Shown: one piece after another, positions 1-64,000 of the stretch
Layout of the letters: the number at the start of each line of letters is the position of its first letter
Numbering within the stretch: the stretch's first letter is position 1
Assembly (NCBI RefSeq): GCF_947331435.1
Contig: NZ_CAMZOF010000002.1
Coordinates: forward strand, 558,001-622,000
Reading direction: 5' to 3'
Length of the DNA: 64,000 bases
Origin: Pelagibius sp. Alg239-R121
Lineage (GTDB): Bacteria > Pseudomonadota > Alphaproteobacteria > Kiloniellales > Kiloniellaceae
Position numbers and translations under genes: made by a program
The notes under the pieces: model-generated
The model's database searches: none
What the model was told of the DNA's origin: nothing
The model's input: only the letters and a program-made list of their open reading frames with translations

Positions 1-1
1 A

Positions 2-241
2 CCTGAATTGACATGGTGGATCGCCCCCCACGCACGCCGCAAGGGTTTTGCAACCGAGGCATCGAAGGCTGCCATTCGCTTTGGCTACCAAACGATGAAG
101 TGGGAACTGGTTCAGACCTACATGAAGGATGAGAACGCAGCCGCAATATCTCTCGTTAAGTCGCTCGGCGGCGTGTTTATGGTTCGAGAGACCTTCCCCG
201 ATGGCATTGCTCGGGATGTTTACGCGTTGCCGAGGCCGTGA
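2..241 (+). CDS. GNAT-family N-acetyltransferase, C-terminal part (cut by window edge)
   Basis: The window opens inside this gene; 79 codons to the stop are visible. The residues resemble the RimJ/RimL branch of GNAT acetyltransferases: WWIAPHARRKGFATEA is the acetyl-CoA pyrophosphate-binding loop (R/Q-x-x-G-x-A/G type), and the following pattern, asparagine-like DENAAAISLVKSLGG, is the usual helix before the last strands. The family moves an acetyl group from acetyl-CoA to an amine, often a protein N-terminus or small molecule; the substrate cannot be told from this fragment. The start and about half the protein lie to the left. No terminator is obvious behind it. Confidence 0.8.
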   Translation, partial: PELTWWIAPHARRKGFATEASKAAIRFGYQTMKWELVQTYMKDENAAAISLVKSLGGVFMVRETFPDGIARDVYALPRP

Positions 242-725
242 AGTGAAGTGACCGCCTTTGCTGGGAAAAGCTCCAGCCTGTAGCCGGCTTGCAGCAAGCG
301 ACGAAAAAGTGCCCCGGCCTCACAATGGAGGTGGGGACTTTCTTAGCTGGGTCCGATTTACTTTTTTTCGGAACGCCGCACCCTGCCACATCACCACCCG
401 CCGTTGGCGAGCCAATGATAGCGCAACTTGGCGCGGTGTATCGAAGGGCTGGGTTGAGCCCAATCTGCCGAATGGATGCAGTGTGCAGAAAGCTGACTCT
501 GCCGGTCGCTGGGGTGGCCAGGAATAGCCCTTTGTAAGGTGGTCTGAAGTGCTGAGCAGTCGTTGGGCGAGACTTCGCAACTATTGCTAGCGGTGCTGTA
601 TCTGCTGCGTGGACTGGCGGGGATTTTAAACGCTGGTCTGCGATATCGCCGTCAGCAACCGTATCGGCGAGATCAAAGTAACTATCTTCACGCAATGGCT
701 TGACGCATCGACCATCGATGTATAC
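242..725. other. 484-bp gap, mostly featureless; holds a decayed duplicate
   Basis: No convincing gene lies between the acetyltransferase and the PadR regulator. Open frames on both strands here lack family resemblance and ribosome sites. The only recognisable content is at 312-377, a degenerate copy of the permease 3' end and terminator found at 2643-2709. The last 50 bases before 726 should carry the PadR promoter, but I see no clear -35/-10 pair. Confidence 0.6.
312..377 (-). pseudogene. Degenerate copy of a ProW-type permease 3' end plus terminator
   Basis: Positions 312-377 match 2643-2709 at roughly three quarters of positions by eye, with one single-base indel. The shared stretch covers the terminator stem region (ccccggcctcac...atgga) and the last codons of the betaine permease. 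Read on the minus strand it gives RRSEKK-stop, against RRSENK-stop in the intact gene. Further upstream on the minus strand this frame meets a stop at once, so only a scar remains. This suggests a former second copy of the transporter 3' end, lost by deletion, or a small duplication. A chance match over 66 bases including the same stop context is unlikely. Confidence 0.55.
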
Positions 726-1112
726 ATGAACAATATGCGCAAGCAAGCCGATGTTCCCGATCTACTGAGCCCCGTCTACTGGAACAGTACGATTAAGATG
801 AGCTTATCGAAGTTCTTTATCCTGTGCGTTTTGAACGAACAGGATCTGCACGGATATGACATCGCCAAAGAAGTCGAACGGCGAACAGATGGCTGCTGCT
901 CGCCCAGGGAGGGCACGATCTACCCGGTTCTCAAGCAGTTTACGGAAGGTGGATATGTCACGTTCGAGTCGGAGATCGTTTCAGGCCGTGAACGGAAAAT
1001 CTATACCATCACCCAAACGGGGCGTGAGGCTTTCAAAGTTGGCCTGGGCGAATGGATGAAAATCACCAGGGCTCTGGAAGACTGCGTCACAATGATTGAG
1101 AAGCGTTCGTAA
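726..1112 (+). CDS. PadR-family transcriptional regulator
   Basis: This 128-residue protein has the PadR winged-helix signature: a helix leading to LHGYDIAKEVERR, then the turn with GTIYPVLKQFTEGGYV, and the wing GRERKIYTITQTGREAF. PadR proteins are usually dimeric repressors released by small molecules, often phenolic acids or drugs. The C-terminal dimer helix is short, as in the small PadR-s1 class. Two in-frame ATGs lie close together (codons 1 and 4), and neither has a strong ribosome site. Downstream on the same strand are a 17-bp palindrome, a small frame and a MalY-type lyase, so it may control these and itself. Family assignment is secure; ligand unknown. Confidence 0.85.
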   Translation: MNNMRKQADVPDLLSPVYWNSTIKMSLSKFFILCVLNEQDLHGYDIAKEVERRTDGCCSPREGTIYPVLKQFTEGGYVTFESEIVSGRERKIYTITQTGREAFKVGLGEWMKITRALEDCVTMIEKRS

Positions 1113-1129
1113 AAAAAATTTACCCAAAA

Positions 1130-1146
1130 GCATCGAAGTTCGATGC
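1130..1146. promoter_or_regulatory. 17-bp perfect inverted repeat, likely operator
   Basis: GCATCGAA-G-TTCGATGC has two perfect 8-bp arms around one central base. A further direct copy of GCATCGAAG follows at 1145-1153. It lies 17 bp after the PadR stop and 20 bp before the next ATG. No T-run follows, so it is not a typical terminator. An operator for the adjacent PadR protein is a reasonable inference, although the arms do not match the ATGT-N8-ACAT form of many PadR sites. Confidence 0.5.
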
Positions 1147-1165
1147 ATCGAAGGAAATAGTATGA

Positions 1166-1297
1166 ATGAATCGCACTGCGCTCAACAATGCGAATGCCAT
1201 CAGTGGCGACGCCGCACTTCAGGTAAAATTGGAACTGTGTGAACAGATGCAGAAGGCATTGGTTACTTCGAAGGATCAGTTGAAGAATCCGTTGTGA
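1166..1297 (+). CDS. Possible 43-residue protein, unknown
   Basis: An ATG at 1166 opens a 43-codon frame ending TGA at 1297. AAGGA at 1151-1155 sits about 10 bases ahead. The product is mixed polar with an amphipathic middle (QVKLELCEQMQKAL) and no signal peptide or membrane span. It lies between the PadR gene and the lyase, all on the plus strand, with a palindrome just upstream. I do not recognise it. Its composition is protein-like, but a frame this short could arise by chance. Confidence 0.35.
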   Translation: MNRTALNNANAISGDAALQVKLELCEQMQKALVTSKDQLKNPL

Positions 1298-1349
1298 CGA
1301 CCGCGGTTCAATTCCTGTCGCGTGATCACAACTCTGTAGGGAGCACAAG

Positions 1350-2579
1350 ATGAGCAACTTTGATCAATCAAACAAGGACGTTGAGAACACATTCGTCCGC
1401 TATAGCGAATCGATGCTGAATGACATATTCGGCACAACAGACGTGACCCCGTTCTGGGTGGCCGATATGGACTTTACCGTTGCCAACCCGATCAAAGCCG
1501 AACTTCAACGGATCACGGACCGCGCGCAGTTTGCCTATGAATTCAATTCCGACGCCGTTTTTGCCGCCATCACAGGTTGGTATCAACGGCGCCACGATCT
1601 GACGCTGGACGCAGCGAAATTCGTTCAGGTGCCCGGTGTTCTGACCGGCATCGCACTGCTGATCCGCGAACTGACGAAAAAAGGTGACGGCGTGCTGTTC
1701 CAGGCACCGGCCTATCACCAGTTCAACAAAGTGATTGTCTCTGCTGGCCGCAAGGCCGTGAAGAGCCCGCTCAAGATCGTCGATGGTCGCTATGAGATGG
1801 ATTTCGATGACCTGAACACCAACCTGAGCGCAGATGACGTGAATGCCATGATCCTGTGCAACCCGCACAACCCGGTTGGCCGTGTCTGGACCAGAGAGGA
1901 GATGGAAAAAGTTGCGGAGATTGCCAATAAGCACGGCGTAACCATCATCAGTGACGAAATTCATTCAGATATCATTTATCCAGGCCACACCTTTACAAGC
2001 CTGATGTCCGTCGACGCTCAAAATCACGTGGCTCTGATCGGGTCCCCGGCCAAAACCTTCGGCATGCAGAGCATTTCGAACGGCTATATTTACACGGAAA
2101 ACGCAGAGCTTTATGACACCATGTATGGCGTGTCGGATTCCATGTATCTGGGTCACGGCAATACATTCACCACCTTCGCCACCATTGCAGCTTTCGACAA
2201 GGGTGCCCAATGGGTTGACGAGCTGCTGATCTACCTCAAGGACAGTATCGATTGGATCGAAAACTTCCTGAAGGAAGAACTGCCAGAGGTGAAGATGTAC
2301 CCGGTCGAAGGGACCTATCAGATCTGGTTTGATTTCTCAGAGACCGGATTTTCTGGTGATGACCTCAAACAGAAATACGCGGAAGCTGGCTTTGGGTTTT
2401 CTCCGGGGACATGGTTCGATCAGAACGCGGTCGACTTTGCCCGCATGAATATTGCCGCACCCAGGGCAGACATCCAAGGCGCCTTTAAGCGATTGAAAGC
2501 TGTGTTCGAAAATTCAACAGACGGCATTCGGTCAACTCCTGTAAAAGCCGAAGCTAAAACGAAGCAAAGCTGCTGCTAA
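1350..2579 (+). CDS. MalY/PatB-family PLP-dependent C-S lyase / aminotransferase
   Basis: The 409-residue protein is a fold-type I PLP enzyme of the MalY/PatB (cystathionine beta-lyase) branch. WVADMDF at residues 36-42 is diagnostic of that branch; NPHNPVGR at 171-178 and SDEIHSD at 201-207 contact the cofactor, and GSPAKTFG places the Schiff-base lysine at K235. Members release thiol, ammonia and pyruvate from cystathionine or cysteine conjugates, or act as aminotransferases. The ribosome site TAGGGAG stands before the ATG. The tail ends in a Cys-Cys pair after a short charged extension, which the family does not need. The gene follows the PadR regulator on the same strand and probably answers to it. 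Confidence 0.85.
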   Translation: MSNFDQSNKDVENTFVRYSESMLNDIFGTTDVTPFWVADMDFTVANPIKAELQRITDRAQFAYEFNSDAVFAAITGWYQRRHDLTLDAAKFVQVPGVLTGIALLIRELTKKGDGVLFQAPAYHQFNKVIVSAGRKAVKSPLKIVDGRYEMDFDDLNTNLSADDVNAMILCNPHNPVGRVWTREEMEKVAEIANKHGVTIISDEIHSDIIYPGHTFTSLMSVDAQNHVALIGSPAKTFGMQSISNGYIYTENAELYDTMYGVSDSMYLGHGNTFTTFATIAAFDKGAQWVDELLIYLKDSIDWIENFLKEELPEVKMYPVEGTYQIWFDFSETGFSGDDLKQKYAEAGFGFSPGTWFDQNAVDFARMNIAAPRADIQGAFKRLKAVFENSTDGIRSTPVKAEAKTKQSCC

Positions 2580-2635
2580 CTCAGATCTTTCCAGCTCACA
2601 CCGGACACTTCCAGGCATTTGAGCGGCGGCGCAAA

Positions 2636-2668
2636 GAAAAAACCCCGGCCTCACGATGGAAGCCGGGG
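2636..2668 (-). terminator. Rho-independent terminator of the betaine transporter operon
   Basis: Arms CCCCGGC (2643-2649) and GCCGGGG (2662-2668) form a 7-bp GC stem with a 12-base loop. On the minus strand the stem is followed by a run of six T. It lies 22 bases beyond the permease stop and has no T-run in the plus direction, so it serves the minus-strand operon. Confidence 0.8.
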
Positions 2669-2689
2669 CTTGTCAAAACTGCGTCCGAT

Positions 2690-4216
2690 CTACTTGTTTT
2701 CGGAGCGCCTGTAGCTGCCCTGGATGATCCGGTCGATCACCATGGCGCAGAACAGAATCGCGAGACCCGCGAGCATACCCTGCCCCTTGGCGGCGTACTG
2801 CAGCGCCTCCAGGATGTTCGCCCCGAGACCGCCGGCGCCGATCAGCGATGCGATCACCACCATGGACAGGCACATCAGGATGGTCTGATTGATGCCGGTC
2901 ATGATCGAAGGCATGGCGAGCGGGATCTCCACATCACGCAGCAGCTGCCACTTGGTGCAGCCGAAGGCGACCGCGGCCTCCTTGGTGCCCGCCGGAACCT
3001 GCCGCATGCCCAGCGCGGTGAGGCGGATGACCGGCGGCATGGCGAAGATGATCGTCGCCAGGACGCCCGGCGGCTTGCCGGTGCCGAAGAAGGCGATGAT
3101 CGGGATCAGATAGACGAAGGCCGGCATGGTCTGCATGAAATCCAGGATCGGCAGAGCCGCGTTGTAAGCGCGCTGGCTTTTGCCGAACCAGATACCCAGG
3201 GGGATTCCGAAGATCAGGCAGAGAAAGGCAGCGGCCCCCAGCAGGGCAACCGTCACCATGGAGACTTCCCACAGCCCGAAGAAGGCCAGATAGGCCAGCG
3301 CCGCCGCCGAGAAGACCGCAACGCGCGGTCCCGCCAGACGCCAGGCCATCACGAAGATGACCAGCATGACCACCGGCCAGGGCGTATCCACCAGGATGAC
3401 TTCGAGTCCGTCCAGCACCCACTTGATCGAGGTGGTCACGCCCTTGAAGACGCCGCCGAACTGGTTCGCCAGCCAGTCGAATCCACCCTCCATCCAGTTG
3501 GCCGTCGGGGTGAAGAACTCCTTCTTGACCGGAAACTCGGTGATGATGTCGAGCGGTTTCGAGACCGTGAAGCGATAGAGCGTCAGCGGCCAGATCCCCA
3601 ACAGCAGAAGCGCACCCAATCCCGCGCTCGTGGTGTTCAGGCCCGACGGTGTGTTTTCATCGGTGCGCCAGCGCAGATACTGCTTTTCGTAGGCTACGTT
3701 CGCGTAGAAGCCTTCGACGACCTTTACGAGGATGAAAAGAGCGATGCCGACCAAAAGAATGGCAAAGGCATCGGCCGCCGCCGCATCGGCTGCCACCTGC
3801 GCCTTTGCGACCGCCTTTTCCAGGTTATCGGCCACCTTGGTAGAGGACGCCGCCGTTGCTTCGTCCCCGGCCGCAAGAGCCTCGGCGGCTTTTTGCCTGC
3901 GTGCCTCGATGTTTGCGGTCAGCTTTTCGACTCTTGCCAGGCTGCTGGCGCCAAGATCGGCCCAAAGGCCGCGCCCCAGCTGAACCAGCGCAAAGAGCTC
4001 CAGGACCAGGAAGGTCCAGAAGAAACCCCAGAGCCCGCGGTAGGCACCCCAGAGGGGTCCGAACACGGCGGCCATGGGGTTCCAGGACCAGGCGAAGCCC
4101 GTCGCGCCCTGAATCTTCGAGAACTCTGCCGAGTAGTAATCTCCCTTTTCCTTGACGAATTCGCCGACGGAACTGTCGAGGGCTCTGGGCCCGAGTTCGA
4201 GGCCTGTATCGGTCAT
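2690..4216 (-). CDS. proW: Glycine betaine/proline ABC transporter permease with N-terminal extension
   Basis: The last ~280 residues form an OpuAB/ProW-type permease: several hydrophobic spans and the EAA loop KEAAVAFGCTKWQLLRDVEI that docks on the ATPase. At 508 residues it is much longer than the usual 280-350. The extra front has a soluble-to-hydrophobic segment (about 27-85, WNPMAAVFGPLWGAYRGLW, resembling DUF2628-type membrane domains), an Ala/Glu/Lys-rich coiled coil (about 88-150) and another span closing with YANVAYEKQYLRWR. Its start overlaps the ATPase stop by four bases (ATGA). It acts in the inner membrane for compatible-solute or betaine uptake. The role of the extension is unknown; osmosensing is a guess. 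Confidence 0.85.
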   Translation of the reverse strand: MTDTGLELGPRALDSSVGEFVKEKGDYYSAEFSKIQGATGFAWSWNPMAAVFGPLWGAYRGLWGFFWTFLVLELFALVQLGRGLWADLGASSLARVEKLTANIEARRQKAAEALAAGDEATAASSTKVADNLEKAVAKAQVAADAAAADAFAILLVGIALFILVKVVEGFYANVAYEKQYLRWRTDENTPSGLNTTSAGLGALLLLGIWPLTLYRFTVSKPLDIITEFPVKKEFFTPTANWMEGGFDWLANQFGGVFKGVTTSIKWVLDGLEVILVDTPWPVVMLVIFVMAWRLAGPRVAVFSAAALAYLAFFGLWEVSMVTVALLGAAAFLCLIFGIPLGIWFGKSQRAYNAALPILDFMQTMPAFVYLIPIIAFFGTGKPPGVLATIIFAMPPVIRLTALGMRQVPAGTKEAAVAFGCTKWQLLRDVEIPLAMPSIMTGINQTILMCLSMVVIASLIGAGGLGANILEALQYAAKGQGMLAGLAILFCAMVIDRIIQGSYRRSENK

Positions 4217-5262
4217 GCCTTGCCTCCCTGAATGCCCTTGAGCAGAGTCGTTTTGTTAATCACGCCCACGTCCTTACCGTCATCGTCCTGAATGACGATC
4301 GGCTGGTCCGTGGTCGTCGTGATGTCGATGAGCTCATCCAGATCTGTCCCGTGCGGTGCCCGGGGTGATTTACTGAGGTCTTCCCATTGGTTCGGCTGGT
4401 AACTCTCGATCGGCAGCATGATGGAGTGCGCAAACACCAGCTTGAGCTTTGAAATTCCCTCGACGAAATCCCGCACATAATCATCAGCCGGCTGGGTGAC
4501 GATCTCTTCCGGCGTGCCGATCTGGACAACGCGTCCGTCCTTCATAATGGCGATGCGGTTGCCGATGCGGATCGCTTCATCCAGATCGTGCGTGATGAAC
4601 ACGGTCGTCTTTTTCAGCTCTACCGACAAGGCCATGAACTGATCCTGAAGCTGCCTGCGGATCAGCGGGTCGAGCGCTGAGAAGGGCTCGTCCATCAAGA
4701 GCACCTCGGGGTCGGACGCCAGGGCGCGTGCCAGACCGACGCGCTGCTGCATGCCACCCGAAAGCTCTCTCGGAAAACGGTCTTCGTAGCCGTCGAGGTT
4801 CACCATGGAGAGGCATTTCTGCGAAACCTCCCAGCGCTTGGATTTGGGTTCGCCGCGCACCTGAAGCGGAAAACCGACGTTGTCGCGCACCGTGCGGTGC
4901 GGCAAAAGCGCCATATGCTGAAACACCATGCCGATGTGCATGGCGCGCATTTCACGCAGCTCTTCTCCGCCGAGCGATATCATATCCCGGCCCAATAGCG
5001 AAATGCTGCCCGCCGTCGGTTCAATCAACCGGTTGAGGTGGCGGACCATGGTCGATTTTCCCGACCCGGACAGCCCCATCACACAAAAAATTTCGCCGCG
5101 CTCCACGTTAAAGGAACAGTCGGCGATTCCAACGACACACCCAAATTCTTGAAGGACTTCCGGCTTACCTAAGTCACGGGCCTTGATGGCAGCCATGGCT
5201 TCTTGAGCGCGCTCGCCGAAAATCTTCCAGACGCCCTCAAGCTCAATTACATTTTCCGGCAC
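4213..5262 (-). CDS. proV: Glycine betaine/L-proline ABC transporter ATP-binding protein
   Basis: This 349-residue ATPase has the full nucleotide-binding set: Walker A GLSGSGKST, Q-loop FQHMALLPHRT, signature LSGGMQQRVGLARAL, Walker B VLLMDEPFSALD, and the H-loop ITHDLDEA. The N-terminal segment before Walker A, with the conserved GVWKIFGE start, is typical of ProV. The C-terminal ~65 residues form a single CBS-like piece (TDLDELIDITTTTDQPIVI...), shorter than the tandem CBS pair of OpuAA. It powers import by the permease encoded directly downstream. A 352-bp space with two stem-loops separates it from proX on the same strand. Confidence 0.9.
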   Translation of the reverse strand: MPENVIELEGVWKIFGERAQEAMAAIKARDLGKPEVLQEFGCVVGIADCSFNVERGEIFCVMGLSGSGKSTMVRHLNRLIEPTAGSISLLGRDMISLGGEELREMRAMHIGMVFQHMALLPHRTVRDNVGFPLQVRGEPKSKRWEVSQKCLSMVNLDGYEDRFPRELSGGMQQRVGLARALASDPEVLLMDEPFSALDPLIRRQLQDQFMALSVELKKTTVFITHDLDEAIRIGNRIAIMKDGRVVQIGTPEEIVTQPADDYVRDFVEGISKLKLVFAHSIMLPIESYQPNQWEDLSKSPRAPHGTDLDELIDITTTTDQPIVIQDDDGKDVGVINKTTLLKGIQGGKA

Positions 5263-5614
5263 TTAGCTTCCCCCGGAGTCTGATCGCTGTGCTTTGCGAC
5301 AAAGCAAAACGTGAATCAGTCTCCTCCTGATTAAGTTAGAGGGCGATTCACGTTTTAGATTGCGTCAACCCAGAACGATCGCGCTCTATCGCGGTTTGCG
5401 TTTTTCTGGAAACGTAAGGTCTCAAAATGCGCGTTCGAAATCAGAAGCATGCTGATCGCGAGGCAGCGGATTTTGAATCAACTTAAGCGCAAACTGCTTT
5501 GACTTGAACCTGCCGAACCGACCAAAACCGGCCAGTACGATCGATATCTTGACCAAATGGGATACACCGGACGCCCCCATAAAGCAGCGCCCGGTGCATA
5601 ACCGATCGATCAGA
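5263..5614 (-). other. 352-bp intercistronic space between proX and proV
   Basis: No gene is supported here on either strand. The proV-proximal third holds two adjacent perfect stem-loops at 5291-5305 and 5306-5356. The remainder is plain sequence with no repeated motif that I can see. Such spaces often uncouple a highly expressed binding protein from its less abundant membrane partners. Confidence 0.5.
5291..5356 (-). promoter_or_regulatory. Two adjacent stem-loops in the proX-proV leader
   Basis: GCTTTG-CGA-CAAAGC at 5291-5305 is a perfect 6-bp stem with a 3-base loop. Directly next to it, AAAACGTGAATC (5306-5317) and GATTCACGTTTT (5345-5356) form a perfect 12-bp inverted repeat around 27 bases. 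They lie 29-94 bases upstream of the proV start. They may stabilise the proX transcript end, attenuate readthrough, or bind a regulator as DNA; the sequence alone does not decide. Confidence 0.6.
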
Positions 5615-6571
5615 CTAGTTCAGCCAGGAGTCAACCAGCGTGCCGTTCTCGCTGACCCACTTCTTAGCAAAATCCTCCGGATCCTGCTTCTCGACCACGA
5701 GTGCGTAGGTCATGGCGGACACCGTGTTGGTGTCGAGTTTCACCTTTGCCAGAACCGCAGCCGCACCCGGCTGAGATTCCTCGAGCTCGGCAGCGTAGTG
5801 GATGTGCAGGTAGGCGGTGTTCCAGGCAACGCCCGCATCGGATTTTTCGAGCCACTCGGGATCATCCGTCGGCTGGATAACATTCCACTTGGCTTCTTCG
5901 TACTTCGGCTCTTTCAGAATGACCAGGTCGTGCAGAGCGAACATGTGATGCGGGGTGTAGCAGAAGAATACGATGTCCTTCTTCTGAGCGACCGCGTTAT
6001 CAACTTCGGCAAGAGCCAGCGTCTCGTCGATTTCCTTCAGGTTCATCGTCTCGGAATAGCCATAGGATTTCGCACGGATTTTCTCGACGTTGGTCGAGGC
6101 CCAACCGGCCGCACCGATCCAGATCTCGCCCTTGCCGTCACCATCGGTGTCGAAGTTCTTGGCCATATCAGGATTGGTCAGGTCCGAAAGCTCGGAGATT
6201 CCGGTCCGTTCGGCCGTACCCTTGGTCACGCACATGGCCTGGTCACCGGCAACGCCGTTGGGGTTGACGCGAACCGTTTTCTTTTCATTGACGAACTTGT
6301 TGTTCAGGTTGGCCTGGTTCGGCAGCCAGACTTCCGGATGCACATGCATTGCTCCGGAATCCATGGCTTCGAAAACAACCGGATTTGTGCCGTTCTGCAA
6401 TTCGACTTCCAAGCCGAGATTATCTTCCAAAACGACTTTCAGAACATGTGCCGTCACGCGCACGGATGGCCAGTTCGGTACACCGATGATGACATCCGCC
6501 GCCTGTGCGGGCACGGCGGCAACAAGAACTGCTGCCACTGCTACGCTCGAAAGTACTTTGTTAAGTTTCAT
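5615..6571 (-). CDS. proX: Glycine betaine ABC transporter substrate-binding protein
   Basis: A 318-residue periplasmic binding protein of the OpuAC/ProX family. Residues 1-24 are a signal peptide ending PAQA before ADVIIGV. The mature part has the family pattern IGVPNWPSVRVTAHVLKVVL, the hinge EIWIGAAGW, and aromatic residues (W, Y, F clusters such as FFCYTPHHMF) that cage the trimethylammonium group. It delivers betaine-like solute to the permease encoded downstream. It is the first gene of a minus-strand operon whose promoter region carries tandem 18-bp repeats. Distinguishing betaine from choline or proline betaine needs binding data. Confidence 0.9.
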   Translation of the reverse strand: MKLNKVLSSVAVAAVLVAAVPAQAADVIIGVPNWPSVRVTAHVLKVVLEDNLGLEVELQNGTNPVVFEAMDSGAMHVHPEVWLPNQANLNNKFVNEKKTVRVNPNGVAGDQAMCVTKGTAERTGISELSDLTNPDMAKNFDTDGDGKGEIWIGAAGWASTNVEKIRAKSYGYSETMNLKEIDETLALAEVDNAVAQKKDIVFFCYTPHHMFALHDLVILKEPKYEEAKWNVIQPTDDPEWLEKSDAGVAWNTAYLHIHYAAELEESQPGAAAVLAKVKLDTNTVSAMTYALVVEKQDPEDFAKKWVSENGTLVDSWLN

Positions 6572-6709
6572 TGCCTCTTACTCCTGTTTTGCGCTTTTCG
6601 TTGTCGCTATTTAAATCGTCGCTTTCCAACCCGGCTGCGATGGTTTCTTTTTCGCCAGACCGGCTACACCAACCTCTCCTCTTTCAGACAGCACAAATTC
6701 CCCAACTTG

Positions 6710-6750
6710 TCTGCCCTTTCCAGCATATCTGCCCTTTCCAGCATATCTGC
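6710..6750. repeat. Tandem 18-bp repeat upstream of proX
   Basis: TCTGCCCTTTCCAGCATA occurs at 6710-6727 and again at 6728-6745, followed by the start of a third unit (TCTGCC, 6746-6751). It lies about 140-180 bases upstream of the proX start. The period of 18 and location suggest binding sites for a regulator, but recent slippage is possible. Confidence 0.7.
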
Positions 6751-6767
6751 CGGAAATACCGTCTTCT

Positions 6768-8030
6768 TCATGCGCACGCGCTGACGCGATTTGCACGCGC
6801 CGTTGCGATTGCCTCACTCAGCACTGCGGCGATCGTCCGACAGTCTTCGTCACTGAGCCACAGCGGCAGGCGAAAATCGCAAAGGCGGCTTAACACCCGA
6901 TCCGCGTTCGGCACGCTGCCGGCCCGTGTTCCATCAATATAACGCCAGTGATCATGCCGGCTCGTAAAACCGATGGGATCCGGTGCGCCGAACCATTTCA
7001 CGTGCACACCGTGGGCGTCAGCCTCATCGATAAACTGCGCGAGCTGAGTGTCGTCCAGGACGTCACGGCTCACGGAAAACTGCATCGAAGTTGGCGCAAA
7101 ATCTTCCTTTGCCGGCCGCACCGGCAGGTTCAGCCCCTCGATCCCGGCCAGATCTGCGGCCAGCCTGTTGTAAATGTGCCGCCAGCGGAGGTTTCGATCC
7201 TCCAGTTCGGCAAGCTGCGGACGCAAAATACCGGCAACCAGGCCGGACATCCGCATCGAGCAGTTCGGTGTCGTAAAGCGATGACGGTCGAAGACCTCGA
7301 GAGATGGTCGAGCGCGGTGCTGTGCGTACAGCATGTAGCTGCCGGAGAGCAGAACGGCACGTGCCGCAAGATCCTCGTCGTCGGTGACGATAAGGCCGCC
7401 TTCACCGGAGTTGACCTGTTTGAAAGTCTGAGCGCTAAAACAACCGGCCTTGCCAAATGTGCCGGTGAGCCGGCCGTCCCAGCCCCCACCCATGGTATGG
7501 GCGCAGTCCTCGATCATCGTGATGTCGTGCCGCGCACAGATTTCAACGACGGCATCCATATCGGGAATATGGCCGCGCATATAGGACATCAGCAGGAACC
7601 GCGCACCACTGCTTGCGGCCTTGCGGTCGAGATCCTCAAGATCAACGACATAGCGGTCGTCTATGTCGACAAGAACCGGTTCGCCGCCGGCATGGGAGAT
7701 AGCGCCGGGTACGGGCGCCAGGGTAAAGGCATTCACCAGAACCTTGTCGCCGGCCTCAACGCCCGCCGCCTTCAAAGCGATGAAGAGCGCGCAACCGCCG
7801 GAATTCACGCCGACACAGAACTTCCGGCCCTGATAATCAGCGAATTCCTGCTCAAGCAGGGCGGCTTCGGGAATAGAATTGCGATCCTCGCCGTAGCGAA
7901 ACAGCCGCCCGTCACGCAACAGGCCAACCGCAGCCTCGATTCCAGCTTCTGGAACCGGCTCCGGTGCACTCAGATCGCCGGCGAAAACCACGCCGGTCAT
8001 TGTTTCACACTGCCCGTCCAAGGCCGTCAT
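6768..8030 (-). CDS. DegT/DnrJ/EryC1/StrS-family PLP aminotransferase
   Basis: A 420-residue sugar-aminotransferase-family protein. The PLP lysine is K204 in SAQTFKQVNSGEGG; the pyridine-binding aspartate is in TMIEDCAHTMGG near residue 175; NSGGCALFIALKAAG near 76-90 binds the phosphate. GGAGG nine bases ahead supports the start. Such enzymes aminate or dehydrate keto-sugars, usually within polysaccharide or antibiotic clusters, but no sugar-nucleotide gene lies nearby. It is divergent from a LacI-type regulator with an operator-like palindrome between them, pointing to substrate-induced control, possibly of an amino-sugar or cyclitol pathway. Confidence 0.8.
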   Translation of the reverse strand: MTALDGQCETMTGVVFAGDLSAPEPVPEAGIEAAVGLLRDGRLFRYGEDRNSIPEAALLEQEFADYQGRKFCVGVNSGGCALFIALKAAGVEAGDKVLVNAFTLAPVPGAISHAGGEPVLVDIDDRYVVDLEDLDRKAASSGARFLLMSYMRGHIPDMDAVVEICARHDITMIEDCAHTMGGGWDGRLTGTFGKAGCFSAQTFKQVNSGEGGLIVTDDEDLAARAVLLSGSYMLYAQHRARPSLEVFDRHRFTTPNCSMRMSGLVAGILRPQLAELEDRNLRWRHIYNRLAADLAGIEGLNLPVRPAKEDFAPTSMQFSVSRDVLDDTQLAQFIDEADAHGVHVKWFGAPDPIGFTSRHDHWRYIDGTRAGSVPNADRVLSRLCDFRLPLWLSDEDCRTIAAVLSEAIATARANRVSACA

Positions 8031-8126
8031 TACCTGTCAGCCTCCGGCGTCAGTTTGAAGACCATCTGCATTGCCTACAAACCCTGTCTCTGTCACAGCC
8101 GACTGTGCCTGCCACCGCCGTGATCT

Positions 8127-8140
8127 TGAAAGCGCTTTCA
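8127..8140. promoter_or_regulatory. Perfect 14-bp LacI-family operator
   Basis: TGAAAGCGCTTTCA is a perfect palindrome with the central CG pair typical of LacI/GalR-family operators. It lies 97 bp upstream of the aminotransferase start (minus strand) and in front of the LacI-type gene (plus strand), so one site could control both. Confidence 0.8.
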
Positions 8141-8173
8141 TATTTGCACTCTTTCCAAGAGGAGATCACATAG

Positions 8174-8319
8174 TTTAGCATTGAGTCAATAAGCGAGGCT
8201 CACTTCTTACTTTAGCATTGATATGTTTGAGTGATTTTCCATTTGTGCCTCCGGAAGCAAAAATCGCCTGTTGACCGCAAAAGCTCGATGCACCGGGTTT
8301 TTCGGAATAAGCGAGGCTC
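8174..8319. repeat. Two sets of short direct repeats before the LacI gene
   Basis: AATAAGCGAGGCTC (14 bp) occurs at 8188-8201 and 8306-8319. TTTAGCATTGA (11 bp) occurs at 8174-8184 and 8211-8221. The copies interleave, which suggests a duplicated segment or paired binding sites in the regulator's own leader. The second 14-mer falls just before the preferred start codon. Confidence 0.6.
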
Positions 8320-9413
8320 TCGATGGAAAGGCTTTCAGATTGAAACGGCGTGAAACCATCACCCTGGAAGACGTTGCACAAGCGGCCAGCGTTTCTCCCG
8401 CGACGGTTTCGCGTTTTATCAATCAACCGGCCAGTGTGCGCCCCGAAAAACGCACCCGTATTCAAGATGCGATCGAGCAGCTTGGCTATGTTCCAAACGG
8501 AGCAGCGCGCGCCCTCGCCTCCCGCAGAACGAGAATGATCGGCGCCATCATGCCGTCGCTCGACAATATGCTGTTCGGTGGACCGCTGGAGGCCTTTCAA
8601 AAAGAAATCGGCAGCGCCGGCTATACGGTCGCGGTGGCCTGCTCCGAGTACGACGATCAGCAGGAACAGGTGCACGTCCGAAATTTTCTGGAGAGCGGGG
8701 TCGACGGATTGCTGCTTGTGGGCGCCCAGCGTGATTCGCAGGTCTACCGCCAGATCGAACAGCAGGGAATCCCCTACGTCCTGACCTGGGTATCGAGCGA
8801 TAACCGAACCGATCACTGCGTCGGTTTCGATAATGCCGCGGCCGCAGAGCACCTGGTCGATTACCTTGTTTCCCTCGGGCATCGGCGCTTCGGTATGATT
8901 TCCGGCTTCATCGCACACAACGACCGGGCACAAGCCCGTCTGAAAGGAGTCCGCAGCGCCTTGACCCGGCACGGCCTGAGCCTTGAAGACGACCAGTTGC
9001 TTCAGCGTCCGTTTGATCCCGACGCCGGCCGCGATGCTTTTCACATCCTGATGTCCGCGCCCAATCCACCGACCGTGATTGTCTGTGGTTCGGAGCCGCA
9101 CGCCTACGGCGCCTTGTTCGAAGCCCGCGATATGGATTTCAATGTCCCCGGCGACGTGTCGGTCACCGGTTTCGACGACATGTGGCTGGCAAGCCAAACC
9201 TCGCCGCCGCTCACAACCGTCCGGACCCCGCGCGGAAAAATGGGGCGTCAGGCGGCACGGCATCTTCTTGCAAAATTGCAGGGCGAGCGCATCGCAGCGC
9301 CGCGGCCCCTTGAGACCACGCTCGTTGTGCGGAAGTCCACGGCGGCGCCCCGCAAGGGTGAGCTGTCGCCGGGGGCGCGTAGTGCTCTTATGCTCAAGTA
9401 CGCACAATGGTGA
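8271..9413 (+). CDS. LacI-family transcriptional regulator
   Basis: The N-terminal HTH reads ITLEDVAQAASVSPATVSRF followed by the hinge helix NGAARALASRRT; a periplasmic-binding-protein-like sensor domain follows (IGAIMPSLDNMLFGG... VTGFDDMWLASQTSPPLTTV). The longest frame begins at 8271, but the HTH begins only 30 residues in. A TTG at 8340 with GGAAAGG about 10 bases ahead gives the usual LacI-type length, and I favour it as the real start. It lies divergent to a DegT aminotransferase with a perfect palindrome between. The ligand is probably a sugar or a related polyol, and this is inference from the family. Confidence 0.88.
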   Translation: MTAKARCTGFFGISEALDGKAFRLKRRETITLEDVAQAASVSPATVSRFINQPASVRPEKRTRIQDAIEQLGYVPNGAARALASRRTRMIGAIMPSLDNMLFGGPLEAFQKEIGSAGYTVAVACSEYDDQQEQVHVRNFLESGVDGLLLVGAQRDSQVYRQIEQQGIPYVLTWVSSDNRTDHCVGFDNAAAAEHLVDYLVSLGHRRFGMISGFIAHNDRAQARLKGVRSALTRHGLSLEDDQLLQRPFDPDAGRDAFHILMSAPNPPTVIVCGSEPHAYGALFEARDMDFNVPGDVSVTGFDDMWLASQTSPPLTTVRTPRGKMGRQAARHLLAKLQGERIAAPRPLETTLVVRKSTAAPRKGELSPGARSALMLKYAQW

Positions 9414-11874
9414 ACTCCGGATCGTAAAGACAGGGCTCGCAAACGACCGCATCGACGCTCTCGCCGATCACCTCGACCGCAAGGCGGCTTCCGATCGGCG
9501 CAGCGGACGGATCGACGAAGCCCATGGCGATGTTTTTTCCGACACGGTGCCCCCAACCGGCTGAAGTGACGGTCCCAACGACTTCGTCATCCTGCAGAAT
9601 GGAATCTCCGGGCTGTGCAGGTGCCTCGGTGCCGTCGAGGGTCATGGCCGCAAAGCATCGCCGGGGTCCGTCCGAAACCATTCTTTCCAGGGCATCCCTG
9701 CCGATGAAAGTCTTATCCAGTTTGACGAAGCGCTCCAACCCGGATTCGAAGGGATTGAACTCCGTGATCAAATCCGCCTTCCAGTGCCGGAAGCCTTTTT
9801 CCAGGCGCATGGATTCCGTTGCATAGAGACCGAATGGCTTGAGTCCAAAGGCTTGGCCGGCCTCGCGGAGATGCTGGAACGCCAGCGCGAGCTGCGCGTT
9901 GGGGATATGGACTTCCCAGGCCAGTTCACCGGAGAAAGAGACGGACATGGCAATCGCTTCCGCGTTGCCGATAAAGACCTTGCGGACCGACAGCCAGGGA
10001 AAGGCCGCCTTGGACCAGTCGCTTCGCGGCGCCGCTTTGGCCAGCAGATCTCGGGACCGGGGACCGGCAAGCACCAGGATAGTGTAGTCGTTGGTCAGGT
10101 TGCTGATGCTGATCGAGCCGTCGGCGGGGAGCCTCTCCTGCAACCAGTCCCAATCGTGGTACTCGGCAGCGGCGGCCGATCCGTACCAGACCCGGTCCGG
10201 CGCGACCCGGTCCGGCGCGACCCGGTCCGGCGCGACCTGGTCCGGCGCGACCCGGTCCGGCGTCAGATTGGCAATGGTCGCTTCCCCCTTCACGTTCCCC
10301 TGTTCATTCAGAAGGTAGGTCAATGCCAGCTTGCCGGACTTCGAGGGCACCCGCGAGCAAAGGATCCCGTCGAGCCAGTCCCGCACGCCGCTTCCACTGA
10401 TTTCGTAACGGTTGAAGCCGGAAACCTCCATGATGCCGACCCCGGTCTGCACCGCCTTCACCTCCGCGGCAACCACTTCGAAACAATTGTTGAAGCGGAA
10501 GGAATGCTGCTCCTGGAAATCAGGGTCGGGCTTGAAGTAGAGCGCCCGCTCCCAGCCGTTCACCACACCGAACTCCGCCCCCATCTCCCTCAGGCTGGAG
10601 GTCAGCGGCGTGGTCTTCATTGGCCGTCCCGCCGGGCGATGCTCGTGCGGCATGTGGAAGCGGAATTCGTTCTGGTAGTCTTCAATCGCCTTCAATGCCG
10701 TATATTCGACATTGGCATAGCGCGTGAACCGGCGGGGATCCAGCGCCCAGGTATCGTAGCAGGCTTCACCCTGTACCATCATCTGCGCCAACAGCCAGCC
10801 GTGGCCGCCGCCCTCGCCCAGTCCGGCGCGCAGACCGGTGAGGCACCAGGCGTTGCGCCTGCCGGGAATCTTCCCGACCAGCGGCACGCCGTCCGGCGTG
10901 TAGGTGATCGGCCCATTGATGATGGTATGAATACCGGCCTCCTGCAGGCAGGGCAGCCGATTGAAGGTTCCCTCCATGGTGTCGATGCAGCGGTCCAGGT
11001 CATCGGGGCAGAGCGCGTTGGTGAAGTTCGGGTCGATGCCGTCGAGCCCCCAGGTTTTGCAGTCCTGTTCGTAGAAGCCGACCAGAAGGCCGTGCTTCTC
11101 CTGGCGGGAGTAAAAATCGTTGGTTGGACAGCGCAACAGCGGCACGCGGAAATCCAGGGCTTCGATCTCGGGGATGGGCTCGGTCAGCAGGTACTGGTGC
11201 TCCATGGAGGCGACCGGCAGCTCCACGCCCATCATGGCGGAGATCTCGTTGCAGCGGTAACCGCCGGCATTGACGACCATCTCGCAGTGGATATCGCCTT
11301 TTTCGGTATGGACGATCCAGTCGCCGCCCGGCTTCTGCGTGAGGTCCGTTACCGGGGTGTGGCGATAGATCTCGGCACCTGCGTGTCGTGCCCGGCGCGC
11401 CAGCGCCTGGCAGAGCTGCGCCGGATCGATGTCGCCGTCCAGGGGATCCCAAAGTGCCCCCAGCAGATTGTCGGTGGTAATCAGCGGATGACGCCGCTTG
11501 CACTCCGCCGCATCGAGCAGCTCAAACTCGACGCCCATGCCCTTGGCCAGCGACATGAAGTGGCGGTAGCCGTCCAGATGATCCTGCGTCGAGGCCAGGC
11601 GCAATCCGCCGGTGGCATGGTGGTAGTTGATCGGATAGTCCGGATCGTCGGCCAGTTCCTTGTAGAGTTGGATCGAGTGGCTCTTCAGTCCGACCATGAC
11701 CTGGATGCCGCCAAAGTTCGTCACCTGTGCCGCCGAGTGCCAGGTGGTGCCCGAGGTCAATTCGTCCCGCTCGACCAGCACCACATCGCTCCAGCCCTCC
11801 TGCGTCAGATGATAGAGCGCACTGCAGCCGCCGATGCCGCCGCCAATCACAACCACGCGCGCATGCGATTTCAT
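9394..11874 (-). CDS. FAD-dependent dehydrogenase with GcvT domain (dimethylglycine/sarcosine dehydrogenase-like)
   Basis: About 826 residues. VVVIGGGIGGCSALYHL is the Rossmann FAD site, and TSGTTWHSA places a histidine where dimethylglycine dehydrogenase binds FAD covalently. The order is DAO domain (about 1-370), a linker FAO-type domain, then the aminomethyltransferase GcvT fold and its C-terminal barrel, which hand the released one-carbon unit to folate. The start is an ATG at 11874 with AAGGAAG ahead; a longer frame to 11919 lacks this. An in-frame 15-bp repeat adds PDRVA units in the GcvT part. The 3' end overlaps the LacI gene end by 20 bases (convergent). Likely substrate: an N-methylated amino acid. 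Confidence 0.85.
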   Translation of the reverse strand: MKSHARVVVIGGGIGGCSALYHLTQEGWSDVVLVERDELTSGTTWHSAAQVTNFGGIQVMVGLKSHSIQLYKELADDPDYPINYHHATGGLRLASTQDHLDGYRHFMSLAKGMGVEFELLDAAECKRRHPLITTDNLLGALWDPLDGDIDPAQLCQALARRARHAGAEIYRHTPVTDLTQKPGGDWIVHTEKGDIHCEMVVNAGGYRCNEISAMMGVELPVASMEHQYLLTEPIPEIEALDFRVPLLRCPTNDFYSRQEKHGLLVGFYEQDCKTWGLDGIDPNFTNALCPDDLDRCIDTMEGTFNRLPCLQEAGIHTIINGPITYTPDGVPLVGKIPGRRNAWCLTGLRAGLGEGGGHGWLLAQMMVQGEACYDTWALDPRRFTRYANVEYTALKAIEDYQNEFRFHMPHEHRPAGRPMKTTPLTSSLREMGAEFGVVNGWERALYFKPDPDFQEQHSFRFNNCFEVVAAEVKAVQTGVGIMEVSGFNRYEISGSGVRDWLDGILCSRVPSKSGKLALTYLLNEQGNVKGEATIANLTPDRVAPDQVAPDRVAPDRVAPDRVWYGSAAAAEYHDWDWLQERLPADGSISISNLTNDYTILVLAGPRSRDLLAKAAPRSDWSKAAFPWLSVRKVFIGNAEAIAMSVSFSGELAWEVHIPNAQLALAFQHLREAGQAFGLKPFGLYATESMRLEKGFRHWKADLITEFNPFESGLERFVKLDKTFIGRDALERMVSDGPRRCFAAMTLDGTEAPAQPGDSILQDDEVVGTVTSAGWGHRVGKNIAMGFVDPSAAPIGSRLAVEVIGESVDAVVCEPCLYDPEFTIVRT
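10189..10263 (-). repeat. Five-unit 15-bp in-frame tandem repeat inside the GcvT-domain gene
   Basis: GACCCGGTCCGGCGC repeats five times head to tail (10189, 10204, 10219, 10234, 10249) with one internal substitution and one at the end. On the coding strand it gives PDRVA-PDQVA-PDRVA-PDRVA-PDRVW. Relatives normally have only one such unit before the conserved SAAAAEYHDWDWL segment, so about 20 residues are an expansion by replication slippage. Such a tract may vary among strains. Confidence 0.9.
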
Positions 11875-12070
11875 ACCGCTTCCTTCTTTCCCAAAAACGC
11901 AAACCGTCACGGACAGCATGCGCGATCGGGGCGCCGGAAATAACGCAGAAAAATTAAGTTAAGCCAGATTGAGGGTCTCCCTTCGGTTTTCCTGAACCCG
12001 GTGCGTGGGATCATGCATGGAGCGCCAACTTGAGGCAGACTGCACCGGCATAGAGCGGGAGTTTGAAACA

Positions 12071-13636
12071 ATGACGTCGGAGGAAACCAGGATCAGCCGT
12101 CGCGGTGGAGGCCGGGCGGCCCGGAAGGCTGCACGTCTGGCACCGGAAGTGGAAGTCGATCCCTGTCCTCCAGGCCAGGCGGGCGGCAGCTACCGCCCGC
12201 TGTCGGATCACAAGCTGACCGCCATCTGCAACGATGCCTTCCGCGTGCTCAGCGAAATCGGCATGAGCGAGGTGCCGCCGGTCGTCCAGGAACAGGCCCT
12301 GAGCCGGGGGGCTCACCTCAATGAGCAGGGCCGTCTTTGTTTTCCGCGTTCCATGGTCGAGGACATCATCGCCGGCGCGGCCAAAAGCTTTATTTTTCGT
12401 GGCCGCGACCCGAAACACGATTTCGAGCTCGGCGGCGACAAGGTCTATTTCGGCACCGGCGGCGCCGCAGTCCAGACCCTCGACCGGGACAGCGGCCTCT
12501 ACCGCCCCTCGAACCTGGCCGACCTCTATGACTTTGCCCGCCTGATCGACACCCTGCCCAACGTCAGCTGGTTCACCCGCTGCTGCGTCGCAACCGACAT
12601 CCCCGACAACTTCGATCTCGACATCAACACGGCCTACGCCCTGCTCGCGGGCACGACCAAACCGGTCGGCACCTCCTTTACCATGCCGGAGTACGTCGCA
12701 CCGGTAATCGAGATGTTCGATATGGCCCTCGGCGGCGAAGGCAAATTCCGCGAACGTCCCTTCTGCAAGGCTCATATCAGTCCGGTGATCTCGCCCCTGC
12801 GCTACGGCGATGACGCGGTCGGCGTGACCCTGGAATGCATCCGCCTCGGCGTGCCTATCAATGCCATCGTCGCCGCCATGTCCGGTGCGACAGCCCCGGC
12901 AACACCGGCCGGCTTTCTGGTGCAGTCGACCGCGGAAACCCTCGCGGCCCTGATTCTGGTCAATCTCTTCGCGCCGGGCTATCCGATGATCTTTTCCAAC
13001 TGGCCGCTGGTGATCGACCTCAGAACCGGTGCCTTTTGCGGCGGCGGCGGCGAGATCTCCATCATGAATGCCGCCTCGGGGCAGATCAGCAACCACCTTG
13101 GTCTGCCGAGCGGTGTGGCGTCCTCCATGTCCGATGCCAAGGCCGTGGATGCCCAGATGGGTATGGAAAAGGCGCTGTCGGCACTGGCCGCAGGTCTGGG
13201 CGGTGCCAATATGATCTATGAATCCTCGGGCATGATGGCCAGCCTGCTGGGCGCCTCCTTCGAAGCCTTCGTGGCCGACGACGAAATGCTCAGCCACATC
13301 CACCGCGCGATCCGCGGGATCGAGGTCACCGAGGAGACGCTTGGCTTCGAGACCATCCGCGAAGCGGTCTCCGGCGAGGGCCACTTCCTGGGTGCGGCGC
13401 AGACTATGGACGCCATGCAGCGGGATTACTTTTACCCAACGCTGGGCGACCGGAACGAACCCACGACCTGGGCCGAGGCCGGCGCCAGCGACCTCTGGAC
13501 CCGCGCCAAAACCCGGGCGGACGATATCCTCTCCAGCCACTATCCGGACTACATTAATCCCGCCGCCGACCGGGCGATCCGCGACCGCTTCAATATCCTG
13601 CTGCCGGAAGAACGCATGAAACCGGACGGCGGATGA
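12071..13636 (+). CDS. Trimethylamine methyltransferase (MttB) family protein, non-pyrrolysine
   Basis: A COG5598/MttB-type TIM-barrel methyltransferase of about 521 residues. Conserved stretches include KVYFGTGGAAVQTLDRDSG near the front and the glycine-rich GGGGEISIMNAASGQ later. True trimethylamine methyltransferases carry an in-frame amber codon for pyrrolysine; none occurs here, so it belongs to the MtgB-like group that demethylates quaternary amines such as glycine betaine. GGGAG about 10 bases before the ATG at 12071 supports that start over the GTG at 12005. It is divergent from the GcvT dehydrogenase and followed by a flavin demethylase, together suggesting stepwise demethylation. 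No corrinoid protein gene is in view. Confidence 0.8.
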   Translation: MTSEETRISRRGGGRAARKAARLAPEVEVDPCPPGQAGGSYRPLSDHKLTAICNDAFRVLSEIGMSEVPPVVQEQALSRGAHLNEQGRLCFPRSMVEDIIAGAAKSFIFRGRDPKHDFELGGDKVYFGTGGAAVQTLDRDSGLYRPSNLADLYDFARLIDTLPNVSWFTRCCVATDIPDNFDLDINTAYALLAGTTKPVGTSFTMPEYVAPVIEMFDMALGGEGKFRERPFCKAHISPVISPLRYGDDAVGVTLECIRLGVPINAIVAAMSGATAPATPAGFLVQSTAETLAALILVNLFAPGYPMIFSNWPLVIDLRTGAFCGGGGEISIMNAASGQISNHLGLPSGVASSMSDAKAVDAQMGMEKALSALAAGLGGANMIYESSGMMASLLGASFEAFVADDEMLSHIHRAIRGIEVTEETLGFETIREAVSGEGHFLGAAQTMDAMQRDYFYPTLGDRNEPTTWAEAGASDLWTRAKTRADDILSSHYPDYINPAADRAIRDRFNILLPEERMKPDGG

Positions 13637-13724
13637 TTGGAGGCTTCAGGAATTGGCACCAGCGTCGCCATTTCCCGAACAAAGGTCGCTTGCGGCGAAA
13701 CCGAATCCGGGTCACAACGATTAG

Positions 13725-13763
13725 CCTGACGTCAGGTCTCCTCTCAACCTGGGACTGAGACCT
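13725..13763 (+). promoter_or_regulatory. Palindrome and stem-loop in the leader of the flavoprotein gene
   Basis: CCTGACGTCAGG (13725-13736) is a perfect 12-bp palindrome. Overlapping it, AGGTCTC (13734-13740) pairs with GAGACCT (13757-13763). The pair ends 25 bp before the downstream start and just before its GGAGGAAGG ribosome site. It could be an operator for the nearby LysR-type protein or an mRNA hairpin. Confidence 0.5.
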
Positions 13764-13788
13764 CAGTTCCCTGTCCGGAGGAAGGCGT

Positions 13789-15816
13789 TTGGGCGACCTG
13801 CTTGACCCGTTTCAACTCAAACATCTGACCCTGCGCAACCGTATCGTCAGCACGTCCCACGCGCCGAACTTCGTTGAAGACGGCCACCCGCGGGATCGCT
13901 ACAGGCTCTATCACGAAGAAAAGGCCAAAGGCGGGGTCGCCCTGACCATGGTCGGCGGCTCGACGAACATCGCGCCCGACAGTCCCTCGGTTTTCGGACA
14001 GCTTTATGCCGGCGACGACAGCATCGTTCCCTGGTTCAAGCGCCTGACCGACGGCGTGCACAAGCATGGCGCCGCCATCATGTGCCAGATCACCCACATG
14101 GGGCGGCGCACTGCCTGGGACGATGGGCACTGGCTGCCGGTTCTCGCGCCCTCCGGCGTTCGCGAACGCGCGCACCGTTCCTTTCCCAAAGCGATGGAGC
14201 AACAGGACATCGATCGCGTAACAGACGACTTTGCCGCAGCGGCACGGCGCTGCCAACACGGCGGCTTCGACGGCATCGAGCTGCTGTCTCATTCGCATCT
14301 TCTCGGCCAGTTTCTCTCCCCCCTGACCAATCTGCGGGAGGACGATTACGGTGGCGCACTGGAGAACCGTCTGCGTCTGACCCTGCAGGTGCTGGACGCC
14401 GTCCGCGCGGAGGTCGGTCCGGATTTCATCCTGTCCCTGCGCTTGACCGGGGACGAGCTGATTGAGGACGGCCTGAGCGCGGAGGACTGCATCGCGGCGG
14501 CGCAGATACTGGCGCAAAGCGGCCATGTCGATCTCCTCAACATTCTTGCGGGCGCGCCCTACGACGATCTCGGTCTTGCGGAATGGGTGCGGCCCATGGG
14601 CCTGCCGGCGGCGCCGCATCTCGGGATTGCCGGCCGCATCCGCCAGGCCGTGCGCCTGCCGATCCTGCACGCCGGGGGCATTGCAGATATTGCCACAGCA
14701 CGTCACGCGCTGGCCGAAGGTCATGTCGATCTGGTTGGAATGACCCGTGCGCAGATGGCCGATCCCTATCTTGTCGCCAAGCTGCAGCGCGGCGAAGAAG
14801 ACCGTATCCGCCCCTGTGTCGGGCTCGGCTATTGCGTGGATCGCGTCAATCAGGGCAAGCCCGCCGTCTGCGGGCAGAATGCGGCAACGGGGCGTGAAGA
14901 AACTCTGCCTCACATCATCGAAAAAACCGAAAGCCGGAAAAAGGCGGTCGTCATCGGCGGCGGCCCCGGCGGCCTGGAAGCCGCGCGGGTCTGTGCCCTG
15001 CGCGGTCACCAGGTCATTTTATTCGAGGCCTCCGACCGGCTGGGCGGACAGCTAAACCTCGCCGCCAAAGGCATGACCCGCCGGCAGATCTGGGGCGCGG
15101 CGGACTGGCTGATTTCCGAGGTCAACGTTCTTGGCGTGGAGATCCGCCTCAACAGCTATGTCGAAGCGCAGGACGTCCTGTCGGAGTCCCCAGATCTGGT
15201 GATTGTCGCGACCGGCGGCTGGCCCGAACCGCCCGCCATTCCGGGCAGCGATTTAACGGTCTCCAGCTGGGACGTGCTGTCGGGTGAAGTCCGCATCACC
15301 GGCGATACTCTTCTGATCGACGAGGTGGGAGATCACCCGGCGGCAGTCACCGCCGATACGCTCGCCCGTGCGGGCGCCGCCGTCGAGATCGTCTCCCCGG
15401 ACCGGACTCTTCTGCACGACCTCGGCCCCACCACATCTGCCGTCGCGCTGCGCGATCTGACAGCCAACGGCGTCACCTTTTCCTGTCTTCAGGAACTGAC
15501 CGCCGTTGCCCGCGACGGCAACAAGCTGCGCGCTAGTCTGCGCCATGTCCTCACCAGGTCGATCACCGAGCGCCTCGTCGATCATGTGGTCGTCGAACAG
15601 GGTCTCGCGCCCATGGATGCGCTCTATCACGAGCTCAAATCACAGTCGAAAAACCTGGGGCAGCTCGATCATCAGGCGCTGATCGAAGGCACCGACCCCT
15701 TCCGCACAGATAACCCGGACGGCCGGTTCCAGCTGGCGCGCATCGGCGACGCCGTCACCGGCCGCAACCTGCATGCCGCAATCCTCGATGCCCTGCGGGT
15801 CTGCAAGAACTTCTGA
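13789..15816 (+). CDS. NADH:flavin oxidoreductase / DgcA-like N-demethylase
   Basis: 675 residues starting at TTG with GGAGGAAGG ahead. The N-terminal half is an old-yellow-enzyme FMN barrel (LLDPFQLKHLTLRNRIVST...; SHSHLLGQFLSPLTN; NRLRLTLQVLDAVR). The C-terminal half has a dinucleotide fold (VVIGGGPGGLEAARV). Between them the cluster motif reads CVGLGYCVDRVNQGKPAVC, that is Cys-x5-Cys-x11-Cys: where trimethylamine dehydrogenase and dienoyl-CoA reductase have a fourth cysteine, there is leucine. I recall the same GYC pattern in DgcA/N-methylproline demethylase relatives, so demethylation of dimethylglycine or an N-methylated imino acid is the best guess. No DgcB partner is visible. Confidence 0.8.
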   Translation: MGDLLDPFQLKHLTLRNRIVSTSHAPNFVEDGHPRDRYRLYHEEKAKGGVALTMVGGSTNIAPDSPSVFGQLYAGDDSIVPWFKRLTDGVHKHGAAIMCQITHMGRRTAWDDGHWLPVLAPSGVRERAHRSFPKAMEQQDIDRVTDDFAAAARRCQHGGFDGIELLSHSHLLGQFLSPLTNLREDDYGGALENRLRLTLQVLDAVRAEVGPDFILSLRLTGDELIEDGLSAEDCIAAAQILAQSGHVDLLNILAGAPYDDLGLAEWVRPMGLPAAPHLGIAGRIRQAVRLPILHAGGIADIATARHALAEGHVDLVGMTRAQMADPYLVAKLQRGEEDRIRPCVGLGYCVDRVNQGKPAVCGQNAATGREETLPHIIEKTESRKKAVVIGGGPGGLEAARVCALRGHQVILFEASDRLGGQLNLAAKGMTRRQIWGAADWLISEVNVLGVEIRLNSYVEAQDVLSESPDLVIVATGGWPEPPAIPGSDLTVSSWDVLSGEVRITGDTLLIDEVGDHPAAVTADTLARAGAAVEIVSPDRTLLHDLGPTTSAVALRDLTANGVTFSCLQELTAVARDGNKLRASLRHVLTRSITERLVDHVVVEQGLAPMDALYHELKSQSKNLGQLDHQALIEGTDPFRTDNPDGRFQLARIGDAVTGRNLHAAILDALRVCKNF

Positions 15817-15874
15817 CCGTTACGCAGTCGACGCGCTATAGAGTGTCAAAACGTGGGACTGCCACTCTCCCGTT

Positions 15875-16876
15875 TTAAACCTCGACGTCTGGCGCTACTT
15901 CCCCCTCCGCCAGCACCTCGAACAGCACCTCCCCGCCCTCCGAAAGCCGCGCCGCCTGCGGCACCACGTCCTCACGCAGGAAGCTGCCGATCATCGAGGC
16001 GACACGGGCCGGCAGGCTGCCCAATTCACCGCGCCGCGCCACCAGGAAGATTTTCCGGCTGAGGCGGGTGAAGGGCGAGGATATCACTTCCGTCTCCGCC
16101 AAAAAACGTGCGCTGTCGAGAATGTTGAGCGGCGTGCCCAGGCTCCAGCCGCCGGCCTGCGCCACCATGGCCAGGATCGAGCGGGGCGCCTCGAAGGAAA
16201 AGCGGCGCTCGGCCGAAAAGCGATGGCGCCGCAGATGCTGCTCGACCAGCCGGCCCATCGGCATCTTTTCATTATGGTGCACGAAGGGCAGCTGGCGGAG
16301 CTGCGGCAGGAGCGGCGCATCCCTCTGCAGAACACCGCGCGCGGCGACCACGGAAAAGGTTTCCTCCAGCAGCGGGAAAACATCGTAGATCGACGGGTCC
16401 TCCGGCGGCAGGCCGGTCACCGCAATGTCCGCCTCCCGCTGCACAAAAAGATCCGTCATGTTGTCCGAACGCCCGGAGACCGCACTGAACGCGGTCTTGG
16501 GATAGGCCGCGTGCAGCCCGCCGATCAGGTGCGGAGTCACAGAGGCATCGAAGTCGTCGATGACGGCGAAGCGCAGCTGCGGCAGCGAGGAAAGATTGAG
16601 TTCCATCATCTGCGCCTGCGCTTCCGAAACCGCCATCAGCACCTTGCGCGCATGGCTGAGCAGCAGCGCCCCAGCGGGCGTGGGCCGGATCGGCCGTTCC
16701 GAACGGTCAAGCAGCGTCGTGCGCGCAAAGGCCTCCAGATTGGCGATCTGCTGCGACACCGCGGCAGGGCTGGCCCCTAAGCGCTCAGCCGCCTTGGCCA
16801 TCGTGCCCGCCTCGTCGACGGCGACCAGCACGCGCAGGGCGCGGATCGAGAGATCAAGCGGGTTTTCCTGGGTCAT
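15875..16876 (-). CDS. LysR-family transcriptional regulator
   Basis: The HTH lies near the N-terminus (LRVLVAVDEAGTMAKAAERL, then SPAAVSQQIANLE), and the rest is a LysR substrate domain. ATG at 16876 with GGAGAAG ahead is preferred over the upstream in-frame codon at 16903. It is convergent to the flavoprotein gene, only 58 bases away. It may control the methylated-amine block 9.4-15.8 kb; LysR-type regulators more often sit divergent to targets, so this link is inference. The low-complexity tail (EGGEVLFEVLAEGEVAPDVEV) extends slightly past the domain. Confidence 0.85.
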   Translation of the reverse strand: MTQENPLDLSIRALRVLVAVDEAGTMAKAAERLGASPAAVSQQIANLEAFARTTLLDRSERPIRPTPAGALLLSHARKVLMAVSEAQAQMMELNLSSLPQLRFAVIDDFDASVTPHLIGGLHAAYPKTAFSAVSGRSDNMTDLFVQREADIAVTGLPPEDPSIYDVFPLLEETFSVVAARGVLQRDAPLLPQLRQLPFVHHNEKMPMGRLVEQHLRRHRFSAERRFSFEAPRSILAMVAQAGGWSLGTPLNILDSARFLAETEVISSPFTRLSRKIFLVARRGELGSLPARVASMIGSFLREDVVPQAARLSEGGEVLFEVLAEGEVAPDVEV

Positions 16877-17008
16877 CGGCTCTTCTCCGGCACCCGCCCT
16901 CACAGGAGGACAGCAACAAGATCTTTAGCCGAACTATTGATGGCCGTAAATCCACCTTAACGGTCCAATGGGATAGATAGCCCCTCGTTTGCTCAAAGGG
17001 TCGACGCT

Positions 17009-17845
17009 CTAGTCGAGAAAGCTCGCTTCTTTCATCGTCTCGGGAAGGGGAACCTGCATCCGGGTCAAAACCGTCGGGGCGATCTGGGTGATCTGTAAAA
17101 GCGTCTCTGGTTCTGGGCCTTTGGCAGGACCGAAATAGTATAGAGCCGTATCCTGCTGATCCTCGCCCCGGCCGCCGTGATGGCCGCGTTCGGACTGCCC
17201 GTGGTCGGCCGTGACGATGATCTCATAACCCGCCTGACGCCAGCGCTTGATATAGGGCGCCAGTTGCGCGTCCAGCAGATAGCAGGACCCGTCGGTTTCC
17301 TCGCAGTCGTGCTTGAAGCGGTGCCCCATGCTGTCGAGCGTACAGCTATGCAGGATACCGTAGTCGATCCCGAAGCGTTCCGTGAGCATGGTCAGCGTTG
17401 CAAAGAGATCCGCGTCGCTGGGGGTCATCTGATTGGCCGACCAATCGCCCGACATGGTGTGAAACCGGCCGTGATTGATGCTGCTGCTTTCCGGCTCGTC
17501 GTATTCGATGTCCCGCACCGGATCGAAAGGCGCGCGATTGAAGAACTCCGACCAGGAGGAATGCGTTATCGCGCCGGTTATGCCGCCGGCCCCGCGGATT
17601 TCCGAGAAAATGTCCGGGACCGAAAGTCTGTTTACGTCATAGTTGCCGGTGCAGCCGTGTACGGCTGGAACCACGCCGGTGTGTATCGAGGCATAACAGG
17701 GCGCCGAGACGGACGGCAGAGGCGCGCGGATTTTCCAGACCCGCGCTTCGCCTGTATCCACCCACCCCTCCAGATTGCCGAAGAGACGGCGCCAATTGCG
17801 CCAGGGAACACCGTCGATAATAAGCAAGAGGAGCTTGTTATTCAT
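17009..17845 (-). CDS. Alkaline-phosphatase-superfamily phosphodiesterase (nucleotide pyrophosphatase-like)
   Basis: 278 residues. LLLLIIDGVPWRNW at the start supplies the first metal-binding aspartate; PSVSAPCYASIHTG carries the nucleophile Ser/Thr region; CTLDSMGHRF and ITADHGQSERGHHGG supply further metal ligands (Asp, His, Asp-His, His). This order matches the type I phosphodiesterase / nucleotide pyrophosphatase branch. There is no signal peptide, so it should act in the cytoplasm. It is the last gene of a four-gene run with a solute importer, overlapping the permease before it by four bases, so its substrate is probably the imported compound or a metabolite of it, perhaps a phosphodiester or phosphonate. 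Confidence 0.8.
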   Translation of the reverse strand: MNNKLLLLIIDGVPWRNWRRLFGNLEGWVDTGEARVWKIRAPLPSVSAPCYASIHTGVVPAVHGCTGNYDVNRLSVPDIFSEIRGAGGITGAITHSSWSEFFNRAPFDPVRDIEYDEPESSSINHGRFHTMSGDWSANQMTPSDADLFATLTMLTERFGIDYGILHSCTLDSMGHRFKHDCEETDGSCYLLDAQLAPYIKRWRQAGYEIIVTADHGQSERGHHGGRGEDQQDTALYYFGPAKGPEPETLLQITQIAPTVLTRMQVPLPETMKEASFLD

Positions 17846-18669
17846 GAGCGGCCTCCTTTCAGGCTGGTGGTGAGTGACAGCACCCAGTCGGCGACCAGGT
17901 TCACGGAAATTGCGAGGGTCGCGATCGCGATGGCGGGTGCCAGGGCCGCGGTGATGCCGTAGACCAGGCCGTCGCTGTTCTCTTTTACGATGGCGCCCCA
18001 GTCGGTGGAGGGCGGTTGAATCCCCAGCCCCAGAAACGACAGGGTGGAAAGATAGAGCACCATGAAGATGAAGCGCAGTCCGAGTTCGGAAACCAGCGGG
18101 CTGAGCGCATTGGGCAGAATTTCCCGCAGCACGATCCAGCCCGTGCCTTCACCCCGCAGTTTGGCGGCTTCGACATAGTCCATGGCATAGATACTCTCCG
18201 CCACCGAGCGGCTCAGGCGGTAGACGCGCGTGGCGTCCAGAAAGGCCATCACCAGGATCAGAACGAGGATCGTCGCCGGGACCACCGACAGGATCACCAG
18301 CGCGAAGATCAGCCCCGGGATCGACATGATCAGATCGACAAAGCGAGAAAGCAGAACATCGCACCAGCCGCCCATGACGACGGCCGTGAAGCCCAGCACC
18401 GATCCAATCGTGAAGGAAATTAGTGTCGCCGCCGACGCGATGAAGATGGTGGTTCTTCCGCCGTAGATCATGCGGGACAGCAGGTCGCGGCCGATATTGT
18501 CGGTGCCCAGCCAAAAGCGCGCGGAGCTGGGTTCCCAGACCTTGCCCACGACCTCGCCCAGTCCGTAAGGCGCGATCAGCGGAGCAGAAAGAGCCATCAG
18601 AAAAAACAGCAGGGTGATGACCAGACCGGCGAGCGCGCTGAGCGGCATCTTCCTTACGGCCTGGATCAT
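17842..18669 (-). CDS. ABC transporter permease, DppC/OppC type
   Basis: 275 residues with six predicted spans and the EAA-type loop DYVEAAKLRGEGTGWIVLREILPNALSPL that contacts an ATPase. WLGTDNIGRDLLSRMIYGGR is the hallmark segment of DppC-type subunits. It overlaps the upstream permease by four bases and the downstream phosphodiesterase by four bases, so the three are translationally coupled. The ATPase subunits that should energise it are not encoded in this window. Confidence 0.88.
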   Translation of the reverse strand: MIQAVRKMPLSALAGLVITLLFFLMALSAPLIAPYGLGEVVGKVWEPSSARFWLGTDNIGRDLLSRMIYGGRTTIFIASAATLISFTIGSVLGFTAVVMGGWCDVLLSRFVDLIMSIPGLIFALVILSVVPATILVLILVMAFLDATRVYRLSRSVAESIYAMDYVEAAKLRGEGTGWIVLREILPNALSPLVSELGLRFIFMVLYLSTLSFLGLGIQPPSTDWGAIVKENSDGLVYGITAALAPAIAIATLAISVNLVADWVLSLTTSLKGGRS

Positions 18670-19622
18670 TTCGGATGCCTCAGTCTCGGGTTGCTGAGGA
18701 TCGCGATCAGATCGGCCGCCGTATTGAGCAGGATGTACACACCGGCGAAGATCAGGCCGGCCGCCTGCACGACGGGCACGTCGCGCTTGGAAACGTGATC
18801 GACCAGGTACTGACCCATGCCCGGATAGACGAAGACCACCTCGACCACCACGACACCGACGACCAGGTAGGCGAGGTTGAGCATGACGACGTTGACGATG
18901 GGTGCGGCGGCGTTCGGCAAAGCGTGGCTGACGATGACCCGGAATCCGTTCAGGCCCTTCAGTTCCGCCGTTTCGATGTAGGCCGATTCCATCACGTTCA
19001 GGATCGCGGCCCGGGTCATGCGCATCATGTGGGCGAGGACGACGAAGACCAGGACGATGACCGGCAGGGCGATCGCCTGGAGCTTTGCCAACAGGCTCAT
19101 GCCGTCATTGATCAGGGAGACCGAGGGCACCCACTGCAGCTTGACGGCAAGAAGGAACATCACGACGTAGCCGATGATGAATTCGGGCAGCGAAATGGTG
19201 GCGAGCGTCACCGCCGAAATCAGCTTGTCCGGCAAACGGTTCCGGTATCGGACGGAAATGACGCCCAGCAGTATGGCCAGGGGCACCGAAACGACCGCGG
19301 CCCAGAAGGCGAGGAACAGCGTATTTCCGAGCCGCTTGCCGAGAGACTGCGTTATATCGGCGCCATTGGTCAGTGCGGTACCGAGATCGCCTTGAAGGAT
19401 CCCGCCGATCCAGGAAAAGTACCGAGCGACAGCCGGCTCGTTCAGCCCCATTTCGCGGCGCAGGTTTTCCAGTGCCTCGGGCGTCGCCGTCTGCCCCAGG
19501 ATCGCCTGCGCGACATCCCCCGGCAGGATCGACGTGCCGACGAAGATCAATATGGTGGACGCGAAGAGCAGCAGCAGACCCAGCGCCAGGCGCTGGATCA
19601 GAAGCTTTAACATCGGGTGCAT
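18666..19622 (-). CDS. ABC transporter permease, DppB/OppB type
   Basis: 318 residues. The first hydrophobic span is followed by ILPGDVAQAILGQTATPEAL, the conserved segment of DppB subunits (D-P-A-x-x-x-L-G type), and the C-terminal loop ETAELKGLNGFRVIVSHALPNAAAPI is the EAA motif. GAGGG about 10 bases ahead supports the ATG at 19622; a second ATG lies three codons on. It lies 14 bp after the binding-protein gene in the same operon. Confidence 0.88.
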   Translation of the reverse strand: MHPMLKLLIQRLALGLLLLFASTILIFVGTSILPGDVAQAILGQTATPEALENLRREMGLNEPAVARYFSWIGGILQGDLGTALTNGADITQSLGKRLGNTLFLAFWAAVVSVPLAILLGVISVRYRNRLPDKLISAVTLATISLPEFIIGYVVMFLLAVKLQWVPSVSLINDGMSLLAKLQAIALPVIVLVFVVLAHMMRMTRAAILNVMESAYIETAELKGLNGFRVIVSHALPNAAAPIVNVVMLNLAYLVVGVVVVEVVFVYPGMGQYLVDHVSKRDVPVVQAAGLIFAGVYILLNTAADLIAILSNPRLRHPK

Positions 19623-19636
19623 CGGGATCGTAACCC

Positions 19637-21193
19637 TCAGGCGAACCAGGTCAGCTTGGCGGCAAATCCGTTCATCATCTGGCTGTAGTGCTGCGTCCAG
19701 CCGCCGAGCTTTTCCGAATAGCCGTCGATGAACTGATTGAACATCGGATTGATCAAGCCGCCTTCCTCCCAGACGATCCGGGCCATGCGCGCGTAGAGCG
19801 CCCTACGCCGGGTCTGGTCCAGTTCGGCCCGCGCCTCCAGCAGCAATGCGTCGAATTCGGGATTGTTGAAGCGCGTGTCGTTCCAGTCGGCGCTGGAAAG
19901 ATAGCCGGTCGACCACATCTGGTCCTGCACCGGCCGCCCGCCCCAGAAGGAGGCGCAGAAGGGTTGCTTGTTCCAGACCTCGGACCAGTAACCGTCGGCG
20001 GGTTCGCGTTTGATTTCCAGCGGGATGCCCGCCGCCTTCGCGCTCTGCTGAAAGAGCTGCGCCGCGTCGATCGCGCCGGGGAACGCCGCGTCCGAAACCT
20101 GAAGGATGATGGGCGATCCGTCATGACCCGACAGCCCGTAGTGTTCGGCTGCCTTTTCAAGTGAGAATGCGCGCTGCGGCAGCGTCTCGTCGAACAGCGG
20201 ATAGGCATCGCTGATCGGAATGTCGTTTCCGACCGATCCGTATCCGTTCAGAACCGTGTCGACCAGCTCCTGGCGGTTGATCGCATACTTCAGCGCCAGC
20301 CGCAGATCCTTGTTGTCGAAGGGCGGGGTATCCGTGTGCATTACGAAGATGTAGTGCCCGCGGCCCGGCGTGATGCCGACGGCGACGCCCGGCGCCCGGC
20401 CCACGAGGTTCGCGATGCGGGGCGGCACCTTGTCGATGGCGTGAACCTGCCCGGACTGCAGGGCCGCGACCCGTGCCGTGTCGTCGTTGATCGCGATGAT
20501 CTCGTGGGTGTCGTAATGGCCGACCTGGCCGTTCCAGTGGTTCGCGAACTTCGCAAAGCTGTAGCGCACCCCGGGCTCTTCCTCGGTCAGCCTGTAGGGT
20601 CCCGAACCGACGCCGTCCGCCGGGCTGTCCATACCGCCGTTCGGCTGGATGACCAGATGATAGTCCGTCATCAGGTAAGGCAGGTCGGCATTGGGGGTGG
20701 TCAAGGTGACGGTGAAGAGATCGCCGTCGGCCTTCATCGATTCGACGCCGCGCATGATGCCGAGTGCGCCGGACTGGGAGTCCTCGTTGGAATGGCGCTG
20801 CATAGTTTTCAGGACGTCTTCGGCGGTCAGGCTCTTCCCGTTATGGAATTCGACGCTTTTACGGATGCGGAAATGCCAGACCTTTCCGCCCTCCGCAGCC
20901 TCCCAGCTTTCGGCCAGCGCCGGGGTCAGCCCGCCGTCGGGCGTGATGTCGACCAGATAGTCGCCAAAGGCATAGAGCGCGTAGGAGTTGGCACTGCCCA
21001 GCGACAAGGCCGGGTCCAGCGTATCCGTGCTTTCGCCGCCCTTCAGGCCGAGGACGAAATGCCCGCCTTTCCTGGGGCTGTTCGCGAAGCCCGCCTGCGG
21101 CAGCAGAAGACCGGCGGAGGTGGCCGCCAGTCCCGCCGCACCACTGTGTTGCAGAAAGCCGCGGCGCGACAGTTTCTTTGAAGGTCCGGTCAT
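19637..21193 (-). CDS. ABC transporter substrate-binding protein, family 5 (DppA-like)
   Basis: 518 residues. The N-terminus is a Tat-type signal (SRRGFLQHSG followed by an Ala-rich stretch), meaning the protein is folded before export. The mature part has the family-5 pattern: VWHFRIRKSVEFHNGKSLTA, GSGPYRLTEEEPGVRY and ALKYAINRQELVDTVL. Members bind peptides, opines, nickel chelates or glycosides; the ligand cannot be told. It is the first gene of the importer operon and lies divergent to a MocR-type regulator with paired direct repeats between them. Confidence 0.88.
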   Translation of the reverse strand: MTGPSKKLSRRGFLQHSGAAGLAATSAGLLLPQAGFANSPRKGGHFVLGLKGGESTDTLDPALSLGSANSYALYAFGDYLVDITPDGGLTPALAESWEAAEGGKVWHFRIRKSVEFHNGKSLTAEDVLKTMQRHSNEDSQSGALGIMRGVESMKADGDLFTVTLTTPNADLPYLMTDYHLVIQPNGGMDSPADGVGSGPYRLTEEEPGVRYSFAKFANHWNGQVGHYDTHEIIAINDDTARVAALQSGQVHAIDKVPPRIANLVGRAPGVAVGITPGRGHYIFVMHTDTPPFDNKDLRLALKYAINRQELVDTVLNGYGSVGNDIPISDAYPLFDETLPQRAFSLEKAAEHYGLSGHDGSPIILQVSDAAFPGAIDAAQLFQQSAKAAGIPLEIKREPADGYWSEVWNKQPFCASFWGGRPVQDQMWSTGYLSSADWNDTRFNNPEFDALLLEARAELDQTRRRALYARMARIVWEEGGLINPMFNQFIDGYSEKLGGWTQHYSQMMNGFAAKLTWFA

Positions 21194-21317
21194 GATTCGT
21201 CTCCCTGAAGCAGGCTTTCCTGCCGTTGGCCGCAGCCTTTCGCGGCGCGCTTCGTTTTGGCCGTTTCACATCAGCCCGTGAGCAAGCGGCTTGTTTCTAC
21301 TCCGCAAAAGCGTACTG

Positions 21318-21354
21318 TTGACATGTCCAGAAATTAAAAATTTGACCAGTCCAG
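21318..21354. promoter_or_regulatory. Paired 13-bp direct repeats, likely MocR operator
   Basis: TTGACATGTCCAG (21318-21330) and TTGACCAGTCCAG (21342-21354) match at 11 of 13 positions with a 24-bp period, placing them on nearly the same helix face. They lie between the divergent regulator and importer operon. MocR-family proteins are known to bind direct repeats with their two HTHs, so this is a good operator candidate. TTGACA may also serve as a -35 box. Confidence 0.7.
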
Positions 21355-21451
21355 TTGGCATGCTGCTGTAAAAGAGCCGGGAGGCACACCCATCGGAAGA
21401 TCGAATGACGGCCTGCCCATCGACGGACTGCTTCTCGATCCCTCGGGCGGC

Positions 21452-22960
21452 GTGCCGATGCACCGGCAGCTCTACAACAGGCTCCGGGAACTGGTACTGT
21501 CGGGCGTTTTGCCCAGCGGGGCCCGCATGCCCTCGTCCCGTGCGCTGTCGGAGCGCCTGGGCGTCTCCCGCTTCACGATCGTCACCGCGCTGGACCAGCT
21601 GATCGCCGAGGGCTATCTGAGGCCGGTCGCGGGCAGCGGCATCTTTGTCGAGGCCATTCCAAACCTTCAGGCGCCACCGTTGGCCTCTCTCGGCGCGCGC
21701 GCCAACACACCTGACAACGCACGCGATGGCACGGCCGAAGCGCCCGAAACAAACGACACGCTTCGGCTGCTGTCACAGCGGGCGCAGAGCCTCTGCTGGC
21801 GGGAGTCCATCTCCAGGAACAAGAGCGCCAGATATCTCCACATGTCCGCGCCCGACCACCGCCTCTTTCCCTTTCAGATCTGGTCGAAACTGACCAAAGA
21901 AGTCATGTCGCGGATCGACAGCCGCACCGCCTACTACCGCGATACGGACGAGCCTTCGCTCCTGGAACAGCAGATCGCAACGCAGGTCGCCTTGAGCCGC
22001 GGGATCCGCTGCGCGCCCGAGGAGGTCGTGACCACCTTCGGCGCCCATCACGCGGTCAGCCTGCTCACCGAACTGCTCCTTGACCCACAAGACGACGTCG
22101 CCTTCGAAGAACCCGGCATGTCGGCGGTTCGTTCGATCTTCCAGTCCCATGGCTGCCGCGTTCACCCGATGCCCGTGGATGCCTTCGGCGCCGATCCCGC
22201 AGCCCTGGATACTGCGTCCCTGAATCCCGCAGCCCTGGATCCAACGGCCCTGTCGGCGCGCAAGGTAAAGCTGGCCTTCGTCACCGCTGCCAAGCAGCAG
22301 CCGCTCACCATCGCCATGCCGGTCAAACGAAAGCTGGAGCTCCTGCTCTGGGCCGCCGAGAGCGGCGCGCTCCTCATCGAGGACGATCTCGGCAGCGAGT
22401 TCCGCTACAAGGGCCGCCCCATTCCGCCCCTGAAAGCCCTGGACCAGGACAACCGCGTGATCTACATCGGCGCCTTCAGCATGTCCCTGTTACAGACCCT
22501 GCGCGTAGGCTACATGATCATGCCCCGAACGCTCGCCGCGCAGTGCCGGCGCCTGATCCAGGTCCGCTACCGCGCCATGCCGCAACTGAGCGAGCAGATC
22601 CTGGCCCGCTTCATCGAAGACGGCCATTTCACCCGCCACCTGCACAAAACCCGGCGCATCTACGCCAGGCGGCAGGAACGGCTCCTGGAAATTCTCCACC
22701 GGAACTTCCACGACAGCTTCGAGCCCCCGGACTTCACGGCGGGCTTCTACAATCTCTGCTACTTCAAGGACCAGTCCCGCGACGAAGACAACATCCTGAC
22801 CCGCTGCAACGACGGCCGGCTCGGAGTGGAGCAGCTCTCCTACTACTACCGCAATCGCCAGGCCCCGAAGAAAGGACTTTTGATCGGCTTTGCGTCAAGC
22901 ACGGAGGACGAACTGGAGCGCGGGATGGAGATTTTGAAGGCGTGTGTGAGGGATGGGTGA
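21452..22960 (+). CDS. MocR/PdxR-type GntR regulator with degenerate aminotransferase domain
   Basis: About 502 residues: a GntR winged HTH (HRQLYNRLRELVLSG...; SSRALSERLGVSRFTIVTAL) joined to a fold-type I aminotransferase-like domain. The cofactor lysine is missing: the segment IYIGAFSMSLLQTLRVGYM has Met (codon 22481-22483) where GTFSKSL is standard. Other PLP contacts also deviate (EEPGM for EDPGY, IEDDLGSEFRY for IEDDYDSEFRY). It probably senses another ligand or none. The start is uncertain: homology continues upstream of the GTG at 21452 into codons for IDGLLLDPSGG, while the ATG at 21405, which has GGAAG ahead, is out of frame. It is divergent from the importer operon. Confidence 0.85.
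   Translation: MPMHRQLYNRLRELVLSGVLPSGARMPSSRALSERLGVSRFTIVTALDQLIAEGYLRPVAGSGIFVEAIPNLQAPPLASLGARANTPDNARDGTAEAPETNDTLRLLSQRAQSLCWRESISRNKSARYLHMSAPDHRLFPFQIWSKLTKEVMSRIDSRTAYYRDTDEPSLLEQQIATQVALSRGIRCAPEEVVTTFGAHHAVSLLTELLLDPQDDVAFEEPGMSAVRSIFQSHGCRVHPMPVDAFGADPAALDTASLNPAALDPTALSARKVKLAFVTAAKQQPLTIAMPVKRKLELLLWAAESGALLIEDDLGSEFRYKGRPIPPLKALDQDNRVIYIGAFSMSLLQTLRVGYMIMPRTLAAQCRRLIQVRYRAMPQLSEQILARFIEDGHFTRHLHKTRRIYARRQERLLEILHRNFHDSFEPPDFTAGFYNLCYFKDQSRDEDNILTRCNDGRLGVEQLSYYYRNRQAPKKGLLIGFASSTEDELERGMEILKACVRDG
22194..22240 (+). repeat. 17-bp direct repeat inside the MocR gene
   Basis: ATCCCGCAGCCCTGGAT occurs at 22194-22210 and 22224-22240 with a 30-bp period, so the reading frame is kept. 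It encodes DPAALDTASL-NPAALDPTAL, an extra Ala/Leu-rich stretch in a surface loop of the aminotransferase-like domain. Like the repeat at 10189-10263 it suggests slippage within coding sequence. Confidence 0.75.
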
Positions 22961-23727
22961 GGTGGGGCAGAGATGGAGTCTGATGGATTAGAGAAGAGAT
23001 GGAGACTACCACTTTGCTTCTATTCCGGCCGATATCATGCAGGACGAGCGCGAACGATGTGATCTCAAAAACTCATCGGCGCATACGTAGGTAACTTAGA
23101 GTTACAAATTGATCGCGAGTTCAATTATTATTAGGGACATAATATTAAATAAAAAGAGCATACATGATCCGTAAACCCTCCATAACTTTCACTGCCGATG
23201 ACGTTGAAAATCGCGCGCTCAGATTTTTCTTTGGCCAAGGTCGTGACGATCCAGATCCAAGCAACAAACTATACCCAGCCTCAACAGGTCTTCGAAATGT
23301 ATAGACAACTCTCCGGCCGCAGCGACCCGGTCGCAGCAACCGAACTTATCCCCTGTCACCGGTGGCTTGGCCGGGAAAGACCAGGAAAGACCAGCGTGGG
23401 GGAAAAAGCAAAAAGGCTCTCCACTGTCCCCAAAAAGGGACGACAAAAGGCCTCAAAGGACCCCCAAGAAGGGCCCCAAAAAGCAAAGCTGAAAGACCGT
23501 CTCAAGAAAGCGGGCCAGAGCCTTGGAACGGAGGGCGGAGTCCGGCTGGTCCCCACTGTCCCCCGTTTAGGCTCCGCGGGCAGGCCAACGGTCACCCAAG
23601 CGACGCCCGGCGACGGCCAAGCCGGCGTTCTATGCCCATTGTCCCCAATCTCCCCGCCATCCCCTTCCCTTTTTGCCGCTGCCGGGCAAGCTGTCTCGTC
23701 CTCTTGAGTTTCTGATCGCGGCGGCGG
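22961..23727. other. 767-bp gap without a firm gene
   Basis: The first part (about 23080-23160) is AT-rich, unlike its neighbours. From about 23380 to 23530 the plus strand is purine-rich with many short A and G runs, including GGAAAGACCA twice in tandem near 23375. A 169-codon frame crosses 23198-23707, but its second half is lysine- and proline-rich low complexity with no family likeness. One small frame at 23164-23304 is listed separately. Confidence 0.5.
23164..23304 (+). CDS. Possible 46-residue protein, unknown
   Basis: ATG at 23164 follows AT-rich sequence and a weak AAGAG ribosome site; TAG ends at 23304. The product starts MIRKPSITFTADDVENRAL and has a balanced composition with acidic and aromatic residues. 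I do not recognise it. It could be a small protein or the truncated front of a lost gene, since the following 400 bp are unusual low-complexity sequence. Confidence 0.28.
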   Translation: MIRKPSITFTADDVENRALRFFFGQGRDDPDPSNKLYPASTGLRNV

Positions 23728-24405
23728 TCACTCCGCTCTCAAACGATAGCCGGCACCGCGGACCGTCTGCAGCTTCTCTCCCTGCTCCCCCAGCTTCCGG
23801 CGCAGGCGGCCGACGTAAACATCGACCACATTGGTCAGGGGGTCTTCGCTGGCACCCCAGACGCTGTTGAGGATGCGCTCGCGGGAGAAGACGCGGCCGG
23901 GTTTGGAGAGGAAGAGCTTCAGGATCTCGCGCTCCTTGGCGGTCAGGTCCAGGGGTTCATCGTCGACGCTGGCTTCCAGGCTTTCCAGGTCCAGGGCAAT
24001 GGCGCCGGCCTGCATCAGGGTTTCGGCGGCGGGGGCGCAGAACTGGGTGGAACGGCGGGCCAGGGCCTCGATGCGGGCGATCAGTTCGTCGAACTCGAAG
24101 GGCTTGCCCATGTAGTCGTCGGCACCGATCTTCAGGCCCTCGACCCGCTCATCCAGGGCGTCGAGCGCGGAGAGCATCAGGATCGGCGTCAGGTTCCGGC
24201 GGGCCCGCAGTTTTCGGCAGAAATCCTTGCCCTGCATGCCCGGCAGGACCAGGTCCAGGACGATGACGTCAAAGCTGTCCTGGCGCGAGAGTTCGGTTGC
24301 GATCTCGGCGTCGGGTGCATGGGTCACCATCCAGCCCTCGGCCCGCAGACCGCGCACGATGAAGTCGGCGACCCGTGCCTCGTCTTCCACAAGAAGAAGG
24401 TTCAT
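23728..24405 (-). CDS. OmpR/PhoB-family response regulator
   Basis: 225 residues: a receiver domain (LLVEDEARV acidic pocket; phosphoacceptor Asp in VIVLDLVLPGMQG; the conserved Lys in GKPFEFDEL) and a winged-helix DNA-binding domain (LTAKEREILKLFLSKPGRVFSRE... VVDVYVGRLRRKLGE... VRGAGYRL). A YMGKPF variation stands for the common YLVKPF. Its start overlaps the stop of a 49-residue frame by ATGA, so the two should be co-translated. The probable partner kinase lies 500 bp upstream on the same strand. Confidence 0.92.
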   Translation of the reverse strand: MNLLLVEDEARVADFIVRGLRAEGWMVTHAPDAEIATELSRQDSFDVIVLDLVLPGMQGKDFCRKLRARRNLTPILMLSALDALDERVEGLKIGADDYMGKPFEFDELIARIEALARRSTQFCAPAAETLMQAGAIALDLESLEASVDDEPLDLTAKEREILKLFLSKPGRVFSRERILNSVWGASEDPLTNVVDVYVGRLRRKLGEQGEKLQTVRGAGYRLRAE

Positions 24406-24551
24406 CGCACCCGGCCCTCGCCGGCCATTTGGATCCGGGACAGCCAGCGCGTTTTCCCGGGTCGGTTTTCCAACGAATCTTCCAACAGACGTCCGGGTGA
24501 AATCCGGGCCGGAACCCGCCGCCGGTCGATCCCGAGTTGCGAGAGAGGCAT
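24402..24551 (-). CDS. Small 49-residue basic protein coupled to the response regulator
   Basis: The frame starts at ATG 24551, with AGAAGGA eight bases ahead, and its TGA overlaps the ATG of the response regulator (ATGA). The product begins MPLSQLGIDRRRVPAR and is rich in Arg with no Cys, signal or membrane span. A strong ribosome site together with translational coupling argues for a true gene that length filters would miss. It may be a co-regulator of the receiver or only a leader that sets its translation rate. I recognise no family. Confidence 0.6.
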   Translation of the reverse strand: MPLSQLGIDRRRVPARISPGRLLEDSLENRPGKTRWLSRIQMAGEGRVR

Positions 24552-24904
24552 GTCGTCATTCCTTCTGCTTTCGCGTGACAGGCCGCAGCTCGCCGCAAGA
24601 CCTGCGGGACCACTTATTCTCTAAGTCACACGGACCTCAGTGGGTCGATGTCCATTTGCCTCTGAAGTCCGAACCAAAGGTCTGGGCGTCCGGGGCGTTT
24701 TCATAACAACAACGGCCCTTGCGATGATTTGATCCCTGCACAGCTGTGACAAAATCGGGGCAAAATTCAATTATCTGTTCGACGGAATTTCCAACAAAAA
24801 CAGCTCTTTAAAAGTCCTGCCGAAAAGGAGGCCGCTCGCTAAAGAGAGGGATTGCCCGCCAGGGACCAATGCTCTCTGCCGGCCGGTATCAACCGCCGAA
24901 AATC
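24552..24904. other. 353-bp gap between response regulator unit and kinase
   Basis: No gene is supported. The middle, about 24740-24820, is AT-rich and could hold the promoter for the minus-strand small protein and response regulator. I see no clear terminator for the kinase operon that ends at 24905 and no strong palindrome. Confidence 0.5.
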
Positions 24905-26482
24905 TCAGGAAGCAGCGGCAAGCACACGGCGGTTCGGCAGGGTAAAGCGTGCCTGCACCCCTTCCCCCGTTTCGCTTGTCAGAGCGATCTGACCGCCGTG
25001 CGCTTCGATGATTGCTTTCGCCACCGGCAGCCCGAGTCCGGTACCGCCGTCATAACGGGTCGCCGCATTGGTGCCGCGGAAAAACCGCTCGAAGACGTGC
25101 GTCAATTCACTCTGCGCCAAACCGGGTCCGTCATCGATAACCGTGACCGCAAAACCGCCCGGGGTCTGATCGAGCCGCACCTCTATGCTCTGGCCTCCGT
25201 ACCGCAGCGCGTTTTCCAGCAGGATCGTAATGACCTGTTGGATACGGTTGGGATCGGCGCGCAGTTTCGCCTGCGCCACCATGGCCTCGAAAGTCACCGA
25301 TTTTGCGCTGTCGCCAAGCGCCTTGCCGGCGGCAACCGCGCGCTCCACCAACCTGGTAAGGTCCGTTTCCTGCAGTTGGATCCGGACCTCGCCGTTTTCA
25401 TGCCGGGCGACAAACAGCAGGTCATCGACGATCCGTGCCGTGTGGTCGGCGGCATCGCGCGTGCGAACCATCACTTCGCGATACTCTTCGGCTGAGCGGT
25501 CGCCACCGCGGAGGGCAACGTCGGCCTCGCCGCGAATGATGGTCAGGGGCGTGCGCAGTTCGTGGCTGACATCGGCCAGCAGTCTTTTCCGGTTTTCTTC
25601 CGACACGCGCAGAGTCTTCAGCAGGTTTTGGAGCTGCTCGGTGCGGCGTGAAACCTCCTTCTCCAATGCATCGCGGGACGCACTCAGCGAATCCTGCCGC
25701 TGCGCCACCTTGGCAATCATCTGATTGAAGGCCTGGGCGACACGCCCGAGTTCGGTATCGCCCGACGCAGTGACGCGATGATCCAGCTCGCCGCGGCCCA
25801 CAGCCTCAGCGCCTTCCAAAAGGTGTTTTAACGGCCGGGACAAACCACGGCGCAGAAAAAGAATACCGAAGACCGCGGTCAGGGCTGCGATCAAACCGGC
25901 AAGGATCGCCGCGGTCTGAAACAGACTGATGGCGGCCTGCATTTCCGCCTCGGTTTCCGCGACTTCCTCGCGCTCTTCGGCCAGCGCCTCGGCGAGGAGC
26001 ACTTGGAAATCCGCATCGATCTTTTCGTCGAGAACCTTGGAAAGGCGCGCTTGAAACCCGTCCGGGTCGGCTGATTGCAATCCCGATTGCAGGCGCAGGA
26101 ATTCTTGCAGCAGGCCTTCGATCTGACGCTCGATCCTGGCGAGGAGTTCGAGTTCCTCGATCTCTTCCTCGCCGGCGATCTGAACTTCTTCGGCGATCAA
26201 AACCCTGAGCCTGCGGATATCTGTGCGAATTGCGGTCAAAAGCAGCGCTTCACCGCGCCCGCCGTCGCGGTCGCCGATCAGCAGCGCATCGCCGAACTGT
26301 TTGAACAGCTGATAGGTATGGGTCGACAAGGAAAGATATTGCCCGTGGACCCGATGGGCGAGTTGGGAACGCTCAAGATGGTGCTCCGCGGATCGGGCGC
26401 TCCAAAAAGCGATCGCAGCAGAGATCAGCGCAATCGCAAGCAACCCGCTGAAAGACAGCGTCAGTTTTGTCAGATAACGCAA
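24905..26482 (-). CDS. HAMP-containing sensor histidine kinase
   Basis: 525 residues. A first span lies at about 8-28; a long, charged, partly coiled periplasmic helix bundle follows; a second span (TAAILAGLIAALTAVFGILF) leads into a HAMP domain and a coiled linker. The phosphoacceptor is in LLADVSHELRTPLTIIRGE; the ATP lid has ILLENALRYG, VIDDGPGL and GTGLGLPVAKAIIEAHGG. The periplasmic part has no Cache or PAS likeness and resembles a four-helix bundle. It follows the ABC exporter-type gene by 15 bases, implying co-transcription, and probably phosphorylates the regulator at 23728-24405. Confidence 0.9.
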   Translation of the reverse strand: MRYLTKLTLSFSGLLAIALISAAIAFWSARSAEHHLERSQLAHRVHGQYLSLSTHTYQLFKQFGDALLIGDRDGGRGEALLLTAIRTDIRRLRVLIAEEVQIAGEEEIEELELLARIERQIEGLLQEFLRLQSGLQSADPDGFQARLSKVLDEKIDADFQVLLAEALAEEREEVAETEAEMQAAISLFQTAAILAGLIAALTAVFGILFLRRGLSRPLKHLLEGAEAVGRGELDHRVTASGDTELGRVAQAFNQMIAKVAQRQDSLSASRDALEKEVSRRTEQLQNLLKTLRVSEENRKRLLADVSHELRTPLTIIRGEADVALRGGDRSAEEYREVMVRTRDAADHTARIVDDLLFVARHENGEVRIQLQETDLTRLVERAVAAGKALGDSAKSVTFEAMVAQAKLRADPNRIQQVITILLENALRYGGQSIEVRLDQTPGGFAVTVIDDGPGLAQSELTHVFERFFRGTNAATRYDGGTGLGLPVAKAIIEAHGGQIALTSETGEGVQARFTLPNRRVLAAAS

Positions 26483-26497
26483 GCTTGCAATTCCCTC

Positions 26498-28207
26498 TTA
26501 CGCGGCCTGGCGAGGCGCGAAAAACCGGGCAGTGACGCTCTCTCCGGCAAGCAGGTCCTCGGGCGCGCCCGCTTCCAGAATCCGACCATCCTCGATAAAC
26601 CAAAGCTGGTCCATGCGCCGGGCGACCGCCAGGCTATGGGTGATGACCAGCGTGGTCGCATCGCTTTGACGTGTAAGATGTTCGACCAAATCGGGGCCGT
26701 CCGTATCCAACACGTCATCGGGCTCATCGAGCAGCATGAGCTGCGGTCGGGAAAGAGCAGCGCGCACCAGCAGCACACGGCGCGCTTCGCCGGCGGACAA
26801 ATTTTGTCCGGCTTCGGCGATTTTGCCGTCGAGACCACCAAGCCGGCCGATCATCTCCTTCAGTCCAAAGACTTCCGCCTGCGCAAGGATCGCGTCATCG
26901 TCAGGTCTGCTCGCGACACCCATCGTCAGGGCACGGCGCAGGCTGCCGGCAAGGATCGGCGAGTGCTTGCCGACCAGTGCGAGAATGCGTCGCCGTTCAG
27001 AGGCGCGCAGACTGATAGGCGTTCTTCCGCCGAGCGTCACCTTGCCTTCGTCCGGCTGTTCCAATCCCGCGGCGAGGCCAAGCAGCGTCGACTTGCCTGC
27101 GCCGTTACCGCCGACAATTGCGATCTTCTGGCCTGCCTGGGCGGTTATGTCGATCGCATGCAGCAATCCGGCCGATACGCCCCTGAACTTCAGGGACCGC
27201 GGTTCGTCCGGCAAAGGTTTGGCCGGCTGCCTGCGTGGAAGATCGAGCTTCGGAGCTGCGAGCATCGCATCGCATTTGTCACGCGCCGCAACCCAGGCCC
27301 TATGCCGATCCCAAACGCCCGCGAGGTCGCGCATAGGCTGGATCAACAGTCCTACGGCAGCCAAGGCGCCGGCAGCTTCGGCCCCGGAGGTGCCGGTTCG
27401 CAACGCCGTCCACAGAACAGCGGCGGCGGCGAATCCCGAAACGGCATCCGGCACGGCACGCAGCAAGGCCGCACCCCGTGCTCTCTCGAGAGCCGACGAG
27501 ATCAGTTTTTCAGTACGGCGCACAAGATGTGATATCTCGATCTGACTGCGTCCCAGCAACCGCAACTCCGGCGCATGCGGAATGCGTTCACTCATGTCGG
27601 CGGCCAGCCGCGCACGGCGCGCGCGCAAACGTCGATGCGCGGGTCCCAGGCAGGGGCCGATAAACCCCATGACGATCAATCCAAGCACGATGGGTACCGC
27701 TGCGGCCGCCGCCAAATCGGGGTTCAAGAGAAACAGAACGCCGCTCGTGACCGGCAGTACGATACTGGCCGAAATCAGCCGTGCGATACCGAGGCTGACC
27801 CAACCGCGAACGGCCGAAAGGTCGCCGACGAAACGCATCGCCAGTGCACCTCTCCGGCGCGCGGAAACATCGCGCGCGGACATACGCGTAAGATGCTTGA
27901 AGAGTTTAAGGCGCAGAGACGCGGCATAGTCCTGGCCGACTCTCTCGGCAACCAACCGCTCTGCCACCCGCAATACAGCGATCGAGAGACCGAGCAGAGC
28001 AATAAAAGAAAGAGCAAGCAGCGGTAAATCGGCTTCGCTCAGACGCAACGCAGCGAATACATCCCGCGTCGCGAAAGCCGCCACGCCGGCAGCAAGTGCC
28101 TGGCCCAGGGCAAGGACCGCGACCAGCGCAATGCTGCGTCGCCGCCCTTCGCCGAAAATGCGCGGCAGCCGACTCGCGGAGACCCGGCTCTTGCGCAACC
28201 AGATCAT
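26498..28207 (-). CDS. ABC exporter-type transporter (fused membrane and ATPase domains)
   Basis: 569 residues: about six membrane spans (30-300), then the nucleotide domain with Walker A GGNGAGKST (366-374), signature NLSAGEARR near 470, Walker B LMLLDEP near 490 and H-loop VITHSLA. The Q-loop is unusual: LALVGKHSPILAGSLRRAL has Lys where exporters have Gln (VPQ...). The layout recalls CydC/CydD half-transporters, but only one half is encoded. Its start overlaps the stop of the preceding P-loop gene by four bases, and a kinase follows 15 bases downstream. Cargo unknown. Confidence 0.82.
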   Translation of the reverse strand: MIWLRKSRVSASRLPRIFGEGRRRSIALVAVLALGQALAAGVAAFATRDVFAALRLSEADLPLLALSFIALLGLSIAVLRVAERLVAERVGQDYAASLRLKLFKHLTRMSARDVSARRRGALAMRFVGDLSAVRGWVSLGIARLISASIVLPVTSGVLFLLNPDLAAAAAVPIVLGLIVMGFIGPCLGPAHRRLRARRARLAADMSERIPHAPELRLLGRSQIEISHLVRRTEKLISSALERARGAALLRAVPDAVSGFAAAAVLWTALRTGTSGAEAAGALAAVGLLIQPMRDLAGVWDRHRAWVAARDKCDAMLAAPKLDLPRRQPAKPLPDEPRSLKFRGVSAGLLHAIDITAQAGQKIAIVGGNGAGKSTLLGLAAGLEQPDEGKVTLGGRTPISLRASERRRILALVGKHSPILAGSLRRALTMGVASRPDDDAILAQAEVFGLKEMIGRLGGLDGKIAEAGQNLSAGEARRVLLVRAALSRPQLMLLDEPDDVLDTDGPDLVEHLTRQSDATTLVITHSLAVARRMDQLWFIEDGRILEAGAPEDLLAGESVTARFFAPRQAA

Positions 28208-29295
28208 GCCGCCACTCCGACGTCCGATACAGCCACAGCATGATCGAAACGCTTGGCGAGCATCTGTGCGAGCAGGGCATTGGCCTGCGCCGGATCACAC
28301 AGCGTGCTGCGCGTGACCACGCTCACTCCGGTTGCCGTTTCAGCCTCCGCCGCACCAAGCGGTGAGCAGCTGACCATGCCGGTCACAATGGCGGGTTCGA
28401 CACCCATGGCACGAAGAGCAGCACAGCCACCAGCGGCGGCGAGAGCATCGGGCGCAGCGAAAACGACGCCGGCAAAGCCGTCACGAACCCGGGGGTTCCG
28501 CAACAGATCTGCGGTTTCTTTTTGAAATACACCATCCGCAAGCTCGACCACCGCGACATCACAGCCGTCGCGTTTGGCATGCGCCAAAAGAGTATCAAGT
28601 CCGGATTCGATGCGGACCAGCGGTTGGCGATAGGTCGAGACCATGCCCGCATCCGTGAAATCCGCGACATAACGCGCACCGGTGTCGACGAAGGCATTGA
28701 AATCACCGAACGCGCCGGTACCGGTCGCCTTAATGGCGGCGACACGGTGACCGGCGCGGCTCAAACCATGCGCAAAGCCGGCAACCGCGGTTGTCTTGCC
28801 AGAATTCATGGACGCCCCGACAATGCCAATGACCTTCAGCCCATCGGGCCGCGCGGCCTTGTTGAGCGCATAATCGGCTAAATTGATGGCTTTTCCGGCA
28901 GCGTTGGCCAGCATTCCGAGAGGAATGATACGGGTCGGAGCCGACATTTTCGCATGGCGATGCCGCATCCTTCCGAGCACGCCGCCGCCGGCCAACATGT
29001 CCGCGCCTTCGGGATCGAGTTCAGCAAGTCCTTCAAATTGATCCGGGGCATAGCGGTCGCCACAGGCCAACACGACCAGATCGCCGACATAGAGTTCGGA
29101 AGCGCGGCCCTTGGCCAGCTGAATTTTCTTGTGGGAGCCGATCCGCTCGACACGGCCGAGAACAAGGTCGCCTGAGGTAGCGTGCGTAAGCATATCGAGC
29201 AGGCTAACGGCATCTTGCCGCTCAACGCGCCGGGTAGAAAAGGCCCACTTCGCTTGATCCAGCATGTCGAAGGCAATGGGGGAAAGGACGGTCAT
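28204..29295 (-). CDS. P-loop NTPase with N-terminal beta-rich domain, function unknown
   Basis: About 363 residues. The C-terminal half starts IGIVGASMNSGKTTAVAG, a Walker A close to those of MobB, dethiobiotin synthetase and DUF1611-type P-loop proteins; an aspartate-rich DVAVVELADG is the likely Walker B. The N-terminal half (SGDLVLGRVERIGSHKKIQL... GDLVVLACGDRYAP) looks like a small beta barrel. The start is ATG 29295 with AGGAG ahead; an upstream ATG at 29316 lacks one. It sits between the alpha/beta hydrolase and the ABC protein in one operon. I cannot name its substrate; ATP-dependent ligation or carboxylation is possible from the fold. Confidence 0.65.
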   Translation of the reverse strand: MTVLSPIAFDMLDQAKWAFSTRRVERQDAVSLLDMLTHATSGDLVLGRVERIGSHKKIQLAKGRASELYVGDLVVLACGDRYAPDQFEGLAELDPEGADMLAGGGVLGRMRHRHAKMSAPTRIIPLGMLANAAGKAINLADYALNKAARPDGLKVIGIVGASMNSGKTTAVAGFAHGLSRAGHRVAAIKATGTGAFGDFNAFVDTGARYVADFTDAGMVSTYRQPLVRIESGLDTLLAHAKRDGCDVAVVELADGVFQKETADLLRNPRVRDGFAGVVFAAPDALAAAGGCAALRAMGVEPAIVTGMVSCSPLGAAEAETATGVSVVTRSTLCDPAQANALLAQMLAKRFDHAVAVSDVGVAA

Positions 29296-29442
29296 GAGAA
29301 TTTCTCCTGGATTCATCCGGCACTTGGTGAAGGGCCGAAATTCGATAATTTTGAGTGTGCAGATTTTTTCTAAAACCCGTCTGTCGCTGCGATGAATGGC
29401 CTTCCAAGAGCAGATGAACAGCTGATGAAAGGCACGTCTTGG

Positions 29443-30327
29443 CTATCCGGCGGGCTGTAGTAGAGCCGATTCCCAATGTTGCGACCGGGGCCTATCGGGG
29501 CTGACTTCTTCGGGCGGCAAAATCAAGTCGGCGAGGCCGCCGTGTTGAATGCAATCTCGAAAATCGTGACCACAGTCGGGCATGATCGTCATCGTCACCT
29601 GAGGTGAGATACCTCGTGCCGCCGCGGCCTGCCGTATCGCCGCGACCCAACGTTCGGCACGCGTCACCCGGTCTTTTCCCTGTTGCCTATCGATCTCAGG
29701 GCCATGGCGCGTATTGGGGTCGGAGACGCAGTCCTCAGCCCCCACACAAACCTGGATTGGGCGCTGAAGAAACTCCTCCATCCCAGCGGCGAGGCGCGGT
29801 CCCCAGTCTTCGGTTCGACCAGGCCTGGCGGCCAGACCATAAGGAAAAGCTGCGGCATCTGGAAAGGTGTACCAGCCGGCGGAAGACACCGTCAGGCGCC
29901 GTACGAGTTGAGGGTACAGCATGGCAAAACGGTGCGAGAACTGCGCCCCACCCGAGTAACCGGACAGATCAAAGGTCTGCGTCCGCCAAATACCGGCAAG
30001 ACGCAACTCCGTCATGAGTTCAAGAAGAGCAAGATCGGCCCGTTTGCCAAGTACAACCTGCTGATAGCGCGGCCAGCGGTGCTTGTCGAAAAGCGGAGCA
30101 ATTACAGGGCGACCGAGTGCAGCGGCCTGTGGAGCCAGAAGCTCTGCCTGTTGTTTGGCGCCACGCTGAATCCCGTGAACAGCCACGAGAGGTTGGGCAT
30201 CGGACGCCACATTCGAGGGCATGGCCAACCAACAGGCCAACGCCGCTTTACCCTTCGCAGGCCGATGCAGCAGTGTGACGGATTCCGACGGCGTGGATAT
30301 CGGCCGGTTGGATATAGCATTACGCAT
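29443..30327 (-). CDS. Alpha/beta hydrolase
   Basis: About 294 residues, starting at ATG 30327 with AAGGA ahead. The nucleophile elbow is FDLSGYSGGAQFSHRF (G-Y-S-G-G); the catalytic His is in MPDCGHDFRDC, and the acid is probably in CVGAEDCVSD. PLVAVHGIQRGAKQQAELLA forms the oxyanion-side strand. The pattern resembles PHB-depolymerase/esterase-like proteins. It has no signal peptide. It lies 13 bases behind the hydroxylase gene and 147 bases before the P-loop gene, likely in one transcript. Substrate unknown. Confidence 0.8.
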   Translation of the reverse strand: MRNAISNRPISTPSESVTLLHRPAKGKAALACWLAMPSNVASDAQPLVAVHGIQRGAKQQAELLAPQAAALGRPVIAPLFDKHRWPRYQQVVLGKRADLALLELMTELRLAGIWRTQTFDLSGYSGGAQFSHRFAMLYPQLVRRLTVSSAGWYTFPDAAAFPYGLAARPGRTEDWGPRLAAGMEEFLQRPIQVCVGAEDCVSDPNTRHGPEIDRQQGKDRVTRAERWVAAIRQAAAARGISPQVTMTIMPDCGHDFRDCIQHGGLADLILPPEEVSPDRPRSQHWESALLQPAG

Positions 30328-30340
30328 TTCAGTGTCCTTT

Positions 30341-30922
30341 TCAGGCAGTTTCATAACGCACTACCGAAGATCGGCCGGTAGCGGCATGAGGCAAAAGATC
30401 GAAGATAATGTGGATGCGGTCCTGATCGCCGTCGTTGTGAGCTTCATGAACCTGCTTGTTGTCGAACCACCAAAGCTCGCCTTCGCGCATGCGTACCTCT
30501 TCGTCCGCGGCTTTGAGCCAGGAACCATGCGCCGATTTCAGAACCAGATGAAATCGGTTGCGAAGCAGGTAGTATTCGCCGCGGTCGATATGTGGATAGA
30601 CGCGCCGGCCCGCAGGCAGACACACAATCTTGGCACGGCCAAGCTGACTGTTCTCGTCCCGGGCTACATCTCGAAGAAACCGAGAGGCGATCGGATAACT
30701 GATCGAGCCGGTCGTCCAGCGGCTCTCGTGCACGTCACTACGCTTGCGGCCGTTAATTGCCGACTTGCGCAACCCGCGTAGTGGAATGGCACGTGCTTCA
30801 CGCTGTACCTTGATCTTGGCCTGGCGGCCGGTGGATTGGTTCCATGCACCTTCGATCGATGCAATTTCTTTCAGGAACGGCAAGGTATCGATGGCGGATG
30901 TGATACACCGGAAGTAATTCAT
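30341..30922 (-). CDS. Aspartyl/asparaginyl beta-hydroxylase-family 2-oxoglutarate dioxygenase
   Basis: 193 residues counted from ATG 30922, which has GAGGAG ahead. H111 and D113 in VYPHIDRGEYYLLRNRFHLV and a distal His in NKQVHEAHNDGDQDRIHIIF (H159 or H162) form the Fe(II) triad, and the later Arg would bind 2-oxoglutarate. This is the soluble AspH/LpxO fold, used for peptide, free amino acid or lipid hydroxylation. The open frame runs on in phase up to 31087 without a stop, so a 248-residue form with an N-terminal extension is possible. It begins an operon with a hydrolase, P-loop NTPase, ABC protein and kinase. Confidence 0.8.
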   Translation of the reverse strand: MNYFRCITSAIDTLPFLKEIASIEGAWNQSTGRQAKIKVQREARAIPLRGLRKSAINGRKRSDVHESRWTTGSISYPIASRFLRDVARDENSQLGRAKIVCLPAGRRVYPHIDRGEYYLLRNRFHLVLKSAHGSWLKAADEEVRMREGELWWFDNKQVHEAHNDGDQDRIHIIFDLLPHAATGRSSVVRYETA

Positions 30923-31041
30923 AACAATCTCCTCGAGAGCGCCGCAGGACAACGCCGCTCCTGCAAGACTGCTGATTCTTTTGAACCGGCGGCACCCTCG
31001 GAAGATGCCGCCATTTGGTGCTTTTGCACATAGCACGGCAT
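30919..31041 (-). CDS. Possible 40-residue leader peptide coupled to the hydroxylase
   Basis: An ATG at 31041 opens a 40-codon frame in another phase whose TGA overlaps the hydroxylase ATG (ATGA). An internal ATG at 31014 would give 31 residues. The product is rich in Ala, Ser and Arg and contains two Cys. The ribosome site is poor (GAGG directly abutting the ATG). The same DNA also encodes the in-phase extension of the hydroxylase, so at most one reading is real. Listed because coupled small peptides beside hydroxylases can be their substrates. Confidence 0.25.
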   Translation of the reverse strand: MPCYVQKHQMAASSEGAAGSKESAVLQERRCPAALSRRLL

Positions 31042-31160
31042 CCTCGATGGAGAAGTTACAATATTGATTTTTAACAGTAATTTTCATTTCTATTCACATC
31101 TTCTTGGTGAAGCATTAATTCCGATTTCATCTGGAATTCATCTTTGCCCGGCAGCCGGCT

Positions 31161-31817
31161 TCAGTTGGTGCGAACCCAGGCTTCTTCCACACCGTTGCGC
31201 CGATGTACTTCGTGATAGGCAACGGGGCCCTTCCCCGGCGCGTACCAGGTCGTGCGGCGGCGGCTTTTGTCATTGCATTCGACGACAAAAGCGGGCGTTG
31301 CAATCTGCCCGGGTCGAACCACTTCAACCGCATCGGTCACTTCACAACGGGTTTCGCGGGTATAAGATCGACCGGTGTGCGAGACCGCACTGCGTTCGTA
31401 GCGGCCAACGCTTCCGACCTTCAAGGGGTACAGCGAATCGAGCTCGCGAACCTTTGCTTGTCCCGTGTGCCAGTTGTTCGAAACACCGCAGTTGGACCAA
31501 CTGTCCGAAGGTGAGAACCAATCGCCGGCACGGGTCCATACACATCCGCTGTCCTCAGTGACGCGAATACCGTTTCCAAAGGACCGGACGGAAAAGCTCA
31601 TTCGCTCTCCGTTTTCCAGGCTCGTTACGGTCATGCTGCGCAGTTCGGCCGCTGTCGGCTTTTGGACCGGCGAGATTGACGCCGTTAAAGACTGGGTCTC
31701 CGGCCGGGCACTATCGAACAAAGTCCCCAATGACGGAACTTTAAAGCTCTCGATATCTGTCCCTACCGAACACGCAGCCAGAGGGAGGGCGAGAAGGGGT
31801 ACGAATAAACGTTTCAT
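31161..31817 (-). CDS. Putative outer-membrane lipoprotein, unknown function
   Basis: About 218 residues from ATG 31817 with AGGAG ahead. The signal peptide MKRLFVPLLALPLAAC ends in a lipobox with Cys16, followed by Ser-Val, which fits outer-membrane sorting. The rest is soluble with several aromatic and cysteine residues (CVWTRAGDWFSPSDSWSNC; ETRCEVTDAVEVV; FVVECNDKSRRRTTWYAPGKG), consistent with disulphides and a beta-rich fold. I do not recognise a family. The 221-bp AT-rich region upstream and the different theme suggest it stands alone. Confidence 0.75.
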   Translation of the reverse strand: MKRLFVPLLALPLAACSVGTDIESFKVPSLGTLFDSARPETQSLTASISPVQKPTAAELRSMTVTSLENGERMSFSVRSFGNGIRVTEDSGCVWTRAGDWFSPSDSWSNCGVSNNWHTGQAKVRELDSLYPLKVGSVGRYERSAVSHTGRSYTRETRCEVTDAVEVVRPGQIATPAFVVECNDKSRRRTTWYAPGKGPVAYHEVHRRNGVEEAWVRTN

Positions 31818-32038
31818 AGCTGTATCTCCTGATCCACAGCCCAGATCATTGGGCGTTTCAGGAGAACAACGACTGCTTTGGAGAATCCTTCCCAAAAAAT
31901 TCAACGCGTTGCGAAAAACAGCAGAAATCCGGGAAATTTTTTTTGAATTAAATGCCGGGCGTTAAAAACCACGGCAATCAGATGCAGGAGACCCATAAAA
32001 TCTGACCGCATGAAGGGTATCGTTCAGATGAGCAGGCT

Positions 32039-33364
32039 TCAGGCCTCTGTGGGCCGGTTGCGGCTCTCCACCACGATCGGGTCTTTCACGATAATCTGAT
32101 TGTGCGGATAGGGAATCTCAATGTCGTGCTCTTTGAAGGCATCCCAAAGCGCGAGCAGGACTTCACCTTTGATGTTGGCGACGCCTCCCGAAGGATCCTT
32201 AATCCAGAAACGCAACACGAAATCGAGCGAACTGTCGCCGAAACCGGTCAGATGACAGACCGGAGGCCTCTCGGACACCACTCTATCCGGGTTTGATGCC
32301 GCTTCCCGCGCGATCCGCCGGACCTCATGAGGGTCACAGTCGTAAGAAACACCGAAGGTGATCTCCATACGGATAAGTTTGTCGGAGAATGACCAGTTCA
32401 CCACACGCTGCGTGATCAGATCCTCGTTGGGAATCAAGTACTCTTTGCTATCGCGCGTGACGACCGACACGTAGCGTGCGCCAAGCGAAGAAATCCAACC
32501 AAAGGTCTCACCCAGTTCGATGACGTCACCAGGCTTGATAGACTTATCGAGCAGCAGGATGACCCCGCTGATCAGATTGGACACGACCTTTTGCAGGCCA
32601 AAACCGATACCGACACCTACCGCTCCCGAGAAGACTGCGAGCGCGGTGAGATCTATTCCCACACTATTGATCGCAATAACCACCGCCAGCGATATCAGCG
32701 TGATCTTCAGCAGCTTACCGAGTAACACCTGCACCGACGGAGTCAGGTCAGGAACCTGATTGATCCGTCGTTCCAGAAATCGCGACAGCGCAGACGCGGC
32801 CCACAGCAACAGAGCCAGCGTCAGCATGCCCTTGACGATGGTCAGCAGCGAAATCCGCAAATCGCCGAAACTCACCGCCAGAGAGTCGAGCAGCGCCACC
32901 GTCGGATCAAGCAACTCGGTAATATTGAGTGCCGCGACGGTCCAGGCGCAAAAGGCGAGAGTCTTTGCAAGCGCCGGATTGTTTACAAAGGTCGTGACCA
33001 GGCGGATGACGATCCAGGCTGTCAGAAGATTGGTGGCAATCCCGAGAAGATAGCTGCGACTCGGCCAGGTCAGTTGCTGAATGACAAGGATCGCGGTCCC
33101 AAGCAGAAGAAGATAAATCAGGGGCGTCAATACCGTAGGTAACACCCTGATCTGACTGGCCACGCGCGCCGGTATATTGATGCGATCCAGACGGCTGCTT
33201 AAGGCCGGACGCGCATGTTTCCCGAGATAGGCAGAGAGCCCGAACAGCAGAACCAGCAACACCACCTGCAACAGAGTCCAGATATTGGTGATGTGATGCA
33301 GAGTCCACTCGACGACCGACTGGAATTCGGCGGCGAAGCGACCCGGTTCAAAAAACTCTTCCAT
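32039..33364 (-). CDS. MscS-family mechanosensitive ion channel
   Basis: 441 residues with about five spans in the N-terminal half, then the pore helix GAVGVGIGFGLQKVVSNLISG, the glycine-rich pattern that defines MscS channels, and the beta domain DVIELGETFGWISSLGARYVSVVTRDSKEYLIPNEDLI. It releases ions and small solutes on membrane tension during osmotic downshift. The extra spans place it in the longer YbdG/YjeP-like group. It is flanked by intergenic spaces on both sides and appears monocistronic; an osmotic link to the betaine importer is only thematic. Confidence 0.9.
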   Translation of the reverse strand: MEEFFEPGRFAAEFQSVVEWTLHHITNIWTLLQVVLLVLLFGLSAYLGKHARPALSSRLDRINIPARVASQIRVLPTVLTPLIYLLLLGTAILVIQQLTWPSRSYLLGIATNLLTAWIVIRLVTTFVNNPALAKTLAFCAWTVAALNITELLDPTVALLDSLAVSFGDLRISLLTIVKGMLTLALLLWAASALSRFLERRINQVPDLTPSVQVLLGKLLKITLISLAVVIAINSVGIDLTALAVFSGAVGVGIGFGLQKVVSNLISGVILLLDKSIKPGDVIELGETFGWISSLGARYVSVVTRDSKEYLIPNEDLITQRVVNWSFSDKLIRMEITFGVSYDCDPHEVRRIAREAASNPDRVVSERPPVCHLTGFGDSSLDFVLRFWIKDPSGGVANIKGEVLLALWDAFKEHDIEIPYPHNQIIVKDPIVVESRNRPTEA

Positions 33365-33558
33365 CTCTGGCGCTCATACCAAAAGGCAAAGGCAGTGCTC
33401 GTCCTTGAGCCCCGAACTTGTGCCCAACGACGGGTTTCACGATAGGCATCGCGTGGAGTCGCAGCAACAACCTAATGGCCATGCCCGGCTTTAGCTTTCG
33501 CGCGCAACCACTCATGAAGGCGGAACCGGTCACCGCCGCGCAAGGTTGTTTACGGTGA

Positions 33559-34893
33559 TCAGGCCGTAATGCGCATATCCGATGCCAGGTTCGACGGCGC
33601 CTTGTGGAACTTGCCGTCCTTCATGATTGCAAGCAGGCGTTTCTTGTCCTGTAGAATCCGAACATCGGCTATGGGGTCGCCATCCACCAACAAGAGATCT
33701 GCCAGAAAACCCTCGCGGATCATGCCCAGCTCGTTGCCCATTCCCATGATCTGACCGCCGTACTTGGTGGCTGCCTGTATGGCCTCCATGGGCGACATAC
33801 CGAGCAGGTCCACAAAGGTGTGGATGTCGGTGGCATTGGTTCCTTGTGGCGTCCAGGCAAAGCCGTAGTCGCCGCCGATCAGCACGCGGATGCCGCGCTT
33901 GTGCATCTTCTGCATCGTGTTGACCGCCATCTCCAATTCGCGCTCGTAGGCAATGGTGATCGGCGTACCCGGTTTGATTCCATAGTCTCCGGCGTTCCGT
34001 GAAGTGTTGATCAGCCACGCAAGGCCAGGAGCCACAAAGTGTTTGTCCTTAACCGCCTCCAACATATCCAGCGCCTCTTCGTTGGCGAAGGACGCATGGT
34101 AGATGTACTCAATGCCATGCTTGACGCACTGAATGACGGAATCGGAAGATCGAGCATGCGCTGCGAGAGACTTGTTGCGTATCCGGGCTTCCCGAACCGC
34201 CATCGCAATCTCCTCATCGGACATCGGCGTTTCCTCAGCCCCCATGCCCGTGATCTCTTCCCCTGAGAGATTCAGCTTGATCGTGTCGACCCCGTACTTG
34301 ATCAGCTCGCGCACCGTGCGCCGAATTTCTTCCGGACCCGATACGACAATGCCGAGATTCATCCCTTCGTGCTGGATATGCGGCGGCGAAGTGTCACCAA
34401 GGCCGCCAACGGTCGTGATTTCCGGTCCGGCAGCGGTATAACGCGGTCCGGGTATGCGCCCCTCATTGATAAAGTTGCGGATCACCACATCGAGCCGCGG
34501 CTTGGCTGCTGCAGCGCCACGGCCCGCGGTAAAGCCGGCATCCAGCATGATTTTCGCCATCTCGGCGGTCACCAGAACATGTTCTTCCAATGGCATCATC
34601 TGGATTGGCGCGATGCCAGGCGCATTGTTCCAGCTCAGATGGAGGTGGGCGTCAATCAAACCCGGCATGAGGGTCGCGCCGCGTCCGTCAATTCGCTGGC
34701 CGCCGCCGTTCCCCCAGGCGTATCCACCGCTGGAACGGCTGACACTCTTGATCCGGTTACCTTCAACGACGACTTCGCCGCTGTAGGGCGCTTCACCGGT
34801 GGCGTCGAGAACCCTGACGTTGGTGAAGGTGATGGCGTTGTCGCTGAGGCCGCTGCGACCGCCGCCCCAATCGGTATAGTTGGTATCGGCCAT
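33559..34893 (-). CDS. Amidohydrolase-family protein (imidazolonepropionase/prolidase-like)
   Basis: 444 residues from ATG 34893 with AGGAAGG ahead. TLMPGLIDAHLHLSW carries the first metal-binding His-x-His; later His residues (LAAHARSSDSV, IEYIYHASF) and the Asp region GGDYGFAWTPQGTNA complete the usual amidohydrolase set. It has an N-terminal beta sandwich (ITFTNVRVLDATGEAPYSGEVVVEG). Members hydrolyse amide or cyclic imide bonds. It is the last gene of the 12-gene operon that starts with livH, 30 bases after an alpha/beta hydrolase, so it probably acts on the imported compound or an intermediate. Confidence 0.82.
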   Translation of the reverse strand: MADTNYTDWGGGRSGLSDNAITFTNVRVLDATGEAPYSGEVVVEGNRIKSVSRSSGGYAWGNGGGQRIDGRGATLMPGLIDAHLHLSWNNAPGIAPIQMMPLEEHVLVTAEMAKIMLDAGFTAGRGAAAAKPRLDVVIRNFINEGRIPGPRYTAAGPEITTVGGLGDTSPPHIQHEGMNLGIVVSGPEEIRRTVRELIKYGVDTIKLNLSGEEITGMGAEETPMSDEEIAMAVREARIRNKSLAAHARSSDSVIQCVKHGIEYIYHASFANEEALDMLEAVKDKHFVAPGLAWLINTSRNAGDYGIKPGTPITIAYERELEMAVNTMQKMHKRGIRVLIGGDYGFAWTPQGTNATDIHTFVDLLGMSPMEAIQAATKYGGQIMGMGNELGMIREGFLADLLLVDGDPIADVRILQDKKRLLAIMKDGKFHKAPSNLASDMRITA

Positions 34894-34923
34894 AGCTGTT
34901 TCCTTCCTATCCGCTTCGTCAGA

Positions 34924-35697
34924 TCAATTTACACCGAGTTGCAAACATAAGTGTTCTGCAGATTCAGACGGCATTTCCATCATCGTCCAGTGACCGCAGT
35001 TGGGCAGAACATGGAGTTCGGCGCCGGCAATGCGCGCGGCCAGATTCTCGCCCATTTTTGGTGGTGCCACGACGTCTTCGGCGCCGGTGACCAACCGGGT
35101 CGGGCAGGAAATAGCATCATGGTCGGGCGGTTCCATGTCAGCAAGCGCTTCACAATGGCGGGCGTAGCCGGCAGGGTCCTGGCGCATGAGGCTTTCGCGC
35201 ACGAAGGCGGCGACTGCGCTGTTCGTGTCCTTGGTTTTTGCTGACAGACTAGCGGTCGAAACCATATCCGCGATGCCACTCATGCCATTTTTACGGGCCT
35301 CTTCGGCCCGGACCTTCAGAGCTTCGCGCGCAGCGGCGGGAGGCTCGAGTATCGGGCCAAAGAGGGTCATGGACTTCACGAGGTCAGGTTGCGATACGGC
35401 TAGTTCCTGACAGATGACCGTGCCCATGGAGTGGCCGACAAAGTGTGCCTCTGCGATCGCTTGTGCGCGCAGCATCTCGGCGACGGCAGCCGCGAGTCCC
35501 TTGAGTCCCGCGAGTCCCGGCCGAATGGCCGAGCGCCCGGCGCCTGGCAGGTCAGGACGGATCGCACGAAAGCCACGCAAGGCCGACATCAGGGGCTGAA
35601 AGCTGTTGGAGCTTCCGCCCAGACCATGAATCAATACGACGGCCGCTCCGTCTCCGGTTATTTCACTGACCATGCTGCCAAGTTTGATATCGACCAT
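34924..35697 (-). CDS. Alpha/beta hydrolase (enol-lactonase / MhpC-like)
   Basis: 257 residues. VVLIHGLGGSSNSFQPL forms the oxyanion loop, FVGHSMGTVICQELA the nucleophile elbow (G-H-S-M-G), and LPNCGHWTMMEMP the catalytic His; the acid lies near TRLVTGAEDVV. This arrangement matches ring-cleavage hydrolases and 3-oxoadipate enol-lactonases. It starts three bases after the FAH-family gene and is followed by an amidohydrolase. The trio reads like lower-pathway enzymes for a cyclic or aromatic substrate, an inference from families. Confidence 0.82.
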   Translation of the reverse strand: MVDIKLGSMVSEITGDGAAVVLIHGLGGSSNSFQPLMSALRGFRAIRPDLPGAGRSAIRPGLAGLKGLAAAVAEMLRAQAIAEAHFVGHSMGTVICQELAVSQPDLVKSMTLFGPILEPPAAAREALKVRAEEARKNGMSGIADMVSTASLSAKTKDTNSAVAAFVRESLMRQDPAGYARHCEALADMEPPDHDAISCPTRLVTGAEDVVAPPKMGENLAARIAGAELHVLPNCGHWTMMEMPSESAEHLCLQLGVN

Positions 35698-35700
35698 GAG

Positions 35701-36567
35701 TCAGAAAGCCTCTACCGGATTATCCAGGCGACCAATCCCTTCGATCTCGACAGACATCTTATCGCCTGATTTGAGATACTTCGGTGGGTTAAACCCGATC
35801 CCGACACCAGCCGGCGTCCCGGTCGCAATCACGTCTCCGGTCATCAGAGTCAAACCATTCGAGACCGCCGCGATGATGGTTGGCACGTCGAAGATCAACA
35901 GTTTCACGTTCGAGTCCTGGCGCAGTTCACCGTTGATCCAGCAGCGGACCGCCGCGTCATCCAAATTTACTTCGTCCGCCGTCACCGCCCAGGGGCCCAT
36001 CGGGCAAAAGCTGTCCTGCGACTTTCCGATTAACCACTGGCTGTGGCGGCCTTGCAGATCGCGGGCCGTGACATCGTTGACGATGGTGTAGCCCCAGACA
36101 TGGGAGAGCGCATCGCCCGTCGAGATGTTGCGTCCGCCCTTCCCAATGATGACAGCCAATTCGGCTTCGTAATCGATAGCTTCTGAAACCGCAGTGTCGA
36201 TCTTCACCGGCGCACCGGCGGCAATGACGGTCTCCGGGGTCTTGGAGAATACGATTGGATGCTCGGGCACGGCCCCCTTTGCCGCAGAACTGTCGAAGCC
36301 CGATGAGGCGAATTCCTGCGCATGTTCGTGATAATTCTTGCCGACGCAGAAGATGTTCCGGCGCGGTCTCGGTAGCGGCGCACAAAGGGTCACGTCCGAA
36401 AGCGGGAGGGGCGTGCCCATCGACGGCAGCGGCCTGTCGATCAGCGCCGCGACACCGGCTTCGTCTGCCGCGCCGAGCGGCAGATCGAAAGGCGCGACCG
36501 TTTGGGCCGTCTGGTCGACCTTGCCGGCACGCCGAATTCCATTCCATTCAAAGACGGCTATCTTCAC
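35701..36567 (-). CDS. Fumarylacetoacetate hydrolase (FAH) family protein
   Basis: About 288 residues. NIFCVGKNYHEHAQEF, then PIVFSKTPETVIAAGAPV, YEAELAVIIGKGGRNIS and GYTIVNDVTARDLQGRHSQW are the FAH core with metal-binding Glu and Asp; DVIATGTPAGVG closes it. The family includes fumarylpyruvate hydrolases, 2-hydroxyhepta-diene-dioate isomerases and oxaloacetate decarboxylases. I take the start as the GTG at 36567, because GGGGGAAAG precedes it and it overlaps the preceding stop as GTGA. A longer in-phase frame to 36810 lies inside the upstream gene. Confidence 0.85.
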   Translation of the reverse strand: MKIAVFEWNGIRRAGKVDQTAQTVAPFDLPLGAADEAGVAALIDRPLPSMGTPLPLSDVTLCAPLPRPRRNIFCVGKNYHEHAQEFASSGFDSSAAKGAVPEHPIVFSKTPETVIAAGAPVKIDTAVSEAIDYEAELAVIIGKGGRNISTGDALSHVWGYTIVNDVTARDLQGRHSQWLIGKSQDSFCPMGPWAVTADEVNLDDAAVRCWINGELRQDSNVKLLIFDVPTIIAAVSNGLTLMTGDVIATGTPAGVGIGFNPPKYLKSGDKMSVEIEGIGRLDNPVEAF

Positions 36568-38015
36568 GCGCTTTCCCCCGGTATGAGAATTGTCGATCCC
36601 GTTGTCTGCCGCGCTTCCAGGGCACGATGTGCGAGTGCCGCATCCGCCAGCGGAAAGCGCTGGGTGGTGCCCGCTGTCACGACACCATCGCGCAAGGCCT
36701 CGAAGAGCCGTGCTGTGCTGCGGGTGAGCTTTTCCGGCGTATCGACAAAATGACCGAAGTTGGGCCTTGATATTGTGGCGGAACGTGCCGAGAGAGCCCC
36801 GATGTCCCAAGTACCGACAGGCCCGGATGCCTGGCCAAAGCTGACCAGATGTCCGCAGACAGCGAGCGACCGAAGGGAATGCGCAAAGCTGTCCCGGCCC
36901 ACCGCGTCGAAAATCACATTCGCGCCCTGGCCGTTGGTCAGTTCCATCACTTGAGCTTCGAGGCTCCTGCCATCCGGCACAACAATATCACGTGCGCCTG
37001 CCGCCCGTGCGGCCTCAGCCTTCTCCGGACTCGACGTGGCGCCAATCACCCGCGCGCCCAAGTGCGACGCCCACTGACAGAGCATTCGGCCGACTCCGCC
37101 CGCCGGCGCATAGACCAGCACGTTTTCTCCGGCTTTGAGCCTGTGTACCCGATGCAACAGAAACTCAGCGGTGATGCCCTTCAGAAGGCAGGCTGCGGCA
37201 ACCTCGTTGCTCACATTATCGGGCAAACAGAAAACCAGATCCGCCGCCATTGTGCGATGCGTGGCATAGGCTCCCACGGGCGGGCAGGCATATCCCACAC
37301 GGTCGCCTGCTGCCAGATGTGGCACGCCGGGACCGACATCGATCACGATGCCCGCGGCCTCCATGCCGGGAATACCCGGCGGCTGCAGCAGATCGAATGC
37401 GCCGGTCCGACAATAGACGTCGATGAAGTTCACGCCGATCGCTGAATGTTCGATCCGAACCTCACCCGGTCCGGGTGGTGGCACCTGAACCGGCGCAAGC
37501 CGCAATTCCTCCGGGCCGCCATGGCGCGCAACCATGATCGCCTGGCCTTCGATCGATCCTGCAATCTGCGCTGCCGCTTGTCCGGACAGCAATGTGCGAA
37601 TGGCGGAGAAGCCCGCTTCATAAACGCCTTCGGCGACCAGCGCCGCCAGCTCTTGCTCGCGCCCGGCAGGCGGCCGGAACTTCGAATGCCAATTCCAAAA
37701 GGTCCGGGTGCCGTCGGTGACCGGTTTTAAAGCCACGTGGGCGACATAGTCGTTCAACGGAACGTCGCTATCGACGATTGCGTAGCTGAAACTGCGGGTC
37801 TTGTCGGAGAGGCTGAGCAGCTGCTCTCTAACCCGCTCACCGCCCGTCAGCCGGAAATCCCGAACTGCGCCGACCTGATCCGTGTGATCGGCACCCTCCA
37901 GTTTGCTGACGGCGACAGCGGGATGCCAGCGGTCATGACCGTTGAAATCGCGCAGGATTCGCCAGACTTCGTCGATCGGCGCATCTATCACTGTGGAGCG
38001 GCGAACCTCGACCAT
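36564..38015 (-). CDS. Fusion: SRPBCC domain + zinc-free quinone/NADPH oxidoreductase
   Basis: 483 residues. Residues 1-145 are an SRPBCC (START-like) ligand-binding domain: VRRSTVIDAPIDEVWRILRDF... WHPAVAVSKLEG. From about 158 (AIMVARHGGPEELRLAPVQV) to the end is an MDR-family quinone oxidoreductase with GVNFIDVYCRTGAF and the NADPH site VLVYAPAGGVGRMLCQWA; there are no zinc-ligand cysteines. QOR1-type enzymes stand alone at about 325 residues, so this is a genuine fusion. The front half is related to the separate SRPBCC gene directly upstream, one base away, suggesting tandem duplication followed by fusion. Confidence 0.85.
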   Translation of the reverse strand: MVEVRRSTVIDAPIDEVWRILRDFNGHDRWHPAVAVSKLEGADHTDQVGAVRDFRLTGGERVREQLLSLSDKTRSFSYAIVDSDVPLNDYVAHVALKPVTDGTRTFWNWHSKFRPPAGREQELAALVAEGVYEAGFSAIRTLLSGQAAAQIAGSIEGQAIMVARHGGPEELRLAPVQVPPPGPGEVRIEHSAIGVNFIDVYCRTGAFDLLQPPGIPGMEAAGIVIDVGPGVPHLAAGDRVGYACPPVGAYATHRTMAADLVFCLPDNVSNEVAAACLLKGITAEFLLHRVHRLKAGENVLVYAPAGGVGRMLCQWASHLGARVIGATSSPEKAEAARAAGARDIVVPDGRSLEAQVMELTNGQGANVIFDAVGRDSFAHSLRSLAVCGHLVSFGQASGPVGTWDIGALSARSATISRPNFGHFVDTPEKLTRSTARLFEALRDGVVTAGTTQRFPLADAALAHRALEARQTTGSTILIPGESA

Positions 38016-38016
38016 G

Positions 38017-38454
38017 TTAAGTCCCGAAGTGCGCTTTTAAGGCGTTGAAGCCGCCCTGAAAAACATCATCGCCGATATCCGCCACCAATTGTGCTTCAGC
38101 CTCGGCGGCGCAGTCGAATTCCGCCGACCATTCGGCGAAAGTGCGGTTGCCATCGGTGACCGGCGTAAGTTTCAGGGTGGCGACATAGTTGTCGACACCC
38201 ATCGGACTCTCGAGGATAGAATAACTACAGGAGAAATCATAATCCGAGAGTGCCAGAAGCTTTTCCCGAATACGCCCGCCGTCCTTCAAGCGAAAATCCC
38301 GTACGCAACCCACCTGGTCCGGTGGTGCGCCGCCCTCAATGCGGCTTTCCGCGATCAGGGGGTGCCATGACGGCAGTGCGTTGAAATCCCGAATACGCGC
38401 CCAGACCCGGTCGGCCGGTGCGTTGATAATCGAGGAGGTGTAGACCTCCGTCAT
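38017..38454 (-). CDS. SRPBCC (START/Bet v1-like) family protein
   Basis: 145 residues forming one hydrophobic-pocket domain: SSIINAPADRVWARIRDFN, WHPLIAESRIEGG, GCVRDFRLKDGGRIREKLL and VTDGNRTFAEWSAEFDC. The same motifs in the same order occur in the N-terminal domain of the next gene (for example GAVRDFRLTGGERVREQLL). Members bind lipids, polyketides or aromatic rings and act as cyclases or carriers. It lies three bases after the flotillin gene. Its likely role is to bind or present a pathway intermediate. Confidence 0.82.
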   Translation of the reverse strand: MTEVYTSSIINAPADRVWARIRDFNALPSWHPLIAESRIEGGAPPDQVGCVRDFRLKDGGRIREKLLALSDYDFSCSYSILESPMGVDNYVATLKLTPVTDGNRTFAEWSAEFDCAAEAEAQLVADIGDDVFQGGFNALKAHFGT

Positions 38455-38457
38455 AGT

Positions 38458-40515
38458 CTAATCGTCCTTCTTTGCGTCTTTGTTGCTCTTGGCCAGGCTC
38501 TGCGCGTCCTTTGCAGCGCGGAAGACATCGCCCATACGTGCGACATTCGAACCTTCGACACCGATCTCCTTCATCATCTCATCGATCAGCGGCGCCTGGG
38601 CGCGGTACCGCAAAGCGCTCTCGATGACCTCATCGGTAGGCGAGCGCGGTCCGCCATTGCCACCACCGCCGGCCAATCCATCCACATGCAGGATCTTGAT
38701 GCCTTCGATATTTTCCATCGGCCGGACGGACTCGCGGACGATCCCCTCCAAACGCTCGATCAACTTACCGCGTAGCAGGCTCGCGCGAGCATCGTCGGTC
38801 AGGACGTTTTCGGCCTCGTTCATGAGCCGTTGAGCCTCTGCAGCGACCGCGGCTCTGACTTTCTCGGCCTCGGCCGCGATCTTTGCGGTGTCAGCGTCCT
38901 TGGCAGCAAGAAGCCGGTCGATAGCGGCCAAGCGATCTGCCACTTCAATCTCTCGAATGGTCGCGACTTTTTCTTCTGCGATGGCCGCTTCGGCGCGGGC
39001 AGCTTCCGTTGTGACCCTGACCGCCGCTTCGTCGGACTGTTTGTTCAACAGAGCGATCTGCTTGTCCAATTCGGCCAGTTCGATGACCTGCTGACGTTCG
39101 ACATCCAGTCGTTTGAGGTCGCGCTCCAGCAGAATACGCGCCTCGTCCAGCCCCCGGTTCGAAGCAATGCGTGCGCGCTCGACTTCTTCACGTGCGGAAA
39201 TTTCGGCTTCATCCGTGGCCTGGCGTTCCGCGATCTGTTGCGATTTGAGCAGCATCTCGCGATCGATACGAGCCTTGTCGAGCGCCTGTTCCTGCAGGAT
39301 CCGGGCAGCTTCGACTGACTGCCGCGCCGATATCTCGGCACTTTCGATCTGCTGTCCACGGGCGATCTCGCGCGCCTGGGTTTCCTCCTCGGCAACGATC
39401 CGGGCTTCGCGGAGCTGCCTTTCAGACACGATGCGTGCGCGTTCGACATCCTCGTTTGCCGAGATTTCCGCAACCTCGGTGGCATGACGCTGCGCGATTT
39501 GTTGCGATCTGAGCAGCTTCTCCCGCTCGATGCGGGCCTTATCCAGAACCTGTTCCTGGGCGATACGGGCTTTCTCGACGTCTTCGTGCGCCTTGATTTC
39601 GGTGTCCTCCAGAGCAATCCTGCGCTCGATCTCGCGCTTGCGCGTTTCCTGTTCCGTGGAGATCCGGGCACGGGCCGCATCGGCTTCCCGTTCGACCTGT
39701 TCGCGGACGATCTCGGCCCGTTGCGCGGCACGCAAAGCTTCGATGTCTCGTTCCTGGGCCAGGCGCGCGTTCTCGCTTTCTCTCTCAAGATCCAGCGTGG
39801 CCTTTTCCGCCTCCAGGTTACGGCTGCGGATGGCAACCATTGAATCCTGTTCGATATCGTTACGGGCCTTGCGGCGGGTCTCGATCGCCTCAATCAACTG
39901 AGTCAGGCCTTCTGCGTCAAAACGATTGGCCGGATTGAAAAACTCCAAATCCGTTTGATCCAGATCCGTAATGGCAACGGATTCCAGCTCCAGCCCGTTG
40001 CGCGCGAGGACATCCATCGCCCGCGCTTCGACTTCGACAACATAGTCGCCGCGTTTTTCGTGCATCTCGTCCAGAGACATTTCCGCCGCGACAGAACGCA
40101 GCGCACCGATGAACTTACCGGAAAGCAGGTCAGCCAGACCATCCGGGTCCATGGTCCGCCGGCCAAGCGTGGCGGCGGCGGCAGTGACTGCTTCGGGTTT
40201 GGGTGCGACACGCACGAAAAACTCTGCCTCTATGTCTACACGCATACGGTCACGTGTGATGACCGCCTCCTCGCGGCTCCGGCGCACCGGAATACGTACG
40301 ACGTTCATGTTGACCGGCGTCACCTCGTGAATGATCGGCAGCACCAGCGCGCCACCGTTGATCACGACGGTTTCACCACCAAAGCCAGTGCGTACGAATG
40401 AGACCTCTTTGGTCGAGCGGTGGTAAAGCCAATGTAAGAGATAGACGACGACCGCGATGCCGATGATCGCGACGATAAGCCAAAGTATGACCGCGCCGAT
40501 CAGTCCGCTTGTCAT
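38458..40515 (-). CDS. Flotillin-family membrane scaffold protein
   Basis: 685 residues: one N-terminal span (about 6-28), a PHB/SPFH domain (about 32-210, with VRTGFGGETVVINGGALVLP and ITDLDQTDLEFFNPANRFD), then a long Glu/Arg/Ala coiled coil with a 44-residue internal repeat, and a C-terminal helical region. Flotillins oligomerise on membranes and organise transporters or signalling proteins. The usual NfeD partner is absent here; neighbours are a Tm-1-like ABC fusion, a TIM-barrel enzyme and SRPBCC proteins. GGGAGGAG ahead of the ATG supports the start. A scaffold role for the uptake/degradation complex is inference. Confidence 0.9.
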   Translation of the reverse strand: MTSGLIGAVILWLIVAIIGIAVVVYLLHWLYHRSTKEVSFVRTGFGGETVVINGGALVLPIIHEVTPVNMNVVRIPVRRSREEAVITRDRMRVDIEAEFFVRVAPKPEAVTAAAATLGRRTMDPDGLADLLSGKFIGALRSVAAEMSLDEMHEKRGDYVVEVEARAMDVLARNGLELESVAITDLDQTDLEFFNPANRFDAEGLTQLIEAIETRRKARNDIEQDSMVAIRSRNLEAEKATLDLERESENARLAQERDIEALRAAQRAEIVREQVEREADAARARISTEQETRKREIERRIALEDTEIKAHEDVEKARIAQEQVLDKARIEREKLLRSQQIAQRHATEVAEISANEDVERARIVSERQLREARIVAEEETQAREIARGQQIESAEISARQSVEAARILQEQALDKARIDREMLLKSQQIAERQATDEAEISAREEVERARIASNRGLDEARILLERDLKRLDVERQQVIELAELDKQIALLNKQSDEAAVRVTTEAARAEAAIAEEKVATIREIEVADRLAAIDRLLAAKDADTAKIAAEAEKVRAAVAAEAQRLMNEAENVLTDDARASLLRGKLIERLEGIVRESVRPMENIEGIKILHVDGLAGGGGNGGPRSPTDEVIESALRYRAQAPLIDEMMKEIGVEGSNVARMGDVFRAAKDAQSLAKSNKDAKKDD
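39202..39597 (-). repeat. Three 44-residue (132-bp) repeats in the flotillin coiled coil
   Basis: Residues 307-350, 351-394 and 395-438 align without gaps in a 44-residue period, with a partial fourth unit at 439-469. Shared core: I-x-A-x-x-x-VE-x-ARI-x-x-x-x-x-L-x-x-ARI. Units 1 and 3 are closest (LLRSQQIAQRHAT against LLKSQQIAERQAT), pointing to duplication of a two-unit block. The period equals four hendecads, which suits a right-handed or straight coiled coil. Confidence 0.8.
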
Positions 40516-40531
40516 GTTGCTCCTCCCATTT

Positions 40532-41365
40532 TCAGCGACCGCTAATGGCCTTGAAGGCCCGGGTCTGTTCCGTCAGCGCAACCTCGGTCGGCAGGCGTTC
40601 CATCGAGGAGGCGCCGTAAAATCCGTGGCAGGCTTCTGTATTGTTGAGAACATAGGTGGCATCAGCCGGCATGGAGACCGGACCGCCGTGTACCAGCACG
40701 ATAATATCCGGGTTCACCCGAAGCGCCGCCGCTGCCCAGGCATCCACGAGCGCCGGACAATCCTCGAGCTTAAGCGAGGTTTCCGCACCGATGGAACCAC
40801 CGGTCGTCAGACCCAGGTGGCACACGACGATATCTGCGCCGGCCCTGGCCATCGCCGCGGCATCGTCTTCGCTGAAGACGTAGGGCGTGGTGAACATATC
40901 CTTTTCATGGGCCATCCGAATCACGTCGATCTCCAGGCCGTAGGACATTCCGGTCTCTTCAAGATTGGCCCGAAAAGTTCCGTCGATCAGTCCGACGGTG
41001 GGGAAATTTTGGATACCCGAGAAGCCAGTTCTTTTGAGATCGTCGAGAAAGCTGTCGAACATACAAAAAGGGTCGGTTCCGTTAACACCGGCGAGAACCG
41101 GTGTATTGGGTGCCATGGGGAGGACCTCGGGTGCCATCTCCATTACGATCTCATTTGCGTTGCCGTAGGCAAGCAGACCGGAGAGTGAGCCGCGCCCCGC
41201 CATGCGGTAACGGCCTGAGTTGTAAATTACGATCAGATCGATCCCGCCGGCCTCTTCGCATTTTGCAGAGAGACCGGTGCCCGCGCCGCCACCGATAATG
41301 GGCTCGCCGTTTGTTTTCATTTGCTGAAACTTTTCCAGCATGACGGAACGCTCAAAGCGCGGCAT
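40532..41365 (-). CDS. Phosphoenolpyruvate hydrolase-family TIM-barrel protein
   Basis: About 277 residues from ATG 41365, with GGGAGAG ahead. The barrel has [39 protein letters not shown], a conserved DPF at 98-100, NFPTVG at 120-125 and [12 protein letters not shown] near the end. It belongs to the PEP-mutase/isocitrate-lyase-like family called PEP hydrolase; activity of most members is unproven. In tomato Tm-1, a homologous barrel is fused behind the UPF0261 domain; here it follows a Tm-1-like gene and overlaps it by 14 bases. Two more copies of the fold occur in this locus, at 48164-48874 and 48897-50633. Confidence 0.85.
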
Positions 41366-43676
41366 GTCGCTCTCTCCCAAGATAACTGTCGATTTCTGCT
41401 AAAGCGGCGATCGCTGCTTGGGCGAAGGCCTGGTCGTTGATGTTATGCGGCAGGCGTAGAAGGCGCCGGTTGCCTGTCTCTTTAAAGCCGCGTGCGATTG
41501 CGTCGAAGAGTGCCTGATCGGCCTCGGGATCGTGGAAGACCTGCCCTGGTGCATCCAGCGCCGATACACCGCCCTCCGGCAGCAGAAAGCGCACAGGTCC
41601 TTCCATTTGATTCAGGCGCTCGACGATCCACTGCCCCATCAGCCGGTTCTCTTCAGCCGTCGTGCGCATCAGCGTGACCTGTGGATTATGTTCGACGAAG
41701 GTGCGGCCTTTATACTTCTGCGGCACGCTTTCCGGCGCACCGAAGTTCACCATATCGAGTGCTCCAACCGAACCGACGTATGGGACACGCGTGCGGATGA
41801 AGGCGCCGAAACGGTCATCATCGGCGGGAAAGACACCGCCCATCATCATGTCGCAGACTTCCGTGGTGGTCAGATCTATGGCCCCGGTCAGCATCCCACT
41901 GTCGATCAGTTTCTCCATCGAGCGCCCGCCGACACCGGTTGCATGGAATACCAAACAATCGTAGTGGCTGTTTAACTGCGCTGTGATCTGGCTGATAGCT
42001 GTCGTGGTGACACCGAACATTGTCAGGCCAAGACCGGGCAGGTCGGCGTTTTCAGTGCTTATTTTGGCGGTGCCGCCGGATTGCTTAACCATGCCGGCCA
42101 GTGCATTTGCACCATTTGACAACACCTGCCGCGAAATACGGTTCAGTCCCTGCACATCGGTCACCGAATACATCATCATGATGTCCGAAGGGCCGACGTA
42201 TTGCCCCACATCGCCGGACGCCACCGTCGATATCATCACCTTTGGAACGCCGACAGGCAGGCTGCGCATAGCAGGGGTGGCCAGAGCGGTCCCCCCGGAT
42301 CCAGCTGCCGAGATGATGCCGCCGATCCCCTGTTGACGCCGAATCCAGGCTTCGAAAGCCTTGGCCATGGCTCGGACCGATGCGCCGCGGTCACCGGTAA
42401 AGACCGCACTTGCGCCGCCACGATGATAGGCGGCAACCATATGTGGCGGCACATCAGCACTGGACGGCTTTCCTGAAGTCGAAAGATCGACCGTGCGCAC
42501 GGAAAGCTGCTGCGCGGCGATTTGATCGCGGATGTAACGGAGTTCCTTGCTCTTTGTATCGAAGGTGCCAACGACCAGAACCTCTTTGCCGCGGATTTGG
42601 GCCAGTGGCGTCAGCGGTTCCGAGAACATCGGTTCCGGCTTCGCGTCGAAGGGACGGTCCGACAAAGCCACCTTGACGTCTGGATCTTGTGGCTCCACGG
42701 CCGCCTGCGATGGTGTGGTCGGACGGTCATGTTCGTTTCTGGTTTTCCATTCCGCACTGGACCAGCGCGTGGGGGGAACATAGAGCACTTTTTGCGGAGC
42801 AGTTGTTGTCTCCGCCTGAGCTTCAGCATGTTTGGACTCAGCGCCAGGCTTCGCCCCATCTCGAGCTGGACTTGGCGCTGGATCCGGCGCTGGACCGGGT
42901 CCGGCCTCTACAGTCGGCGGCTGGTCGAAATCCTCGTGGGAATGACGTCCGACACCAAGCAAACGCTCCTGCAGGTTCCGGTCATTGGCCAATTGGCGGG
43001 CCGGCATGACACGATTAATCCGGCCGTTCACCATAATCGCAACATCTTCTGCGATTGCGGTTGCGACGCCAATGTTCTGCTCAATCAGCAGAACGGCGAC
43101 ATCGCCTTCTTCGGCGAGTTTGGCCAGCATGCTCTGAACCTGCTGGACGATAACCGGTGCGAGACCCTCGGTGGGTTCATCCAGCACCAGCAACTCCGGA
43201 TCCTGCAACAGTGCGCGGGCAATCGCGACCATCTGCTGTTCGCCACCTGAAAGCTGGCCGCCGCCGTTGCTGCGCCGTTCGGCGAGCCGGGGAAAGGTGT
43301 CGTAAACCCGGTCAATGGTCCAGGTGCTGCCGCCCCTGTCCGAAAGCCTCAGATGTTCATCGACCGTCAGGGACGGCCATAGCCGCCGCCCTTGCGGTGT
43401 ATAGCCGATGCCAAGGGTCGCAATCCGGTGCGGCGGCAGCTTCGTCAGCTCGTCGCCATGGAACCGGATCGATCCGCGGCTTGCCGGCACCAGGCCCATA
43501 ATCGCGTTGCAAAGGGTCGTCTTGCCCATGCCGTTGCGCCCGACAATGGCCTGCACGCCATGTTCAAGCGTAAAATCGACTCCCTGAAGCGCATGCGAGC
43601 TGCCGTAGAACACATGCAAATCTCTTATTTGCAGGACGCTATCTGCAGGTTTCTTACTGCGCCGGCGTTCAGGCAT
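41352..43676 (-). CDS. Fusion: LivF-type ABC ATPase + Tm-1-like (UPF0261) ATP-binding domain
   Basis: About 774 residues from ATG 43676, preceded by GGGAGG. Residues 1-240 are a complete branched-chain-type ATPase: Walker [10 protein letters not shown] (46-54), LSGGEQQ (142-148), Walker B LLVLDEP (162-168). A Pro/Ala/Glu-rich linker spans about 241-360. From 361 ([17 protein letters not shown]) to the end is a Tm-1-like domain, with [19 protein letters not shown] and [19 protein letters not shown] as family marks. UPF0261 proteins bind ATP and have no firm enzymatic role. The fusion makes the Tm-1 domain part of the transporter complex, or at least co-produced with it. Confidence 0.88.
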
Positions 43677-44454
43677 GGCCACCTCCCAGGTAAAGTTCCT
43701 GGACGTCCGGGTCGCTCTCAATTTCTTTCGGGTTGCCTTCTTTGAAGATCCGGCCGTTGTGCATCATGGTAACGCTCTCAGCGACCCGCAGGGCGACATC
43801 CATGTCGTGCTCGATGATGATAAACCCGATGTGCGGAGGCAGTGACTGAAGAATTTCGATGAGCTCGCTTCGTTCCGTCGGCGAGAGGCCTGCTGCGGGT
43901 TCGTCGAAAAGTATGAAGCGTGGCGCACCGGCCAGAGCCAGGGCAATTTCGAGCTGGCGCTGCTGGCCGTGGCTGAGCTCCGCAACCAGGCTGTCGCGAA
44001 CCGCACCGAGATGAACAGCATCGAGCAGAGTTTCGGCAACATGTGTCATGGCGTCATCGGGCTTTGGCCGGCGCAGGGACAGGCGTCCCCGGCTCGCACC
44101 GCGACAGGCCAGATAGACATTGTCGACGACACTCAGGCCGTCGAACAGAAGTGAAATCTGATAAGTGCGCCGCAACCCGCGGCGAATTCTTTCATGGACC
44201 GGAAGATCGGTGACGTCTTCGCCAAACAGCCTGACCCGGCCGGTCGTGGGCGGAAAATCTCCGGTGATTGCATTGAAGAGCGTTGTTTTTCCGGCACCAT
44301 TGGACCCCAGAACCGCACGCCGCTCACCCGCCTTAACGGTGAGATTAATGTCCGCCAGGGCCACCAGCGCGCCGAAATGGCGGCTGACGGCCTCGAGTTC
44401 CAGCGCATATTGGCCGGTACTCTGCAGACGGGTAAGGGCGTCGGTCCGGAGCAC
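43669..44454 (-). CDS. livG: ABC transporter ATP-binding protein, LivG type
   Basis: About 261 residues. LEAVSRHFGALVALADINLTV is the usual LivG opening; Walker A GSNGAGKTT, the LivG-specific insert RRTYQISLLFDGLSVVDN, signature LSHGQQRQLEIALAL and Walker B FILFDEPAAGLSP follow. I prefer the GTG at 44454, with GAGG eight bases ahead, over an ATG at 44502 inside the binding-protein gene. It overlaps the LivF/Tm-1 fusion by eight bases. With LivF it powers uptake by LivHM. Confidence 0.85.
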   Translation of the reverse strand: MLRTDALTRLQSTGQYALELEAVSRHFGALVALADINLTVKAGERRAVLGSNGAGKTTLFNAITGDFPPTTGRVRLFGEDVTDLPVHERIRRGLRRTYQISLLFDGLSVVDNVYLACRGASRGRLSLRRPKPDDAMTHVAETLLDAVHLGAVRDSLVAELSHGQQRQLEIALALAGAPRFILFDEPAAGLSPTERSELIEILQSLPPHIGFIIIEHDMDVALRVAESVTMMHNGRIFKEGNPKEIESDPDVQELYLGGGHA

Positions 44455-44464
44455 TAAGTCAACC

Positions 44465-45715
44465 TCAACCGCACTTGGGATTTTCGCGGCTGACCGGGCC
44501 ATACTTCAGGAACTCATCGTAGGAAACGCCGAGGGTCTGACTGACCGAAGGAATTACCTTGATGGTCTTGTTGAGCAGATTGCCGTCCGGCCCCTCGCTT
44601 ACCTCTGTGAGGAAGATGTCGGCAACGGCGTTGCGCCGCTCATCCAGTTTCACCATGCCCGTCGGCGTCTCGAAGGAAAGGCCTGACAATACTGCGCGGT
44701 ACTTCTTGCCGCCGTCCGAAAGATCGCCGCCGACTTCGTTAAGCGCCAACAGGGCCGCCTTGGTATTGATGTAGTAGGCGTGCGCGAACAGCGATGGGGA
44801 AGGAAAGCCGTCCGGGAACTGCGCCTTATAGGCTTCCACGAACTTCTGCCATCTTGCGTCGTCCCAGGTATCCGAGATGGGGCCCGCAGAAGGTGTGCCG
44901 ATTACGAAGTCACGGGTACGGCCTTTGGAACCCAGTACTGTCTGATCAACCGTGATGGACCCGCCGACCAGGGGAAGATCGCCACCTGCCTGCTCGTACT
45001 GTGTGAGGAAATTGACCGCATCCGCGCCGCCCAAAGCGACGTAGATGGCATCGACGTCATCCGGCAGCGCTGCGATGACAGAAGAGTAGTCCTTGTTGCC
45101 GATCGGCACCCAGAATCGCGCATCGGCCGGAGCTTTACCGCCGAGACGGCAGAAGGGTTCCAGAAATCCGAAGACCTGGGTGTAAGGGAAAGAATAATCC
45201 TCGGCTAGTACCGCTATACTGCGATAGCCTTTTTCGTTGTAGACATACTCTCCCAAGCCCGCCATCCACTGCGCGCCCTCGGTACCGAAACGGAAAAAGT
45301 TCTCCGCCGGCTCGCGCAGCGTCGTGTCCTGGGCGGCCGAAGATCCATTCAGGAATGTGACGTTCGGCTTGGTCTTGGCGTAATCCTTAACCGCAAGGCC
45401 TTCCGAGCCCGACAGCGGTCCAACCAGCACCTGTACGCCGTCCTGCTCGACCAGTTTCCGAGTGGCGCGGATGGCACTGTCCGGTGAGGCATCAGACGAG
45501 CCAGTGATCAGTTCGATCTTTTTGCCGCCCGCTGTATATTTAAACTCTTCCAGGGCCAGCTTGACCCCGCGCATGCTGTCTTCGCCCAAGACCGTGAAGG
45601 CGCCCTCCAGGGTCGCAAGTGCGCCCATCTTGATGCTGTCGTCTTGCGCCATTGCAGGCCCGGCAAGTACGGCCGCGATGGCGGCGGCTATGAGTGTGCG
45701 ACTATCGGGTATCAT
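44465..45715 (-). CDS. ABC transporter substrate-binding protein, LivK/family-4 type
   Basis: About 416 residues from ATG 45715, after GGGAGGAAA. The signal peptide runs to PAMAQDD; the mature domain starts SIKMGALATLEGAFTVLGED and has VQVLVGPLSGSEGLAVKDYA as usual for Leu/Ile/Val-family binding proteins. Many members bind aromatic acids, amides or urea rather than amino acids, and the enzymes in this operon support such a ligand. It stands between livM and livG, which matches operons for aromatic-acid uptake. It sets the specificity of the system. Confidence 0.87.
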   Translation of the reverse strand: MIPDSRTLIAAAIAAVLAGPAMAQDDSIKMGALATLEGAFTVLGEDSMRGVKLALEEFKYTAGGKKIELITGSSDASPDSAIRATRKLVEQDGVQVLVGPLSGSEGLAVKDYAKTKPNVTFLNGSSAAQDTTLREPAENFFRFGTEGAQWMAGLGEYVYNEKGYRSIAVLAEDYSFPYTQVFGFLEPFCRLGGKAPADARFWVPIGNKDYSSVIAALPDDVDAIYVALGGADAVNFLTQYEQAGGDLPLVGGSITVDQTVLGSKGRTRDFVIGTPSAGPISDTWDDARWQKFVEAYKAQFPDGFPSPSLFAHAYYINTKAALLALNEVGGDLSDGGKKYRAVLSGLSFETPTGMVKLDERRNAVADIFLTEVSEGPDGNLLNKTIKVIPSVSQTLGVSYDEFLKYGPVSRENPKCG

Positions 45716-45771
45716 CTTTTTTTCCTCCCTTTTTAGGTTTACCGTGCTCGGGCGCGTTCGCCTGATCCCGG

Positions 45772-46803
45772 TCAATGCACGCCGCTGCCGTCCGACTGCG
45801 GGTGTTTCCTGAGCCTGAGTCTCTCTCTGATTCTTGCCCAAAGCCCAAGAAGGCCGTCCGGTGAGAACAAAACGACCAAAAGAAATGCTGTGCCGATGAC
45901 TGTGTTGAAGCGCTCGCGGTCGATCAGATCGATGGCGAAGTTCTCCAAAAGAACGAATGCAAGCGCACCGACGAATGGGCCAATCGGATGCCGCATACCC
46001 CCCACAACGGCAATGACGAGGATATCGATTACAACATCGACGCCGACCGAACCGGGGGAGATCCGCCCATTGAACCAGACCATCAGAACGCCAGCGGTTC
46101 CCGCGATCAGACCGGACAGAAAATAGGCGAAGATCCGGTGCAGTGTGACGTCGTATCCGATGGCGCGCATGCGCCGGGGATTGTCACGGATGGCCTGTAG
46201 ACTCAGCCCGAAGGTCGAGCGCGCGCCATAAACCACCATGAAGAAAAAGAAGGCCGCAACCGCGAGGCTGAGATAGTAAAATGGCGTGGGATCGCGCCAA
46301 TAAATGCCAAACAGGGTCGGTGGAACCACCCCGGCGTAGCCCGTAAATCCATTAAAGATGACGTAATTCTGGCGGACGAAGTAGAAGAAAGCGACTGCGA
46401 TCGCCAGCGTGATCATGATGGTATAGATGCCTTCGGTCCGCACCGAGATCGCCCCGATCAGCGCACTGAAAACCGAGGCTGCAAAAATCGCCGTGAGCGC
46501 AGTCAGCCACCAAGGCCAACCAAGGCCCATCACACCGACAGAGTTATGTCCGAGAATTGCCATCAGATAGCCCGCCAGTCCGGCGACCGTCAGTTGGGAC
46601 AGGCTCACCATGCCGCCGTAGCCGGCCAACATCACCAAGGACAGCGCAATGGTGCCCAGCACCAAAGAGTAGGCGCCGATCTGAAAAACAAAGAAGTCTG
46701 AGGCGAAGGCAGGATAAAAGAGGAGAAACAGCACGGTGATTGCGGCTGCCGGGTGAATGTTCGGCAGCACGCCTTTCCCGGCGATGAGGCTGATATTCGC
46801 CAT
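45772..46803 (-). CDS. livM: Branched-chain-type ABC transporter permease, LivM
   Basis: 343 residues with eight or more hydrophobic spans. The cytoplasmic loop RDNPRRMRAIGYDVTLHRIFAY is the LivM EAA-equivalent, and GGMRHPIGPFVGALAFVLLE follows. It lies three bases after livH and 56 bases before the binding protein, in one transcription unit. It forms the inner-membrane channel with LivH. Confidence 0.9.
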   Translation of the reverse strand: MANISLIAGKGVLPNIHPAAAITVLFLLFYPAFASDFFVFQIGAYSLVLGTIALSLVMLAGYGGMVSLSQLTVAGLAGYLMAILGHNSVGVMGLGWPWWLTALTAIFAASVFSALIGAISVRTEGIYTIMITLAIAVAFFYFVRQNYVIFNGFTGYAGVVPPTLFGIYWRDPTPFYYLSLAVAAFFFFMVVYGARSTFGLSLQAIRDNPRRMRAIGYDVTLHRIFAYFLSGLIAGTAGVLMVWFNGRISPGSVGVDVVIDILVIAVVGGMRHPIGPFVGALAFVLLENFAIDLIDRERFNTVIGTAFLLVVLFSPDGLLGLWARIRERLRLRKHPQSDGSGVH

Positions 46804-46806
46804 GGC

Positions 46807-47817
46807 TCAGCTACTCCCCATGATGCCCTGGGGGCGCACAGCCAGTACCACCACCATAATCAAAAAGGTCAGAACCACGCCGTAGGTCGGGAAGTAAGCC
46901 AATCCGAACTGCTCGGCCAATCCAATCAATAGCGCGCCGATAGCGGCGCCCGGTACCGAACCCATGCCACCGACGATCACCACCACGAGGGACGCCAGCA
47001 GGTAGCGGATATCTTCGCCGGGTGCGATCGATAGTGCAGTGCCACCGATGACGCCGGCAAAGCCCGCCAGGCCGGCGCCGATTGCAAACACCATCGCGAA
47101 GACGACCTGAACGTTGACGCCGGTTGCCGCGAGCATGTCACGGTCATTAACGCCGGCACGGATCATCATGCCGATGCGGGTCCGGTTCAGGAACAGCCAG
47201 AGTGCGATGCCGACTGCGATGGCAACCGCGAGTACGGCCAGACGGTAAATCGGGTATTTAAGGAAAACTTCTTTTCCCGAAGACCTGATGGTCGAGATTA
47301 TCGGGAGTTCAGCCGCCCCGAACAGCCATTCGGGCGGCGCGAACTGATAGGTCGTACCAGACCAGATTGCCAGCATCAGGTCGGCTGCGACGATGGAAAC
47401 GCCGATGGTGACCAGAGTTTGCCGCAGGTCGTCGCCTTCCATCCGCCGGAAAACCAGTACCTGAAGCAGGATGCCGGCGAAGGCAATTGCGATAAAGGCT
47501 GCACCAAGACCAACGAACCAGTTGCCCGAGGCTTCGGCGGCCTCATAGCCTATGTAAGCACCCAAGAGATACATGGAACCGTGGGCCAGATTGACGTTGC
47601 GCATCAATCCAAAGACGAGCGTAAAGCCGCTGGCCACCAGGAAGTAGAGGCCGGCCAAGGTCAAGCCATTGAGAAAAGTGTTTACGAAGGTCTTTTTACG
47701 GCCGATTGCCGAGATCAACCAGTCGGGCCAGACAGCAAAGATCATCCATAAAAAGATCCCCGCCACGATCAGAATCATGATCGCCCAGAAGGTATGACGC
47801 TCGATGAAGCGCCTCAC
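46807..47817 (-). CDS. livH: Branched-chain-type ABC transporter permease, LivH
   Basis: About 336 residues from GTG 47817, which has GGAGGG seven bases ahead; a TTG at 47838 is less likely. The hydrophobic protein carries the LivH marks GLTLAGLYFLVASGFTLVFG near its front, MIRAGVNDRDMLAATGVNV as the ATPase-contact loop and GGMGSVPGAAIGALLIGLAE towards the end. It is the first gene of the 12-gene operon; its upstream region is shared with a divergent TIM-barrel homologue. Confidence 0.9.
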   Translation of the reverse strand: MRRFIERHTFWAIMILIVAGIFLWMIFAVWPDWLISAIGRKKTFVNTFLNGLTLAGLYFLVASGFTLVFGLMRNVNLAHGSMYLLGAYIGYEAAEASGNWFVGLGAAFIAIAFAGILLQVLVFRRMEGDDLRQTLVTIGVSIVAADLMLAIWSGTTYQFAPPEWLFGAAELPIISTIRSSGKEVFLKYPIYRLAVLAVAIAVGIALWLFLNRTRIGMMIRAGVNDRDMLAATGVNVQVVFAMVFAIGAGLAGFAGVIGGTALSIAPGEDIRYLLASLVVVIVGGMGSVPGAAIGALLIGLAEQFGLAYFPTYGVVLTFLIMVVVLAVRPQGIMGSS

Positions 47818-47838
47818 CTCGCTGCCCTCCGCGCACAA

Positions 47839-48163
47839 GTAATCTCGCCAGGGAGGGCGCGTTGCCGATAGGCTCGGTCAGAGCTGCGGCAGATTGTTGT
47901 TCCCGGTAAACTAGGCGCGAAACGAAACGGCATGGTCGTGAACGCCATGATCAATTCTGCCTCCCTCAAGGCCGCCTCATTCCAGTGAAACGGCATTATA
48001 TTTTTGGGTAAGTCCGAACCTTTTTCCCTGGCAATAATGCCTGGAGCGCTCACGAACTTCCGCTGCAGCCTTTTTGGCGTTGCCATGAGTGTGTAGAGTA
48101 AAATTATTGGAAACAACCTAGATTGAGCGTAAATTCGGGTAATATTGGGTAAAATTTTAAGCA
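47839..48163. promoter_or_regulatory. 325-bp divergent promoter region with GGGTAA repeats
   Basis: This space separates livH (minus) from the TIM-barrel homologue (plus). GGGTAA occurs three times in the same orientation: 48006-48011, 48137-48142 and 48147-48152; the last two are one helical turn apart. GGCA-ATAA-TGCC at 48030-48041 is a small perfect inverted repeat. I found no -24/-12 pair of the TGGCAC-N5-TTGC form, in line with a regulator that lacks the sigma-54 contact loop. The operon promoter must lie here. Confidence 0.55.
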
Positions 48164-48874
48164 ATGCTACGGAATCACTTGACTTGGGATATCACCCTGC
48201 GCAGGGAGTCACAGTGGGAAAGCGGTGCTTTGCCGCCTGCGATCCTGACTGCGGGACCCAGATTCCACGACACGGGGATGCCAGATGAAATTGCTTTGCT
48301 GCTGCCCAACAACGACGGGGCATCAGCACTTATATCTGAGGTTGCGTCGAACCGCTCCGACTTGGGGAAACGGGCCATCGGCCTGTTCCTTGCCGATCCG
48401 TTTTTCCATGCCGGCAGAGAAGCCGGCCGGTTGCGTGACGCCGGGATCGAGTGGATAGCCAATCTCCCGACAGTCGAACAACAAGACCACGAGTTTGTGC
48501 AGTTGCTTGGTGACGTCGGACTCGACCGCAGCTTGGAGTTCGAGAGGCTCGGGGCCCTACAAGAATCTGGTTTCAATTCGATTGCTGTTGTCGCTGGCAG
48601 GGAAGCTGCCGAGGCGGCCGCCAGAATCAGTCCGCAAGCGATCATTGTGATACCGCGTGTTGTCGATTTTGCGGCCGGCTTTCCATCCTTTCGCCAGCGC
48701 GGCGCCGCGGCGCGGGATGTTGCCGAGGTACTACGTGCTGCCGGATGGCACGGTCCGGTCCTTGGACTTGCGGCAGAAACAGAGGTTGGGCACGAAACGC
48801 TCTGGCCCGACGTGTTGGACGGCGTCGTCTGCCGTCCAAAACGGCTGAAAACCGCCGGAGTGGAACCACAATAG
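48164..48874 (+). CDS. Divergent PEP-hydrolase-like TIM-barrel protein (degenerate homologue)
   Basis: 236 residues. At first sight unrecognisable, but its core lines up with the operon's TIM-barrel enzyme: DPF at 78-80 and NLPTV at 100-104 have exactly the spacing of DPF 98-100 and NFPTV 120-124 there, and SLEFERLGALQESGF corresponds to [15 protein letters not shown]. The front, where the enzyme has IIGGGAGTG and a glycine-rich site, is shortened and altered, and the end stops before the [12 protein letters not shown] segment. It is thus probably inactive as an enzyme and may be a binding or regulatory partner. The start is uncertain; ATG 48278 is an alternative. It is convergent with the regulator gene. 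Confidence 0.65.
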   Translation: MLRNHLTWDITLRRESQWESGALPPAILTAGPRFHDTGMPDEIALLLPNNDGASALISEVASNRSDLGKRAIGLFLADPFFHAGREAGRLRDAGIEWIANLPTVEQQDHEFVQLLGDVGLDRSLEFERLGALQESGFNSIAVVAGREAAEAAARISPQAIIVIPRVVDFAAGFPSFRQRGAAARDVAEVLRAAGWHGPVLGLAAETEVGHETLWPDVLDGVVCRPKRLKTAGVEPQ

Positions 48875-48896
48875 CCAGGTCTTGGCTGCCGAGCCT

Positions 48897-50633
48897 CTAA
48901 CCTTTGAGACCGTACTTCGCCATTTTGTTGTAAAGCGTCTTGCGGGAAATCCCCAGAGCTTCAGCCGTGCGCGTCCGATGAAAGCCGTTGCGCCACAGCG
49001 CTTCGACGACCCGGTTCTTTTCCGTGCGCGCATCGCTTTCACCCGGATCGGGACTTTTAAGCAATTCTGCGATGTCCTCTGGTTGGATCGGCCCCGGTAG
49101 TTTTCGACCCGCCAGGTTTCCCAAAAGAGCACGCAGTTCCGCTTCATTTCTAGGCCAGGTATGCGTGCTGAGAAGCTTTTTGGCTGCTGCGGAGAAGACA
49201 CTGCGCCCATCGGCATTTGGGTTAAGAGCTGCAGCATTTGTGACAAGAAGGGCAGGCAAATCCTCGATCCGTTCCCGCAAAGGCGGCAACCGCAAAGTCC
49301 AGCCCGCCATAACCCGGGAGAGCTCGAGACTGGAAGAGTTTTGCTCGGCACCGCCCCGGTCCCAGTCGTCAGCGACCAACACCACGCGGGGCAATATCTG
49401 GCGGCGTCGGCGGCTGCCGGTCACAACGAAGTTTCCCTCTCTTAGAGCACGTGCCAAGCGGCGTTGTACGGTTGCCGGCAGGGCGCTCGGCGCGTGAACA
49501 ATGATCATGCCCAAGCCATCGTCCGCGAGCGCACCGGAATTCAAGCCGCCTTGCTCGGCGGAGCCGAAGAGTTTGCGCCCGACTCCCGCCGGAAAATCCT
49601 CGGACAAGAGGTCGATTTCCAGAACCGTCTTTTTGCCGCGCGCGCTTTGACTGGCCAGTGCGGCGATGGTCGGGCCGACGTCGACACCCGGCTCGGCAAT
49701 AACCATGACCGGCGTGTGCAGGCTGGCAAGCGCGCGAAGCCGGCGCAGGAAACCAACCAAAACACTGGATCGGCCGATAAATCCGCAGCGTTGTCCCCAG
49801 GAAACCAGTTTCGCACTCTCGGCATCCAAAGCCACACGCCGCTTGCTGGCCCGCCGGTAGGCATCGATCTGATCGGCAACGGAAGCCTCAAACGGCAGTC
49901 TCTCGATCGTAGAACCACCGACATAGCCATCGATCGGTGCACGCGCTGTCACGCGCCCCAGATCTTCAGCTGTTACGATTGGCCCGCCTTCCAACAGAAA
50001 TGCGACATCAGGATGAATACGCTTGATCAAGCGGCCGATTTCGCGGGCGACCGACGCCGTCTCCTCGATCGACGCGCGCATCCGATGACCAAAGGCGCCG
50101 CCGGCGTTCCAACCGAGATTGAGACAGACCATATCCAGCCCGGCATCTGCACCGAGCCGCGCCTGGGTACGGGTCGCACAGTAAAACATCGTCGTCAGGC
50201 CCACGTCCTGCACGGCCCGCAGGAGCTCGACTTCCTTTTCCATGCCACGCCCGGCACGCGAGAGAAGCTGTTGCATGGCGTGGGAATAGTGCATGCCGCT
50301 CGGAAAATTCACCGCGCCTGCGAAGCCGCTGCGTTTGACCTGCTCCGCGATTTCGGCTGCGTCACAGCTTTCCCCCCAGGCGTTGACGCCGAGAAGGACA
50401 GGCACTTTGCATTGCGGCAGCAGTTCACTCAGCGCAAAACCCTGCGTAAGAGGCGCCGCATCATGGATCGGCAACATGCAGGCGATTGACGGGGCCCCCA
50501 TGTTCCGCAACCGTCCGGCATTGATCGCCAGCAGGAAATCCGCGCCGCCCCGCTCGGCAGCAAGCGCCGCATTCCCTGAACCAATAGCGGCACCAACTAA
50601 GAACTGCGCCCCCGAATTCGGAAAGTGTTTCAT
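48897..50633 (-). CDS. Regulator: TIM-barrel sensor + degenerate AAA+ + Fis-type HTH
   Basis: 578 residues. Residues 1-275 are a PEP-hydrolase-like barrel (NFPSG 109-113; GYVGGSTIERLPFE mirrors [14 protein letters not shown] in the operon enzyme). Residues 285-500 follow a sigma-54 activator AAA+ domain, but Walker A is ruined (AEPGVDVGPTI, no GK), the GAFTGA loop is absent, and Walker B reads IVHAPS instead of LDEIG; WTLRLPPLRERIEDLPALL is kept. Residues 535-578 are a Fis HTH (HRTRTAEALGISRKTLYNKM). It should bind DNA without hydrolysing ATP or contacting sigma-54. It lies next to the operon it probably controls. Confidence 0.85.
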   Translation of the reverse strand: MKHFPNSGAQFLVGAAIGSGNAALAAERGGADFLLAINAGRLRNMGAPSIACMLPIHDAAPLTQGFALSELLPQCKVPVLLGVNAWGESCDAAEIAEQVKRSGFAGAVNFPSGMHYSHAMQQLLSRAGRGMEKEVELLRAVQDVGLTTMFYCATRTQARLGADAGLDMVCLNLGWNAGGAFGHRMRASIEETASVAREIGRLIKRIHPDVAFLLEGGPIVTAEDLGRVTARAPIDGYVGGSTIERLPFEASVADQIDAYRRASKRRVALDAESAKLVSWGQRCGFIGRSSVLVGFLRRLRALASLHTPVMVIAEPGVDVGPTIAALASQSARGKKTVLEIDLLSEDFPAGVGRKLFGSAEQGGLNSGALADDGLGMIIVHAPSALPATVQRRLARALREGNFVVTGSRRRRQILPRVVLVADDWDRGGAEQNSSSLELSRVMAGWTLRLPPLRERIEDLPALLVTNAAALNPNADGRSVFSAAAKKLLSTHTWPRNEAELRALLGNLAGRKLPGPIQPEDIAELLKSPDPGESDARTEKNRVVEALWRNGFHRTRTAEALGISRKTLYNKMAKYGLKG

Positions 50634-50750
50634 TGGTTCCGCCTGCCGATTCAGCCGTCATCCGAGAAAAAGAACGCTGTCAGCGCTCCAGCCCCCATAC
50701 CTGACGGTGAAGTAAAGCGTGGAACTGCGATGCCGTCGAGAGTCTAAAGA

Positions 50751-51377
50751 TCACAGGCTTTCCAACCGGGCCCGATGCGCCTTGCGAATATGGAGCCTTG
50801 CGTACTCTTCCGCTTTGTCGAGATCGCGCGCAGCAACCGCCTCGATAAGGCGGCTGTGCTCTTCCACCGCACCGGCTCTGCGGTCTGGGTCGGTAAAGGT
50901 GGTTCCGTCCAGGAGCAAAAGGTACTGCTTCATATGCTCAACCTGCAGGACCAGATAACGGTTGTGCGAAGCCAGGGTCAAGCGGCGATGAAACACCCGA
51001 TTGGAGGCAACCAGTTTGTCGACTTCATCGATGATCTCGCGATCGGCAGCGACCCCGTCTTGCAGGATCGCGATTTCAACATCGGTCGCATGCTGCGCCG
51101 CAAAGCGAGCCGCAGTGCCTTCGAGCACTTCTCGAACCATATAGAGCTGGTTGATTTCATCATGCTCGAGGGTGGGAATAACCATGCCGCGATTGGGCTC
51201 ATGGCGCGCCAACCCCTGCGCTTCGAGCTGCTTTAAGGTTTCGCGGATTGGCGTGCGGCTGACGCCGAAACGTTCCGCCAACTCGGTTTCGCGCAAGCGG
51301 TCTCCCGGCTTCAGGTCCCCATCCTCGATCGCCTGGATCAAGAGGGAGTAGATATCCGCCCCACTGCGCGCCTGCAT
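50751..51377 (-). CDS. GntR-family regulator, FCD (FadR) subfamily
   Basis: About 208 residues from ATG 51377 (an in-phase frame reaches 51431). The winged HTH reads GDRLRETELAERFGVSRTPI followed by RETLKQLEAQGL; the all-helical FCD domain then supplies metal/ligand residues (ADREIIDEVDKL... FHRRLTLASHNRY... EEHSRLIEAVAARD). FCD regulators bind small carboxylic acids. It is divergent from a 2-hydroxyacid dehydrogenase, with a tandem 10-bp site between, and lies on the same strand as the TIM-barrel regulator 117 bases downstream. It probably represses the dehydrogenase unit and itself. Confidence 0.88.
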   Translation of the reverse strand: MQARSGADIYSLLIQAIEDGDLKPGDRLRETELAERFGVSRTPIRETLKQLEAQGLARHEPNRGMVIPTLEHDEINQLYMVREVLEGTAARFAAQHATDVEIAILQDGVAADREIIDEVDKLVASNRVFHRRLTLASHNRYLVLQVEHMKQYLLLLDGTTFTDPDRRAGAVEEHSRLIEAVAARDLDKAEEYARLHIRKAHRARLESL

Positions 51378-51404
51378 CACCTTCCATTCTTCTCTTGCCA
51401 ATAT

Positions 51405-51424
51405 TGCATACAAATGCATACAAT
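51405..51424. promoter_or_regulatory. Tandem 10-bp operator of the GntR protein
   Basis: TGCATACAAA-TGCATACAAT: two 10-bp units in direct repeat, one helical turn apart, lying 20 bases before the dehydrogenase start and just before the GntR start. TGTAT/ATACA cores are typical of FCD-type GntR sites. Confidence 0.7.
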
Positions 51425-51444
51425 TCAACACAAGAGGGACGAAT

Positions 51445-52395
51445 GTGAAAATCGCGATTCTAGACGACTACCAGTCGCTTGCCCGATCCTTCGCCGATTG
51501 GAACCGGCTGCGCGACCGGGCATCAGTCCAGTTCTTTACCGATCCTATCTCTGATCCAGCGCAGCTCACCGACTGTCTGGGTTCCTTCGACGTGATCTGT
51601 CTGATGCGTGAACGCACCGCGTTCACCGGCGACCTCATCAAGGCCTTGCCGAATCTCAAACTGCTCGTGACCAGCGGCATGAAGAACGGTGCCATTGATC
51701 TGCCTGCCGCCGAGGAAAGAGGTATCGTGGTCAGTGGCACATCGTCGCCGGGGCACGCAACAGCAGAGCTGACATTCGGCCTGATCCTTGCCCTTGCCCG
51801 CAATCTTTTGCCTCAATCCAACAGTCTGCAGGCGGGCCGGTGGCAAACAGGAATCGGGCGCGATTTGCGTGGCGCCACGCTTGGGCTTCTTGGACTCGGG
51901 AGGCTCGGAAGCCAGGTTGCCGCTTTTGGCAGGGCTTTCGGCATGAAGGTCATCGCCTGGAGCGAGAACCTGAGCACAGAGCGTTGCGCGGAAGTTGGGG
52001 TTGATTACCGTGAAAAAACCCAGCTCTTCGCGGAATCCGATTTTCTCTCCGTTCACCTTCGCCTTTCCAAGCGGACAGAGGGCTTGATCGGTGCAAACGA
52101 GCTCTTCTTGATGAAACCGGACGCCTATCTGGTCAACACCTCTCGCGCCGCGATAATTGAGATGGCCGCCCTGGAACGCGCGCTGGTCGGAGGGGTAATT
52201 GCGGGCGCGGCACTGGATGTGTTCGACCATGAACCCCTACCTCCCGATCATCCTCTCTTGAGCACTCCCAATCTGCTTTTGACGCCACATATTGGCTACG
52301 TCACGCGCGAGACCTACGAGATCTTTTATCGTGAGATGTTGGAGGCCATCGAAGCCTGGCTCGATGGGCAGCCGATCAGAGTACTTGCGTCGTGA
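51445..52395 (+). CDS. D-2-hydroxyacid dehydrogenase family protein
   Basis: 316 residues starting at GTG 51445 with AGAGGGA ahead. The NAD site is LGLLGLGRLGSQVAAFGRAFGM; substrate Arg is in LVNTSRAAIIE and catalytic His in LTPHIGYVTRETYEIF. Family enzymes interconvert 2-keto and D-2-hydroxy acids. The gene is first in a plus-strand pair with a TauE-type exporter, overlapping it as GTGA. Control by the FCD regulator divergent to it suggests induction by a hydroxy- or dicarboxylic acid. Confidence 0.88.
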   Translation: MKIAILDDYQSLARSFADWNRLRDRASVQFFTDPISDPAQLTDCLGSFDVICLMRERTAFTGDLIKALPNLKLLVTSGMKNGAIDLPAAEERGIVVSGTSSPGHATAELTFGLILALARNLLPQSNSLQAGRWQTGIGRDLRGATLGLLGLGRLGSQVAAFGRAFGMKVIAWSENLSTERCAEVGVDYREKTQLFAESDFLSVHLRLSKRTEGLIGANELFLMKPDAYLVNTSRAAIIEMAALERALVGGVIAGAALDVFDHEPLPPDHPLLSTPNLLLTPHIGYVTRETYEIFYREMLEAIEAWLDGQPIRVLAS

Positions 52396-53162
52396 TCGAG
52401 GCATTACTCGGCAGCGTAGTTGACGAATTCGGACTCTACACCATTATCGGAATCGGTTTCGTGGTCCTTGTCACCTCGGCCATTCACGGTGCAACCGGGG
52501 TTGCGGGCGGCTTCCTCATGTCGGCGGCCATCGCGCCCTTAATCGGCGTGAAGCCAATCGTGCCGGTGATCAGTGTCGCGCTCCTGATCAGCCATAGTGC
52601 GCGCGCCCTTATGAACATGCGGGATTTCGACCGCAGTGTATATTTCTCCGTCGCCGTGCCGGCCATTCCCTGCATTGTCGCCGGTGCTCTGATTTACGGT
52701 CGATTGCAGCCAACAGCCATCGCTATCCTTCTGGGCTGCGTGATTCTGTCTTCCATTCCGATCCGGCGCTGGGCCAAATCCCGGGAGATCAAAGCGGGCA
52801 AGCCGACACTCTACGCGGCAGGCGCCGTTTATGGCGGTCTATCGGGCACATCCATTGGTCCCGGAATGCTCCTCATCCCCTTTATGCTCGGTTATGGTCT
52901 CCGGAAAGAGGCCTTTGTCGCCACTTTGGCGGTCATCGCCCTCACGACCAATGTCACAAGGGTTTCGGTCTTCGGAGGCCTGGAGCTTCTCGACGCACGC
53001 TATCTGACGCTTGGCGTTCTTATCGGACTGGTGACCATTCCCGGCAACTGGATCGGGCGGTCCATCCTGCGGCGCATGACCAACGAAGGACATGGAACGC
53101 TCGTCGACATCTTGACGGTCATCGGTGCCCTGAACTTTTTCTGGCTGGCCTATCGCGCTTAA
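52392..53162 (+). CDS. TauE/SafE-family membrane exporter
   Basis: 256 residues, GTG start overlapping the dehydrogenase stop. Eight hydrophobic spans in two similar halves; the first half has AIHGATGVAGGFLMSAAIAP and the second GAVYGGLSGTSIGPGMLLIP, the paired repeat of the TSUP/TauE family. Members move sulfite, sulfonates or carboxylates such as sulfoacetate. Coupling to the dehydrogenase suggests export or uptake of its organic acid. Confidence 0.88.
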   Translation: MIEALLGSVVDEFGLYTIIGIGFVVLVTSAIHGATGVAGGFLMSAAIAPLIGVKPIVPVISVALLISHSARALMNMRDFDRSVYFSVAVPAIPCIVAGALIYGRLQPTAIAILLGCVILSSIPIRRWAKSREIKAGKPTLYAAGAVYGGLSGTSIGPGMLLIPFMLGYGLRKEAFVATLAVIALTTNVTRVSVFGGLELLDARYLTLGVLIGLVTIPGNWIGRSILRRMTNEGHGTLVDILTVIGALNFFWLAYRA

Positions 53163-53207
53163 CTCTATTCTTGGTGCTTTCGACGACGACGAAAGGGACC
53201 ATCGGCC

Positions 53208-53567
53208 ATGGACAACCCGGCATTGACGACAGTGGGTCGCGCCTACAGCACATACGAGGCCGCCTTTGCGATGTCACTGCTCGAGTCATCCGGGATCAAG
53301 GTCTTTGCCCACCCATGGCATACCTTGGCATTGTCGTGGCACCTAACACACGCCCTGGGTGGAATCGAACTACAGGTAGCCGCCTCTCACGTCCAACCGG
53401 CAGCAGCCATTCTGGCGGATTTTCAGGCGGCTTCACGACCCAGAAACAGGCTCCTGCTGTTGTTGGTCGGGATAATCGTCCTGTTCTGCGCAAACGTACC
53501 TCTACCGCCTTCAGGCTTCTTTTCTGCCTTGCGGCCAGCTGTGGCGCGCGGAGCGGCGCTTGATTGA
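53208..53567 (+). CDS. DUF2007-like small membrane protein
   Basis: 119 residues with AAAGGGA ahead of the ATG. The front resembles DUF2007 (putative signal-transducing) proteins: GRAYSTYEAAFAMSLLESSGIKV, then a strand GGIELQVAASHVQPAAAIL; a single span NRLLLLLVGIIVLFCA follows. It lies 45 bases after the TauE gene and may be expressed with it. Its function is unknown. Confidence 0.65.
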   Translation: MDNPALTTVGRAYSTYEAAFAMSLLESSGIKVFAHPWHTLALSWHLTHALGGIELQVAASHVQPAAAILADFQAASRPRNRLLLLLVGIIVLFCANVPLPPSGFFSALRPAVARGAALD

Positions 53568-53658
53568 AGTTGGCGGCTTTGAAACGGATCAGCGGGCTCG
53601 CTTAGAGTCACCGGGACGACAGATCGCCCAGTGCGAATCCGCCTAGCCCGGGTTACCC

Positions 53659-54750
53659 CTAGTTCGCGGGCCAGACATCGTCGGGAATACAAACGGATCC
53701 GGCGAAGAGCTTGCGCGCCGTACGCAGCAGGCCGGCGGACTTCAGGTAAAACTCGCCGTTATCCAATGCATAATCGAAGACAACGTCGATGGCGCCTGAC
53801 GGATGTTCGATCTTAAGTGGAAGCGGTCGTTCATCGCTTAAATGCTCCAACCCCTCTGCGACGGTTCCCGGCGCCAGCACGCAGGAGCCCGTGCAGATTG
53901 ACCCAGTGACGGCATAGCTTGGATGACATTTCCACGGCATCAGGTAGCGCGCAGCGATGGCGCCACCTGCGCGAGGTGAAGCCAGCAGACCAACTTTTGG
54001 CACGACGGATTCAGCGACATTCGAAAAACCCATCATCTCGCCGGCTTTGATCCGGATAGGCTCGATTAGAGCAAAAAGCGCTTCGTTTGCATCGACTTCC
54101 TCCCGGCTTTCGTAACCGGTAAGGCCGAAGTCCTCTGCGCGGCCAATCATCATCGGCATCGCAACATCGATACAAGTCACCGCTTTCCCGTCAATCACAT
54201 CGATTGGCTTGCCGGTTGGAAAGAGCTTACCTGTTTTCGACCCAATCACATTCATGAAGTTCAGGATCACAGGTGCGGCTGTTCCGGGGACACCGTCAAT
54301 ACGGGCGTCTCCCTGGTAATTGACTTTGCCAGCCGGTGTCTCAACCTTCGCTTCAATCAAAGAATCGGTGTTTACATTGCGGATTTTGATTGAGGTAACA
54401 TCACCTTGAGGCTCTACCAACCCCAATTCCAGTGCCGCCGGACCAACCCCTGCCAGGATATTCCCGCAACTCGGAGAGAAATCCACTTCAGGCTTTTCCG
54501 CATGGACCTGAGCAAAGAAATAGTCGACTTCCGCCCAGTCGTCTTGCGAAGGTGACAGCATTGCAACTTTACTGGTTGTCGGTTGCCCGCCACCGATACC
54601 GTCCACCTGAAGAGGCGATCCCGCTCCCATTGCCGAGATCAAAACCTGCGCAAGCTGATCGAGATCTTCGGGCAGATGGGCTGCATTGAAGTACGGCCCA
54701 CGAGAGGTTCCGCCGCGCATCACTATGCAAGGAATGTCCAGTTGGGGCAT
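53659..54750 (-). CDS. 4-oxalomesaconate tautomerase / PrpF family isomerase
   Basis: 363 residues of the PrpF (diaminopimelate-epimerase-like) fold: IPCIVMRGGTSRGPYFNAAH at the front, VDGIGGGQPTTSKVAML, and SPSCGNILAGVGPAALELG carrying one of the two catalytic positions. Relatives include GalD of gallate catabolism and PrpF aconitate isomerase. It lies 30 bases behind the TctA-TctB gene in one operon, so it probably isomerises the tri- or dicarboxylate imported by the Tct system. Assigning GalD rather than PrpF needs phylogeny. Confidence 0.82.
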   Translation of the reverse strand: MPQLDIPCIVMRGGTSRGPYFNAAHLPEDLDQLAQVLISAMGAGSPLQVDGIGGGQPTTSKVAMLSPSQDDWAEVDYFFAQVHAEKPEVDFSPSCGNILAGVGPAALELGLVEPQGDVTSIKIRNVNTDSLIEAKVETPAGKVNYQGDARIDGVPGTAAPVILNFMNVIGSKTGKLFPTGKPIDVIDGKAVTCIDVAMPMMIGRAEDFGLTGYESREEVDANEALFALIEPIRIKAGEMMGFSNVAESVVPKVGLLASPRAGGAIAARYLMPWKCHPSYAVTGSICTGSCVLAPGTVAEGLEHLSDERPLPLKIEHPSGAIDVVFDYALDNGEFYLKSAGLLRTARKLFAGSVCIPDDVWPAN

Positions 54751-54780
54751 TACGTGCCTTCTTTCATTTCTCGATGACGC

Positions 54781-56805
54781 TCAGCGACCGCCAAAGGGCC
54801 AGGGAAGCTCAACGAAATTCTGTAGCAAACCGGGCGGAAAGTCGCGGTTTAGAACTCCAGCCATCAACAGCATGAAGCCGACGCCACCAATCGTCATGAC
54901 GGCAATGCTTTGCCAGCTCGCCCCCGCACGCACCCGGAGGAATGCAATGAAGAAAAGAACCAAAGCAATGACGAAGCCAAAGAGCGCCGTGAGAACCAGA
55001 AGCGAGATGAACCAGGCCAGAGTCGGCCACAAGCCAATGGGCGCCGTCGCGTCCTCGCCGTGCCGTTCGCCATCTGAGAAGACAACGTCGGTCTCCGGCC
55101 TCAGACGCATCTGAAGCAGAAGTATCACAGCCCCCAGCAGCGACAGGCCCGCAACGGTGACCGGAAAGACCTTGTCGATCAGGACACTCACGGAAATTGC
55201 GTCTGCGAAAGCCGCAGCAAGGAACGCAGTTACCAGCAGCGCAAAGATCAATGGTCCGCGTTTATCCCCGGTCTCCGGCTTGGACTCATCCTGGTGCAGT
55301 GTCGAAGACTGCCGCATGCCCAGCCAAACCGACGCAACGATAATCGCGATAAGGATCAGTCCGACGGGCGTGAACAGATAAGACAGCATTCCTTCCAATC
55401 CACCCGTCCGGCCCTTGACCATGGCGATCTGGGTCGCCTGGTAGGCATAGACTTCGGCTTGATCCGCAAGCACGAAACCAATCAGGAACGCCGGCCGAGA
55501 CCAGTCGAAACGCCGCATGAAGATGCCCAACAATCCAATGGCAACCAAGGCTCCCAGATCCCAAAGCGTTTGTTTCGACTGAAAGGCTGCGAACGAGATC
55601 ATCATGAAGAGGAAAGGCACCAGCAGCGGAAAGCGGATAGTGGTCAGCCGGGCGATTCCACCGGAAAGAAAGATGCAGAGTCCTGCACCCACCACGTTGG
55701 CGAGCGCCAGCGACCAGACCACCGTATAGGTGATGGGAAGGTCGTTGCTGATCATCTGGGGGCCGGCTTCATAACCCAGAAGAATCATTCCGCCAATGAA
55801 CACAGCCATCGAACCGGAACCGGGAATACCAAAGAGGAGCGTGGGCACCAGTCCTCCGCCCTCTTTCGCGTTGTTTGACGATTCCGGGCCGATCACCCCG
55901 CGAATTTCACCATTCCCGAAGCGGCTGCGGTCCTTCGTCGTCTGTACGGTATGGCCATAGGCGATCCAATCCACGACCGAACCGCCGAGTCCGGGAATCA
56001 CGCCAACGACAACACCGATTGCCGCACAACGAATGGAAAGCCATCTGTTGCGCCACCAGTCCGCGATGCCGTCTCCCCAACCGGCGCCCAGCTTCGCATC
56101 CTTGGCGATGGCGCGATCCTGACGCAGGAGCGAAATGATCTCCGGCACCGCAAAGATGCCCAGGCCGATCACTACGAGGCTGAAGCCGTCCTGCAGATAC
56201 CAGGACCCGAAGTCAAGTCGCGCCGAACCTTGGGCCGGCGCTTCACCAATCGCACCGACGGTCATACCCAGCCCGACCGCGATCAGGCCTTTCAGCAGGC
56301 TACGGCCCGCGAGCACGCCCACCATCGAGAAACCAAGAACCGTGAGCAGCAACAACTCCGGCACGCCGAAGGCAAGCACCAGAGGACGCGCAATCAGGAT
56401 AAAAAATGTGAGGACGACTGCGCCGAACAAGCCGCCGAAGAGCGAGGAAACGAAAGCCGCAGCGAGCGCCCTTGCCGCCTGTCCCTGTTTGGAAAGCGGA
56501 AAGCCATCGAGGACTGTCGCCTGTGACGCCGACGATCCGGGGATGCCCAGCAGCACTGACGCGAAGGTGTCGGAGGTCGGGATCACCGCCACCAGGCCGA
56601 CCATCAGGGACAGCCCCGAAACCGGATCCATACCGTACACAAAAGGTAATACCAGTGAGAGACCGGCAATGCCGCCGAGCCCTGGGAACACGCCAACGCA
56701 AAGTCCGAGCAGTACGCCACCCGCCAGGTATCCCATCGCCGTTGGGGTCAGGATAAGCGAGAAGGCTTCGCTCAACGCCGGCAAGGCGATTGAGAGCAAG
56801 TCCAT
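54781..56805 (-). CDS. Tripartite tricarboxylate transporter, TctA-TctB fusion
   Basis: 674 residues. Residues 1-500 are TctA, with the hallmark GVFPGLGGIAGLSLVLPFVYG, SVLLGIPGSSASQATVLDGF and its internal repeat GVIPGLGGSVVDWIAYGH... LFGIPGSGSMAVFIGG. After a polar linker (about 500-520) come four spans of a TctB-like small subunit. TctA and TctB are normally separate genes; the order A-B in one chain fixes the stoichiometry. It works with TctC downstream of its own signal and depends on ion gradients rather than ATP. It follows tctC after an intercistronic hairpin. Confidence 0.88.
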   Translation of the reverse strand: MDLLSIALPALSEAFSLILTPTAMGYLAGGVLLGLCVGVFPGLGGIAGLSLVLPFVYGMDPVSGLSLMVGLVAVIPTSDTFASVLLGIPGSSASQATVLDGFPLSKQGQAARALAAAFVSSLFGGLFGAVVLTFFILIARPLVLAFGVPELLLLTVLGFSMVGVLAGRSLLKGLIAVGLGMTVGAIGEAPAQGSARLDFGSWYLQDGFSLVVIGLGIFAVPEIISLLRQDRAIAKDAKLGAGWGDGIADWWRNRWLSIRCAAIGVVVGVIPGLGGSVVDWIAYGHTVQTTKDRSRFGNGEIRGVIGPESSNNAKEGGGLVPTLLFGIPGSGSMAVFIGGMILLGYEAGPQMISNDLPITYTVVWSLALANVVGAGLCIFLSGGIARLTTIRFPLLVPFLFMMISFAAFQSKQTLWDLGALVAIGLLGIFMRRFDWSRPAFLIGFVLADQAEVYAYQATQIAMVKGRTGGLEGMLSYLFTPVGLILIAIIVASVWLGMRQSSTLHQDESKPETGDKRGPLIFALLVTAFLAAAFADAISVSVLIDKVFPVTVAGLSLLGAVILLLQMRLRPETDVVFSDGERHGEDATAPIGLWPTLAWFISLLVLTALFGFVIALVLFFIAFLRVRAGASWQSIAVMTIGGVGFMLLMAGVLNRDFPPGLLQNFVELPWPFGGR

Positions 56806-56857
56806 CGTGATTCTTTCGGTTGGTCTTAAAGTGGCCGGATAGCCCGAGAGAAGGAAG

Positions 56858-56885
56858 GCTGCGCCGGTGATAAATCCGGCGCAGC
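56858..56885 (-). promoter_or_regulatory. Perfect 10-bp stem-loop between tctC and tctA
   Basis: GCTGCGCCGG-TGATAAAT-CCGGCGCAGC: two 10-bp arms without mismatch around 8 bases. It begins eight bases beyond the tctC stop on the minus strand, with no T-run after it. It probably protects the tctC message and lowers readthrough, giving more binding protein than membrane protein. Confidence 0.8.
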
Positions 56886-56893
56886 TTCAAACA

Positions 56894-57985
56894 TCAGAGC
56901 TCAACGCCGTAGCGTTCCTTCAACCAGGCCTTGATCCAGTCTTTAGCCGCTTGGTTCACGACCGTGCCCTGAACCAGCTTCGCCTTGGCATCGTCACCTA
57001 CTGACTGTGGATAAACACCGAGCCGCTTCTTGGAAATATCCGCGAAATCTGCGCGCTCCGTCACAGCCTTGAAGGCTGCTGAATAGGTATCAATAATATC
57101 CTGTTCAGTGCCCTTCGGAAGGAAGACCATTTTCTGAGCAGGGAAGCCGGCAACAAAGAAGGCTTTCCAGGCTTCCCAAGCATCGCCCGACGGCGCCTCG
57201 CCCTTAACGTCCGTATAGACCTCCTTAAAGGTCGGAATATCGGGGAAGGTCGGGTCCCGGACGACATTGCCCTCGGCGTCAAGCGCGCCCCAGGTCATAA
57301 TCGGCACGGCTTTACCTTCCTCAACCAGCGGCGTTACCTTGGATAGGAATGCCGAAGAGGTCTGGTAGTCGATGTTAACTTCGCCCCGTTCGAACATTAA
57401 ACGCCCTGCACCACGGCCTTTGATCCCGAAGACGGGTTCGACCTTCATGCCCAACATTTCCCAGGCCAGAAGCGGCACGAGGTCGAGACGCGTTGCGCCT
57501 TGAGATCCATAAATAAAATCAACGTTGGCAATGACATCCTTCGGGTCTTTTTTCCAACGTGCGGCCAGATCCGCAGGCAGGTAAGCAACCCCACCGGTCG
57601 CCGTCGCCAGCACCACGTTCCAGTCAGAATATTCGTAGCGGACGCGCGGATCCCCGAGAAGATAAGGGAACTGGGTCGATCCGGAGGTCCCAAAAATTGT
57701 AAGCCCATCAGACTTCGCGCGTTCTGCAAACCAATTAGCGCCCTTGGTGGAACCTGCGCCCGGCATATTTTTCACGACTATGCTGGGGTTGCCCGGCAAG
57801 GCCTCAGCAAGCAGCGGCGCGTAGAACCGCGCCCATTTGTCGGATCCCCCACCTTCCTTGAAGGGGATGACCCATTCGACGGTTTCACCCGAAAAATCCG
57901 CAGCCAGCGCCGAACCGGCCAGCAGACCTGCGGCTGCCACCCCGGCTAGAGTTTTGGCCGCAAAACTAAGAAAACGTCCTGACAT
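56894..57985 (-). CDS. tctC: Tripartite tricarboxylate transporter substrate-binding protein TctC
   Basis: 363 residues with a signal peptide ending SALAADF. The mature protein has the Bug/TctC pattern VEWVIPFKEGGGSDKWARFYA, KNMPGAGSTKGANWFAERA and GTSGSTQFPYLLGDP. These proteins bind carboxylates by hydrogen bonds around a bound water pair. It is slightly longer than the usual 320-330. First gene of the minus-strand tctC-tctAB-isomerase operon, divergent from its two-component regulators. Confidence 0.88.
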   Translation of the reverse strand: MSGRFLSFAAKTLAGVAAAGLLAGSALAADFSGETVEWVIPFKEGGGSDKWARFYAPLLAEALPGNPSIVVKNMPGAGSTKGANWFAERAKSDGLTIFGTSGSTQFPYLLGDPRVRYEYSDWNVVLATATGGVAYLPADLAARWKKDPKDVIANVDFIYGSQGATRLDLVPLLAWEMLGMKVEPVFGIKGRGAGRLMFERGEVNIDYQTSSAFLSKVTPLVEEGKAVPIMTWGALDAEGNVVRDPTFPDIPTFKEVYTDVKGEAPSGDAWEAWKAFFVAGFPAQKMVFLPKGTEQDIIDTYSAAFKAVTERADFADISKKRLGVYPQSVGDDAKAKLVQGTVVNQAAKDWIKAWLKERYGVEL

Positions 57986-58103
57986 TTAATCCTCCCAAAC
58001 ACTTTTCGTCGGTGGATCCGGACGCTATTACCCAGATCTTCACCAGATTGTTTTTTCACAACAACCAGCTGATCGCGCAGGCTTTTGCACATTGGCAAGG
58101 TTG

Positions 58104-58116
58104 CTCATACTATGAG
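58104..58116. promoter_or_regulatory. 13-bp perfect palindrome in the tctC/tctD divergent region
   Basis: CTCATA-C-TATGAG lies 119 bases before tctC and 52 bases before the response-regulator start. Given the location, it may bind TctD or mark a shared promoter control point. Confidence 0.5.
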
Positions 58117-58167
58117 TACTGCCCAAACCTTTCACCAACCTATCAGGCGTAACAGGTACCGGAGAGA

Positions 58168-58839
58168 GTGGTGCGAATCGTCGTCATCGAGGATAATTTA
58201 GCCCTAGCGAAGGCTGTTGCGACGTCCCTTATGGACGAAGGCCACGGCGTTGACGTTATCGACAATGGCTCAGAGGCGAGCTTGTTCCTGTCCCAGGAAC
58301 AGCTTGATCTGGTTATTCTCGACATCAATCTTCCGGGAAAAAGCGGTATTGACGTTCTTGCCGAGTTTCGCGCCGGCGGAGCCTCTACACCGGTGATTCT
58401 ACTCACTGCGCGCTCGGATACGAAAGACCGTGTGGCCGGCCTGGACAAGGGTGCCGACGATTATCTGGTCAAGCCCTTCGACATGGCAGAGTTGCTGGCG
58501 CGCGTTCGCGCACTCCTTCGACGCAGCTCACTCGAACAAACTCTCGAGACGCGAGTCGGCGATCTTGTGTTCGACCAAGTGGGCCGGCGGGTTTATCAGG
58601 CTGGTGCTCCGCTGGATCTCCCCCGCCGCGAATTTGCGTTGCTGGAGCTGTTTGCCGGCCGGGTGGGGCAGGTAATTTCGAAAGAACAGATCCTCGATCA
58701 CTTGTATGGCACAGGGTCGGATTCAGACGCCGCCGCCGCAGAGCTCTATGTTCACCGCTTGCGCAAACGCCTGGTCGACTGCGGCCTCACGATCAAAACC
58801 TTCCGTGGACTCGGTTACTGCATGGAAGAAAATCCATGA
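58168..58839 (+). CDS. tctD: TctD-like OmpR-family response regulator
   Basis: About 223 residues; two adjacent GTG codons (58168, 58171) follow GGAGAGA, and the second has the better spacing. Receiver: VIEDNLALA, Asp in LVILDINLPGKSG, Lys in LVKPFDMAEL; the winged helix ends with AELYVHRLRKRL and TFRGLGYCM. It overlaps the kinase gene by four bases. Placed divergent to tctC, it matches the standard tctD-tctE layout that induces tricarboxylate uptake. Confidence 0.9.
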   Translation: MVRIVVIEDNLALAKAVATSLMDEGHGVDVIDNGSEASLFLSQEQLDLVILDINLPGKSGIDVLAEFRAGGASTPVILLTARSDTKDRVAGLDKGADDYLVKPFDMAELLARVRALLRRSSLEQTLETRVGDLVFDQVGRRVYQAGAPLDLPRREFALLELFAGRVGQVISKEQILDHLYGTGSDSDAAAAELYVHRLRKRLVDCGLTIKTFRGLGYCMEENP

Positions 58840-60227
58840 AGCGCGTACACGCTATTCGCACCCGTCTGCTGCTGTTACTACTCCTCCCGCTGAGCCTGAT
58901 CGCGGTCATCGAATCATTGGAGACCTTCTTCACCGCCAGAAAGACGGCGGACGAACTTTACGACAAAACGCTGCTGGCTGTGATGTTTACAGTGTCGGAA
59001 AACGTCCTGGCTTCGAACGGCGACCTGTTATCGGAGAACGTTCTGGAAGCTCTCACCGAAAACCTCGGCGATCAGTTTTTCTATCACGTCGCAGGTCCCG
59101 ACAACGTCTTCGTTACCGGCTACACCGGCTATCCCGCGCGCGCGCCTGGTGTCGTCCTGGAAGGCGGCGTGCCGGTGTTTTACGATGGAAATTACAAAGG
59201 CACACCGGTTCGTGTGGTGACCATTCGGCAGCTCGTCTCCGAACGCAATTTAAACGGCTGGATCACCGTAACTGCCTGGCAAAGCATCAACTCCCGCAAG
59301 GATCTTACCTATCGCCTGTTCGGAGAATCCCTGCTTCGTCTCGGCTTGCTCGTTGCCAGCGCGGGTCTGATCGTCTGGTTCGCTGTCCGGATTGGTTTGA
59401 AACCGCTGCGCAACCTACAGAATGCAGTGGAAAAGCGCTCTTCTTCCGATCTGTCACCCATCCGCCGTTCGGTGCCCATAGAGGTACAAAGCCTCGTGCA
59501 ATCCATGAATGCCCTCTTCAAAAAAGTACAGCAGTCCATCGATGTGCGAGAGCGTTTCATTGCCGACGCAGCTCATCAGCTCCGAAATCCGATCGCAGGA
59601 TTGAAAGCACAAGCCGAGGTCGCCGCAAATGCCAAGACGCAGGACGATATGCGCGAAAGAGTCGAAGGTATCGTGACCTCCAGCGATCGCATGAGCAGGC
59701 TGGTGAACCAGTTGCTGCTCAGTGCCAAGATACACTCAGCCCAAGGCGGGGCCGAGAGTCTGGAGAGTTTCGATCTCGTGGAATCAACTCGCGAGGTCGC
59801 GCGCCACTTCGTACCGAAAGCCATGAGGCAAGACCAGTCACTGGAATTTTTGTCGGCCGCAAACCCCATCATGGTAACCGCCAACAAGACCCTGATCGAA
59901 GAAGCGGTCTCCAATCTTATCGACAACGCCCTCGCGCACAATCCTTCTAAAACAGAGGTGACAGTCAGGGTTTCGACTGAATCGGGACAGGCCACCGCCT
60001 ATGTCGAGGATAATGGAGTCGGAATATCGAAGGCAGATCTCGAAAAGGTGCTGGAGCCCTTCGTGAACGGCTCCGCTTCGACTTCAGGTAGCGGTCTGGG
60101 CCTGGCAATCGCCCGCGACGTTGTCCAGCAGCATGGCGGCAGAATTCAACTTATCCCCTCGCCGAGCGGCCAGGGGATAAGAAGCGAGATTATCCTGCGT
60201 CAGGATTCACATCAGCCATCGACCTGA
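58836..60227 (+). CDS. tctE: TctE-like sensor histidine kinase
   Basis: 463 residues: a first span (LLLLLLLPLSLIAVIESL), a periplasmic 2CSK_N-type domain with ARKTADELYDKTLLA, a second span (LLVASAGLIVWFAVRIGL), a short HAMP-like part, and the phosphoacceptor in FIADAAHQLRNPIAGLKAQA, where Gln-Leu-Arg-Asn replaces the common Glu-Leu-Arg-Thr, as is usual in TctE. ATPase motifs: NLIDNALAHN, YVEDNGVGI and GSGLGLAIARDVVQQHGG. It is convergent with propionyl-CoA synthetase, 16 bases apart. Confidence 0.9.
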   Translation: MKRVHAIRTRLLLLLLLPLSLIAVIESLETFFTARKTADELYDKTLLAVMFTVSENVLASNGDLLSENVLEALTENLGDQFFYHVAGPDNVFVTGYTGYPARAPGVVLEGGVPVFYDGNYKGTPVRVVTIRQLVSERNLNGWITVTAWQSINSRKDLTYRLFGESLLRLGLLVASAGLIVWFAVRIGLKPLRNLQNAVEKRSSSDLSPIRRSVPIEVQSLVQSMNALFKKVQQSIDVRERFIADAAHQLRNPIAGLKAQAEVAANAKTQDDMRERVEGIVTSSDRMSRLVNQLLLSAKIHSAQGGAESLESFDLVESTREVARHFVPKAMRQDQSLEFLSAANPIMVTANKTLIEEAVSNLIDNALAHNPSKTEVTVRVSTESGQATAYVEDNGVGISKADLEKVLEPFVNGSASTSGSGLGLAIARDVVQQHGGRIQLIPSPSGQGIRSEIILRQDSHQPST

Positions 60228-60243
60228 CGCCCCTGCTTGACTG

Positions 60244-62169
60244 TCACGACGGAGCAAAGGTTCCGATGCCGCGCGCGTCGAGTGTTTCCGTTATCTCCGC
60301 AAGGATCGTCGGATCGTCGATCGTCGCCGGCATTTTCCATTCGGCACCATCTGCAATTTTTTGCATGGTTCCGCGCAGAATCTTTCCAGAACGGGTTTTC
60401 GGCAGGCGCTCGACACAAACGGCAAGTTTGAAGGCGGCAACCGGGCCAATGACATTTCTGACCTGCTGAACCACTTCTTTTTCGATGCTTTCCGTCGGAC
60501 GTTCGACATCCGCATTCAGGATCAGAAAGCCGACCGGGATCTGGCCTTTCAGTGCATCTTCAACACCGATTACGGCGCATTCCGCGACGCTGGGATGGCT
60601 GGCGATGGCTTCTTCTATCGCTCCGGTCGAGAGACGGTGACCAGCCACGTTGATGATGTCGTCGGTACGCGACATGATGAAGAGATAGCCGTCTTCATCC
60701 ATCAAGCCGGCATCAGCCGTTTTGTAATAGCCCGGAAATTCGTCGAGATAGGCATCCTTAAAACGATCATCCGCATTCCACAGCGTCGGCAGGCAGGACG
60801 GCGGGAGCGGCAGCTTTACAGCGATGTTCCCCAGTGTGCCGGGTGATACCGGGTGCCCCTCATCGTTCAGCACCTGAACATCGTAGCCGGGCATGGGAAC
60901 GGTCGGCGAGCCAACCTTGACCGGCAGAGCGCCGAGTCCCAAGGGATTGCCTGCAATCGTCCAACCGGTTTCCGTCTGCCACCAGTGGTCAATCACCGGC
61001 ACTTCCAGTTTAGCCTGCGCCCACTCGATGGTGTCCGGATCGGCCCGCTCGCCCGCAAGGAACAATGACCGCAGGCTGGAAAGATCGTAGTTTGGGATCA
61101 GGCTGCCGGCGGGGTCTTCTTTCTTGATCGCGCGAAAGGCCGTGGGTGCGGTGAAGAGCACAGATACATCGTGGTCATCGATCACACGCCAGAAGGTTCC
61201 AGCGTCGGGCGTGCCGACCGGCTTGCCCTCGAAGATGACTGAAGTACAGCCCTTCAACAGAGGTGCATAAACGATGTAGGAGTGACCAACGACCCAACCG
61301 ACATCGGAAGCCGCCCAGAAAACCTCGCCAGCCTCAACACCATAGATCGCCTTCATGGACCAATGCAGGGCAACCATATGGCCGCCGTTGTCCCGGACCA
61401 CCCCTTTCGGCTGTCCCGTGGTGCCAGAGGTATAGAGAATGTAGAGAGGGTCGGTCGCTTTCACTGAAACACAGGCAACCTTGGTGCCGGCTGCTTTGTG
61501 CGCAGCAACGGCGGTTGCGTAGTCGATATCCCGGCCTTCAATCAGCTCGCCGGCAAGCTGTTCTCGTTGCAGGATAACGCAGCAATCGGGTTTCTGCGCA
61601 ACCATGTCGATGGCGGCATCCAGCAGCGGTTTGTAGGCAACAGTCCGTCCTGGCTCCAACCCGCAAGAGGCGGAAATGATGGCCTTGGGGGTGCAGTCCT
61701 CGATCCGGGTTGCCAGCTCTGCGGCAGCAAAGCCACCAAAGACCACCGAGTGCACGGCCCCCAGTCGCGCGGCAGCGAGCATTGCAACAGCGGCTTCCGG
61801 CACCATCGGCATGTAGATGATGACCCTGTCGCCTTTCTCGACACCCCGCTCGCGCAACACTGCCGCGAGCGCTTCGACTTCGCTCAGCAGTTCGGCATAG
61901 GTGATGCTGCGCTTGGCACCGGTCATGGCACTGTCGTAGATCAGGGCCGCCTGCTCTGCGCGGCCGGAATCAACATGACGGTCGACCGCATTGAAGCAGG
62001 TGTTGCAGGACGCGCCAGTGAACCAGCGGCCATAGACGCCGGCGTCAGGGTCAAAGGTCTTGCTCCAGGGTTCGAACCAGTCCAACTCCTCCGCGCAATC
62101 TGCCCAAAAAGCCTCCGGGTCCGATTGCCAACGCGCATAGGTCTCGTGATACCGCGAATTGCTTGTCAT
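60244..62169 (-). CDS. prpE: Propionyl-CoA synthetase (propionate-CoA ligase)
   Basis: 641 residues from ATG 62169, preceded by GGGAGG. It is an AMP-forming acyl-CoA synthetase: N-terminal cap YHETYARWQSDPEAFWADCA, P-loop YTSGTTGQPKG, the WWQTETG acyl-site segment, and the adenylating Lys in LPKTRSGKILRG. The cap and length fit PrpE, and the adjacent methylmalonyl-CoA mutase supports propionate. It converts propionate, ATP and CoA to propionyl-CoA. Acetate activity is common in the family and cannot be ruled out. Confidence 0.88.
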   Translation of the reverse strand: MTSNSRYHETYARWQSDPEAFWADCAEELDWFEPWSKTFDPDAGVYGRWFTGASCNTCFNAVDRHVDSGRAEQAALIYDSAMTGAKRSITYAELLSEVEALAAVLRERGVEKGDRVIIYMPMVPEAAVAMLAAARLGAVHSVVFGGFAAAELATRIEDCTPKAIISASCGLEPGRTVAYKPLLDAAIDMVAQKPDCCVILQREQLAGELIEGRDIDYATAVAAHKAAGTKVACVSVKATDPLYILYTSGTTGQPKGVVRDNGGHMVALHWSMKAIYGVEAGEVFWAASDVGWVVGHSYIVYAPLLKGCTSVIFEGKPVGTPDAGTFWRVIDDHDVSVLFTAPTAFRAIKKEDPAGSLIPNYDLSSLRSLFLAGERADPDTIEWAQAKLEVPVIDHWWQTETGWTIAGNPLGLGALPVKVGSPTVPMPGYDVQVLNDEGHPVSPGTLGNIAVKLPLPPSCLPTLWNADDRFKDAYLDEFPGYYKTADAGLMDEDGYLFIMSRTDDIINVAGHRLSTGAIEEAIASHPSVAECAVIGVEDALKGQIPVGFLILNADVERPTESIEKEVVQQVRNVIGPVAAFKLAVCVERLPKTRSGKILRGTMQKIADGAEWKMPATIDDPTILAEITETLDARGIGTFAPS

Positions 62170-62237
62170 CTGAACCTCCCTTTCATTCCCATTGCGGAGA
62201 CTTCTGCGGGGCGCCGCGAAGACTCCGAACCTCGGCT

Positions 62238-64000
62238 CTATCGATTGCGTCTGAAGCCGGATACGCGGCCAAGCACGGCATTGGCCGCTTCGATCACATT
62301 GGTGCCCGGCCCGAAGATGTCGGCCACACCTGCAGCCCGCAGGAAGCCATAATCCTGTTCCGGGATGACCCCGCCGCAAACGACCGTGATGTCCTCGGTC
62401 GATTTGTCTTTGAGCGTCTCGATCAGCTCCGGGATCAGGGTCTTATGTCCTGCCGCGAGAGAGGAGACTCCGACGACATCAACCTTCAAAGCGATCGCCT
62501 TCTCGGCCACTTCCTGCGGGGTTTCGAACATTTCCGAGAGGTCGACGGTAAAGCCCATGTCGGCGAAGGCGGTGGCGATCACTTTGGCGCCGCGGTCGTG
62601 CCCATCCTGTCCCATCTTGGCAAGCAGAATATGCGGTTTACGCCCGTTACTTTCGGCGAAATCCAGGATGCGCTTTTGGAGGGATTCGTACTCCACATCC
62701 CCCGCATAGACTTGGTCATAAACTCCGGCAATGACCCGGGTTGCCGCCTTGTGCCGATCGAAGGCCTGTTCCATGGCGTTAGAGATCTCACCCAGACTGG
62801 CGCGGGCTCTCGCCGCCACGACGGCAGCTTCCAGCAGATTGCCCTGTCCCGTTGCCGCGACCGCCGCCAAATCCTTCAGCGCGTCATTGCAGAGCGCTTT
62901 GTTTCGCGTCTTGCGCACACGTGTCAGACGGGCGATCTGCGCTTCGCGTACCTTGACATTGTCGATGTCCAGAATATCGACGGGCGGCTCGTTCTCAAGA
63001 GTGTATTTGTTGACACCGACGACCACGTCTTCGCGCTGATCGATGCGCGCCTGGCGTTTGGCGGCGGCTTCCTCGATCCGCATCTTAGGCAGCCCCTGCT
63101 CGACGGCCTTGGTCATTCCGCCCAGCGCCTCGACTTCCTGGATCATCGCCCAGGCCTCGTCGGCAAGATCCTTGGTCAGGCGTTCGATGTAATAGGATCC
63201 ACCCAACGGATCCACAACGTCGGTCACGCCCGTTTCGTGTTGCAAAATAAGTTGTGTATTGCGGGCGATACGCGCCGAGAATTCGGTCGGCAAGGCGATA
63301 GCTTCATCAAACGAATTGGTGTGCAGCGACTGGGTTCCCCCCAGAACGGCGGCCATGGCTTCAAAGGCCGTGCGCACGACGTTGTTGTAGGGGTCTTGTT
63401 CGGTGAGTGACACACCAGAGGTCTGACAATGGGTCCGCAGCATTTTCGAACGCTCGGATCTGGCGCCGAAATCGGTCATGATTTTGGCCCAGAGCTGACG
63501 CGCGGCGCGGAGTTTCGCGGCCTCCATAAAGAAATTCATGCCGATACAGAAGAAGAACGAGAGCCGTCCCGCAAAGTCGTCGACATCGAGCCCCTTGGAC
63601 ATGGCGGCCCGGACATATTCCATGCCGTCTGCCAGCGTATAAGCAAGCTCCTGCGCCAAGGTTGAGCCGGCTTCCTGCATGTGATAGCCGGAGATCGAGA
63701 TCGAGTTGAACTTCGGCATCTCCTTTGCAGTGTAGGCGATGATGTCCGCGATGATGCGCATGGAAGGTTCGGGCGGATAGATATAGGTGTTCCGCACCAT
63801 GAACTCTTTCAGGATGTCGTTCTGGATCGTCCCGGATAGCTTGGCAGGCGCTACTCCCTGTTCTTCACCAGCCACGATAAACATGGCCAGAACCGGGATC
63901 ACCGCGCCGTTCATGGTCATTGAGACCGACATCTGATCCAGCGGGATACTGTCGAAGAGGATCTTCATGTCCTCGACGCTGTCGATGGCAACACCCGCCT
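62238..64000 (-). CDS. Methylmalonyl-CoA mutase, large subunit (5' end beyond window)
   Basis: 587 codons are visible; the start lies to the right. Visible are the end of the substrate barrel ([72 protein letters not shown]) and the C-terminal B12 domain, whose [20 protein letters not shown] carries the cobalt-binding His. It interconverts methylmalonyl-CoA and succinyl-CoA. The gene lies 68 bases upstream of prpE, so propionate activation and entry to the citrate cycle are probably co-transcribed. Carboxylase genes are not in view. Confidence 0.93.

Follow-up and report, generated by a model that had tools for sequence, protein, structure and literature searches.

The regulator gene and the genes it faces

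The window (the whole stretch of 64,000 nucleotides that was analysed) contains a gene for a lysine-less MocR-type regulator at 21392–22960 on the + strand. Pfam finds a GntR winged helix-turn-helix domain at the N terminus of the protein (PF00392, 53.4 bits versus a cut-off of 27) and a fold type I aminotransferase-like domain at the C terminus (Aminotran_1_2, PF00155, 48.4 bits versus a cut-off of 19.7). The regulator also scores above the cut-off of NCBIfam's equivalog model for PdxR (NF052282, 371 versus 320 bits), so automatic annotation may call it a regulator of B6 synthesis. On the - strand, Pfam identifies a family 5 solute-binding protein or SBP (SBP_bac_5, 19637–21193) with a twin-arginine-type signal (TIGR01409), an OppB-type permease (18666–19622), an OppC-type permease (17842–18669), and a type I phosphodiesterase/nucleotide pyrophosphatase family hydrolase with no apparent signal sequence (17009–17845). 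A sequence search of the PDB with this phosphodiesterase gave weak matches only, such as phosphonoacetate hydrolase (E = 5e-4).

We assembled a set of close relatives of the regulator, which we refer to as the clade. A contig scan yielded 11 MocRs, 10 of them close orthologs and the other distant, and plasmid records and genome searches added more. Once copies were merged, the clade comprised 18 distinct proteins, although several of these are near-copies (for example, those from Shinella). The 17 proteins other than the window's are about 59–68% identical to it and come from Roseovarius, Shinella, Ensifer, Rhizobium, and others. With a threshold of E = 1e-110, its own genome was the sole one of the 385 in the class sample to carry the regulator, which was also present in 6 of 394 genomes from the family of the Shinella genome and in 1 of 394 genomes from the family of the Roseovarius genome; at E = 1e-80, there were matches in 8 of 72,556 plasmid records. 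The best matches in the three other genomes of its own genus are 37% identical and carry the lysine (L018–L020).

A preliminary description of this locus had stated that the regulator faces an importer operon and had proposed a search for other lysine-less MocRs with the same neighbours. The SBP and both permeases are indeed there, but the window's operon, unlike its closest relatives, has no ATPase gene. An ATPase homolog (65% identical) is encoded away from this operon in the same genome, and the window's permeases may borrow an ATPase encoded elsewhere. Across the clade, the divergent SBP is found at all 18 loci. At each of the 10 loci checked further, the gene facing the regulator encodes a family 5 SBP and is followed by one for a type I phosphodiesterase. 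The permeases are not part of this conserved arrangement: besides the window, 2 of the 10 loci (L039 and L046, where a fused ATPase gene lies between OppC and the phosphodiesterase) have OppB and OppC genes after the SBP and before the phosphodiesterase, and at the other 8 the regulator is flanked by the SBP and the phosphodiesterase without permeases. No B6 gene belongs to the conserved neighbourhood (SBP and phosphodiesterase) at these 10 loci. Two Phyllobacterium plasmids carry the phosphodiesterase without the regulator, in an uninformative context.

The open reading frame was originally given as 21452–22960 (+). It exists as given, but the gene probably starts 20 codons earlier, at the ATC codon at 21392, where the alignment of the orthologs opens. 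(Residue numbers of the regulator are counted from 21392; the start chosen by the open reading frame tool was the GTG at 21452.) Of the 17 orthologs that align at the first shared codon, 7 have ATG there and 10 have ATC; L046 was excluded because its start could not be aligned. The copies with ATC are the window's (21392–21394), L040, L041, L044, L045, L047, L050, L051, L053, and L061. In 15 rhizobial copies, codons 2–13 show 561 synonymous versus 130 non-synonymous pairwise differences (the pairs are not independent), while the 12 triplets upstream of the start show 103 synonymous versus 942 non-synonymous changes. Because synonymous differences are in excess downstream of the ATC/ATG codon and non-synonymous ones are in excess upstream, this codon seems to be where coding starts. 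The window's copy has no in-frame ATG, GTG, or TTG before codon 21; in L047 and L050, a stop codon lies two triplets upstream of the shared start, and codon 4 is a GTG; and a sequence resembling a ribosome-binding site, GGGAGG, lies at 21379–21384 (+), 7 nt before the ATC. An AUC start is apparently the simplest reading of the 5' end of this gene, and a conserved start of this kind could hold down the amount of regulator that is made. In the deposited annotations of L050 and L063, the start is set further inside the gene. Within the window's regulator gene, a 15/30-bp tandem repeat at 22193–22252 encodes about 15 extra residues that are absent from the other aligned members of the clade; another 15/30-bp tandem repeat lies at 10189–10262, inside a dimethylglycine-dehydrogenase-like coding gene.

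Between the divergent genes, the alignment of 18 loci reveals a conserved, operator-like element at 21321–21356 with the boxes GTCCA, GACCA, and GTCCA. Across the 18 loci, 16 of its 36 columns are invariant, versus 5 of 239 flanking columns, and the element is more conserved than its flanks in 15 of 15 pairs compared. The core occurs once in the window and never in shuffled sequences, and the exact core pattern has one match in the whole genome. The exact operator pattern was matched in 3 of 9 clade genomes; it misses most of them because single bases differ between species, and the multi-locus alignment is the better evidence for the element. A scan of 21150–21480 found no sigma-70 promoter, and no Rfam family matched in 21100–23750.

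The missing lysine and the cofactor pocket

In MocR regulators such as GabR, pyridoxal phosphate (PLP) is bound to a lysine as a Schiff base. The preliminary description had noted a methionine in place of this lysine, in the segment GAFSMSL, and had called for an alignment with MocR, GabR, and PdxR proteins. The claim was borne out: in HMMER alignments with the GabR and PdxR chains in the PDB, GabR Lys312 aligns to Met364 of the regulator (ATG at 22481–22483, +). All 18 distinct proteins of the clade, the window's included, have methionine at this position, versus lysine in 132, arginine in 2, and methionine in none of 134 other MocRs. (The comparison set consists of 4 paralogs from the same genome, 29 proteins from its relatives, 1 from the contig scan, and 100 from further places; of these 100, 90 were among the matches listed in a genome search and 10 are from clade-bearing genomes.) The 18 methionine proteins form a single group, with support of 100/100 and a long stem, in a tree computed from 52 proteins; because long branches meet, the place of this group among the other MocRs is unsure. 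The two MocRs with arginine instead of the lysine are L118 (genome G053) and L164 (genome G031), and L164 also lacks the EDDY motif; further lysine-less lineages of MocRs may exist.

Other contacts with the cofactor had also been described as altered, and the HMMER alignment agrees: EEPGM places a methionine on GabR Tyr205, and EDDLGSE places a leucine on Tyr281. The former, Met243 (22118–22120, +), replaces a residue that stacks on the PLP ring; it is methionine in 18 of 18 clade proteins, versus tyrosine in 104 and methionine in none of the 134 other MocRs. At position 333, the clade has leucine (18 of 18) where the others have tyrosine (123 of 134) or phenylalanine (9 of 134). Near the phosphate cup, all 18 clade proteins have histidine at position 219, where 126 of the 134 others have glutamine. 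Position 301 is lysine throughout the clade (22292–22294, +) and corresponds to GabR His248, a second-shell residue; the other MocRs have histidine in 116 of 134 cases and never lysine. Three residues of the site are kept. His150, on the carboxylate side and equivalent to GabR His114, is invariant in the clade. Asp331, which is equivalent to GabR Asp279 at the pyridine nitrogen (22382–22390 with Leu333, +), is present in 18 of 18 clade proteins and in all 134 others, and Arg371, which is equivalent to GabR Arg319 at the PLP phosphate (22502–22504, +), is present in 18 of 18 and in 133 of 134.

The active-site table for GabR in PMC6917764 lists His114, Tyr205, Arg207, Phe250, Asp279, Tyr281, Lys312, Arg319, and Arg430. 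The counterparts in the clade are, in order, His150, Met243, Ala245, Gln303, Asp331, Leu333, Met364, Arg371, and approximately Tyr485 (the pairing with Arg430 is approximate). The aromatic cage of GabR is thus fully replaced in all 18 proteins (Y205M, F250Q, and Y281L). Since GabR positions 205, 207, and 250 are also variable among other MocRs, the strongest departures are at 364, 333, 301, 299, and 219. Met364, Met243, Lys301, Gln303, Leu333, Gly334, His219, and His220 are invariant in 18 of 18 proteins, and so is Ser363. Overall, the clade shows no variation at 18 of 20 positions in the pocket, versus an invariant fraction of 49% for the domain as a whole (p = 0.0002 by permutation, which is indicative because the clade contains near-copies). 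This suggests that the pocket is under selection and speaks for a pocket that was rebuilt and has not decayed. An AlphaFold2 model of the regulator, built as a monomer from 12 sequences, is of moderate quality (pLDDT 69, pTM 0.62); its best PDB matches in Foldseek are GabR and PdxR, with TM scores of 0.85–0.89 as normalised on the isolated effector domains of those two proteins.

The preliminary description reasoned that the domain should not form the usual aldimine and that its effector must differ, and this reading is supported, as it would follow from the fixed loss of the lysine. From these alignments, we think that the protein is probably a MocR-derived regulator without the canonical aldimine, with an effector that would bind non-covalently in the former cofactor site.

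The cofactor itself might still occupy that site. PLP or another B6 vitamer could be held non-covalently by Asp331 and Arg371, either as the effector or as a structural cofactor, and the regulator would then sense B6 status or a solute that competes with PLP. These two residues are just what such binding needs, both contacts and Ser363 are invariant, and the protein scores above the cut-off for PdxR (371 versus 320). However, the cage residues Tyr205, Phe250, and Tyr281 of GabR are all replaced, the clade has a uniform histidine in place of the usual glutamine at position 219, and the conserved neighbourhood is free of B6 genes. We consider retention of the cofactor rather unlikely.

Alternatively, the pocket could be a dead module that serves in dimerisation, and the protein could be a repressor that is constitutive or is tuned by DNA topology. 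Loss of the lysine alone can mean that sensing is lost: a passage of PMC8739950 describes EnuR with Lys302His as a constitutive repressor, and according to part of PMC10790758, the target promoter of MpaR is no longer active with K314A. But a dead pocket should drift, and 18 of 20 positions are invariant, with the replacements among them, which makes a dead pocket quite unlikely in our judgement.

A third alternative is that the Schiff-base lysine has moved and that PLP is covalently bound to Lys301. This lysine is present in 18 of 18 clade proteins and in 0 of 134 others, and the residue equivalent to GabR Phe250 follows it two positions later. On the other hand, its GabR counterpart, His248, interacts with His400 and so belongs to the second shell (Table 5 of PMC6677901), and the residues that stacked on the ring are gone; we regard a relocated lysine as very improbable. 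Finally, there is virtually no chance of a sequencing error or a decaying gene: although the window's copy lacks an in-frame ATG, GTG, or TTG before codon 21, a miscalled lysine codon, which the preliminary description had considered, is ruled out by the methionine in 18 of 18 distinct proteins, and a pseudogene is ruled out by the orthologs, by a frame that is open throughout, and by the excess of synonymous differences in codons 2–13 of the 15 rhizobial copies (561 versus 130).

Relatives of the importer and the candidate effector

If the regulator binds an effector non-covalently, then its neighbours might indicate which one. The genome encodes a second, paralogous cluster of SBP, OppB, OppC, OppDF, and phosphodiesterase genes (5713–17429 of L072, on contig C1). 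The proteins encoded there are 54% (SBP), 64% (OppB), 59% (OppC), and 52% (phosphodiesterase) identical to those in the window. The cluster continues with an S15-type hydrolase and a short-chain-dehydrogenase-like open reading frame, and it is convergent to genes for TmpA and TmpB, which both score above their NCBIfam cut-offs. According to a portion of PMC10574752, TmpA and TmpB convert trimethylated aminoethylphosphonate to glycine betaine and phosphate. The L072 cluster is a candidate route of uptake and hydrolysis into the trimethylaminoethylphosphonate pathway. Similarly, in Labrenzia, a phosphodiesterase that is 37% identical to the window's comes after TmpA and TmpB.

We considered TmpA as the regulator's partner pathway and rejected it: among rhizobia, 0 of 6 clade genomes have TmpA, whereas the sample of the family has it in 38 of its 394 genomes. 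Overall, it is present in 1 of 8 clade genomes (not counting the window's own genome).

Relatives of OppB are encoded outside the regulator's locus in all 8 clade-bearing genomes that were searched and in the window's own genome. In three clade-bearing rhizobia (L186, L187, and L188), an SBP-OppBCDF importer (SBP 52–54% and OppB 61–63% identical to the window's) adjoins a four-gene, carnitine-type operon that encodes a carnitine 3-dehydrogenase, an acyl-CoA dehydrogenase, a CoA ligase, and a crotonase; the carnitine 3-dehydrogenase is above its cut-off in both of the rhizobial loci scanned. These three importers have no phosphodiesterase with them, and they are candidate oligopeptide-type importers of carnitine or acylcarnitine. 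Catabolic genes of the betaine type are also present nearby in the window, which has MttB-like, flavin oxidoreductase, ProVWX-like, and dimethylglycine-dehydrogenase-like genes; the last two names come from reading the sequences.

The context of the relatives points to trimethylammonium compounds as the likely cargo of this group of importers, a hint that comes from the relatives of the importer and not from the regulator itself. The phosphodiesterase points to a phosphorus ester as the cargo of this branch. In our tentative view, the effector could be what the importer brings in, or what hydrolysis makes of it, perhaps a trimethylammonium compound with a phosphate or phosphonate ester that the retained arginine would hold. 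Such a compound lacks a primary amine, so a sensor for it would gain nothing from PLP chemistry. The loss of the lysine would then be explicable, because no external aldimine can be made with a quaternary amine.

We propose the following mechanism. A dimer of the regulator would sit on the element at 21321–21356 and, from there, would control its own gene as well as the divergent genes for the SBP, the permeases (where present), and the phosphodiesterase. Non-covalent binding of the effector in the old cofactor site would shift the DNA-binding heads, a role that falls to the PLP-GABA adduct in GabR. More speculatively, a MocR lineage might have moved out of PLP chemistry while keeping the arginine and the aspartate, and the site might now directly and non-covalently receive a phosphate or phosphonate ester with a trimethylammonium group, an effector of a class unable to form an aldimine.

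Comparison with known systems

An early survey states that every MocR-like regulator has the lysine (a passage in PMC2018728), a classification of MocRs describes Lys312 as conserved across all clusters (part of PMC6677901), and the lysine is reported to be conserved in all 278 EnuR proteins inspected (an excerpt of PMC8739950). A regulon survey places Opp/Dpp transporters under GabR and TauR, and the consulted sections of that survey make no mention of lysine loss (PMC5320631). Our searches of an open-access library showed no report of lysine-less MocRs. The papers cited here treat MocR regulators as PLP-dependent. A natural clade with a fixed methionine, a rebuilt cage, and an unchanged genomic target would show how a cofactor-using sensor that derives from an enzyme can become an ordinary ligand-binding sensor, and it makes it possible to test cleanly which functions of MocRs depend on PLP. 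For genes of this clade, names such as PdxR or "PLP-dependent aminotransferase family protein" may mislead.

The regulator resembles GabR of Bacillus subtilis (PDB 4MGR, 4N0B, 5T4J, and 5X03) in its two-domain architecture and its fold, and it keeps the equivalents of His114, Asp279, and Arg319. Unlike GabR, it has Met, Met, Gln, Leu, and Ala in place of Lys312, Tyr205, Phe250, Tyr281, and Arg207. Its best sequence match in the PDB is PdxR of Bacillus clausii (7PQ9 and cryo-EM complexes), from which it differs in lacking the Schiff-base lysine and in having an SBP and a phosphodiesterase as neighbours instead of B6 genes.

The window's SBP belongs to family 5, as do the opine-binding proteins of the AccA/AgaA type (agrocinopine and others), which are distant from it by sequence (E = 9e-27 for AgaA and about 9e-20 for AccA in a comparison with the PDB). 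The agrocinopine system follows the logic of import and then phosphodiester cleavage, and its regulator and hydrolase are from other families than those described here. The genes for TmpA and TmpB lie beside the L072 cluster and, in Labrenzia, beside a gene related to that of the phosphodiesterase, but they are not next to the regulator and do not co-occur with it in rhizobia. EnuR and MpaR belong to the same family as the regulator and show the effect of losing the lysine by mutation. In those proteins, the loss abolishes function, whereas in this regulator the loss is natural and old and is accompanied by a pocket that appears to have been rebuilt.

Follow-up and report, generated by a model that had tools for sequence, protein, structure and literature searches.

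A TIM-AAA-Fis protein as a predicted σ54-independent activator of a liv-type transporter/Tm-1-like/PEP_hydrolase operon in Pelagibius

Fusions of a TIM barrel, an AAA+ domain and a Fis-type helix-turn-helix (HTH) are labelled in databases either "phosphoenolpyruvate hydrolase family protein" or "sigma-54-dependent Fis family regulator". One of them, P0001, is encoded in the window analyzed here, a stretch of 64,000 nucleotides from Pelagibius sp. Alg239-R121, and it raises the question of which genes such a protein regulates and whether it does so with σ54. Based on comparative sequence analysis, we suggest that P0001 is likely a ligand-sensing, one-component and σ54-independent activator of the adjacent operon for a liv-type transporter, a Tm-1-like protein and a PEP_hydrolase-like enzyme. 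The gene and its parts are:

48897-50633, minus strand: TIM-AAA-Fis regulator P0001, 578 aa (intact frame, ATG start)
49854-50606, minus strand: TIM-barrel (PEP_hydrolase-like) sensor domain, residues 10-260 (PF09370, E 1e-58, Pfam)
49116-49781, minus strand: degenerate σ54-activator AAA+ domain, residues ~285-506 (profile models and fold match to NtrC1 AAA+)
48900-49034, minus strand: Fis-type HTH, residues 534-578 (Pfam match and alignment)

The Fis HTH, which a sequence-only reading of this locus had called intact, matches HTH_8 (Fis) over residues 537-574 (E 8e-12, Pfam), and its Fis helix reads ISRKTLYNKMAKYGL. The same reading had proposed an HMM alignment of residues 285-500 to σ54 activators. 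NCBIfam σ54-activator models do cover residues 286-503, the PspF model with E 9e-15, far below the equivalog cut-off, while Sigma54_activat (PF00158; E only 0.014) and AAA_lid_14 (E 1e-4) both stay under the Pfam cut-off. The predicted structure of full-length P0001 is of low confidence (pLDDT 57); its AAA+ part matches the NtrC1, FleQ and PspF folds, VpsR is also among the fold matches and, with a TM-score of ~0.7 by target length for the NtrC1 AAA+ domain, the AAA+ fold of the bEBP clade is present.

We aligned 33 full-length homologues from across the Alphaproteobacteria (Kiloniellaceae-like bacteria, rhizobia, Bradyrhizobium, Azospirillum, Bosea, Shinella and Rhodobacterales) together with four genuine GAFTGA activators. 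Reading frames are intact in all relatives, and the gene order around the regulator is kept over a wide clade. Relatives with 80% identity come from Denitrobaculum tricleocarpae and two uncultured Kiloniellaceae of the same genus. Against these genus-mates, pN/pS is ~0.09 for the TIM barrel, ~0.3 for the AAA+ domain and ~0.04 for the Fis HTH, with ~0.07 for livH and the enzyme within the genus; dS is saturated even inside the genus, so that dN/dS is merely indicative. Judged from its sequence, the regulator gene is no pseudogene, and its AAA+ domain is under relaxed but persisting constraint.

Alignment to the genuine activators bears out the claim that the AAA+ domain lacks the Walker A lysine, the GAFTGA loop and the Walker B acid pair. 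Walker A GETGSGK is replaced by AEPGVDV with loss of the lysine, the L1/GAFTGA loop is shortened and missing, and Walker B LDE reads VHA with both acids gone. P0001 is also without the FRxDLxxR arginine-finger stretch and does not retain the sensor II arginine (GNVREL to RNEAEL). GAFTGA is absent from 33/33 full-length homologues; the missing loop is, therefore, a trait of the whole sampled family and not of one protein, which refines the earlier note, and loss of σ54 contact is general. None of the 20 sequences in the window's clade retains the Walker A lysine, the acids of Walker B, the arginine-finger stretch or the arginine of sensor II. Members of the rhizobial-type clade often have a GEAGSGK-like Walker A, and two of them retain LLLDE or LLLDD at Walker B. 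Thus, complete loss of the ATPase site is confined to one clade, which a tree of the AAA+ domains, rooted by midpoint only, sets apart with full support. A search for a GAFTGA-positive TIM fusion in 398 sampled Pseudomonadota genomes returned only the four PF09370 regulators that were already aligned, all GAFTGA-less. By the features tested (GAFTGA, Walker A/B, arginine fingers, sensor II and the -24/-12 element considered below), P0001 falls outside the σ54-dependent bEBPs.

The presumed target operon, with its leader and the distal gene of the block, comprises:

47814-47948, minus strand: leader ORF, 44 aa, with a strong ribosome site (GGGAGG) and a TGA that overlaps the livH GTG start
46807-47817, minus strand: livH-type ABC permease, start GTG at 47817, with which the structural genes of the presumed target operon begin (profile match)
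43669-46803, minus strand: livM, substrate-binding protein and livG of the presumed target operon (profile match)
41352-43721, minus strand: livF fused to a Tm-1-like UPF0261 protein (profile match)
40532-41380, minus strand: PEP_hydrolase-like enzyme (PF09370), a paralogue with the invariant residues intact (sequence comparison)
38458-40515, minus strand: flotillin-like protein, distal gene of the block (conserved gene order)

Loci without the regulator (L135-L140, L143 and L144) have the livF/Tm-1-like UPF0261 fusion too, and the flotillin-like gene is conserved at the distal end of the liv/Tm-1-like/PEP_hydrolase block whether or not the regulator is there. By script, the TGA of the leader ORF overlaps the livH start codon (NTGA) in 12/16 loci; this overlap, combined with a leader peptide that is not conserved, suggests translational coupling.

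The enzyme of this operon belongs to the PF09370 PEP_hydrolase/TIM-barrel signal transduction (TBST) family, which includes Tm-1-like proteins and PDB 2P10 (Mll9387); by sequence or fold, so do the sensor of P0001 and the mini protein described below. A signalling role has already been suggested for TIM-barrel (TBST/PF09370) proteins (PMC5028733). The genome has only three PF09370-like proteins, all in the window: the enzyme, the regulator sensor and a weak third protein, which we refer to as mini:

48164-48874, plus strand: mini, 236 aa, a degenerate TIM barrel paralogous to enzyme and sensor (profile comparison and fold)

Regulator and enzyme match over the full length of the barrel with ~29% identity. 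The segments noted earlier as common to the two proteins lie inside this match, and G236YVGGSTIERLP of the regulator aligns with the corresponding 12-residue segment of the enzyme. When 78 columns that are invariant or near-invariant in 25 operon enzymes were compared with the regulators, the latter were found to retain the pocket-like residues R43, N109, E134, Y151, GG216-217, S241 and ER244-245 (regulator numbering). By contrast, the enzyme-invariant H188 and H231 are replaced by N172 and E215 in the sensor, and Y53, K40 and T192 are swapped for I37, L24 and N176. This pattern is probably that of a binding site minus catalysis, with the catalytic role of the replaced residues being presumed. 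Whole-domain homology, retention of the pocket-like motifs and replacement of the two histidines support the suggestion that an enzyme fold was reused as a sensor.

Mini scores 29.2 bits against PF09370 (cut-off 33.8), and profile comparison relates it, with 99% probability, to enzyme and sensor alike, as a paralogue that is divergent but full-length. Its AlphaFold model (pLDDT 78) has PDB 2P10 as the best fold match. An initial reading of mini as a half barrel was rejected because profile and predicted fold span a whole compact barrel. Mini is without the C-terminal GG and GS-ER motifs and, like the sensor, differs from the PF09370 family in being without enzyme-invariant residues; Pfam detected no HTH in it. 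Mini is present at every regulator locus read, usually adjoins the regulator gene, and is convergent with it in the window. Among the genomes of the order, it is found in 15/15 with and 0/46 without the regulator, a comparison among related genomes that does not count independent events. In the literature searched, we found no description of mini. Its simplest reading would be that of a sensing partner. Only some loci (L037, L038, L064, L067 and L069-L071) have a GntR-type gene next to mini or in the interval from mini to livH.

Two DNA elements lie between mini and livH:

48127-48152, minus strand: candidate operator TTACCC-N4-TTACCC (exact at 48137-48152), followed directly downstream by the degenerate unit TTACGC as a third repeat (conservation)
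48088-48116, minus strand: predicted σ70-type promoter with -35 TTGTTT (48111-48116), 17-bp spacer and -10 CACACT (48088-48093) (aggregate scan)

The candidate operator is a direct repeat with a 10-bp period that is common to the livH upstream regions in the clade; a spacing of 11 bp, which was tried first, was rejected. It lies within 47839-48163, which had been proposed for footprinting, and, like mini, it is an addition to the earlier note. By pattern search, the 8.02-Mb genome has a single exact copy of the motif, the one at the locus (48137-48152). Among 61 genomes of the order, the exact motif is at the locus in 11 of the 15 that have the regulator, with only scattered matches in those that do not. 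Allowing at most one mismatch, 14 loci of the window's clade contain 15 operator sites (0.1 expected), and twelve rhizobial-type loci, which have other transporter types, contain 22 (0.0 expected). At the latter loci, repeat spacings of 8, 9, 11 and 12 bp give 1, 3, 0 and 0 sites, compared with the 22 at 10 bp. The operator is missing from locus L074 and present only as a weak variant at L067. Twelve loci that have the same Tm-1-like/PEP_hydrolase genes but lack the regulator, eight of which share the same liv-type and flotillin neighbours, contain no site in 216 kb. Thus, site, regulator and target genes travel together. Fis-type HTHs usually read inverted, not direct, repeats, and the candidate operator is a direct repeat instead of the inverted repeat typical of this family. 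Co-occurrence and proximity link regulator and operator, and another factor could conceivably bind the site.

The promoter emerged from the sites taken together. At 13 sites of the window's clade, a hexamer that opens with TTG (T 13/13, T 11/13, G 11/13) starts exactly 20 bp past the second repeat, and the hexamer 17 bp beyond it has A at position 2 in 10/13 and T at position 6 in 11/13. An all-offset scan of these sites with 16-18-bp spacers peaks at a 20-bp offset and a 17-bp spacer (z 7.1), and a separate set of 28 rhizobial-type sites reaches its maximum at this offset and spacer too (z 5.8); in the window, the -35 element is likewise 20 bp downstream of the operator. Agreement of the -10 hexamers with the E. 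coli consensus is poor, and support for the promoter is, therefore, aggregate; a per-site search for hexamer pairs with that consensus was uninformative. A σ54 -24/-12 element was sought at the target promoters and nothing consistent was found, with single matches in 1/13 and 1/28 sites, although the Pelagibius genome has rpoN and eleven good σ54 activators. At annotated rhizobial-type loci, 16/20 operators face a co-directional gene starting 80-160 nt downstream that encodes a transporter, Tm-1-like, cupin or amidase protein, mostly a substrate-binding protein, a Tm-1-like protein or a cupin. Loss of the catalytic motifs in a conserved protein, a conserved operator near a σ70-type promoter and the lack of a consistent -24/-12 element all point to the σ54-independent regulator that had been proposed. 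A hairpin-like GCCGTC-N12-GACGGC between promoter and livH is found within the genus only and was set aside.

We suggest the following model. The N-terminal TIM barrel, which derives from the enzyme family of the operon and is probably catalytically disabled, would bind a pathway substrate, product or analogue. The AAA+ domain, predicted to keep its fold without residues for ATP hydrolysis or σ54 contact, would serve as a scaffold for structural coupling and oligomerization. The Fis HTHs would bind the tandem 10-bp repeat TTACCC-N4-TTACCC upstream of livH, identified by its conservation; with repeats one helical turn apart, both HTHs would be on one face of the DNA. We hypothesize that HTHs in head-to-tail order would suit AAA+ packing more closely than would the two-fold dimer usual for Fis. 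P0001 would, in this way, sit ~55-71 bp upstream of the predicted transcription start and 20 bp from the σ70-type -35 element, and the near-invariant spacing suggests a class-I activator geometry with contact to RNA polymerase. In the least certain step, mini would probably join the sensor domain in a complex and gate the response. More tentatively, and with more doubt than belief on our part, one TIM-barrel family may supply enzyme, dead sensor and mini partner in a three-paralogue module, in which a non-hydrolysing AAA+ domain forms the head-to-tail scaffold that aligns the Fis HTHs on the 10-bp repeats and recruits σ70 polymerase independently of ATP. If true, this would be an ATP-independent reuse of AAA+ packing geometry.

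The near-constant spacing between operator and -35 element favours an activator, while repression or a dual role would still be compatible with it. That P0001 represses the operon until a ligand relieves it, or regulates it both ways, in each case through the same operator, appears unlikely to us, even though TyrR, a GAFTGA-less relative, also represses, and even though the operator is 12 bp from the start of mini, which could itself be repressed from this site. Caulobacter NtrC, also GAFTGA-less, represses at some promoters (PMC10274813). However, the repeats end 20 bp upstream of the -35 element in two clades with different target genes, as befits an activator, whereas the sites of repressors tend to cover the core promoter and can do without a set distance; moreover, the operators with a promoter face transporter and Tm-1-like genes, not mini. 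Even less probable is that another protein reads the repeat and P0001 does something else. The GntR proteins would be candidates, since several loci have a gene of this type in the mini-livH interval and a GntR gene (50751-51431) adjoins the regulator in the window, but the operator is present at L062, L063, L066 and L068, whose mini-livH intervals yielded no GntR gene, and it is absent where the enzyme genes stay and the TIM-AAA-Fis protein is missing. Mini, for its part, has no detected HTH with which to read the repeat.

The activator reading has also to be weighed against a residual role for σ54 and against decay. A cell with rpoN and eleven bona fide activators could in principle offer P0001, which retains the AAA+ fold, an AAA+ partner in a mixed hexamer, or P0001 could have residual function of its own; the family-wide absence of GAFTGA, and target promoters with a σ70-type element where a consistent -24/-12 would be expected, make this very improbable. 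We give practically no credence to a regulator decaying toward a pseudogene: nonsynonymous differences within the genus are ~four times as frequent in the AAA+ as in the TIM domain, but frames are intact in all relatives, TIM and Fis domains are strongly constrained, and both synteny and operator are conserved.

The σ54-independent reading has precedents. Several GAFTGA-less homologues of σ54 activators keep nucleotide-binding motifs. Such homologues (TyrR, DhaR, HupR, VpsR, and Rhodobacter and Caulobacter NtrC) act or probably act at σ70 promoters (PMC3162934, PMC10274813), and the alphaproteobacterial NtrC is among those with nucleotide-binding motifs (PMC10274813). Like these proteins, P0001 descends from σ54 activators, has lost the σ54-contact loop and has kept the Fis HTH, and its family probably works, by analogy, as they do. 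However, their input domains are other than a TIM barrel, and P0001 differs further in the loss of all ATP motifs in one clade, the 10-bp direct-repeat operator and the obligate paralogous mini. Regulators with the architecture of P0001, a mini nearby and an operator upstream of a Tm-1-like gene are found on the symbiotic plasmid of Sinorhizobium fredii NGR234 (NC_000914) and beside mll9387 in Mesorhizobium (NC_002679); they differ in that Walker A is partly kept and the transporter is of a different class. The NGR234 plasmid regulator is presumably y4pA. This protein has been called a σ54 factor copy (PMC9069715), a designation that is unsupported by its sequence.

In the literature searched, we found neither a functional study of the fusion family nor a published operator, promoter class or partner for a TIM-AAA-Fis protein. 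TIM-barrel fusions and GAFTGA-less activators were known separately before; complete loss of the AAA+ motifs in one clade, the operator with its promoter and the obligate third paralogue are new. The data, thus, provide a precise DNA site, a promoter and a candidate partner for a family annotated as σ54-dependent in databases, and the regulator offers a way toward the ligand of the Tm-1-like/PEP_hydrolase enzyme pair. Within this one family, AAA+ domains range by degrees from ones still partly intact to ones that are entirely dead, with unchanged operator and promoter geometry, so that the usefulness of an AAA+ domain after loss of ATP and σ54 becomes testable.

Elsewhere in the window, a 4-oxalomesaconate tautomerase (53659-54750, minus strand; above the NCBIfam cut-off) is encoded beside genes for a tripartite tricarboxylate transporter, and TctA and a TctB-like part appear in one protein (54781-56805, minus strand). 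The tautomerase beside the transporter genes suggests a neighbouring aromatic-acid pathway.
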